DNA of 29,377 nt, from positions 1 through 29,377 of IMG/VR virus record IMGVR_UViG_3300030406_006012; one strand, 5' to 3'. The stretch is from a virus. This document shows, one piece after another, positions 1 to 29,377 of this stretch; position 1 is the first letter of the stretch; each line of letters opens with the position of its first letter. The notes beneath the pieces were generated by a model. The model did no database searches and had not been told where the DNA came from. It saw nothing but the letters and a program-made list of their open reading frames with translations. A program made the translations under genes and the position numbers.

Positions 1-553
1 TATTGAAGCCCACGCGATCCGCTGACGCATCGACGAAGAGGGTGTTAGTATCGACGGTTAAATCACCTTCTTTAGTTATAGTTGCGCGTTCAGCTACATT
101 GGAACCATCGTGCGTGAGAAAACTTATATACCCACCTGCGGCACTGGCAGTTTTTTGCAGTAGGCTAATTCCGGCAGTTTGAGTTTTAGTTGCACCACCG
201 TCCGAAAATCCTTTGATCTGCATCCCTGCGGTAGCAACGTTAAGTTTTTGGTAACCGTAAATTTGCCCATCTGATTGCAGTTCTATTTGTCCCGATGACG
301 CTGTAACTGTCGCTCCAACCGAAGAAGTGCCTGCGTTTATTGTTAGCAAACTACCGCTGATCGTGCCGCCTGTGACGCTTGCAACATTAAGCGCAAAATT
401 AGCATCGTTATCGGGGTCAGTAACAAGCTGTTGTAAAGTCCAACGGTTTGCGTCATTTTTAATACGCGACTTATCAAGCGAAGATTTTGTTGTTGCACTA
501 CCCACAGCAAATCGTTCGTTCAGACTGCCGTATGTGTATGTGTTAGTTGCCAT
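1..553 (-). CDS. Tail fibre/receptor-binding protein, N-terminal part (runs off the window)
   Basis: Reading leftwards from the ATG at 553, the frame stays open to the window edge (184 codons), so the C-terminus is missing. The product starts MATNTYTYGSLNERF and then becomes a low-complexity, beta-rich sequence with many Gly, Ser, Thr and Ala. It ends in a segment like GDLTVDTNTLFVDASADRV. That 'TVDTNTLFVD' type of motif recurs in tail fibres and tailspikes just ahead of the receptor-binding or intramolecular-chaperone region (family knowledge). The gene starts 1 nt after the stop of the tail hub gene, the usual place for a fibre at the end of a siphovirus tail cassette. The receptor specificity domain lies outside the window. 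This ORF is easily missed because it has no stop inside the window. Confidence 0.75.
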   Translation of the reverse strand, partial: MATNTYTYGSLNERFAVGSATTKSSLDKSRIKNDANRWTLQQLVTDPDNDANFALNVASVTGGTISGSLLTINAGTSSVGATVTASSGQIELQSDGQIYGYQKLNVATAGMQIKGFSDGGATKTQTAGISLLQKTASAAGGYISFLTHDGSNVAERATITKEGDLTVDTNTLFVDASADRVGFN

Positions 554-554
554 T

Positions 555-3251
555 TTAGCCTACGTAGGATATAGCGGAAAGCGGATTGTATTCTTGTGCC
601 CTGCCGCTGTTGAATGTAACAAAACCTGCCTGCATACGTTGTTCGTCTGTCGCATTTCCATAGTCTGGGTAATTATTAGCAACAACTCGACCAATTGGTT
701 TATACGCAAACGGTGCCATTTGTGCTTCTATTTGTATGCGAGTATCGTTAGGGTCAAACATTTTAACACCTGTGCATACAAATTTTTGTATTAATCTGTT
801 TATTGATTTACCTGTTGTAAATGTTGTGGCTTGTGTGTTGCATTGCCCACGCAAGACGTTTAGTCTGTTATTTGTTGCATCAACGCTCGCAACTTTCATT
901 ACTTCCGGTGCAGTTGTATCGTTTTCTTGCAAATAAATATAATCGTTTGCGCGAAATAATTCAGCCGTATTTGCAGTAATATCTATTTCTGTCTCTGTTG
1001 CGTCTACAGCCTCTGTTGTTGCTGAAATTGTTTGCGCTTTTTGTGTGGCTTTAAAGTTCGGATGGTCTAAATATAAAAAGTCTCCCGGCATTACTAATAT
1101 GCCGTCGTGCATCAATGAAAATTTAAATTTATCTCGTGGTTGACTAAACCAATCAAGACAATGATCGCGTAATTTATCGGCTGTAGAATCATCGCGGATT
1201 AAATTGCTAATAAATCCACCATCGTCAAGAAATGTTTTTTGCCTGTTGCCACCTAACGCATTAACGCTTTTATATGCCCTTTGCGAAATATAAGCAAGGT
1301 CGTTTATGTTCGGACCTAAAAAATACATGGCGAAAGCTGGCAAATCAGTTACTTGACCACCTTCTACGGGCGTAATTACAATGATGCTTTCAGATGATAC
1401 AGAAACAACTTCATAAAGTTGGTCGTCGACAACATAGACGCGCTCACCAGCGACAACATTGTTTGTTACAAAGGAAGCAGTTGGGTCTTGCAATGTAGAG
1501 TTTAGTGCAGATAGAATCCCATTATCACCCGACAACCTAAACTGACCGCTCGCTATTGACGCCTTTTGCGGTTGATTTGTTGCAGGGTGTACACTATGCC
1601 GAATACTTATTTCGTTAAAAATATCTGACGAGTCGCTTGGTGTGACTTCTAAATCGTATTGTTGTTCCATAGGATTATCGACAGAACCCGTTACTGCCAT
1701 ATGATAATTACCGTGAAAAAAATGTTCCGGTGTGCGGTTTACGTCCATCGCAGAACAGTGCCATTTCCCTTCGGTGCTATATAAAAACAAACCTGCTTCG
1801 AAACAAAACTGATCTAAAAATTGGTCAGAAACTTGTTCCCGTAAGAAAAAATCAAAATACCAATCGTTTCTTGAAGTTGCCGCAGTAGCAAACGATGTTG
1901 CGTCAATCTGCGCCTCTTTAAGATTATTTAAATTTTTTGCTCTTAATAATGCTTCTAAGATGTGTACAGGGTTTCGTAAAACAGTACCTGCGCTTGTCAC
2001 TACTGCACCGTCATTATAGTGCGCGGTTTGATCTTCAAAACCCTGTATTGTTTGAAAAATTTGTGGCTCTTGGTCGGTCTGCGTAACTAAATCATCAAAT
2101 TCTAATTTTACAGAAATTTCTTCAATTTTAGTCGTTGGGAATGGGCTACGGGGGCTAATTTTTATATGTAAATCACCAAGCGATGTGAAATTTTGATAAT
2201 CAGCAAGCGTAAGTGCTTGTAAAACATCCCCCGACGCAGTTGCGTTTGAAGCTATTGGGGTGACATCTGAAACAGATGAATCATACAAATACCACGCATA
2301 AACGCCTGTTGATGATTTTATGGTTAATTTTACTGCGGTCATAATGCCAATTTGTGGCAAACCACCAAACACCACACGCAAGTCATTTGACGAATCCAAC
2401 GTAACAAATTCAGTTGTGTTGGGTTCTATCGTATTATACCAATTTGTGTAACCGTTACCCGTAAATGTTCTGCTTGGTCTTGCATACCCAATCCTTGCAG
2501 GGTCAGCAAATGATATTTCACCGTTTGCTATTGTTGCGTTTACTATTTGTGCAAAGATTTCTGCTTGTTGGTAAAACTGATATACATAATTTGTCGCGCT
2601 TTTTTGATTTTCGCTTGCAACTGCTTTTAAAGCAAACTTGTCTGTTACTCTTGCAGGAGCTAAACTTACTCTGTCGCTTGCGTTAAGGTTGTCGGGTGTA
2701 TTGTTAAGGTTGCCAAACGCTTCGGGCATAACAGCACCCAAAGAGGACGCAAACGGAAATCTAATCGGATCAAGTAAAATCGTTGGTATAAATTTTATTT
2801 GTGTTTTAGAATCATCTTTTAAACGCAACGACCATACATTGTTTCTTGTGTTGTTTCGTTCAATAACACCACGAAATATTTCTATGCGGTCAGCATCAAC
2901 CTCGGAACCCGTAGAAAAAACAAAATAAACAAAAACTTCATCGTTACTGATAACGTGTGTATCAGTTATTGTTGATTCCCTGCTTTCATCGCGTATGCGT
3001 AATGATGTAGTTGCAACTGGACCCAACCCGCCCTGTTCTTTGATACGTAAGAACCCTAAATCGATGCCGCCATCTGCAATAATTCCTTCGTATTGATTTG
3101 ACGATATTGTATATTGACGCGAAGCATAGCGTTTTGTTGTTACGAAAGTAAACGGGTCGGCTTGGTCAAATTCACTTACTACCAACCAAACGCCCTTAAC
3201 ACCGTCTTTTATGCGTTCTGCTTCTTGTCCGGCTGTAAGTGTGCGTGGCAT
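555..3251 (-). CDS. Tail tip/hub protein (large minor tail protein)
   Basis: This 898-aa protein follows the tape measure and a small tail protein and precedes the fibre, which is where siphoviruses encode the hub that closes the tail tube and carries the fibres. The sequence is mostly predicted beta structure without a signal peptide or membrane segment. The N-terminal third (MPRTLTAGQEAERI onward) resembles a baseplate-hub start. The C-terminal part contains small beta modules (around LRGQCNTQATTF, residues about 810-830) of the kind seen in hub proteins. I see no clear peptidase or lysozyme motif. It overlaps the upstream 123-aa gene by 1 nt (shared base at 3251), which suggests translational coupling. 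The role comes from size and position; the exact family is not recognised. Confidence 0.65.
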   Translation of the reverse strand: MPRTLTAGQEAERIKDGVKGVWLVVSEFDQADPFTFVTTKRYASRQYTISSNQYEGIIADGGIDLGFLRIKEQGGLGPVATTSLRIRDESRESTITDTHVISNDEVFVYFVFSTGSEVDADRIEIFRGVIERNNTRNNVWSLRLKDDSKTQIKFIPTILLDPIRFPFASSLGAVMPEAFGNLNNTPDNLNASDRVSLAPARVTDKFALKAVASENQKSATNYVYQFYQQAEIFAQIVNATIANGEISFADPARIGYARPSRTFTGNGYTNWYNTIEPNTTEFVTLDSSNDLRVVFGGLPQIGIMTAVKLTIKSSTGVYAWYLYDSSVSDVTPIASNATASGDVLQALTLADYQNFTSLGDLHIKISPRSPFPTTKIEEISVKLEFDDLVTQTDQEPQIFQTIQGFEDQTAHYNDGAVVTSAGTVLRNPVHILEALLRAKNLNNLKEAQIDATSFATAATSRNDWYFDFFLREQVSDQFLDQFCFEAGLFLYSTEGKWHCSAMDVNRTPEHFFHGNYHMAVTGSVDNPMEQQYDLEVTPSDSSDIFNEISIRHSVHPATNQPQKASIASGQFRLSGDNGILSALNSTLQDPTASFVTNNVVAGERVYVVDDQLYEVVSVSSESIIVITPVEGGQVTDLPAFAMYFLGPNINDLAYISQRAYKSVNALGGNRQKTFLDDGGFISNLIRDDSTADKLRDHCLDWFSQPRDKFKFSLMHDGILVMPGDFLYLDHPNFKATQKAQTISATTEAVDATETEIDITANTAELFRANDYIYLQENDTTAPEVMKVASVDATNNRLNVLRGQCNTQATTFTTGKSINRLIQKFVCTGVKMFDPNDTRIQIEAQMAPFAYKPIGRVVANNYPDYGNATDEQRMQAGFVTFNSGRAQEYNPLSAISYVG

Positions 3252-3622
3252 TATGTAACTTCCGCAAGATTTATTTCTACCGCATACGAATCAAAATCTA
3301 CAAGTTGCGCATTCTCAATCCCACCTGTGTATTTAACTGTATAATTTGTACTTGTTTCGTCTGTGTATGTAAATTGTGTTGTAGCACCTGCAACGGTTGT
3401 ATAAATAAATGTTTTAAGTGTATTAAAATCAGTTTGGCTCAACGATTGCCAGTTTAGAATCCACCGTTTAATTTCACCTGCGCCACGTGTGATTGAGGTT
3501 ATACGACCACCCATTGCCGTTTGTATAGATTGATCTAAAAACGATTGGGTCTGTCCCGGATAATCCGACGTTGGTATTGTTATTGAAGTAGAACCGTCAT
3601 TAAATGTAATTGTGGTTGCCAT
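3251..3622 (-). CDS. Small minor tail protein, probable tail-tip component
   Basis: A 123-aa acidic, beta-rich protein (MATTITFNDGSTSITIP...) encoded between tape measure and tail hub, with 1-nt overlaps on both sides (3622 and 3251). The text around 'WILNWQSLSQTDFNTL', residues about 52-67, looks like the short distal tail proteins that sit between tape measure and hub in many siphoviruses, where the chain describes a field replaced over a fixed interval followed by a beta sandwich. It has no catalytic motif, membrane segment or coiled coil. The tight spacing implies it is made in the same operon and at a ratio set by coupling to the tape measure. I infer a distal-tail role from position only. 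Confidence 0.55.
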   Translation of the reverse strand: MATTITFNDGSTSITIPTSDYPGQTQSFLDQSIQTAMGGRITSITRGAGEIKRWILNWQSLSQTDFNTLKTFIYTTVAGATTQFTYTDETSTNYTVKYTGGIENAQLVDFDSYAVEINLAEVT

Positions 3623-6600
3623 TATTGCCTACCGCTTCTAAATCCAAGCCTGCCCGCTTCATCGTATGACCTATCGCGTATAGCTTCTTTAACAGCATCA
3701 TTTATTGCTTCACTTATACCAGAAGCATCAAAATTTAATAAATCAACTATGTTTAATTCAACGGACGGAATGTTTGTAAATGCCGCATTTAATCCAGTTC
3801 TAAAATCCGCAACCATATCACCGAAGAAAAAGAAGAAATCAGTTGCGTCTGGAATTTTAAACATATGCGAAGGTAATATTTCTTTTTTATTTGCGATAGT
3901 GTTTAATAAAACTTGTTGTGCGACATTATCAGGTCCCGTTCGTGTATTGTCTGCTCTACCTAAAATATTAGTTGACCAATATGAACGCCATTGTCCGCTA
4001 CTTGGCACATTAAACATATCGTATGTGCGTATTGTTTTTTTGTTGGCTTTTGTGTTTTCTAAAATTTGTTGCGCTACATTATCGGGTCCGACTCTACTAT
4101 TATCAGCACGTGCCAACAAACCTCGTGACCAGTAGCTTGACCAATCGCTACTACTTGGAATCAAAAACATATAACTTGGGTATATGCGCTTTCTGTTTCT
4201 TATAGTGTTAAAAATTATTTGTTGTGCAACATTATCGGGGCCGACTCTACTATTGTCTGCACGTGCTAATAAACCTGCCGACCAATAACCCGACCATTCG
4301 CCTTCCTGTGGAACTATAAACATTGTTGACGGATAAATGCGTTTTCTGTTGGCAAATGTATTACGAACAACCTGTTGCGCTACATTATCGGGTCCGACGC
4401 TATCGTTATCCGCACGGTTTAGTAATGATGTTGACCAATAATTTTCCCATTCATTTACTTCTGGCACAACAAACATTGTTGAAGGATATATGCGCTTTCT
4501 ATTTGCAAAAGTGTTTGCTACAACCTGTTGGGCTACATTATCGGGTCCGACGCTATTATTGTCAGCACGATCCAACAAAAATTGCGACCAGTAATTTTCC
4601 CACTCATTAATTTCTGGAACTAAAAACATCGTAGATGGGTAAATGCGCCGCCTATTCGCAAAAGTGTTTGCTATTACCTGTAGGGCGGCATTATCTGGTC
4701 CGACTTCGTCGCTGTCTGCTCTACCCAACAAATTTAACGACCAATAATTTTCCCATTCATTTGACGTAGGAATGTTAAATAAATCTTCGGTCGAAATTGT
4801 AGCTTTATTATTTTTAGTTACAAGAACAATATCTTCTGCTGACTTGGACGGACCGTATAGACCTGTTGCGGCAATATTGAATAAATTAATTTTCCAAAAA
4901 TTCTGCCAATCCAACGAAGTCGGTAAATTAAATAAATCTGCTGTTGTTATTGATGCTTTGTCTATAGACACATCTGCGTCAATAGTTGTATCAACTGATG
5001 TACTTTGCGTTGCACCTGTAGCAGATGTTTTTGCGCTTCCCGTGCTTGCAGTTTGACCACCACCGCCACCCGTGCCATATTGTAACCCTTTTAATTGTCT
5101 TTCAAATCTTTGATATGCCGCTCGTTGTTCAAATACGTCACCACCTGCCAATTTAAACGCTTCTGCAAGTTCTGTGCGTATTGCAATTTCTCGTTGATTA
5201 ATTCGTAATCTTGTTGCCGCTTGTTCTGCTTGTGTTAATCGATTGAGTGAATCACGTGATTCATCTGTTGAAGCACGAAATTGGTCAGATGCTTCGCGTA
5301 ATGCGGCAAACGAATCAGACGTTTTAAACATATCTTCGCCTAATTCTGTAAATGAAAAATCACCAAAAACACTACGAAAATTCCCGACAATTTCTTGGAA
5401 CTCTGCCAACAAATCACGACCCAAACGGTTTAGACCGCTTAGATCGTTTTTTAGTAAATCTCCACGACTTACATCTTCATACGGTGCCAAACCAAAAAAG
5501 GATTGTACACGACTTAAAATTTCTGCTTGGGAACCTGCGCCTCCACTACCAGACATTAATTGATCGAATTGTTGAAGAAGAATAAAAAAGTCTTGTATTG
5601 TTTCCGCAGATTTTTCTAAACCTTCAGCGGGGTCAAAATCAAATGATTGATTAAATAAATTCTCGATTAGGAATTCAATACTGTTTCTTAATTCAACATT
5701 TTCTTCTGCAAAAAGCGTTTCATAAACGCCTAATGAACTTTGTGCAGTTCTTCGCGCTTGTTCGTTAAGTTCTGAAAGCGCAGAAGATAATTCACGTATT
5801 GCAGGTGGACTATCGGACAAAGCTTGATAAGCACCGACTAAAATATCAATTGATGAACTGACCATTGGTAAATAATTTCCCCTTGCCATCTCTGCAAGGT
5901 CTTTACCAAATTGTGCAAATTCTGGTGAAATTTTTCCAAGTGAATTTAAAGTAGCGTCTAATGTTCCATTTAAAAATTCAAACGCTTCGTTTACTTCTGC
6001 TATAACTTCATCAAAACCGAATACGCTTTCATCGACTTTAAACTTTTTGAATTGTGGTCGTGTTGGCTCACTAATTCTGTTCCCTTGTATTTCCAAACCT
6101 GCCGCTCTCACTCTTGTTGGCAGTAAATCTAAATCATCAACCTTTTCTCCGATTGTGTCTAATATATCATCTAAACCCTTTGCTGTTGCTCTGTCTAATT
6201 CAATAAATTCCTGTTCAATTTCAAAAGTTAAACGGTTAAAGTCTTGTTGCGCTTGTTCGCGGTTTTCTTGTTCTTTTTCAAGCGTTGTAATATATCGTTC
6301 TAAAAGGTTGGTTGATTTCTCAGTTTCATCGAAAATTAAATCATTAATAGCGCGAAAAATTAACGTTAAAGGGTCAGTTGTTGCGTTTACATCGATATCT
6401 GCAACATTAGGGTTTGATGCTGATGTAAATATTCGTGAGAGTTCAAATAGAGGTATATCGGTTAATAATGTATCTATTGCACTAATATTTGCGCGTGTTT
6501 GGCTTCTTTCATTTGTGAGTTCGTCAATCGCTTCTGATGCTTGTATTAATACGGCCGCAAGCGTTTCGCTTATTTTTGATGCTTTGTCGAGTTCAAGTAC

Positions 6601-7473
6601 AAATCTTGTTAAACTATTGTTGATGGTTGTAAATGATTGACTTAAAGTCGCAGAAGTTTGACCGAATTCTGTTCTTACTGCACCTTGTTGCGATTGTATT
6701 GCTGTAATGATTGTTTCGCTTGTTATTTTTCCTTCGGAACCTAATTCACGCAACTGACCTACACTTACGCCTATACCGTCTGCAATAGCTTCTGCAAGGC
6801 GTGGCGTTTGCTCTAATACAGAATTAAGTTCATCGCCACGCAACGTCCCAGAAGCAATCCCTTGACCCAACTGTATTAATGCGGCATTTGCTGATTCAGC
6901 CGACGCGCCAGAAATAGTTATGGCTTGTGATATAGTTTCTGTTACGTCTACAAGTTCCTTTTGCGTTAAACCTAAATCTTCTGTAGAACGCGCCAACCTT
7001 GCATATAAATCCGCTGTTTGTTCAAACCCGACCCTGCTATCTTGCGACACTTTAAATAATTGCTCTTGTGCAAGACCAAGTGCAAAAGTTCCATCGGTAA
7101 CAAGTTTTAGTCTGTTATTTATTTGCGTTGATACGTCTAAAAGGTCAGTAAATTCTTTAACAATAACGGATGTAGTAAGTAAAGCAAACGCACCCTTTAA
7201 CTTGCCAAAACTACCAGATAAGTCGTTTGTTTCTTTTGTTACTTTCTTTTGCTTTTTTCCTAAACGATCAATTTCATCGCCCGTTTTACCCGCGATTGGT
7301 GCTGTCTTTTTGAATTCATTTTTTAGCTCATCAAATTCATCTGTCAGCTTATCGGTTTCTTTTGCAGTTTCTTTTGCCGCTTTTTTTATACTGTTTAAAT
7401 TGCGCTCGACATTTTTTGCGCTTTGTTTGGTTCTGTCTTGTAGCTCAATCGCTATACCTGTAACAGCTACCAT
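3622..7473 (-). CDS. Tape measure protein with C-terminal 51-aa tandem repeats
   Basis: At 1283 aa this is the largest protein of the window; tape measure length sets tail length in siphoviruses. The N-terminus (residues 1-100) is a highly charged, Lys/Glu/Asp-rich coiled coil. Residues about 100-290 match the conserved phage tape measure domain, with text such as NNRLKLVTDG, ARLARSTEDLGL and LRGDELNSVLEQTPRLA. Long helical segments follow to about residue 800, then a Gly-rich linker (GTGGGGGQ). Seven complete 51-residue repeats follow (residues about 847-1203), ending in a run of five Phe (FFFFF) and a helical tail. It lies immediately downstream of the G/G-T chaperone pair that would fold it. 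I see no lysozyme or peptidase motif. The gene shares base 3622 with the next gene. Confidence 0.93.
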   Translation of the reverse strand: MVAVTGIAIELQDRTKQSAKNVERNLNSIKKAAKETAKETDKLTDEFDELKNEFKKTAPIAGKTGDEIDRLGKKQKKVTKETNDLSGSFGKLKGAFALLTTSVIVKEFTDLLDVSTQINNRLKLVTDGTFALGLAQEQLFKVSQDSRVGFEQTADLYARLARSTEDLGLTQKELVDVTETISQAITISGASAESANAALIQLGQGIASGTLRGDELNSVLEQTPRLAEAIADGIGVSVGQLRELGSEGKITSETIITAIQSQQGAVRTEFGQTSATLSQSFTTINNSLTRFVLELDKASKISETLAAVLIQASEAIDELTNERSQTRANISAIDTLLTDIPLFELSRIFTSASNPNVADIDVNATTDPLTLIFRAINDLIFDETEKSTNLLERYITTLEKEQENREQAQQDFNRLTFEIEQEFIELDRATAKGLDDILDTIGEKVDDLDLLPTRVRAAGLEIQGNRISEPTRPQFKKFKVDESVFGFDEVIAEVNEAFEFLNGTLDATLNSLGKISPEFAQFGKDLAEMARGNYLPMVSSSIDILVGAYQALSDSPPAIRELSSALSELNEQARRTAQSSLGVYETLFAEENVELRNSIEFLIENLFNQSFDFDPAEGLEKSAETIQDFFILLQQFDQLMSGSGGAGSQAEILSRVQSFFGLAPYEDVSRGDLLKNDLSGLNRLGRDLLAEFQEIVGNFRSVFGDFSFTELGEDMFKTSDSFAALREASDQFRASTDESRDSLNRLTQAEQAATRLRINQREIAIRTELAEAFKLAGGDVFEQRAAYQRFERQLKGLQYGTGGGGGQTASTGSAKTSATGATQSTSVDTTIDADVSIDKASITTADLFNLPTSLDWQNFWKINLFNIAATGLYGPSKSAEDIVLVTKNNKATISTEDLFNIPTSNEWENYWSLNLLGRADSDEVGPDNAALQVIANTFANRRRIYPSTMFLVPEINEWENYWSQFLLDRADNNSVGPDNVAQQVVANTFANRKRIYPSTMFVVPEVNEWENYWSTSLLNRADNDSVGPDNVAQQVVRNTFANRKRIYPSTMFIVPQEGEWSGYWSAGLLARADNSRVGPDNVAQQIIFNTIRNRKRIYPSYMFLIPSSSDWSSYWSRGLLARADNSRVGPDNVAQQILENTKANKKTIRTYDMFNVPSSGQWRSYWSTNILGRADNTRTGPDNVAQQVLLNTIANKKEILPSHMFKIPDATDFFFFFGDMVADFRTGLNAAFTNIPSVELNIVDLLNFDASGISEAINDAVKEAIRDRSYDEAGRLGFRSGRQ
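3865..4935 (-). repeat. Seven tandem 153-bp repeats inside the tape measure gene
   Basis: The tape measure carries seven consecutive 51-codon units, each starting [LM]F.[VIL]P, then W..[YF]W, a LL.RAD segment, VGPDN[VA]A.Q[VI], N T..N[RK] and a short end before the next unit. An eighth unit begins at 3864 (MFKIPDATDF) and breaks into the FFFFF run. Units 3 and 4 are nearly identical. Unit 1 is the most diverged and lacks RAD and GPDN. Two Trp per unit are spaced four residues apart. The conserved aromatic pairs are consistent with tape measure segments that contact the tube or chaperones. Gradual divergence along the array indicates repeated unit duplication. Confidence 0.9.
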
Positions 7474-7474
7474 T

Positions 7475-7849
7475 TTATTTGCTCTTTTTATTTGCTTGTT
7501 GGTTCAGCGTATTTATCTGTTCTTCTACGTATACTTTATCAACTGCTGTGATTACTTGATGAAACCGTTCAAAATCTTCTAAATCGTGCGGTCCGTATAT
7601 GTTTGCGTATGTTAATATTGCATCTATAGGTATAGCTTGCGGGTATGCACCGCCAAGACCACCGCTTATATAATTCCTACTTCCGGACAACAAATAAAAC
7701 GCTTGCAGAATCCAAACATTATCGCTAAATGGCTCGGGTTTGCTTTGCAGTATTTTACCGGCTTTTGTTTCTTTGTTCTGCTTTAATTTTTTTTTAAGCC
7801 GATCTGCGTGCTTGCCCCATTTTATTTGCCATCTGACGACTTCGCAGAG
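7475..7849 (-). CDS. Tail assembly chaperone T domain, made as a -1 frameshift fusion with G
   Basis: This frame has no good start of its own. It opens just after a TAG at 7859-7861, runs through the slip site and ends at 7475, two bases before the tape measure ATG. After slippage it adds 124 residues, beginning LCEVVRWQIKWGKHADRLKKK, to residue 131 of the G protein, for a fusion of about 255 aa. The basic, helical start followed by the WILQAFYLLSGSRNYIS and YANIYGPHDLEDFERF segments fits a T domain, which in phages such as lambda binds the tape measure and recruits tube subunits. The TTG at 7693 could only give a truncated 72-aa product. A protein prediction that starts there would miss the first 52 residues. 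Confidence 0.82.
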   Translation of the reverse strand, partial: LCEVVRWQIKWGKHADRLKKKLKQNKETKAGKILQSKPEPFSDNVWILQAFYLLSGSRNYISGGLGGAYPQAIPIDAILTYANIYGPHDLEDFERFHQVITAVDKVYVEEQINTLNQQANKKSK

Positions 7850-8241
7850 TTTTTTGAGCTATCCTCGACTTCTGCTTGTCTGTATATCGCTTGCTCACCT
7901 GCAACGGTAAGTACATCTTCCCGAAAATCTTTAAGCTCGCTAATAAGTTTTAATGCGTTTTCTGCGCTGTATTTTAGCTTTTCGCCTTCATACTCGACGC
8001 CTTCCCAACCCAATAAAATCGTTTCTGCAATACATTTGTTGAGTATTTCCGTTTGCACTTCATCGGGTAATAAACCACGGTCACGCAAGTGTCGGTGTGG
8101 CTTTAATAGAGCTTGAAACCTTTTCTGGTAATTTGTGTTTCCAATACGTGCGATTTTAAGTTTAGTTTCCTCGCCCCAATCAACCCAAACGCCATCGGCT
8201 TCGCTGTTTTCGTCAGTGCGGTAATGCTTTGCTAAATCCAT
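7822..8241 (-). CDS. Tail assembly chaperone G
   Basis: A 139-aa soluble, acidic, helical protein (MDLAKHYRTDENSEADG...) between tail tube and tape measure, the classical G position. I prefer the ATG at 8241 because a GGAG lies 8-9 nt upstream; the longer reading frame begins with a TTG at 8280 and has no better ribosome site. It ends in a Ser/Lys-rich tail (DSSKNSAKSSDGK). Codons TCA AAA AAC near the end form the slip heptamer A AAA AAC, so a minority of ribosomes should move to the -1 frame and make the G-T fusion. Both products are tail assembly chaperones that coat the tape measure and are absent from the mature virion in related phages. Confidence 0.8.
   Translation of the reverse strand: MDLAKHYRTDENSEADGVWVDWGEETKLKIARIGNTNYQKRFQALLKPHRHLRDRGLLPDEVQTEILNKCIAETILLGWEGVEYEGEKLKYSAENALKLISELKDFREDVLTVAGEQAIYRQAEVEDSSKNSAKSSDGK
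7849..7855 (-). promoter_or_regulatory. Programmed -1 ribosomal frameshift site A AAA AAC
   Basis: Read on the minus strand in the G frame, the sequence is TC-A-AAA-AAC, a canonical X-XXY-YYZ slippery heptamer. Moving back one base enters exactly the frame that is open to 7475. A TAG in that -1 frame ends two codons upstream of the heptamer, so the second frame is reachable only by slipping here. The G stop codon comes nine codons later. Position, direction and phase match the conserved G/G-T frameshift of tailed phages. Confidence 0.85.
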
Positions 8242-8272
8242 TTTCGTTTCTCCATTGTTGGGAATGGTTGAT

Positions 8273-8298
8273 GGGTGCAACCCCCAACGGTCGCACCC
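8273..8298 (-). other. Hairpin at the tail tube/chaperone junction
   Basis: A 10-bp stem (8273-8282 with 8289-8298, one G-U pair in the transcript) with a 6-nt loop lies between the tail tube stop and the chaperone start. No U-run follows it, so it is not a classical terminator. It could protect the abundant tail tube mRNA 3' end or mark an RNA processing site. Confidence 0.4.
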
Positions 8299-8333
8299 AC
8301 CTCTGGCCAGATATTTAGTGTTGGGTATCTGGA

Positions 8334-9533
8334 TTAAGTTTGCGTCCGTGAAATGACAATGGTTTTTTCATCGCCACCTGTTCCGTGCGTCCCTCCGGGT
8401 TCTGCTGCAAAATCAAACGTAAGCATAATATCGCCATCAAGTCCGGGGTTTGTTGCAGGTTCAGAAGTAAACACAATCTGCGGCAGATTAAACAAATACC
8501 TGTCGTTGTTTTGCATATCCAAACTAAACGCCATCATTTGTTTTGTGAATGCTTCAAATGCTGTGTCTAATGACCACGTTGTGCCGTCCAAATATACTGA
8601 CATTGTGCCAGTAATTTCTGGACTACCTTGCGGCATACGGGTGCGTTCAAGCGAACCCAAACCTTTTGCGGGTCTATTAGGTATTGCGACATTAAGTGAA
8701 AGTTCCATAATGTCATAAGACACAACGCTGTTGTTTATCCACAACGACCCAAAACCGCTTACTTCACTTGATACATCTTCAGATGCGGCGGCAGTAACAT
8801 TGCCACTTCCCGCTTTGCTTGAAGTTTGCGCACGGTTCTTACCATCAAAACCAAGACTTCCCGTAATAATTCCGTTTGGGGTCTGTGACAAACTAAAACT
8901 ATTAATCCTCGCCCCAGTCATTAAGTGGTATTTATTGCTTAAATCTTGGTATTGTTGTTGTATCGAATAGCTGTGTTCCGTGCTTCCACCAAAAATGTAT
9001 TGACCAATAATGTCAATTGAGTCACCAGACGCTTCAGTAACAAGCGTTGAAGAATTTATTACAATCCCCGTAGCACTTACCGATAGCACCTTAAACCAAC
9101 CGTTGTTTGCGGCATTGGTAAAACCCGATACGTAAATCCACTGACCTACCGCAATATTTTTTGTGTTAAAATTAGTACTTGTTGAAGTAAACTTATTTTC
9201 AACGGGTGAACCTGTTGAACTTGCGGCAATGTCAGTAGCGCCAGAAACATTTGAAGCGGTTGACCAATCAGCATCCGAACGAATAGCTGAACGCATAAAA
9301 TCGTCATACGTCTGCGCTGTAAGCTCAAAATCAAAACTTGCTGTAGGGGTAATACCAACGCGCTTACTATCTGACAACTGCGCATCCGACCTTACGGTTT
9401 GTGAACGCACACTTTCTAAACCATAAGCCATCGACCCGCTTGTAATGGGCATGGCTAAAAAATCATTACTTGGAGTTGTTCCCCAAGTCGTTTCCCTTGT
9501 AGTGGAAACTTGTACTTGATTACTGTCTGCCAT
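8334..9533 (-). CDS. Major tail tube protein
   Basis: This 399-aa protein starts MADSNQVQVSTTRETTWGT, a start typical of siphovirus tail tube proteins (family recall; 'TWGTTP...' is common in this family). It then reads as beta-rich sequence with few charged patches. The segment GWFKVLSVSATGIVIN (about residues 143-158) suggests an inserted small beta domain, as in decorated tube proteins. It sits between the tail terminator and the chaperones, the expected slot. Tube subunits stack as hexamers around the tape measure. A stem-loop follows the gene at 8273-8298. Confidence 0.85.
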   Translation of the reverse strand: MADSNQVQVSTTRETTWGTTPSNDFLAMPITSGSMAYGLESVRSQTVRSDAQLSDSKRVGITPTASFDFELTAQTYDDFMRSAIRSDADWSTASNVSGATDIAASSTGSPVENKFTSTSTNFNTKNIAVGQWIYVSGFTNAANNGWFKVLSVSATGIVINSSTLVTEASGDSIDIIGQYIFGGSTEHSYSIQQQYQDLSNKYHLMTGARINSFSLSQTPNGIITGSLGFDGKNRAQTSSKAGSGNVTAAASEDVSSEVSGFGSLWINNSVVSYDIMELSLNVAIPNRPAKGLGSLERTRMPQGSPEITGTMSVYLDGTTWSLDTAFEAFTKQMMAFSLDMQNNDRYLFNLPQIVFTSEPATNPGLDGDIMLTFDFAAEPGGTHGTGGDEKTIVISRTQT

Positions 9534-9550
9534 TTTTATTTGCCTTCCCG

Positions 9551-9985
9551 TTACGCCATTAAATCATAGCGAAACGGCGTTGTTATGTTTACTTGATAAA
9601 AAGGTTCGTCATCTTCGCGCCCGATTGGTATTACGCTTGATGCCTTAAAAACCACGCCCGAAATGGTAACACCACGCAACGCAGTGCCGACATCGTCAGC
9701 AATTGCAATTGCCGTATTTGCACCAACATCTGTAGGTGTAAAAACTTGGACAAGTATAATGCCAACTTGCCGCCATCTGCGGTTGCTCGTCCCGCCTATG
9801 CTTGCTTGATTCTGTTCGCCCGCTTGTATTGCTATTCTTGCCCAACCCTGATGCGTTGCGCTGTTAAAGTCTGTCAACGGGTCAAATGGCATATTAGGCC
9901 AAGCTATTGGGACAAGTGGCCGTAACGTGTCCATCTGAGCCTTAAATCGCGTAAGTATTGTATCGTATGTTGTTGATAAGGCCAT
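9551..9985 (-). CDS. Tail terminator protein (gpU/DUF4128-like)
   Basis: A 144-aa protein (MALSTTYDTILTRFKAQMD...) with a helical N-terminus followed by an alpha/beta domain. It resembles the DUF4128 tail terminator family, which caps the tail tube with a hexameric ring and joins it to the neck. The motif region FDPLTDFNSATHQGWARI (about residues 34-51) and the later VGIILVQVFTPTDVGANTA strand-helix element fit that family. It starts 3 nt after the HK97 gp10-like gene and ends 17 nt before the tail tube start, conserved order in siphoviruses. Assignment rests on family resemblance recalled from memory and on context. Confidence 0.75.
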   Translation of the reverse strand: MALSTTYDTILTRFKAQMDTLRPLVPIAWPNMPFDPLTDFNSATHQGWARIAIQAGEQNQASIGGTSNRRWRQVGIILVQVFTPTDVGANTAIAIADDVGTALRGVTISGVVFKASSVIPIGREDDEPFYQVNITTPFRYDLMA

Positions 9986-9988
9986 TTT

Positions 9989-10408
9989 TTACCTTAGACC
10001 GATTGCTGTTTCTTCTTCTTCAATTGAAATGGCAACCATACCCTGCGGTGCTTGTTTGCTCCACGTGCCTGACTCCAATCGTTGGATATACGGCAGGTTG
10101 TTTGCAATAAAAATACTCTGGCCTTCTTTATTTTTATCAATGTTTTTTTGTCCACGCGCAATCGTATCTGTTGCTACCGCCTCGGGTTGATTTTTCTTAA
10201 ACCGCTTACGCTCGTTTGTGTTTGCAGTAACATTTGAAACCTGCCAGTTGGCCCTTGCCCGACCCGTATCAACGGGTGTCCGGTAAACTATACGCGACAA
10301 TATATTAAGAGCAAAAGTACGCTTAAAATTTTGCGTATTATTTTTTAATTGATCAAAAACCTTATCCAATTCAACTGAAAACTTATCTGCATTTTTTTTG
10401 TTAGACAT
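9989..10408 (-). CDS. Neck protein, HK97 gp10-like
   Basis: A 139-aa basic protein containing RTPVDTGRARANW (about residues 38-50), the hallmark of the HK97 gp10/tail completion family. The rest is the expected helix-rich N-terminus and a C-terminal ESGTWSKQAPQGMV segment, where family members carry a similar 'G.S.QAP.G' element. It acts at the head-tail interface. It shares base 10408 with the upstream gene and lies 3 nt from the tail terminator. Confidence 0.85.
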   Translation of the reverse strand: MSNKKNADKFSVELDKVFDQLKNNTQNFKRTFALNILSRIVYRTPVDTGRARANWQVSNVTANTNERKRFKKNQPEAVATDTIARGQKNIDKNKEGQSIFIANNLPYIQRLESGTWSKQAPQGMVAISIEEEETAIGLR

Positions 10409-10773
10409 TATACGCGCACATGTAGAGAATATAACACATCCGAGGCACCTGCTCTTACGATTTGCACGTTAATTATTTCTAATTTATCTGTATCGTCAAC
10501 AAACTGATCGCCCACGGCAGGGACAAAATCACCGTCATCGCCTTTTGCGGCAACAAGGTATCGTCTATCGGTGTTTTTTACGACTACTCCATCGCGTTGG
10601 GATTGTTTAAAATCGTCTAAAATGCCGAACACAGAACGGTTGCTTGTTGCCGTGCTTTGTACCTTCCACGGTGTCGCTGTTGTTGGGGTTTGGGTTTGCC
10701 TGTTAATATCATAACTAACACCGTGCGTTTCAAGTAAGCGTTTTGCAAGATCAACTTTTGCTGCATTACTCAT
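10408..10773 (-). CDS. Head closure/head-tail connector protein, small
   Basis: A 121-aa protein (MSNAAKVDLAKRLLETHGV...) between the DnaT-like adaptor and the gp10-like protein. Text such as VQSTATSNRSVFGILDDF and GDQFVDDTDKLEIINVQIVRAG suggests a short beta barrel as in head-closure (stopper) proteins, which prevent DNA leak until the tail binds. The 1-nt gap and 1-nt overlap with its neighbours fit a coupled operon. The role is inferred from position, as no family signature is obvious. Confidence 0.6.
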   Translation of the reverse strand: MSNAAKVDLAKRLLETHGVSYDINRQTQTPTTATPWKVQSTATSNRSVFGILDDFKQSQRDGVVVKNTDRRYLVAAKGDDGDFVPAVGDQFVDDTDKLEIINVQIVRAGASDVLYSLHVRV

Positions 10774-10774
10774 T

Positions 10775-11281
10775 TTACGCTCTTTCTATCTCACCCGACA
10801 TTGTACTGCGCAACGTCCCAAGACCGCCAATTATACGAACAATCATAGGTATAAACGGTTCAACAGAAGCATTTGAAAAGTATTCCACTTTTATCGGTCC
10901 GACTTCTTCTGTTTTGGTTTCGCCGCCACGGTCGTAGTTTTGATTAAGTGGTTTAGTAAGATGCAAAAGCGCAAGTTCGCACGTTGCGTCTTTTACTCTT
11001 TGCGGTACTGTGTTTGTTGCTATTGTCCGATCTTCATAATCTGTTGCGTCTGATCTTGGCCAAGCTAACGGTTGCGTCAAGCTAAAGACTTCGCCAGTAA
11101 ATAAAAACATGCCATCAACTGATGTGGTCGCGTATCGCAACGCACCTTCTTTTTTCGCGGTTGTTGCACTTGTCCATGTTGTCGGTCCGCTATGATTATC
11201 GAAATATGTTGTTGCATCAGCTACAGATATGTAGCTGTCTGCTCCTGTAACCACAGACCCGTCTTCGACAATTAAGGCCAT
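10775..11281 (-). CDS. Head-tail adaptor (annotated in the family as DnaT-like)
   Basis: A 168-aa protein starting MALIVEDGSVVTGADSYIS, with VADATTYFDNH and AWPRSD, patterns I associate with the phage family usually named 'DnaT-like ssDNA-binding' but whose place after the coat gene marks it as a head-tail adaptor (gp6/gp15-like). The AWPR element is characteristic. A strong ribosome site (GAGG, 8-9 nt from the ATG) lies in the end of the preceding 52-aa gene. It probably forms the ring beneath the portal. The DNA-binding name should not be taken as functional evidence. Confidence 0.75.
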   Translation of the reverse strand: MALIVEDGSVVTGADSYISVADATTYFDNHSGPTTWTSATTAKKEGALRYATTSVDGMFLFTGEVFSLTQPLAWPRSDATDYEDRTIATNTVPQRVKDATCELALLHLTKPLNQNYDRGGETKTEEVGPIKVEYFSNASVEPFIPMIVRIIGGLGTLRSTMSGEIERA

Positions 11282-11283
11282 TT

Positions 11284-11442
11284 CTATTCCTCAGTTGACG
11301 TTTCTTCTATTTTTTTTGGTTGCGCCTTTTTTCTTGGCGTCGGTTTTTCTTCTTTATATCCTTCGTTTTTCCAATGCTCTTCTGCGCTACTGCCCTCATC
11401 TACGACTACCGTTTCTTTGCCTTTATACAGTGTTTTTACCAT
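11284..11442 (-). CDS. Small 52-aa charged protein downstream of the coat gene
   Basis: ATG at 11442, stop at 11284-11286: MVKTLYKGKETVVVDEG... ending in a Lys/Glu/Pro-rich tail (PTPRKKAQPKKIEETSTEE). It lies right after the strong terminator that follows the coat gene and its stop is 3 nt before the adaptor start. Short proteins of this type with a 'YKG.E..V.' start and a charged, disordered tail are common after coat genes and may be minor head proteins, though I cannot assign a function. The reading frame is shorter than 60 codons and easily overlooked. AGG lies just upstream of the start. Confidence 0.7.
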   Translation of the reverse strand: MVKTLYKGKETVVVDEGSSAEEHWKNEGYKEEKPTPRKKAQPKKIEETSTEE

Positions 11443-11457
11443 TTTTTACCTGTTTAT

Positions 11458-11491
11458 AAAAAAAGGGGGAAGGGGATTATCCCCTTCCCCC
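11458..11491 (-). terminator. Strong intrinsic terminator after the coat protein gene
   Basis: A perfect 12-bp inverted repeat (GGGGGAAGGGGA, 11465-11476, with 11480-11491, 3-nt loop) is followed on the minus strand by seven T (11458-11464). It lies 14 nt past the coat protein stop. Since the connector and tail genes continue in the same direction without an obvious new promoter, it probably reduces rather than ends transcription, favouring coat protein mRNA over downstream genes. Confidence 0.9.
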
Positions 11492-11505
11492 AATAGTAAT
11501 AAAAA

Positions 11506-12615
11506 TTAACCCAAAACGCGAGTAAGCAGATCGCCCTGTATAACCTTTGCGCCACAAAGGACATCAATGCTAATCGTGTCTGTCTTGGTCGATCCGTCAT
11601 AGTCAAAGACTATACGCAGACCTAAACCACGGTCAGCAATATATTCCGCACGTGCCGCGCCAGAGGGCAATTCTAAAGGAACAGCGGCATACGTGAGGCC
11701 GTTGGGGTGACCAGCAATGTTCATAACGTGATCGGTCGTTTCAAACGTCAGTGCGGCATTGTCAGCTACTGCCGCACCAAGACCCGTTTCTTCAATCGTG
11801 ATAGAAGTCGAACCATTCGTTGCCAACACTACGTGCTGTTTCGTATCACCTGCGACCGTGAAAACGTCCCCGACTTTGATAGTATTGCTACCGCCATCAA
11901 CCGTAAGCGTTGTTACACCTGCGGCAAACCCACTCCCACTATTGATAAGATAAGAAGCCGGACCGTTCGTGTCGTGCGACGCAATGTTTTGATCCATGTA
12001 GAAATCAGTGCCGAGAATACGGCCCATGCTGGCTTCGCGCAATGCGGCACCACCATCACCACGCTGATCGGCCTGTAGAACCTGCGTCACGTTTCCAAGC
12101 ATATCCGCTTTGGCTTGACTGTCAAGGATAGCAATACGGCCACGGGTCGGAACCTTCAAATCATCCATTTTCTTGACTACAGCAACCATATCAGCCAATG
12201 AATCGGGTGGATCACCTGCTGTGCCAACAAAGTTTGGAATCTGGTTTGCCTTACCCAAAATATAAGCGTCAATACTCTGCGCGATAGCAGATACTGCAGG
12301 TTCCAACAGTTGCTGACGGAAGTTTTCAAGTTCAAGCGTCCACTGCTTTGAGGTCACTGCAAACGTGACGTCAAAATGCTTTTCAAGCGTGAGGTTTCTG
12401 CTTGATTCCGTAGCGTCTTGCGTGGTTGTAGTTGAAGTAAATTCTTGTGCAGTAAACGATGCAGGTCCGCGCACGCTTATCGTATCGCCGACTTTTGCGC
12501 CTCTAAACTCGTCCGCATATGAACGGTTGAACAAATTAGCCGCAACCAGTTCGTTTTCAAGGATGAGTAGAGCTTCGCGCCCGATAACACTTGGGGTAAG
12601 AAATGTATTTGCCAT
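11506..12615 (-). CDS. Major capsid protein, P22 coat-type (HK97 fold)
   Basis: A 369-aa protein starting MANTFLTPSVIGREALLIL, with ENELVAANLFNRSYADEF, VGDTISVRGP and LEKHFDVTFAVTSKQWTLEL, which I recognise as the P22 gp5-type coat family. A likely inserted beta domain (about residues 225-295) holds the DG[ST] and VAGDTKQHVVLATNG text seen in coat I-domains. The ATG at 12613-12615 has an AAAGGCG ribosome site. The scaffold gene lies 19 nt upstream and a strong terminator downstream. The P22-type coat in a siphovirus tail context is a known combination. Confidence 0.9.
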   Translation of the reverse strand: MANTFLTPSVIGREALLILENELVAANLFNRSYADEFRGAKVGDTISVRGPASFTAQEFTSTTTTQDATESSRNLTLEKHFDVTFAVTSKQWTLELENFRQQLLEPAVSAIAQSIDAYILGKANQIPNFVGTAGDPPDSLADMVAVVKKMDDLKVPTRGRIAILDSQAKADMLGNVTQVLQADQRGDGGAALREASMGRILGTDFYMDQNIASHDTNGPASYLINSGSGFAAGVTTLTVDGGSNTIKVGDVFTVAGDTKQHVVLATNGSTSITIEETGLGAAVADNAALTFETTDHVMNIAGHPNGLTYAAVPLELPSGAARAEYIADRGLGLRIVFDYDGSTKTDTISIDVLCGAKVIQGDLLTRVLG

Positions 12616-12634
12616 TATTTTTCGCCTTTATTGA

Positions 12635-13429
12635 TTATGCAGGGATAAGACCCTGCTCACGTGCTTTTCTATATTCGTTGAGCGTCATTGACGCAACTTC
12701 TTCGGGCGTATATGCCCTTTCTGGACTGCTTTGTGCTGTCGTGCTGTCTGGAGTTGAACCTCCACCCGACTGACCGTTTGCCTTAAAAGCCACAGCAAGT
12801 TCTTTATCGTTTTTGCGTTCAGCAACAAGCTCGTCAAAGCCCATAGGCGTAAGGTCTTTACCTGTTATCCTTGGTGTGCCTTCAGCATCAACGATCTCGA
12901 CAACGACTTTCCCCTCTTCGTCTGTTTTCGCTTGCACTTCATTTTTCAAAATCGGCATTAAAAGGCGTGGGTTGCCCCCTGCCTCAATAATCGCAGTTTG
13001 CAGTTTTGTGTCAATAAGCAATTCTTTGATTTGTTCCATGCGGGAATCAGCCAAAGACTGTACGGGCGCAACAGCTTTTTCTGTATTTTCACGCGCTGAA
13101 CGTTTGATGTTTTCAAGTTCCTGTTTCATCCGCTGTAACGCCTCAGATTCATCGCCTTGTTGCATCTTCAAAGAATTTAATTGCTCTACTGCCTCGGCCA
13201 CTTCTGCTGCACTCATACCTAAACTTGTAAATTGCTTTAGTCCGTTTTCCGCAGTTGCGGCACGTTCCTTTAATTTACCAAGCGTAGACTTAAGTCCTTG
13301 TATATTTTCTAACGCATAGCCCCCATCGGGAGCAACAGACAATATAAAACCGCCACCCTCGTTTTCCGTATAATATTCTTTCACGTTTTCGGGTATATCT
13401 TCGGCTGTTTCATATAAGGGTTTCAGCAT
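12635..13429 (-). CDS. Capsid scaffolding protein
   Basis: A 264-aa, acidic, strongly helical protein directly upstream of the coat gene. It starts MLKPLYETAEDIPENVKEYY, a start typical of phage scaffold proteins, then has a long heptad-rich coiled coil (residues about 50-140: LKSTLGKLKERAATAENGLK and on) and a Pro/Ser/Thr-rich region, with a basic C-terminal stretch (NEYRKAREQGLIPA) where scaffolds contact the coat. The ATG at 13429 has GAGG 6-7 nt upstream. It guides procapsid assembly and leaves before DNA packaging. No protease gene is visible nearby, so removal may be by exit, as in P22. Confidence 0.85.
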   Translation of the reverse strand: MLKPLYETAEDIPENVKEYYTENEGGGFILSVAPDGGYALENIQGLKSTLGKLKERAATAENGLKQFTSLGMSAAEVAEAVEQLNSLKMQQGDESEALQRMKQELENIKRSARENTEKAVAPVQSLADSRMEQIKELLIDTKLQTAIIEAGGNPRLLMPILKNEVQAKTDEEGKVVVEIVDAEGTPRITGKDLTPMGFDELVAERKNDKELAVAFKANGQSGGGSTPDSTTAQSSPERAYTPEEVASMTLNEYRKAREQGLIPA

Positions 13430-13479
13430 ACTATCCTCATCGGTTAACTTGGACTCGCCAAGGGATTGAAAGGCATCGC

Positions 13480-14583
13480 CTATATTTTTTCTAAATTTTT
13501 AAGCTCGTCGAGCGTAAGGATTTTTCCATTATTATTAGAAAATTCTGTGATTTTTATTTTATTGCCACGGAATAGTTGGGTTCGTTTTTCACCCAACACT
13601 TGCTTTTGCACTGATCTCGGTTGTTTCCTTAACCATTGCCCATAATTAACATCAGACGGGACTGTGCCGTTCATACTCGCCCTTGCGCCTACTGGGGCAT
13701 CTGCAACGTCTAATCCCATTTCTTTATATGATTTTAAAACTGGCGTCATGGTGCAACGGCAATTTATATGAGCAGGTGGTTCTCTGTGTTTTGTTCCGCT
13801 TTTATACACTTTACCGTCCAACCCAGCGCACTCTAAACATGTTCTCGTATCAAGAGTCGCGACCCATTTGACCCCTTTAATTATATCATCGTTCTGTTGA
13901 AACGTTTCTTGTCGTGCTTTGTTTGACACATTATTGATTGCTGTGCGAACAATACCTTCCGCTTTCCTTCTCGTTGTTTGCAGTATCCCGTCTTTGAATT
14001 TATTTGCTCGCGTCCCGCGCACACGTTGAACCATTTGGCCAACTGTTTGTCCTTCGGCCGCACCTAAACGTATGGCTCTTTCAAGTTCATCTTGCGTTGA
14101 ACGCTGTATTTTTTTAAACCATTGATCTAATGGCGTCCCATCTATGACCGTATTTATTGCTATTGAACGTAGTAATTCTGGATTTGGTATCGCCGTCACG
14201 ATATCAATAGGTGACAGTTCTTTGACTAAACTTTGAAACCATTGTGCTTCATTTTTAGTAAGCTCAAGAAGCATAGGTTTCAAACCGCTTCTGGCTTCCG
14301 TGAATGTTTTTGAATTTAGTTTGGCAATAAACGCAAAAAGTTGCTTCATTCTTGCCGTAGTAGCAACACCAGCGTCTAAACCTACTCTGCCTATTTTATC
14401 ATACCGCTTAACGATTTGCGCTAATATATCGGATTCTAATTGGCCAATAAGTTTATTTACTTTCACCACCTCTGAGGTGCTGAGTTGTTGTATATACGCT
14501 TGATGGCGTATAATTCTATCCATGATTTCATCATTTAGTGTAGGGTTTTTTACGATGTCCCTTTTTACACTTTGCTTGTTCAA
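13480..14583 (-). CDS. Head morphogenesis protein, SPP1 gp7/MuF-like
   Basis: A 367-aa protein with the family core at residues about 240-285: LDTRTCLECAGLDGKVY followed by PPAHINCRC, with the two CxxC-type clusters and the His characteristic of the phage head morphogenesis (Mu gpF/SPP1 gp7) domain. Family members are minor capsid proteins bound to the portal and may be ejected with DNA. The upstream part is helical (LIGQLESDILAQIVKRY). The start is a TTG at 14583 that overlaps the portal stop (TTGA, 4 nt), so coupling is likely; a later ATG at 14523 is possible. No toxin or ADP-ribosyltransferase domain is attached to the C-terminus. Confidence 0.88.
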   Translation of the reverse strand: MNKQSVKRDIVKNPTLNDEIMDRIIRHQAYIQQLSTSEVVKVNKLIGQLESDILAQIVKRYDKIGRVGLDAGVATTARMKQLFAFIAKLNSKTFTEARSGLKPMLLELTKNEAQWFQSLVKELSPIDIVTAIPNPELLRSIAINTVIDGTPLDQWFKKIQRSTQDELERAIRLGAAEGQTVGQMVQRVRGTRANKFKDGILQTTRRKAEGIVRTAINNVSNKARQETFQQNDDIIKGVKWVATLDTRTCLECAGLDGKVYKSGTKHREPPAHINCRCTMTPVLKSYKEMGLDVADAPVGARASMNGTVPSDVNYGQWLRKQPRSVQKQVLGEKRTQLFRGNKIKITEFSNNNGKILTLDELKNLEKI

Positions 14584-16001
14584 TCTTCGTCACCAATAAA
14601 CGGGTCTTCTGTCTCAAGACCTGCTATGATCTCGTCAACCTCAACAGTTTCGTGATACAAACCTCTACGTTTACGTTCTGCCAGATATGTTCTTCTGTCC
14701 AACACGCCTAACTTATAATCTTCTCTGATTTCAGTAAGCTCACTGCCGTTTACAATAGTGTAGCCAAGATCCTCAGATATATTTACTTTCGGTGCCGTTT
14801 CGGGGTTGCGCCTATCCCATTCCGCGCATAGCTGAAGGCATTCATATAAACCTTGCTCCATCAGCATCACATAGGCTTCAATGTCACTTACTTCGCGCCC
14901 TGCCTCAATAGCCAACTCCGTTGCTGTTGGATTGCCTGTTTTCCTTTGCAATGGCGCCATGCCCATGTGTTGCATTTGGTTTTCAAGTTCACGAAGGGCA
15001 TCCGATCCTACTTTAACTGCTGAGCCATTTGTCTCAACAACAGTAACGTCGCTTTGAGGGTCTTTGTTGCCGAAGATTTTGTATGGTCCGATTTCTAAAG
15101 ACGTCAAATCTTCTTTAGAAAATCCTCTGAAAAATAACATCGGCACACGTGCGACCTGCTCTATATTGTCTTGATCGCTTTGGTTTCGCCAGTGTTTAGC
15201 GTTTAAATGCGCCATGCCTTCCAATGGCGGTTCGCTCTCCAACATTCCTTTTTTGTTTGCATACACTGTAATCAACGGTATTTTGCCCAGTGTATTGGGG
15301 AAAATGTTCTCCTCTGGAAGCACCCATATTTCTTCATCATCGTCATCGCCGATATTTTCCCATACCTGTATATCTTGCAACGACCAAACAACAACTACTT
15401 CTTTATTTTCTTTGATATATGGGTTGTCTTTTTGTACGGGGATCAAATGCCTTACGTGGAGGCGCGTAAGTATTTCTGCGCCACCGACACGCATTGAATC
15501 CCAATTTATTATATTTTGCGGTGAAACGCGAACCAAATACGGACGTAGATTTAATTGCTGTTCATCGGCTAAAGTAAGCTCACGGCCAAGCGCATTTTGT
15601 AATTCCGTTGTGTTGGGGTATTCGGCCATGATATGCGTTTTGCCATACAGCAAAAGGTCAGTAAAGCATTCACGACTAAAAACTGTAAGGTTCCTACCCG
15701 TTTGGTCTACATTTGCCGCTATATTTACATAAAATTCTTCTGCGCCTTCTTCAAGCGTAACAGCACTGCCGAACGGTTTACCTGCCAAGTCTTGTACTGT
15801 TTTTTTGAATTCCTCTAACAAAACGCTGTTGTTCAGCCGCACTATATACCGATCCCTTGTTTCTTTGGGATATTCTGGTAGGTATTTTTGTGCTTGATGC
15901 CTCATGGCTAACGTGCCGCCCATCAAAGCGTCGATGAGGTGCCACTTCTCAGCCATTTTTTTATATGCGGCATTCGGTGTGTTTACTGTTATTTGTGCCA
16001 T
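14580..16001 (-). CDS. Portal protein (DUF4055 family)
   Basis: A 473-aa protein starting MAQITVNTPNAAYKKMAEKWH, with YLPEYPKETRDRYIVRL and LGKIPLITVYANKKG, features of the DUF4055 family of phage proteins used as portals. It forms the dodecameric ring for DNA entry and exit. It lies between terminase and the MuF-like protein, as expected. The AWDRR-like helix near the end (CAEWDRRNPETAPK) is a region recurring in that family. ATG at 16001, 31 nt downstream of the small coiled-coil gene. Confidence 0.88.
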   Translation of the reverse strand: MAQITVNTPNAAYKKMAEKWHLIDALMGGTLAMRHQAQKYLPEYPKETRDRYIVRLNNSVLLEEFKKTVQDLAGKPFGSAVTLEEGAEEFYVNIAANVDQTGRNLTVFSRECFTDLLLYGKTHIMAEYPNTTELQNALGRELTLADEQQLNLRPYLVRVSPQNIINWDSMRVGGAEILTRLHVRHLIPVQKDNPYIKENKEVVVVWSLQDIQVWENIGDDDDEEIWVLPEENIFPNTLGKIPLITVYANKKGMLESEPPLEGMAHLNAKHWRNQSDQDNIEQVARVPMLFFRGFSKEDLTSLEIGPYKIFGNKDPQSDVTVVETNGSAVKVGSDALRELENQMQHMGMAPLQRKTGNPTATELAIEAGREVSDIEAYVMLMEQGLYECLQLCAEWDRRNPETAPKVNISEDLGYTIVNGSELTEIREDYKLGVLDRRTYLAERKRRGLYHETVEVDEIIAGLETEDPFIGDED

Positions 16002-16032
16002 AATCCAATTTTATCTTTTGTAGTGTTTTTTG

Positions 16033-16239
16033 TCAAGAACGTTCTTCTGTAGGCTTATCTACAATATTGTTATACAAAACAAGCAATTCAGTGTGCGCCT
16101 TCCATAATGCCGCAACTTCGTTTTGCAACATCTTAATTTCTGTTTGTGGCTTTTTATCTGGCTTTGGCTTCATTTTGCTCGGTATTTTTTTGCCTGTCAG
16201 TTGTGCGTATTCGTTTTTCGTAATAGTTGTTTTTGGCAT
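16033..16239 (-). CDS. Small coiled-coil protein between terminase and portal
   Basis: A 68-aa protein: a very basic, Lys/Pro-rich first half (KKIPSKMKPKPDKKPQ) followed by a coiled coil (IKMLQNEVAALWKAHTELL) and an acidic end. Unrecognised. It could bind DNA or terminase, but that is a guess. There is no recognisable Shine-Dalgarno before its ATG (the upstream sequence is A-rich), and the start lies only 11 nt from a 12-bp inverted repeat (16251-16333). Expression is therefore likely to depend on that structure or on re-initiation. Confidence 0.65.
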   Translation of the reverse strand: MPKTTITKNEYAQLTGKKIPSKMKPKPDKKPQTEIKMLQNEVAALWKAHTELLVLYNNIVDKPTEERS

Positions 16240-16250
16240 TTTTTTATTTC

Positions 16251-16333
16251 AAGGGTAGTGGCCACCTGCTATGCGATCGCTATGTTCGTAGGCTTTCTAC
16301 GAACTATACAGATGCTCCCCTGCCACTACCCTT
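16251..16333 (-). other. Large structured element between terminase and the small gene
   Basis: A perfect 12-bp inverted repeat AAGGGTAGTGGC (16251-16262) with 16322-16333 encloses a second perfect 8-bp hairpin GTTCGTAG/CTACGAAC (16284-16291 with 16297-16304, loop of 5) and the palindrome GCGATCGC (16273-16280). The whole lies between the terminase stop and the next ATG. It is not followed by a T-run, so not a plain terminator; it may be an RNA processing site, a regulatory leader, or a protein site for packaging. Confidence 0.6.
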
Positions 16334-16361
16334 TAATTTCTTGCATGGGGTAGTTTTTAAA

Positions 16362-17690
16362 TTATATGAAATCCATCTCATACGACGCGATACGATTTTC
16401 CGCATCAATTGGAAATTCTTGTGCTATATAATAACCCAATGCGTCGGTCAAGTGTGTCAATCTGCTATCTTGTTTTTTGTCTATTTCACCTGCCCCACCC
16501 TCTAAAACACGCACACCTTCAAGGTCTTTGTGCAAATTGGGTGTGATTGCTGGGTTAATAGCCAAAAGATTTAAACCCAAAGCAGTTTTGAGTCTCGCAT
16601 TAACAGCATTAACTCTTTGCCTTTCTCTTGGGTTACTGCGTGCGACCCTGTTGACAATACGGTCACCGAAGAAACCGCTAAGTTCTTCCTGTATTATATC
16701 CCAATCACTGCCGCGAACCTGTGCCGTCCCTTTTGCCCCTCCAGTTGCATCACCATATAAATATATCGTTCCCTCTTGTACTTTCCAATCTTCTATTAAC
16801 CTATTGCACACGATCGGCGTGTTTGAGTTACGTGGGATATAAACCTCGCCAATAACAGCGGTGCCCCAATGTCCATTGCTGAGTAATTGCTCTTGCGTAA
16901 TTACTGCAACGCCCGGAGACACGTTGAAATCAAAACAAAAATTTATAGGATCATCCGGATTGTAATAAATTTCGCTCGTTTGATTATCTTCGCTGTAGGC
17001 GTGATATGCTTGCCCTTGAAAATTTACAAAGGACGCTTCATACTCTTGTTGAAATGTAAGTTCATCCATCATCTGCTTGGCGGCATTTATTTCTTTTTCG
17101 GGCAAGATTAATGAACTGACCCAATGATATGCGCCCCATTCAGATTCAGAACCTTTTTCCATCATTTGGCTTTTTGCGTATGTATGCAAATCATAATAAT
17201 GGTTACGGCCTTCTGGCACACCGACAAAATCACACCAACCTTGTCTATCAGAAAGTGCAGGTCGTATGTGCGCCTCCCAGACGTGCGGTTTCATGTTTGC
17301 GTATTCGTCAAGCACACCACCGTCCCAACCGACACCTTCAATCCGCTCTGGCTTATCCATACCAAGCACATGAATTTCTGCCCCATTCTTTAACCGTATA
17401 ATCAGTTCGCCTTCAAGTGGTTCACCTCTGCGCCATGAAGGATGCACTAAAGATTTAAGATCAGACCAAAATATCCTTTTAGCTTGGTCGCGTGTTGGTG
17501 CGCCACAAAAAAAACGTGGGTTCGGATAAGGCGAACCGCGCAAAGCTCTGTAAACTAATCTTCTTTTCCCGATTAACTCAGTTTTGCCGCTACGCCGACC
17601 GCAAGGAAATGTATTGAATCTATGTTGCCCGTTAAACGCTTCAACTTGCTCGCGTATCGGCCGTAATGGCGTCCATCTATCTGTTAGCAT
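16362..17690 (-). CDS. terL: Terminase large subunit
   Basis: A 442-aa packaging motor. The N-terminal ATPase shows Walker A GRRSGKTE (residues 31-38) and a Walker B-type strand ending VLDEYA (126-131, Asp128-Glu129). FQQEYEASF (213-221) is the typical link region. The nuclease domain starts with CFDFNVSPG (Asp254), continues with YLYGDATGG and ends with DSRLTHLTDALGY, giving the acidic metal ligands. Length and motifs are complete. Its ATG overlaps the end of the small subunit gene by 14 nt. The packaging mode (pac or cos) cannot be read directly from this sequence. Confidence 0.95.
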   Translation of the reverse strand: MLTDRWTPLRPIREQVEAFNGQHRFNTFPCGRRSGKTELIGKRRLVYRALRGSPYPNPRFFCGAPTRDQAKRIFWSDLKSLVHPSWRRGEPLEGELIIRLKNGAEIHVLGMDKPERIEGVGWDGGVLDEYANMKPHVWEAHIRPALSDRQGWCDFVGVPEGRNHYYDLHTYAKSQMMEKGSESEWGAYHWVSSLILPEKEINAAKQMMDELTFQQEYEASFVNFQGQAYHAYSEDNQTSEIYYNPDDPINFCFDFNVSPGVAVITQEQLLSNGHWGTAVIGEVYIPRNSNTPIVCNRLIEDWKVQEGTIYLYGDATGGAKGTAQVRGSDWDIIQEELSGFFGDRIVNRVARSNPRERQRVNAVNARLKTALGLNLLAINPAITPNLHKDLEGVRVLEGGAGEIDKKQDSRLTHLTDALGYYIAQEFPIDAENRIASYEMDFI

Positions 17691-18234
17691 TAACGTTGGC
17701 TGTCATATTTTCAATTTCAGAAAGTGCTTTACTGAATTCTTTTGCGACCGTACTTGCATCTACTGTATCGCTTTGGGCAACTTCTGCTCTTGTTTTTATA
17801 AGTTGCCCCATGCGACCCATGAATTTGTCTATTATAGCATCGTAATCTGGGCGTTTGCGTGTCATTTCTCTGCGTGTCTGAGTTGCTCCTGTTCCATTCC
17901 TATCTGAATCACCTTGCACCTGCTTGATTTCACTCGTCTCAAAACCTACTGTGATGTCCTCTGGTTGTTCCTCGACTTCTTTGCGTGCTATCATAGCCCT
18001 GCGTATTCTGAGCTTACACAGGCGTATCTCATCATCTACAGCGGTTACATCTATGTTTTTATAGATCTTTTTTTCTTCTTTTGTAAGGCCAGACTCATAT
18101 ATACCGTGTTTCACAGCTTTTTTGTTCCCCCACTGTTGTGTGGATTTGCCTCCGTGCATTCGGCAACGTCCGTTGGGCATTGCTCCGTTTTTACAGGGTT
18201 CTCCCCCTCTTGTTTTTGCTCCGCAGAATGCCAT
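17677..18234 (-). CDS. terS: Terminase small subunit (HGGKS-type)
   Basis: A 185-aa protein starting MAFCGAKTRGGEPCKNGAM, then GRCRMHGGKS (residues 22-31) and KKAVKHGIY. The Cys-Thr-Cys-Cys-His pattern followed by 'HGG.S' and 'A.KHG.Y' marks a family common next to large terminase genes and often annotated as small terminase. The four Cys/His may bind zinc. The C-terminal half is helical and ends in a coiled coil. The ATG lies 1 nt after the stop of the membrane protein gene and there is no clear Shine-Dalgarno, so translation is probably coupled. It recognises phage DNA for packaging. Confidence 0.75.
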   Translation of the reverse strand: MAFCGAKTRGGEPCKNGAMPNGRCRMHGGKSTQQWGNKKAVKHGIYESGLTKEEKKIYKNIDVTAVDDEIRLCKLRIRRAMIARKEVEEQPEDITVGFETSEIKQVQGDSDRNGTGATQTRREMTRKRPDYDAIIDKFMGRMGQLIKTRAEVAQSDTVDASTVAKEFSKALSEIENMTANVNANR

Positions 18235-18235
18235 G

Positions 18236-18655
18236 TTATTTACATTGTATGTCGGACACTTTTAAGCGCATTACCTCAATTTGTTTTTCTATGTATTCTA
18301 TTTTTGTGTTTTGTATCGCATCATCTGGTAATGCGCCAATCGTGCCACGTGGCCAATTTGTAGAAAAATAGCTATTTGCGTCCGTGTCTTTGCGTAACAG
18401 CATTAAATCTACTTCAATCCCTGTATTCTTCTTTTCAAGGTCAGAAAGGCGCATGCTATGGTCGTGTATCACTGATTCTTGTTTGCTTATTTCTTCTACT
18501 GCCCGTTGTAATTTCTGTTGCGATTCAAAAACGGCAGAAATCTGATCCCACCCAAACCATAATGCTACGCCTCCAGCCAATAGCATGATAAGTAAAATAC
18601 CTGCTTCTTTTGAGAGCTTTTCAACTGCGCCTTCTGTATCAAGTGCGTCTGACAT
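18236..18655 (-). CDS. One-TM membrane protein with coiled coil, possible lysis or holin-like protein
   Basis: A 139-aa protein with a single predicted membrane segment (AGILLIMLLAGGVALWFGW, residues about 18-36), then a coiled coil (residues 44-85). It ends with a segment NWPRGTIGALPDDAIQNTKIEYI (residues about 98-120). No signal-peptide cleavage site is evident. Its position upstream of terminase in the late arm, with the endolysin also upstream in that arm, makes a role in lysis (holin or spanin-like) possible. One TM and long coiled coil are unlike a classical multi-TM holin. GAGG lies 7-8 nt from the ATG. Confidence 0.5.
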   Translation of the reverse strand: MSDALDTEGAVEKLSKEAGILLIMLLAGGVALWFGWDQISAVFESQQKLQRAVEEISKQESVIHDHSMRLSDLEKKNTGIEVDLMLLRKDTDANSYFSTNWPRGTIGALPDDAIQNTKIEYIEKQIEVMRLKVSDIQCK

Positions 18656-18676
18656 AAAATACCTCTTTTATAAACC

Positions 18677-19675
18677 TCACTTTGCCCCTAACAGGCGTTC
18701 GTATTCTGGTAATATAATAAGAGGCGCGTGTTTTTTCAGTAGGTCTTTTGCTGATTTCAAACGTTTTTTTTGCGTTTCTTTGCCTTTGCCCCTCAAGATC
18801 TCTGTCAGTTCATGTTCGTCAGAGGCGAAAAGTGCCGCATTTTTCACTGGTGTATCGGGCACATTATCAACCCATTTTTTATTTAAAATGAGGTCGGCAC
18901 CTCCGTTCCAAGCCTCAAGGAACGTGTATTGAGTGCCGCCACCATCTTTGGCAATAACTGACATATCTACTACATACTCCGCTGATGCTGTTTTTTTAAC
19001 TGCAGAATCCCATTCTAAAGGAAATCGCCCATAATAGTTTTCTTCCCATTGAGGGGTAGCTTCTGCTAATTTATGATAAGCGTAAAGCCTGTTCACCTCT
19101 CCGTATATGGCTACGCGATTGCTGATATCAAGCTGTTCGTTTGCTTTTGCTATTATTTCGGTGTGTTTATCAAAATCTATACGCGACAAAGCAATCGCAT
19201 GGTGCTTTTTTTCCACCTTACCGATTTTAATAGGGTCATACGGATGAGGTATATACACAGAGGGAACTTGCAGTTCAGCGAGATTATCTACATTGCAAGC
19301 TCTAATTGAAATGACTTTTGTTTTATACCGCTGTACGCATTTTAATAAATTAGGATCATATTCTGTCGGGTCGTGCAAGACAAGGTGTGCATTTTGCTTG
19401 AGAAGTTGCCTAATCGGCTCGCTGTATTGCTTCCAATAAGCGGCCACTATAATAGTCGGTTGCGAACTTGCAATGTTTATAGCGTCAAGCAGGGATACAT
19501 TTTGATATTTCACGTGCCCATTGAAATTTCTTTTTTTCGCTTCCGTTTTTTTCCCTATCTTGTATAGGGAAGGCACATAACCGCCGACACTGAACGTTCG
19601 GTGTAAGTGGCTTGTATAACTAACGAAACCACCAAAACGCACATTGCACAAAAAGAACAATGCTATATTCTTCAA
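18677..19675 (-). CDS. GT-B glycosyltransferase, probably acting on phage DNA
   Basis: A 332-aa protein. It starts MKNIALFFLCNVRFGGF with the beta-strand plus Gly-Gly loop (residues 14-17) of GT-B N-terminal domains, has the interdomain YIPHPYDP segment (141-148) and ends with a donor-binding C-terminal domain whose DGGGTQYTFLEAWNGGADLIL (about 244-264) contains the Glu254 position that contacts the sugar nucleotide in GT4-like enzymes. The start is a TTG at 19675, 7 nt after the stop of the dioxygenase. No membrane helix or signal is present, so it works in the cytoplasm. Its direct pairing with a TET/JBP-like oxidase suggests it glycosylates hydroxymethylated bases; a role in host surface sugars is the main alternative. 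Confidence 0.78.
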   Translation of the reverse strand: MKNIALFFLCNVRFGGFVSYTSHLHRTFSVGGYVPSLYKIGKKTEAKKRNFNGHVKYQNVSLLDAINIASSQPTIIVAAYWKQYSEPIRQLLKQNAHLVLHDPTEYDPNLLKCVQRYKTKVISIRACNVDNLAELQVPSVYIPHPYDPIKIGKVEKKHHAIALSRIDFDKHTEIIAKANEQLDISNRVAIYGEVNRLYAYHKLAEATPQWEENYYGRFPLEWDSAVKKTASAEYVVDMSVIAKDGGGTQYTFLEAWNGGADLILNKKWVDNVPDTPVKNAALFASDEHELTEILRGKGKETQKKRLKSAKDLLKKHAPLIILPEYERLLGAK

Positions 19676-19681
19676 AGCATA

Positions 19682-20596
19682 TCATTTCTGTGAATTATTT
19701 GTTTTATTTGCATTTGCCAACCTTGCAATGCCTTTTCTTCTTTGTTCAGTGAATTTTTTTCTACCATCAGAGTTATCTTTGTACTCTGTATCAACTGCTC
19801 TTTTCTTGAGTTGACCCCTTCTATACGTACGGGCATACTTGAGTTCTTCATCTGGCGTAAGACACTGCCACATCTGTTTTAACGAGTAATAAACGAGTGT
19901 ATATCTATACCCATTTTGTGCTATTTTAAAAGGCGCGACACCATGCAATATAGCTTGCCCATCAAAAATCATCAGTGAATGATTTGTAGGACTGATGCCT
20001 ATATTATACTCGGGCATTAATAGTTCGCCACCTTCTAAGTCTTTAGTAAAACATAGCATACACGATAAAACGCCATTGAAGTTGCCCCGATCATAATGAT
20101 ACGGAAGAAAGTTATCGTAGTTGGCTATGCCAGACGTAAATACAGATTCGCCCATACGATAATCTTCGCGGACGGTTTTAACTACAGTGCTGTGATGGCT
20201 GTATTCATCAACGAAATATTTTTTGTATGTTTTTTCTATCTCATCGGCGAAATTACAAATTATTTGCGCAGGTTTTGGTTGTTTAGCGTGCAGATCGGCG
20301 TACGAACAAAATGGTCCCCGTATATGGTCTCTTGGCTTGAATCCGAATATTCTACTTGTTGATTGTATGCCCGAACCACGTGCCGCTTTGTTATATTCAA
20401 TAACTTTGACCGCTTGGCGCACTGAATTCAAGTGAGGGGATTCAATGGGAATAGAGATTGCAATCCTCTTCCCATCGCATTCAATTGAACACGGTGCGCC
20501 TACTATTTGTTCGACATCAGTTTTTTCAGCGTATCGTTTATTTGCCTTTTCTACAGCAAAATCACGTTTTTTTACTTCAACCTTTTGCAGTTCCAA
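19682..20596 (-). CDS. TET/JBP-family 2-oxoglutarate/Fe(II) dioxygenase, base hydroxylase
   Basis: A 304-aa protein. The double-stranded beta-helix shows His167-Tyr-Asp169 (YHYDRGNF), a Gly-Gly turn with ELLMPEYNIG (189-200), the distal iron ligand His218 (ILHGVAPF) and Arg231 in RYTLVYYS for 2-oxoglutarate. FTSGIANYDNFLPYHYDRG and 'FDGQ..LHGV' are typical of phage members of the TET/JBP clade (residue pattern recalled, not searched). The N-terminus (GSGIQSTSRIFGF, about 74-86) is the conserved start of that group. Start is TTG at 20596 with a GAGG 6 nt upstream; it overlaps the ParB-like gene by 20 nt. The expected reaction is hydroxylation of the methyl group of thymine or 5-methylcytosine in DNA. 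A proline hydroxylase-like enzyme is a less likely alternative. Confidence 0.78.
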   Translation of the reverse strand: MELQKVEVKKRDFAVEKANKRYAEKTDVEQIVGAPCSIECDGKRIAISIPIESPHLNSVRQAVKVIEYNKAARGSGIQSTSRIFGFKPRDHIRGPFCSYADLHAKQPKPAQIICNFADEIEKTYKKYFVDEYSHHSTVVKTVREDYRMGESVFTSGIANYDNFLPYHYDRGNFNGVLSCMLCFTKDLEGGELLMPEYNIGISPTNHSLMIFDGQAILHGVAPFKIAQNGYRYTLVYYSLKQMWQCLTPDEELKYARTYRRGQLKKRAVDTEYKDNSDGRKKFTEQRRKGIARLANANKTNNSQK

Positions 20597-21257
20597 TCGT
20601 TTCCTCTGCTTGTCTTACCAAGTATAAAAGCAAAGATGACGGATCATCTATTGACTCATCTATTTCTAATTCAATAAGATTTTCCATGCTATTTATGATT
20701 TCTGTATACTCATCTTGCTGAAAATAAAGTATGATTTGAGAAATGGCACTTGAAACTGCCGGACCAACGGTTTCCTCGTTGATATTGTCGTTTTCGTAAT
20801 TTGTTTCATTGGGTTGACTATAATCATCATAAAATGCCGCCCGAAATCTATCTTCATCTATTTCGGGCATTTCCAATAAATCCCAAGAACGTAAATCTAT
20901 ATTAAACTTTTCTGTGAATTCATACAGACCTTGCTCTGTTTCTTTACCATATGCTGAGCTTGCTAATAAAACAAGCTCAGCCGCTTGTTTTTCTGTTTTG
21001 GCAACTATTTCAACGACAGGCACACCACCGACGATGTTGAATCTTTCGTTCTTTATGACTCTCAATCTCTGGTGGCCGTCTAAAAGATAATTTTTACCCT
21101 TCCAGATAAACATAGGAAAAGCAAACCCATACTTCATAATTGAGTTTTTTAGACGATTATATGATTTTACGTGTAGTGTTTTTAGTTCGCCTTGAAACTC
21201 TAACAACTCTTCTACGCTCAAACGCTTTGAGGCTTCGCAGGTAACATTAATGTCCAT
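20577..21257 (-). CDS. ParB/sulfiredoxin-fold protein of the DNA modification operon
   Basis: A 226-aa protein with the ParB N-terminal (ParB/Srx) fold: KNYLLDGHQRLRVI (55-68) has the DGHQRL core (Asp60 to Leu65), preceded by the 'LK.SI.KYGF..P' helix-strand and followed by LVLLASSAYGKE, as in phage ParB-like proteins often linked to DNA methylases. The C-terminal part (from about 120) is acidic and helical, ending with QIILYFQQDEYTEI. No methyltransferase is fused here. Its 20-nt overlap with the TET/JBP-like gene and shared operon suggest it aids DNA modification, perhaps as a nucleotide-dependent specificity factor. The role is inferred. Confidence 0.72.
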   Translation of the reverse strand: MDINVTCEASKRLSVEELLEFQGELKTLHVKSYNRLKNSIMKYGFAFPMFIWKGKNYLLDGHQRLRVIKNERFNIVGGVPVVEIVAKTEKQAAELVLLASSAYGKETEQGLYEFTEKFNIDLRSWDLLEMPEIDEDRFRAAFYDDYSQPNETNYENDNINEETVGPAVSSAISQIILYFQQDEYTEIINSMENLIELEIDESIDDPSSLLLYLVRQAEETIGTAKG

Positions 21258-21258
21258 G

Positions 21259-21459
21259 TTAATTTGTTTTACCTTTCTTAGCGTTTTCCTCTAACCATTG
21301 CAACACTTCTGTTTTACGAAAGCGTATAGTTTTACCTATCCGCATATGCGGTATTTCTAATTGTGCGACCCATTTACGTATTGTTGACTCTTTGACGTGC
21401 AACAACTCTGCAACTGCGCGCACTGGCAATAATTGTTCTTCTATATCATTTTGCATCAT
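21259..21459 (-). CDS. Excisionase/MerR-like helix-turn-helix protein
   Basis: A 66-aa protein built almost completely of a HTH: LPVRAVAELLHVKESTIRKWV then MRIGKTIRFRKTEVLQWLEE, the pattern of the excisionase-type 'helix_turn_helix, MerR-like' family with Arg-rich wing. I choose the ATG at 21459 (or the next, 21456) because it overlaps the TAA of the preceding gene (TAATG) and AGGA lies 4-7 nt upstream, rather than the longer frame from 21498. It is 1 nt upstream of the ParB-like gene. It may regulate this operon or be a recombination directionality factor, but no integrase is visible. Confidence 0.72.
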   Translation of the reverse strand: MMQNDIEEQLLPVRAVAELLHVKESTIRKWVAQLEIPHMRIGKTIRFRKTEVLQWLEENAKKGKTN

Positions 21460-21767
21460 TACGTCCTTTTTTTGGTTTTTAACCAGTTGTCTATGCATTC
21501 TGTCTTGATGTTTTTTGACTCTAAATACATCCTTGCCGGATTATTTTTATTTTTCAAGTAAGTAAGTGGGTCAAGGCAACTCAACAAGTAATTGTATCTA
21601 ACATACGTTTTTATGTTTGCGTTCCTATCTTCGGCTTTTTCTAAAAATTCATGGTCTCTTTGCGCTTGTTCTAATATCGCCACCGATAATTTCGCATATC
21701 CGTCCATTTCAGTATTGGGTTCATATATTGCAGTTGCTTGCTTTTTTGAAAGATCCCTGTATTCCAT
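21459..21767 (-). CDS. Small hypothetical protein after the endolysin
   Basis: About 102 aa if it starts at the ATG at 21767 (MEYRDLSKKQATAIYEP...), 1 nt after the endolysin stop; longer starts are possible (ATG at 21785, or up to 21905 inside the endolysin gene). The coding frame ends in TAA overlapping the HTH gene. The product is helical and charged with LEQAQRDHEFLEK near the middle and a Lys-rich end. It has no signal peptide or membrane segment. I do not recognise it. Tight coupling with endolysin and the HTH protein places it in the same operon. Confidence 0.6.
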   Translation of the reverse strand: MEYRDLSKKQATAIYEPNTEMDGYAKLSVAILEQAQRDHEFLEKAEDRNANIKTYVRYNYLLSCLDPLTYLKNKNNPARMYLESKNIKTECIDNWLKTKKRT

Positions 21768-21768
21768 A

Positions 21769-22191
21769 TCAGTATGACCAAACATGCGGACGAGGAGCGT
21801 TTTCTTTGCTTTCTGCGGAGTCAAGATGTATGAAGCGGTTTTTCCCCGTTTGGCTGATCCCAAATCCTGTAAAGCCGATTTCAAGAGCTTCTTTGAGTAA
21901 AACAACTGCTTGCGCGCCCTGAATTTTTACATCAACAGCGCAACCAAGCGTATGTGTGCCTCCTTTGCTTTTTCCTTCTTCTATTTTTTTCGCTTCTATG
22001 CTATGCGTAATGTCTCTGTACGCAGACGTTATGTACAGTGGAAAACCTACGTTTTCTCTAAGTGTTTGCAATTTGTCCATAAATTCATCGTCCATTTTAC
22101 AAATAAACGATTCTTTGCATCGCATTTCTGCATAAGTAAAGTTACGCCACCGATCAGTAGGCCAACTGTCCTTCGTGTATTCTTTTTGCAT
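21769..22191 (-). CDS. Peptidase M15-type endolysin (D-Ala-D-Ala carboxypeptidase-like)
   Basis: A 140-aa enzyme with the peptidase M15 zinc site: GGTHTLGCAVDVKI gives His80 and Asp87, and RFIHLD gives His122. The substrate loop YITSAYRD (residues 53-60) is also typical. The ATG at 22191 is chosen because AAGGA lies 7-8 nt upstream; a longer frame to 22296 would lack a start site of this quality and would overlap the leader hairpin. It cuts peptidoglycan cross-links or stem peptides at lysis. There is no signal peptide and no cell-wall binding domain, so it would need a holin. The first gene of the minus-strand arm. Confidence 0.85.
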   Translation of the reverse strand: MQKEYTKDSWPTDRWRNFTYAEMRCKESFICKMDDEFMDKLQTLRENVGFPLYITSAYRDITHSIEAKKIEEGKSKGGTHTLGCAVDVKIQGAQAVVLLKEALEIGFTGFGISQTGKNRFIHLDSAESKENAPRPHVWSY

Positions 22192-22208
22192 TGGGTTTCC
22201 TTTAGAAA

Positions 22209-22278
22209 GGCCGATGGGCGTCGACTTGAGTCCAAAAGTCTTGCAAGGGGAGGAAATGACCCTGCTCGCCCATCGGCC
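22209..22278 (-). other. Leader inverted repeat before the endolysin gene
   Basis: GGCCGATGGGCG (22209-22220) pairs perfectly with 22267-22278, enclosing 46 nt that contain a smaller GACTT/AAGTC repeat. It ends 6-10 nt before the AAGGA of the endolysin. In the minus-strand transcript this is a 5' leader fold. No T-run follows directly, so it is a regulatory or RNA-stability element rather than a terminator. Confidence 0.5.
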
Positions 22279-22317
22279 GTGAATTTTTGAGTGCAAAGCG
22301 CCAAACCATAGTGTGGG

Positions 22318-22338
22318 ATACGCTATAGCCTATACGCT
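22318..22338. repeat. Three tandem 7-bp repeats
   Basis: ATACGCT, ATAGCCT, ATACGCT stand end to end. The spacing of 7 bp is short for a helical-turn-spaced operator array, but tandem short repeats in a divergent region may bind a regulator or replication protein. Confidence 0.3.
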
Positions 22339-22351
22339 CTGCACCTTTAAA

Positions 22352-22418
22352 TGTTATGCGTGTAGCTCAACACGGAGGATTCAGCTACACATCAGATCAC
22401 CACAATCCTTGCATAACA
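22352..22418. other. Nested bipartite inverted repeat with a Shine-Dalgarno-like loop
   Basis: Two 8-bp arms lie back to back on the left: TGTTATGC (22352-22359) and GTGTAGCT (22360-22367). They pair with 22411-22418 and 22383-22390. The inner loop holds CACGGAGG, the same core as the leaders of the right-arm genes, but no start codon follows at usable distance. Probably a folded regulatory element in the divergent region. Confidence 0.4.
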
Positions 22419-22505
22419 ATATCAATCTAAGGTGTTTTTGCTACTTTGTCCATTTATTTTTTACTTAAAAAGGATTCGGATAGATTCAATAAGGTTATAT
22501 ATATA

Positions 22506-22534
22506 ATCTTATTACCATTATTAAGGGCACGCAA
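22506..22534 (-). promoter_or_regulatory. Weak candidate promoter for the minus-strand arm
   Basis: On the minus strand TTGCGT (22529-22534), 17 bp, TAAGAT (22506-22511). It would start a transcript of about 300 nt leader ahead of the endolysin. The match is modest and the area is AT-rich, so chance is likely enough. No better candidate is seen for the late arm. Confidence 0.22.
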
Positions 22535-22643
22535 CCGCTTGTCCTGCAATCGTTTAGGAAAATGACTCTTCCCCAACTCTTACCTGCCTATTTATTTACT
22601 GTTCCTAAATATAATATTTTCATTGACTTACACTTTTTTTCCT

Positions 22644-22690
22644 AAAAAGCGTATTTTTTACTTTACAAATTAGCGACCATAACTTATCTT
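22644..22690 (+). promoter_or_regulatory. Right-arm promoter copy P1
   Basis: TTTACA (22662-22667), 17 bp, TATCTT (22685-22690), preceded by AAAAAGCGTATTTTTTAC. The spacer ends in CCATAACT and TTCTATTGTTGTTA follows. The 5' end of the first right-arm gene would be about 40 nt before its ATG. This is the first of five near-copies (23303, 23861, 25487, 29017). Confidence 0.8.
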
Positions 22691-22736
22691 TCTATTGTTG
22701 TTAAGAAACCACCACACTTTCAAACGGAGAATCAAA

Positions 22737-23252
22737 ATGAAAAATCAACCTCTCAATCAAATCGGCCTTACTCAAGCGGATATAGCTGAGGCAAACGATA
22801 AGCGGATGGCCGAATCAATCCACGCTGTTGAAAAAGCAAAGGAAGAAAAATATCAACCGTGGAAACGCCTTCCTTCTCGCAGAGACTTCGTTACCAATGT
22901 TGCATATACGTTTGAGAAGGTCGTTGAAAGAGGGTTGGGGGCATTTATGAGGATCGATGGTTTGCAGGTCACGATGCGCGAAGGGGTGATAGAACGTGGC
23001 ACGTTTTTAGACAATTTCAGTGGATACGTACTTAAGGAAGGTTCACGGATAATATTGCTAAACGTCTCTCTGGACGGCCGAACTGAAATGTATGTCCTAA
23101 TAGGTAAGGATGAAAGTTTCACCGCTTACAGGCATGATCCAGCCAACAATTTGCTGAATGAGGTTCGAACCGTACGTGACTCAAAATGGCAAGCCATAAA
23201 GGTTGCGACTCGTGACGCTGTAAAGCGATACTACATGTTCGATCAAATTTAA
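22737..23252 (+). CDS. Unknown early protein, 171 aa
   Basis: First gene of the right arm, behind promoter P1 and a CACCACAC-CGGAG leader. ATG at 22737, 7 nt after GGAG; a TTG further up lies in the leader and is unlikely. Product MKNQPLNQIGLTQADIAEAND... has a helical, charged first 50 residues, then a mixed alpha/beta domain (VLKEGSRIILLNVSLDGR, about 112-130). No membrane segment or known motif. It is followed by a terminator, so it is a single-gene unit. The place as first early gene suggests host takeover or regulation, but this is a guess. Confidence 0.7.
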   Translation: MKNQPLNQIGLTQADIAEANDKRMAESIHAVEKAKEEKYQPWKRLPSRRDFVTNVAYTFEKVVERGLGAFMRIDGLQVTMREGVIERGTFLDNFSGYVLKEGSRIILLNVSLDGRTEMYVLIGKDESFTAYRHDPANNLLNEVRTVRDSKWQAIKVATRDAVKRYYMFDQI

Positions 23253-23259
23253 ACTGGGA

Positions 23260-23291
23260 GGGGAGGGGCAATAAGCCTCTCCCCTTTTTTT
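23260..23291 (+). terminator. Intrinsic terminator after the first early gene
   Basis: GGGGAGGGGC (23260-23269), loop AATAA, GCCTCTCCCC (23275-23284), with one G-U pair, followed by seven T. It sits 7 nt past the stop and separates the first gene from promoter P2. Confidence 0.88.
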
Positions 23292-23302
23292 ACGTTTTTT
23301 AT

Positions 23303-23351
23303 AAAAAAAGCGTATTTTTTACTTTACTTTTTATCTGCCATAGCTTATCTT
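23303..23351 (+). promoter_or_regulatory. Right-arm promoter copy P2
   Basis: TTTACT (23323-23328), 17 bp, TATCTT (23346-23351), behind AAAAAAAGCGTATTTTTTAC. The segment after the -10, TTCTATTGTTGTTAGGAAACCACCACACTT, is almost the same as after P1, showing a duplicated promoter-leader cassette. Confidence 0.8.
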
Positions 23352-23370
23352 TCTATTGTTGTTAGGAAAC

Positions 23371-23387
23371 CACCACACTTCACGGAG
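23371..23387 (+). repeat. Repeated leader CACCACAC...CGGAG (family of at least eight copies)
   Basis: CACCACAC followed after 3-7 nt by CGGAG(G) and then, 5-9 nt on, a start codon. Clear copies begin at 22710, 23371, 23579, 23928, 25659, 26276 and 27114, with a shorter CCACAC copy at 29087 and a looser CACCATAATGAACGGAG at 24911. CGGAGG alone precedes the TTG at 25123. Copies occur with and without an upstream promoter, so the conserved half upstream of the ribosome site must act in RNA. A translation enhancer or RNA-binding protein site is likely. Confidence 0.75.
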
Positions 23388-23394
23388 ACCGAAA

Positions 23395-23577
23395 ATGAGA
23401 ATCGATCAGAATCAAATCCCCTTCACCTACACCAAAGAAGTCGCTTTTAACGCTGTAAAGATTTGCAACGAAGCGGAGGAAGGCACCTACGTGGCTGAGC
23501 CAATCGACGATTCACCAAATGCTCGCTATATCGTCAAGTGCTATGATTTAGACGGCAATTACCTCGGCAATATATAA
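23395..23577 (+). CDS. Small early protein, 60 aa
   Basis: MRIDQNQIPFTYTKEVAFNAV..., with ATG at 23395, 7 nt after CGGAG. The product is acidic, with a helix at residues 10-30 and a beta hairpin at the end (YIVKCYDLDGNYLGN). Unrecognised. First of two short genes behind P2; it ends 1 nt ahead of the next leader. Confidence 0.65.
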   Translation: MRIDQNQIPFTYTKEVAFNAVKICNEAEEGTYVAEPIDDSPNARYIVKCYDLDGNYLGNI

Positions 23578-23603
23578 ACACCACACCTTACGGAGGAATT
23601 AAA

Positions 23604-23840
23604 ATGATGAAGCGCGAATCAAGCATGACAACCATTAAAGCCGACCTCTACAAAACAGTTGTTGTTCCGGCATGGAACAATCGTTACGCATCTATTGAGT
23701 CTTGGCGCCAAAACGAATTCGGTGGTTTTTATTTCACCGTCTCTACTAATTATGATATCGTGGAAGGCGTTGTCGTTAATTTGAAAGAAGATCTGGTTGG
23801 TGAGTTTGCTGAAGAAGAACTGATTAGATTTTGTCTTTAA
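23604..23840 (+). CDS. Small early protein, 78 aa
   Basis: MMKRESSMTTIKADLYK..., starting at 23604 or the adjacent ATG at 23607, with CGGAGG 7-10 nt upstream. It shows a short basic start and a beta-rich body rich in aromatic residues (WNNRYASIESWRQNEFGGFYF), with an acidic helical end (LKEDLVGEFAEEEL). Unrecognised; likely a small regulatory protein of the early region. It is followed by an AT-rich stretch and P3. Confidence 0.65.
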   Translation: MMKRESSMTTIKADLYKTVVVPAWNNRYASIESWRQNEFGGFYFTVSTNYDIVEGVVVNLKEDLVGEFAEEELIRFCL

Positions 23841-23860
23841 ACTTTAATTAAAAAAAGTGA

Positions 23861-23909
23861 AAAAAAAGAGTATTTTTCACTTTACAAATTAGTCGCCATA
23901 GCTTATCTT
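23861..23909 (+). promoter_or_regulatory. Right-arm promoter copy P3
   Basis: TTTACA (23881-23886), 17 bp, TATCTT (23904-23909). The spacer holds AGTCGCCATAGCT, close to the other copies; a run of A (23861 on) and GAGTATTTTTCAC precede it. Confidence 0.8.
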
Positions 23910-23952
23910 TCTATTATCATCATTTAACACCACACTTCACGGAGGCTTTAAA

Positions 23953-24867
23953 ATGACTACTCAGAAAAAAATCAGCTCAGACCACTACAAGAGAACGAGG
24001 TGGCAACAGTTTGATGATTTCAGTGATTTCGTTGACCGCTTACTCGACAACGATGGCATCACCGACAATATGCACCACATTGAAGAAGAGTGGGGTCGCA
24101 AGTTCGAAATCACTGCCATAGACGTCGATGAAAAACAATACAAAAGTATTGAATCGAATAGAAACATAGATATGTTCCCTCCGCACAATGTTTGCCGCCA
24201 AATTTTCGTAGCGTTCCAAATCCCGCATGACACATATAATGATACGCTGTTAACCAAAGAGGATCGGGCACGTTTTGACGCTTTTCATTTTTCAGTGCCA
24301 GTTGACGTTTTTTTTGAGCAAGAAGGAGAGTATTGCAAGATTTCATGGGGGTTCCAAAACATTAAAAACGTTGTTGGCGATTACATGGCAGTTGATTTAT
24401 CTAAAACTTTTACGATGGACTTCGGTGACATTCGGCCATCCAACCATCGTTTTAAAATGGATCGCTCTATGCGTTCATTGGCCAATGCGCTATACAAAAG
24501 CATTAAACGTGCTTGCTACGTTGCTACGCATTTATGCTCTGAATATGCAATGCGTTGCGTCACCATAGCTAAGAAAAACAACCGTAATGATTTCATAAAG
24601 GAAACAATTAAAAAGGCACACGAAGAGTGTGCCTTTTTCGAAGATTTACCTTCAAACGAAAACGGCCTCAGAATTCATCCTTACAACAGTGGCTTTAAGT
24701 ATCAAGCGTTCAATAATATAGTAGTTAAGGTTACAGACCATCATAATCAATGGTCAGAAGAGCGGACAGAGGTTGAACTTCGGCTTGATTGCAAAGCAGA
24801 AGACCTGCAATCAGTGCTGAGTATCTTTAAAAGGTTGGCTCGCTATAACTATTACAAAAACCAGTAA
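23953..24867 (+). CDS. Unknown early protein, 304 aa
   Basis: MTTQKKISSDHYKRTRWQQFDDF..., with ATG at 23953, 7 nt after CGGAGG. The largest of the unknown early proteins: soluble, charged, with scattered Cys/His (CYVATHLCSEYAMRC, about residues 196-210) but no fixed zinc pattern. Middle: DMFPPHNVCRQIFVAFQIP. No membrane segment or motif recognised. It carries a terminator-like hairpin inside its coding sequence (24610-24638). Promoter P3 lies directly upstream. Confidence 0.7.
   Translation: MTTQKKISSDHYKRTRWQQFDDFSDFVDRLLDNDGITDNMHHIEEEWGRKFEITAIDVDEKQYKSIESNRNIDMFPPHNVCRQIFVAFQIPHDTYNDTLLTKEDRARFDAFHFSVPVDVFFEQEGEYCKISWGFQNIKNVVGDYMAVDLSKTFTMDFGDIRPSNHRFKMDRSMRSLANALYKSIKRACYVATHLCSEYAMRCVTIAKKNNRNDFIKETIKKAHEECAFFEDLPSNENGLRIHPYNSGFKYQAFNNIVVKVTDHHNQWSEERTEVELRLDCKAEDLQSVLSIFKRLARYNYYKNQ
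24610..24638. other. Terminator-like hairpin inside a coding sequence
   Basis: AAAAAGGCACAC (24610-24621), 5-nt loop, GTGTGCCTTTTT (24627-24638), a perfect 12-bp stem flanked by A and T runs, which makes it terminator-like on both strands. It encodes KKAHEECAFF. It may make transcripts stop early and reduce the C-terminal third of the protein and downstream genes. Confidence 0.6.
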
Positions 24868-24876
24868 CGTCCCCAT

Positions 24877-24909
24877 ACGTGCGTGTGCTATCCTCTTGCA
24901 CACGCACGT
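24877..24909. other. Strong hairpin upstream of the 61-aa gene
   Basis: ACGTGCGTGTGC (24877-24888) pairs perfectly with 24898-24909 around a 9-nt loop. No T-run follows on either strand, so it is not a simple terminator. It begins 10 nt after the 304-aa gene and lies just ahead of a leader-type ribosome site; it may protect or regulate RNA. Confidence 0.5.
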
Positions 24910-24935
24910 TCACCATAATGAACGGAGAATAAATA

Positions 24936-25121
24936 ATGAGTGGCGTATACGACAAAGAAATTTGGGGCGATGAGTTTTTAGTCGTGCCGACAATACTAAG
25001 AAAGAAAGCGCACCGTGCATATTTAAACAGGGATTTTGAGCTATTAAATAGTATCAAAGCTGAAGTGTATAAACTGTTTTTTGAACTTAAGTATAATCAC
25101 ATTAAAACGGAGGCAAATTAA
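24936..25121 (+). CDS. Small early protein, 61 aa
   Basis: MSGVYDKEIWGDEFLVVP..., ATG at 24936 with GGAG 7-8 nt upstream. It is largely helical and basic (LRKKAHRAYLNRDFELLNSIKAE) and ends FFELKYNHIKTEAN. Unrecognised; no signal or membrane segment. It ends 1 nt before the TTG start of the next gene, so the two are coupled. Confidence 0.65.
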   Translation: MSGVYDKEIWGDEFLVVPTILRKKAHRAYLNRDFELLNSIKAEVYKLFFELKYNHIKTEAN

Positions 25122-25122
25122 A

Positions 25123-25464
25123 TTGAACCGCGCAGAGAAGGCACAAGCCAAACACCTTATTGAATCAGCTATACGAGACAGAAAATTAGATGCCGTATTG
25201 AACGAAATGGCAACAATAGTTGGAATAGAAAAAACAGATTTAGAAACTACCCTGCGTGGTTGTTTGGGTGAGAAATACAGCACAGAACAGACCGCTAAAA
25301 TAATCGGCATGTCTACACCGTGGGTTACTTATAAAGCAAGACAATTAGAAATCGGTGAGCAACTTCCGCACTACGGTCGGCAGAAGAAATATTTATTTGA
25401 CTATGCTGACATCAATGTATTGGCTGAAGATGGGCAAAAGCAACGTGAGATAAAATATACGTAA
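25123..25464 (+). CDS. Helix-turn-helix DNA-binding protein
   Basis: 113 aa from the TTG at 25123, behind CGGAGG with 9 nt spacing and coupled to the upstream stop. A longer frame upstream would overlap that gene. The C-terminal half carries a HTH with wing, YSTEQTAKIIGMSTPWVTYKA (about residues 62-82) followed by YLFDYADINVLAE, which resembles excisionase/MerR-like sequences. The N-terminal half is a charged helical part. It probably is an early transcription regulator, possibly of the repeated promoters. That last step is inference. Confidence 0.65.
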   Translation: MNRAEKAQAKHLIESAIRDRKLDAVLNEMATIVGIEKTDLETTLRGCLGEKYSTEQTAKIIGMSTPWVTYKARQLEIGEQLPHYGRQKKYLFDYADINVLAEDGQKQREIKYT

Positions 25465-25486
25465 TTAGACTTTTTTTACGTTTTTT

Positions 25487-25537
25487 TAAAAAAAAGAGCA
25501 TTTTTCTCTTTACAAATTATCTACCATAGCTTATATT
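25487..25537 (+). promoter_or_regulatory. Right-arm promoter copy P4
   Basis: TTTACA (25509-25514), 17 bp, TATATT (25532-25537), the only copy with a different -10. GAGCATTTTTCTC precedes it and TTCTATTAACGTTGAA follows. It drives the small membrane peptide and the Rad52-like gene. Confidence 0.8.
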
Positions 25538-25571
25538 TCTATTAACGTTGAAACAAAGGTTGAGATTTATC

Positions 25572-25658
25572 GTGGAAGAATTTATTGAGAAATACAGCGG
25601 ACACGTATTGGTGATTTTGATCGTATCATTATTGCTATTATTTGTTCGTTCCATCTAA
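25572..25658 (+). CDS. 28-aa membrane peptide
   Basis: GTG start at 25572, stop TAA at 25656-25658: MEEFIEKYSGHVLVILIVSLLLLFVRSI. A charged N-terminus and one hydrophobic helix (residues 11-26) with an Arg at the C-terminal side, as in small membrane proteins. It sits 35 nt after the -10 of P4, so it would be the first frame of that mRNA. The ribosome site is weak (AAGG at 14 nt, GAG nearer). The frame is too short for certainty. Confidence 0.4.
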   Translation: MEEFIEKYSGHVLVILIVSLLLLFVRSI

Positions 25659-25682
25659 CACCACACCGAACGGAGAACCGTT

Positions 25683-26273
25683 ATGAATAATGAAACCATC
25701 AACAGTCGGCTTAATGCTGATCTAAATAGTCGCCACGTAAGCCAACGGCAACAAGGCACGATGAACCTATCGTATCTTGAGGCTTGGTTTGTCATTGATC
25801 AGATGAATCAGATTTTCGGCTTCACCGCATGGGACAGAGAAACGCAAACGATGTTGGAATTTGCTGAAGAGCGTGACGGTAAGTTTTACGTTACCTACAC
25901 AGCAAAGTGCATTATAACAGTGAGCACAAGCTCCGCACAACTGACGAGGACCGGTCATGGCGTTGGTCACGGTAATGGCATACGCGACAAGGGATTAGCT
26001 CTTGAGTCAGCAATGAAGGAAGCAGAAAGCGATGCTATGAAACGTGCCTGTATGACGCTGGGCAACCAGTTCGGTCTTGCGTTATACGATAAAGCGCAAG
26101 CATGTGTCGTTGACGAAGGACACCAAAATAATTTTATAGAATACGTTGAGCAAGCAAATATCGACACCGAAACCTTGATATCACTGCTCGGAAGTTATGG
26201 TGCTGAGCGATTAGAAGATGTTCCGCAGAGGCACTATAAGTCATTCACTGATGCAATTAAGCGCATACAATAA
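25683..26273 (+). CDS. Rad52-family single-strand annealing protein
   Basis: A 196-aa protein that matches the Rad52 annealing fold: LSYLEAWFVIDQMNQIFGFTAW (29-50), the beta sheet YVTYTAKCIITV (69-80), RTGHGVGHGNG (89-99) and KEAESDAMKRACMTLGNQFGLALYD (112-136). These are diagnostic for Rad52/22-type proteins. It forms rings on single-stranded DNA and drives annealing in phage recombination and replication. The C-terminal part is short and lacks an eukaryotic extension. ATG at 25683, 6 nt after CGGAG. It belongs to the P4 unit with the next genes. No partner exonuclease or single-strand binding protein is in the window. Confidence 0.9.
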   Translation: MNNETINSRLNADLNSRHVSQRQQGTMNLSYLEAWFVIDQMNQIFGFTAWDRETQTMLEFAEERDGKFYVTYTAKCIITVSTSSAQLTRTGHGVGHGNGIRDKGLALESAMKEAESDAMKRACMTLGNQFGLALYDKAQACVVDEGHQNNFIEYVEQANIDTETLISLLGSYGAERLEDVPQRHYKSFTDAIKRIQ

Positions 26274-26298
26274 AACACCACACACACGGAGAAAAATA

Positions 26299-27075
26299 AT
26301 GGAATTTCTTACAAGCGCAGGTCAAAGAGGTTGCGGCACACGCAAGGAAGGGGGATTATACGCTTGCACTGGCCAATCAAGCACTGGTTTACCCATAGAA
26401 GCGTTTATAATTGATCCTGCTATTGAATGGACTAATGGTCCGTTTAGAGGCGTACAGTGGCTTGAGAGGCCCGACGGCATTTACGATATACTGCTTTGGG
26501 TGGGAGAGGAGCATTATCCGCATTTATCCGATTTCGTTGAAGAGGGTCGCGTAATGGGTTTTTCAAAACGCATACCGATAAACGGAAGCGACAATAATTA
26601 TGAACGCCTAACGTTCGGTAGCAGTAGAATGCTATTGATTCACCCGAACGCAATTATAAACACACCGTATACATTAAATCCGCAAAACAATTTATCATCG
26701 GAACTGATTGGCGAAAATGTTATGCCGCGCATTGAGCGGCCAAGTCAAACGAACTGCGGTTGCGCTTTGAAATACGATCCACCGTTTTCGACCCATCCGT
26801 GTACGTTTGCAACATGGGATTTGTCCGGACACAGGCCAGATGCTAAAACATTGCCGAACACTGACCTCGCTATGATTAAAACACCATCCGTAATATACAC
26901 GGTGAAAAAAAGTCTCAGCGGCGATAATAGCTACACCAAACACGCATCGGCAGGGATTTTTCTTGCTCTACCGCTTACGCACTGTGAATATGTTAGTAAG
27001 CAACATACGTTGCCCGAAACTGTTGCCAATAAACTTGGTGCAAACGCACAAGGGACGGCAGTAGTTTCTGAGTAG
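26299..27075 (+). CDS. Unknown 258-aa protein with a Cys-rich start
   Basis: MEFLTSAGQRGCGTRKEGGLYA..., ATG at 26299 behind CACCACAC-CGGAG. I recall a conserved phage and bacterial family with 'CGTRKEGG.Y' near the N-terminus and a 'W.G..HYP...DFVEE.R.mGFSkRIP' segment, here LLWVGEEHYPHLSDFVEEGR and SKRIPI; no function is known for it. Cys at residues 12 and 23 and CGCALKYDP later might form a metal site or a nucleic-acid-binding site. No membrane helices. Neighbours are recombination and replication genes. Confidence 0.7.
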   Translation: MEFLTSAGQRGCGTRKEGGLYACTGQSSTGLPIEAFIIDPAIEWTNGPFRGVQWLERPDGIYDILLWVGEEHYPHLSDFVEEGRVMGFSKRIPINGSDNNYERLTFGSSRMLLIHPNAIINTPYTLNPQNNLSSELIGENVMPRIERPSQTNCGCALKYDPPFSTHPCTFATWDLSGHRPDAKTLPNTDLAMIKTPSVIYTVKKSLSGDNSYTKHASAGIFLALPLTHCEYVSKQHTLPETVANKLGANAQGTAVVSE

Positions 27076-27138
27076 TCAGATAGAAAAAAACGTTTATATT
27101 TGTTCAAATCAACCACCACACCACACGGAGATTTAAAA

Positions 27139-27849
27139 ATGCAACAATTAGAATCGTTACATACGCTTGATATCAAGGGTGAAATTTGTGATGCTTCGCA
27201 TATAATCAAAAGCATTTCAATGATCGGGCAACGCATCCCTATCATCGTTACGCCCACTGAAGGCGAATATAAATATAAGGTGCTTGACGGAAACAGGCGT
27301 TTATGCGCATTGAAACAACTGTCTGAAGAAAAGGTTGACGCCTACGTAGTGACTAATACAGCGGAATACAATGCTATCACTACGCTTGTTGCTAACATAA
27401 GTAGAACGAGAAACGTGGCCGCTGAAAGCGATGCACTCGTCACATTGCAAGCGGAAGGTTTGACAGCGAAGGAAATATCTGAGCAAACAGGACTACCACT
27501 GCGCAACATCACAGAGCTTGTTGATTTACGGGGGCAATTAATAGCAAAAGCATTTACGATGTTGCGTGAGGGCAACATGTCGTTAAGCACGGCTAAACGT
27601 TTACAGCGTTTAGAACCAAATGCACAGGAAGAACTCATATTAAATACGGAAGGACGTTTGCGGGGCAAAGATGTTGAGAGCGCACTACGAGCAGAAAATA
27701 ATAAATTGCTACAAGAAATTGCTCAGATCCCTGCTGTGACAACAGGCCATAGTATAATGGCATCCCAACTTGATCAGTTAGCTCAAAAATTGACGGGTGA
27801 AAAGCGTAAGGTAATAATTAATGCGGCCGAAATTATTAGGGGTCTATGA
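27139..27849 (+). CDS. ParB/KorB-like DNA-binding protein
   Basis: A 236-aa protein: ParB N-terminal fold with VLDGNRRLCALKQL (48-61; DGNRRL core, Asp50), then a HTH LTAKEISEQTGLPLRNITELV (about 108-128), the KorB/ParB order, and a helical tail. ATG at 27139, 8 nt after CGGAG. Its TGA overlaps the next ATG (ATGA at 27846). ParB-like phage proteins bind centromere-like DNA, but no ParA gene is visible, so replication or transcription control is equally possible. It differs from the shorter ParB-fold gene in the left arm by having the HTH. Confidence 0.82.
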   Translation: MQQLESLHTLDIKGEICDASHIIKSISMIGQRIPIIVTPTEGEYKYKVLDGNRRLCALKQLSEEKVDAYVVTNTAEYNAITTLVANISRTRNVAAESDALVTLQAEGLTAKEISEQTGLPLRNITELVDLRGQLIAKAFTMLREGNMSLSTAKRLQRLEPNAQEELILNTEGRLRGKDVESALRAENNKLLQEIAQIPAVTTGHSIMASQLDQLAQKLTGEKRKVIINAAEIIRGL

Positions 27850-28640
27850 TGACCGGATTTATCCTATTATACCGTGATTACCTTAATCATCCTATCTGGA
27901 GAACTGATGAATGGACACGTCGCACTTGGGAGTTTTTACTCCTAAGTGCGGCACACAAAGGCAACGCACAACAACGGGGGACGCTTATCGGCACGTGCGA
28001 GTTAACATACAGCCAGATAGTTGAGGGGACGTATTACATAGAAAATGGTTCAACGCTTAAAAAAATATCACGCAATAAACTGAACAAAGTAATCAAATAC
28101 TTACAAGAAAACGACATGATTACTTATAAAGCACAGCAGGGAAAATCAATAACGATTACAATTACGAACTGGCATAAATGGCAACACCCGAAAGAGCACG
28201 CTTTCGTTAAAAGCGATGTTGACTTTAATAATATAAAGGAATCTAAACCCGATCCGAATTTTAGCAGTGGCGCGTTGATGGAATTATGGGGTCGTGATAA
28301 TTTGCCGAACTCACCGCACTACAGCGCACATGAACTTGTGTTGCATCAACTACACGTACAACCACCGCACTATAGTTTTGATGATCTGTCTCACATTATA
28401 ACCAATGTAAAAAAATATAAAAACGACGGATTGGAATTCGTTTGGAACAGCGGACCGATACGGTTAAATAAAACTATACACAAAACAGGACAATTGGTTG
28501 CAGAGTATTGTCTTAATTTTAAAGGGTTTGCTAAGAATGGAAAAGCTATCAGAAATCGCACAGAACGCATTGCCCACGGAAATGAATTACTTGACGAACT
28601 CCTCGCACCACAAGCAAACGCTCAAAGACGTATTGGGTGA
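27846..28640 (+). CDS. Replication initiation protein, O-like
   Basis: A 264-aa protein with the winged-helix start common in phage replication proteins: MTGFILLYRDYLNHPIWRTD, then LTYSQIVEGTYYIE and NKLNKVIKYLQENDMITYKA (the winged helix, about 78-115), with ITNWHKWQH closing it. C-terminal half unrecognised, moderately helical, ending in a basic segment (AQRRIG). Order ParB-like, O-like, and a small P-like protein fits an initiator-loader pair as in lambda. Start overlaps the previous stop by 4 nt. Confidence 0.75.
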   Translation: MMTGFILLYRDYLNHPIWRTDEWTRRTWEFLLLSAAHKGNAQQRGTLIGTCELTYSQIVEGTYYIENGSTLKKISRNKLNKVIKYLQENDMITYKAQQGKSITITITNWHKWQHPKEHAFVKSDVDFNNIKESKPDPNFSSGALMELWGRDNLPNSPHYSAHELVLHQLHVQPPHYSFDDLSHIITNVKKYKNDGLEFVWNSGPIRLNKTIHKTGQLVAEYCLNFKGFAKNGKAIRNRTERIAHGNELLDELLAPQANAQRRIG

Positions 28641-29019
28641 TAAGACAGAAGCGTTTCGCGCAATTATGAAGCGGTTGAGCGCAGAGTATAACTGGGAATT
28701 TACCAAAGAGGACGTGCATACTTGGGCTGAGTTTGCTTCGGTCTGTAGTGAAACAGAATTTTCAACTGCTGTTGGCATGCATTTTACAGATACGAGCATG
28801 ACAAGCGCAGGGACACCGACCTGTACGTTTCGGCCGAAGGTCGGGCAAATAGCTATGCACATTGAAACAATACGGGAAAACAATAAACGCAAACAGAACC
28901 GCAAAGATCAAGCTGAAAAGAATAAACAATGGAAAGAGGAAAAGGCCGAAATACCGTTTGTTTCTGAGCAAATGCGTATAATTCGTGAAAAAAATCCGTT
29001 TTTATTTAAAAAACCGTAA
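28537..29019 (+). CDS. Possible helicase-loader-like protein
   Basis: About 160 aa with start at ATG 28537 (MEKLSEIAQNALP...); the frame could start further up (28498) or at the ATG at 28582. It overlaps the O-like gene by about 100 nt in another frame. Residues about 60-105 (WAEFASVCSETEFSTAVGMHF and FRPKVGQIAMHIETI) resemble helicase-loader domains where a helical pair precedes a 'P+.G.I...I' helix. The C-terminus is very charged (KRKQNRKDQAEKNKQ). Loader role is a suggestion from position and this pattern only. Confidence 0.55.
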   Translation: MEKLSEIAQNALPTEMNYLTNSSHHKQTLKDVLGDKTEAFRAIMKRLSAEYNWEFTKEDVHTWAEFASVCSETEFSTAVGMHFTDTSMTSAGTPTCTFRPKVGQIAMHIETIRENNKRKQNRKDQAEKNKQWKEEKAEIPFVSEQMRIIREKNPFLFKKP

Positions 29020-29066
29020 AAAAAGCGTATTTTGTCCTTTACAAATTAGCTATGATAGCTTATCTT
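29017..29066 (+). promoter_or_regulatory. Right-arm promoter copy P5
   Basis: TTTACA (29038-29043), 17 bp, TATCTT (29061-29066). AAAAAAAGCGTATTTTGTCC precedes it and TTCTATTAACGTTAA follows. It overlaps the stop of the preceding gene and starts a new transcription unit. Confidence 0.8.
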
Positions 29067-29111
29067 TCTATTAACGTTAATTCAAACCACACTTCAAGCG
29101 GAGATTAAAAA

Positions 29112-29351
29112 ATGAATCTGACTAACAAATTTTTACCTAACAAACAAATATTTATTTTGGCATCGCATAGAATTAAAGCGTTAGATTATGAAGTTGAGAC
29201 AGAAAATAATCGGTTTAGAATTTTCAAAAAAGGAACTTTATTGAAATCTCATTTTGCGATGGAAGGTTGGTATAAAACTGACAATAAAGATATATCAATG
29301 CACGACGATGAAGTTCAAAAAACTGTCAAACGAATTATAGAGGACGAATAA
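29112..29351 (+). CDS. Unknown 79-aa protein
   Basis: MNLTNKFLPNKQIFILASHR..., ATG at 29112, 8-9 nt after CGGAG, first gene of the P5 unit. The product looks like a small alpha/beta protein with basic stretches (FRIFKKGTLLKSH) and an acidic end. Unrecognised. Intact within the window; stop at 29349-29351. Confidence 0.65.
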   Translation: MNLTNKFLPNKQIFILASHRIKALDYEVETENNRFRIFKKGTLLKSHFAMEGWYKTDNKDISMHDDEVQKTVKRIIEDE

Positions 29352-29377
29352 ATTTAACTTTCGGGCAGGGTCGCGTG

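Follow-up and report, generated by a model that had tools for sequence, protein, structure and literature searches.

A predicted thymine oxidation-glycosylation cassette with a new GT-B glycosyltransferase family beside the terminase genes of a tailed-phage record

Base J is beta-glucosyl-hydroxymethyluracil in DNA. The trypanosome pathway that forms it (JBP1/2 and JGT) hydroxylates thymine in DNA and then glycosylates the resulting 5-hydroxymethyluracil (5hmU), and it resembles the locus described here in predicted chemistry; the locus differs in being a phage operon with a ParB-fold gene. Thymine-oxidising phage systems that combine TET with ParB had reportedly already been predicted by Iyer et al. 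in 2013. In cultured representatives of such TET/JBP systems the usual partners are kinases and transferases of amino acids, and glucosylated 5hmU in phage DNA had not been reported as of 2019 (PMC6449724). TET and glycosyltransferase genes also share an operon in the methyltransferase-TET-glycosyltransferase systems for cytosine hypermodification (Burke et al. 2021), from which our locus differs in having no C5-methyltransferase, as do nearly all of its relatives. The system class is thus known as a prediction, and what is new here is a glycosyltransferase family, the fact that it is associated with 5hmU by two routes, and the cassette exchange. The locus represents a compact candidate enzyme pair for glucosylated 5hmU, together with a glycosyltransferase family that has no library match.

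The stretch analysed (the window, 29,377 nucleotides) comprises bases 1-29377 of a 33,639-base IMG/VR virus record, the structural genes of which (portal, capsid and tape measure) are of the tailed-phage type. On the minus strand the gene order is HTH, ParB-fold protein, oxidase, glycosyltransferase (GT), a 139-aa ORF, TerS and TerL, with the following features:

21259-21498, minus strand: HTH_17/excisionase-like small DNA-binding protein (PF12728, 8.4e-14)
20577-21257, minus strand: 226-aa protein of the ParB fold, a conserved partner to the oxidase (ParB-like phrog_620/723, and phrog_498)
19682-20596, minus strand: TET/JBP-family 2-oxoglutarate/Fe(II) dioxygenase of 304 aa that is predicted to hydroxylate the C5-methyl group of thymine in DNA (Tet_JBP, HxD/H/R)
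18677-19675, minus strand: 332-aa glycosyltransferase of GT-B type from a phage family with no assignment, predicted to act on 5hmU in DNA (model and context)
18236-18655, minus strand: ORF of 139 aa that separates GT from TerS and contains a hydrophobic segment (weak spanin/DivIC-like matches)
17677-18234, minus strand: terminase small subunit (TerS), the downstream anchor of the cassette (phrog_1889, 1.6e-17)
16362-17690, minus strand: terminase large subunit (TerL; phrog_2, 1.3e-34)

The oxidase starts at a TTG codon with a ribosome-binding site, GAGGA, ahead of it; its ORF overlaps that of the ParB-fold protein by 20 nt, and GT begins 6 nt past its end. A previous, sequence-only reading had placed the HTH, ParB-fold, oxidase and GT genes, all on the minus strand, correctly, including a GT within 7 nt of the oxidase, a ParB-fold gene preceding the oxidase with overlap and an operon adjoining the terminase genes, a position that proved to be fixed across dozens of phages. 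That reading had also counted the HTH protein as part of the operon; the HTH gene is not kept at the equivalent place in relatives and is probably a neighbour outside the cassette core. The 139-aa ORF was likewise rejected as a core part, because the nearest relatives (L017 and L018) run directly from GT to TerS. This ORF, with its weak spanin-like match, and an M15 peptidase endolysin on one flank of the cassette (21769-22296, minus strand) may represent a lysis module around it. In PADLOC neither TET nor GT matched a defence system.

The oxidase passed the curated cut-off of the Pfam Tet_JBP profile (PF12851; 37.6 bits against 34.9), and the scores of its relatives reached 91 bits. The iron ligands His167, Asp169 and His218 (HxD...H) and the 2-oxoglutarate-binding Arg231, to which the sequence-only reading had attributed a TET/JBP character, were invariant among 13 aligned phage sequences, and the profile score upholds the same assignment. 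When compared to the PDB, a profile of the oxidase family matched human TET2 (8e-7), Naegleria TET (0.002) and CMD1 (0.003), with prolyl hydroxylases absent from the matches up to E = 1, so the grouping with prolyl hydroxylases that had been named as counting against the assignment did not occur. TET/JBP proteins were also seen under the label 'queuine tRNA-ribosyltransferase' in RefSeq and phrog_6059 (e.g. KayaCho gp2 and LilMcDreamy gp2), which on actinophage proteins is apparently a spreading annotation error.

By sequence, GT had no match in Pfam, PHROG, NCBIfam, phage tblastn or the PDB, none to the Pfam profile of the TAGT glycosyltransferases (PF20691), and none in a scan of the genome contigs. 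An AlphaFold (AF2) model built from 23 sequences reached a pLDDT of 93.8 and a pTM of 0.91, compared to a pLDDT of 34 from the GT sequence alone. Foldseek comparison of this model to the PDB gave 347 matches with E <= 0.001; those listed, 50 in number, are GT-B-type glycosyltransferases, and the matches include retaining GT-B and GT4-type enzymes. T4 alpha-glucosyltransferase (AGT) with hydroxymethyluracil DNA (1y6g) was in the top 25, with a TM score of ~0.72 over the query, and the viral fold matches included DNA alpha-glucosyltransferases as well as SP-15 glycosyltransferases. AGT shares the GT-B fold and acts on hydroxymethyl-pyrimidine DNA, but at 14 % identity the window GT belongs to another family, for which the expected target base is 5hmU. 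The modelled fold and its structural matches place GT among the GT-B enzymes, a class with two Rossmann-like domains, and its C-terminal half carries a near-invariant DGGGTQYTFLE stretch and SRxDFDK. The GT-B assignment proposed previously, which the sequence searches did not return, is therefore backed by a confident model and a fold search that agree, and GT represents a new GT-B family, unrecognised by the family libraries searched.

A tblastn search with the oxidase found 90 phage records, nearly all of them actinophages. Among the closest cultured relatives, complete operons in Hangman, CloverMinnie and Tonitrus have the order ParB-TET-ADDT-P-loop kinase-terminase. Pfam identified the amino acid:DNA transferase (ADDT) in both Hangman and Tonitrus, and in Hangman also Ploopntkinase3; one cultured-relative record calls its TET 'thymidine hydroxylase'. 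These operons share with the window the TET/JBP family (28-34 % identity), the ParB partner, the pre-terminase site and the absence of a C5-methyltransferase, whereas the window has a GT-B enzyme where they have a kinase and an amino acid:DNA transferase. Neither of the latter two was found in the window operon, which is thus not of the actinophage kinase/ADDT type. The window architecture recurs in Arthrobacter phage Altadena (ParB-TET-TAGT glycosyltransferase-deacetylase), which has been cultured, and in dozens of IMG/VR contigs with ParB-TET-TAGT order; Bumble is another cultured phage with ParB-TET-glycosyltransferase-deacetylase genes. The TAGT phages also use a glycosyltransferase as the tailoring enzyme, although theirs is TAGT (PF20691) and the window GT belongs to a different family with no named-family match. 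In Mycobacterium phage LilMcDreamy an aspartyl/asparaginyl hydroxylase-like protein lies two genes past TET (L014:2656-3759) and is possibly an extra oxidation step.

Single-sequence searches of IMG/VR with TET and with GT returned no relatives, and alignment searches were needed for both. The alignment search for the oxidase gave 432 relatives, of which the best 80 were read. Among these 80, the position of ParB was testable at 74 loci, and at 72 of them it lay no more than three genes upstream of TET; for TerL 77 loci were testable, and 72 had it within three genes on the downstream side. The conserved block is ParB-[tailoring gene]-TET-TerS-TerL, in which the tailoring gene is interchangeable; it was TAGT-like in 69 loci (by iterated profile), of the window GT type in 5 and a kinase in 3. 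Five IMG/VR examples of the TAGT-like genes were compared to Pfam, with three above the cut-off, one just below it and one unmatched. In a tree of 55 TETs the window clustered with L017 and L019 (98-99 % SH-aLRT), and the tailoring labels required 22 changes on this tree. It contains no published methyltransferase-linked phage TETs as a reference clade, because the Cr30/DLP6-type contrast set yielded such TETs in 0 of 50 cases. One replacement of the cassette is directly visible, as L037 and L035 have flanks that are 94.5-95.6 % identical, whereas the middle gene encodes a GT-B enzyme in one of them and a TAGT-like protein in the other. The predicted 5hmU-decorating gene is a swappable module (kinase/ADDT, TAGT or the window GT-B), and its exchange between near-identical loci suggests that swapping modules is how these phages alter the coat on their DNA in the arms race with restriction.

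In IMG/VR the alignment search for GT located relatives at 35 loci. TET/JBP was present in 19 of the 35 records. A further 14 lacked TET, and there GT lay beside a thymidylate-synthase-family (TS-family) gene, an HMUDK_hel gene (helical domain of 5-hmdU DNA kinase) or both. Altogether 33 of the 35 loci are in 5hmU-type contexts, with L102 and L124 in neither group. The complete copies of HMUDK_hel that were scored gave 1e-27 to 1e-53. The TS-family protein has Asn and no Asp in its specificity motif, in an alignment that is shifted by one residue. Under the Asn177/Asp177 rule, Asp marks the dCMP enzymes (PMC8670742), and the Asn would favour a thymine-type route, although owing to the shift this is suggestive, not firm. 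Contigs of this kind (L106, L112, L118 and others) carry the same GT-B family near 5-hmdU genes, but there 5hmU is apparently made as a nucleotide and not by a post-replicative TET. The two groups of records tie one GT family to 5hmU by two synthetic routes. A Pfam-confirmed radical SAM/SPASM protein was observed near HMUDK_hel, GT and TS in L106 and a similar protein in L121, both contigs being of 63-73 kb, and these possibly represent an unusual thymine pathway with a radical step.

The previous reading had noted that no cytosine-5 methyltransferase was visible and had left a thymine pathway open. No PF00145 C5-methyltransferase was found in the whole 33.6-kb record or in any of 13 complete phage relatives (0/13). 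Among TET-related contigs one of 50 had a match over the cut-off, with G042 a partial match, and among the 35 GT contigs one had a complete gene (L125/G077, 3.3 kb upstream of TET), the principal exception, giving about two in roughly 80 related contigs overall. Four lines of evidence now make the thymine pathway the best-supported reading: the cultured TET relatives adjoin genes for thymidine hypermodification (ADDT and P-loop kinase); a C5-methyltransferase is missing from each of the 13 complete relatives and from almost every related contig; TET-less relatives of GT adjoin HMUDK_hel and a TS-family enzyme with Asn; and dozens of phages keep the operon in a fixed place next to the terminase genes. 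The locus has adjacent, terminase-linked ParB and TET genes and no C5-methyltransferase in its record, the features by which a thymine hypermodification cassette was defined. The TAGT partners are no guide to the base, since enzymes of this family act on hmC too, and TAGT of T6-like phages is assigned to hmC (PMC13390438).

Taken together, this evidence makes a post-replicative cassette converting thymine to 5hmU and then to glycosyl-5hmU the best explanation for the locus, one that we hold with good but incomplete confidence. The ParB-fold protein would engage or target phage DNA. The oxidase probably converts thymine in this DNA to hydroxymethyluracil, by a hydroxylation of the 5-methyl group that its family, context and residues predict. 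GT, judged by its modelled fold and its context, probably caps 5hmU with a sugar, moving it from a nucleotide-sugar donor to the hydroxymethyl group and so yielding a base-J-like glycosyl-5hmU. This mark may block host restriction or other nucleases, and the modification is probably complete before or during packaging, because the cassette genes adjoin the terminase. The cassette is thus likely to be a phage counterpart of trypanosome base J that shields DNA from host defences. More tentative is the fuller picture of a ParB-guided TET/JBP and a new GT-B acting on finished DNA, with a plug-in GT that also occurs in phages forming 5hmU as a nucleotide, swaps at one locus that alter the sugar coat, and methylation of some sugars. 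Glycosyltransferases specific to 5hmU would be useful reagents for mapping this base.

The main rival is a cytosine route, in which TET oxidises 5-methylcytosine supplied by the host or by a missing phage methyltransferase and GT glycosylates the resulting 5hmC. The best characterised phage TETs act on 5-methylcytosine (Burke 2021, cited in PMC12730594), and the methyltransferase of L125 lies close to its ParB-TET-GT genes. The record has no end repeats and contains a 10-N gap, so that a phage methyltransferase gene may be missing from it, and a host enzyme could also provide the substrate; the C5-methyltransferase that characterises the cytosine systems was not found in this 33.6-kb, possibly incomplete record. 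The record's own methyltransferase was rejected as a source of 5-methylcytosine, being 197 aa long with no PF00145 match and no Pro-Cys motif. We consider this route unlikely given that PF00145 is absent from 13 of 13 complete phages, 49 of 50 TET contigs (over the cut-off), 34 of 35 GT contigs and the record itself, and that TET-less relatives of GT adjoin genes of the 5-hmdU-kinase type. It is less probable still that the oxidase and GT act on something other than DNA bases, such as RNA or, by glycosylation, a virion protein, and that the terminase neighbourhood is incidental. GT-B folds do glycosylate proteins, and the top fold matches include protein O-GlcNAc transferases, but the constant ParB-TET-tailoring-TerS-TerL order in dozens of phages, the fold match to T4 DNA alpha-glucosyltransferase and the identity of the alternative tailoring partners as DNA-thymine enzymes all argue for a DNA target.

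A further reading is compatible with the thymine oxidation-glycosylation cassette and would refine it, namely that the GT product is an intermediate whose sugar is further methylated or extended to give a larger hypermodified thymine. A class-I methyltransferase is encoded past the window end (record 29737-30330; L001:738-1331), may take part in the modification pathway and could conceivably methylate the sugar. It matches an O-methyltransferase domain, and in L100 the protein encoded between TET and GT is 62 % identical to it; FkbM methyltransferases occur beside TET (L009 and L090) and beside or near GT (L114 and L118), and a deacetylase follows TAGT in Altadena. However, the class-I methyltransferase was present in only 1 of 37 related records, lies 9 kb from the cassette here and is of a kind that is common in phages, and we regard this extension as possible but somewhat doubtful.

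Several other elements were observed in the record. At the window end a run of 10 N (record 29378-29388; L001:379-388) lies between the inverted repeats GGGCAGGGT and ACCCTGCCC and is an assembly gap at a likely hairpin. The plus strand carries a replication/recombination arm with a Rad52-type recombinase (25683-26273), a second ParB-like protein (27100-27849) and a DnaD-like helicase loader (27846-28640). An 86-nt intergenic element is present in five plus-strand copies (22634-22719, 23295-23380, 23853-23938, 25481-25566 and 29010-29095), which are 64-86 % alike to the first and share a promoter-like core, TTTACA-17-TATCTT. Most of these are followed by ACCACACTTC...GGAG ahead of plus-strand genes, and the copies probably act as early promoters that have a leader in common.

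Follow-up and report, generated by a model that had tools for sequence, protein, structure and literature searches.

A repeated CACCACAC-CGGAG leader at right-arm gene starts of a 33.6-kb phage record and its candidate role in translation initiation

Nine genes in the right arm of this phage begin behind the same short leader, and we consider it moderately probable, judging from its sequence and placement, that this leader is an RNA-level translation-initiation cassette that is associated with start codons and reused at early genes. The window, meaning the whole 29,377-nt stretch of DNA analysed, comprises bases 1-29377 of a 33,639-base (33.6-kb) virus record. Its left part carries the structural genes on the minus strand (tape measure, major head protein, scaffold, portal and terminase), and the right arm, on the plus strand, encodes a Rad52-like protein, a ParB-like protein, a DnaD-like helicase loader and proteins without an assigned role. 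The label "early" for the right arm is drawn from this gene content. Gene starts were set with a simple caller and inspection, by which 15 right-arm genes and 28 late genes were counted, and the material covered was the sequence of this one phage and of one relative with an orthologous operon (G001).

Distribution, conservation and openness of the leader

The full arrangement of CACCACAC, CGGAG and ATG was found at 9 of the 15 right-arm starts and at 0 of the 28 late starts (Fisher P = 9e-6; Table 1). The original prediction had placed the motif ahead of eight named starts, and this was confirmed, with exact CACCACAC at 22737, 23395, 23604, 23953, 25683, 26299 and 27139; the copy at 29112, which had been called reduced, reads AACCACAC. 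Across the whole record, CACCACAC occurs 10 times on the plus strand and 0 times on the minus strand, and the only copy away from gene starts is at 2370, so the motif is not equally frequent outside gene starts, the result that had been named as a refutation. A common 8-mer was present at 8 of the 15 right-arm genes, compared with a maximum of 5/15 and a mean of 2.1 in random 35-nt blocks of the arm (2000 draws), and random placement would put at least 8 of 9 sites at 20-28 nt upstream of a start with a probability of about 1e-17 or less. When one mismatch was allowed, the 8-mer was only weakly enriched (23 seen vs 17 expected, a count reached in 8 of 100 shuffles), indicating that the signal is carried by the exact 8-mer.

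Over the nine leaders, CACCACAC is kept in 71 of 72 columns (one copy departs from the others in the first motif column, and the remaining seven columns are invariant), and CGGAG is kept in 45 of 45. The gap between CACCACAC and GGAG is 0-8 nt, in keeping with the earlier statement that placed the motif before the ribosome site, and the distance to ATG is 7-8 nt from GGAG and 20-27 nt from the motif, with an A-rich spacer between CGGAG and ATG. The SD takes the form ACGGAG in 8 of the 9 leaders, and the SDs of late genes are mostly weaker than those of leader genes. The C preceding GGAG adds no pairing with the standard anti-SD. Pairing of the motif with rRNA outside the anti-SD was considered and rejected, as the best match was 7/8 in E. 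coli 16S, used as a proxy, and 62% of permuted motifs match that.

The proteins of the nine leader genes gave no convincing mutual blastp match, so the genes are not paralogues, and the flanks of the leader vary between copies while both blocks stay fixed. Recent copying therefore does not explain the conserved blocks. The near-invariant 8-mer amid varying flanks and spacing suggests, at the level of sequence, that the exact word is under selection, and a ribosomal contact or another reader with some sequence preference is likely.

The leader is also strongly depleted of G. In the interval -35 to -16, G accounted for 4% of bases at leader genes vs 21% in the right arm and 20% before late genes; all 15 early genes together had 8.7% (P = 5e-5 vs random arm blocks) and the six leaderless genes 15.8% (P = 0.09). 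The motif had a mean predicted unpaired probability of 0.87, compared with 0.54 when random 8-mers took its place and 0.49 at positions drawn at random from the arm, which agrees with the earlier reading of the motif as unpaired. Predicted openness of the SD itself was 0.12-0.50 and was not raised.

Table 1. Leaders, early promoter copies and an adjoining hairpin arm (window positions unless marked as record positions)
Feature	Position	Strand	Details
Leader, gene 22737	22710-22729	+	CACCACAC 22710-22717, CGGAG 22725-22729
Leader, gene 23395	23371-23387	+	CACCACAC 23371-23378, CGGAG 23383-23387
Leader, gene 23604	23579-23595	+	CACCACAC 23579-23586, CGGAG 23591-23595; without promoter, 1 nt past preceding stop
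Leader, gene 23953	23928-23944	+	CACCACAC 23928-23935, CGGAG 23940-23944
Degenerate leader (CACCATAATGAACGGAG), gene 24936	24911-24927	+	immediately 3' of hairpin 24877-24909
Leader, Rad52-like gene 25683	25659-25675	+	CACCACAC 25659-25666, CGGAG 25671-25675; adjoins stop of 28-aa ORF
Leader, gene 26299	26276-26291	+	CACCACAC 26276-26283, CGGAG 26287-26291; 2 nt past preceding stop
Leader, ParB-like gene 27139	27114-27130	+	two overlapping CACCACAC (27114, 27119) into CGGAG 27126-27130
Reduced leader, gene 29112	29085-29103	+	AACCACAC 29085-29092, CGGAG 29099-29103
Ninth leader, exact copy (CCACCACACTTCACGGAGAATAAAAAATG), start 29424	record 29399-29415	+	past window end and 10-N scaffold gap
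Hairpin left arm	29362-29377	+	closes past window end and 10-N gap, directly 5' of ninth leader
Early promoter copy 1, TTTACA-17-TATCTT	22662-22690	+	86-nt repeat 22634-22719, consensus scan; leader follows
Early promoter copy 2, TTTACT-17-TATCTT	23323-23351	+	86-nt repeat 23295-23380, 86% identity to copy 1; leader follows
Early promoter copy 3, TTTACA-17-TATCTT	23881-23909	+	86-nt repeat 23853-23938, consensus scan; leader follows
Early promoter copy 4, TTTACA-17-TATATT	25509-25537	+	86-nt repeat 25481-25566, consensus scan; no leader directly after
Early promoter copy 5, TTTACA-17-TATCTT	29038-29066	+	86-nt repeat 29010-29095, consensus scan; reduced leader follows

Promoter copies and the level of action

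An 86-nt promoter block occurs in five copies in the right arm; the consensus scan lists 4 of the 5 promoter copies, and copy 2 was assigned from its 86% identity to copy 1. An A-tract/GCGTA-like/T-tract element stands 5' of the -35 in these blocks, perhaps a UP element or operator, and inspection by eye for inverted repeats upstream of the -35 showed only a short A-tract/T-tract symmetry around GCGTA.

Five leaders (23604, 25683, 26299, 27139 and 29424) have no promoter copy directly ahead, in line with the original prediction that the motif also precedes genes without their own promoter. At 23604, 25683 and 26299 the motif begins 1, 0 and 2 nt past the preceding stop, so that the leader fills the intercistronic space, and the internal copies have one near-conserved base in common just 5' of the motif. 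A transcript from the leaderless promoter at 25509-25537 would first meet a 28-aa ORF that has another leader. This ORF (25572-25658) is hydrophobic, starts with GTG and lies between that promoter copy and the Rad52-like gene. Genes that start in overlap or near contact with the previous gene (25123, 27846, 28537 and 29737) have no leader. The promoterless leaders, the one leaderless promoter and the bare overlapping starts together indicate that the leader tracks translation starts, not promoters.

Action as an RNA or as a DNA site had both been left open earlier. The single orientation, the near-fixed distance to SD and ATG, the promoterless copies at stop codons and the leaderless promoter copy favour the former, and the leader most plausibly acts on RNA. 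Its description as a shared regulatory signature was borne out in part: the copies across the early arm do form a shared signature, and a constitutive aid to translation accounts for them no less well than regulation.

Relatives and comparable systems

The relative G001 (44 kb, a contig of L009) carries the same operon, with identities of 50% for Rad52, 50% for 26299, 39% for ParB, 45% for DnaD and 42% for 28537. The leaders there are low in G (15%, P = 1e-4), rich in C and A (AACCACCATCACATAGGAGACG, TAACACCAGTAGAGGAGACG, TTCACTACGATGGAGACC and AACCACCACAAGGAGACCCG) and have AGGAG and GGAGAC in common, not CACCACAC-CGGAG. Such leaders are kept at the G001 orthologues with spacing (Rad52, 26299 and ParB), and the DnaD start overlaps its upstream gene and has no such leader in both phages. 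These results suggest that the G-poor, C/A-rich property is conserved and that the exact word is lineage-specific. In two other relatives, G002 and G003 (early genes in L031 and L012), AACCGAGGA stands at several starts as another start-associated word.

Exact leader patterns searched in viral contigs and 84,980 prokaryote genomes gave scattered single matches and no second phage with a repeated leader, an absence that is weak evidence because near or exact records of the same phage possibly lie outside the searched sets. No DNA match to the region was found in the phage collection, and the leader alone gave chance-level matches only; a search for the promoter-plus-motif pattern returned one recurrent sequence, which was unrelated, and a text search of the literature for the 8-mer returned unrelated matches only. 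The portal protein has relatives at 64-66% identity in viral contigs and a 98% identical match in one short contig (L006, 5.6 kb), whose sequence stops before the early arm, and a portal search of prokaryote genomes found no prophage. Single-protein searches of viral contigs with the early genes found no relatives. Among named phages, proteins 23953, 26299 and 27846 had no matches and the Rad52-like protein had distant matches only; it was the sole similarity match to any phage record when the early proteins and early DNA of the window were searched. At several genes of an unrelated phage of 64% GC (L002/L003/L005), a CACACCACAC-type tract separates a -10-like element from a G-rich SD.

The start-associated sequences (SAS) of cluster K mycobacteriophages are 13-bp repeats found where non-structural genes begin; they nearly always share one orientation, are conserved beyond SD pairing and have the consensus GGGATAGGAGCCC, usually 3-7 bp away from the start. 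About half of the sites are preceded by a conserved block, ESAS, with 17-bp inverted repeats, and one block occurs without an SAS (PMC3203893). In Adephagia, ESAS contains a promoter (PMC11373665). The leader resembles SAS in being a short asymmetric repeat ahead of unrelated genes (9 starts, all on the plus strand) and in its restriction to non-structural genes (0/28 late genes), and it resembles the ESAS arrangement in that 4 of 9 leaders stand behind a repeated promoter-like block, with one block lacking a leader. However, its sequence is different and CACCACAC lies 5' of the SD, 20-27 nt from ATG. Since it departs from SAS in sequence and also in where the conserved word sits, the leader is not a cluster K SAS.

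By our comparison, the nearest match in kind is the 26-bp repeat of Citrobacter phage Mordin (KT363872), which its authors likened to SAS and of which the announcement states 8 (PMC4611695). Re-reading of Mordin (L065, 8600-15900) revealed a CCTAAACTGGAG-type leader ahead of 16 of 17 genes in one block, counting variants, and G in the -35 to -16 interval was 5% at the block genes vs 17% at structural genes, where there is no such depletion. Both phages have a G-free C/A-rich tract (CCAACAATCCTAAACT in Mordin) directly 5' of GGAG and an A-rich spacer to ATG, but the two share no sequence, and in Mordin the distance from tract to GGAG is fixed and longer identical stretches often lie upstream. 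Ribosome standby sites and unstructured translational enhancers likewise present a single-stranded tract near the SD that is thought to hold the 30S (PMC4611024, PMC3936740), a trait that the leader has by prediction (0.87 unpaired); unlike the leader, they are defined by openness and not by an exact sequence repeated over many genes (PMC4611024, PMC3936740).

The first description of SAS dates from 2011, and the papers of 2024 and 2025 that were consulted still called their role unknown. A G-free open tract 5' of the SD at non-structural genes is common to this phage and Mordin without detectable shared sequence, the leader is independent of the promoter in this phage, and in G001 openness is conserved while the exact sequence drifts. 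Together, these three phages reduce the question of the SAS role to openness vs a sequence read by a factor.

Proposed mechanism and competing explanations

In the mechanism that we favour, the G-free C/A tract CACCACAC, placed 20-27 nt before the start and followed by the CGGAG SD, the A-rich spacer and ATG, would stay single-stranded in the mRNA, as folding predicts, and would offer a landing site for the 30S just 5' of the SD, probably via protein S1 and the platform. Every spaced early cistron, first or internal, could then recruit ribosomes independently, to the benefit of the early genes, and cistrons that overlap the preceding gene would manage without a leader. The G-poor, C/A-rich starts of the spaced orthologous early genes in G001 are consistent with such a cassette, as are the matching layout in Mordin (PMC4611695) and the mostly weaker SDs of late genes. 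Several points count against it: the CA-rich enhancement documented in E. coli lies 3' of the start codon, S1 sites have been characterised as AU-rich (PMC4611024), the invariant C ahead of GGAG brings no anti-SD pairing, and the SD is not predicted to be more open than usual. Openness alone would be served by any G-free tract, yet the 8-mer is kept in 71 of 72 columns.

Since openness alone fails to explain this strict conservation, a specific reader retains some weight, and we regard it as possible though unlikely that the leader RNA is bound by a trans-acting regulator, be it an early phage protein, a host protein such as CsrA or a small RNA, which would raise or lower expression of the entire early set jointly by covering or freeing the SDs. 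For CsrA, the ACGGAG of 8 of the 9 SDs contains ANGGA, the core of CsrA sites, but the GGA lies outside hairpin loops in most predicted leader folds, and ACGGAG is found where CACCACAC is missing (genes 24936 and 25123) as well as at some late genes. Conservation of the exact 8-mer, and of the C that stands unpaired ahead of GGAG, goes further than an SD requires, and the spacing would put a bound factor beside the SD, although a gap of 0-8 nt leaves the two blocks loosely spaced for one binding site. Conservation beyond SD need has likewise been argued for SAS (PMC3203893). The complement of the motif, GTGTGGTG, is absent from the whole record, for which reason targeting by a phage-encoded small RNA was rejected; the leader had no Rfam match, and no candidate RNA-binding protein was found among the early proteins scanned. 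Somewhat more doubtful is the proposal that CACCACAC-CGGAG is recognised by a factor of phage or host origin, through which translation of all spaced early cistrons is switched together, with SAS, the Mordin repeat and the leader as independent inventions.

The leader might also be a neutral or selfish remnant, a cassette that duplication or recombination spread among the genes and that was not retained for function. The 86% identity over 86 nt of the promoter-leader copies 22634-22719 and 23295-23380 fits this, as do the near-identical stretches 5' of the Mordin leaders; however, the nine genes are not paralogues, and flanks, SD gap and spacer differ while both blocks are constant, a mark of selection and not of recent copying, which makes this explanation very improbable. 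We assign the lowest probability to a DNA site, whether an operator, an activator site or a part of the early promoter. In its favour, 4 of the 5 repeated early promoter copies (TTTACA-17-TATCTT) carry the motif downstream at a similar distance, and a ParB-like gene lies in the same arm. The motif is nevertheless not always found with a promoter (five copies have none, and the promoter at 25509-25537 has no motif directly after it); it is non-palindromic, occurs in a single orientation and at no late start, and is locked to the SD and ATG, not to the -10.

Strong hairpins without a U tract adjoin C/A-rich leaders at 24877-24909 of the window and at 29362-29397 of the record. The latter hairpin encloses the 10-N scaffold gap (record 29378-29387), where part of the intergenic sequence may be missing. 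Similar leader-adjoining hairpins were observed in G001 (L029; 8440-8475, 14444-14470 and 13247-13275), and those of both phages may be processing or stabilising structures. In Mordin, some leader copies sit 3' of short hairpin-like sequences.
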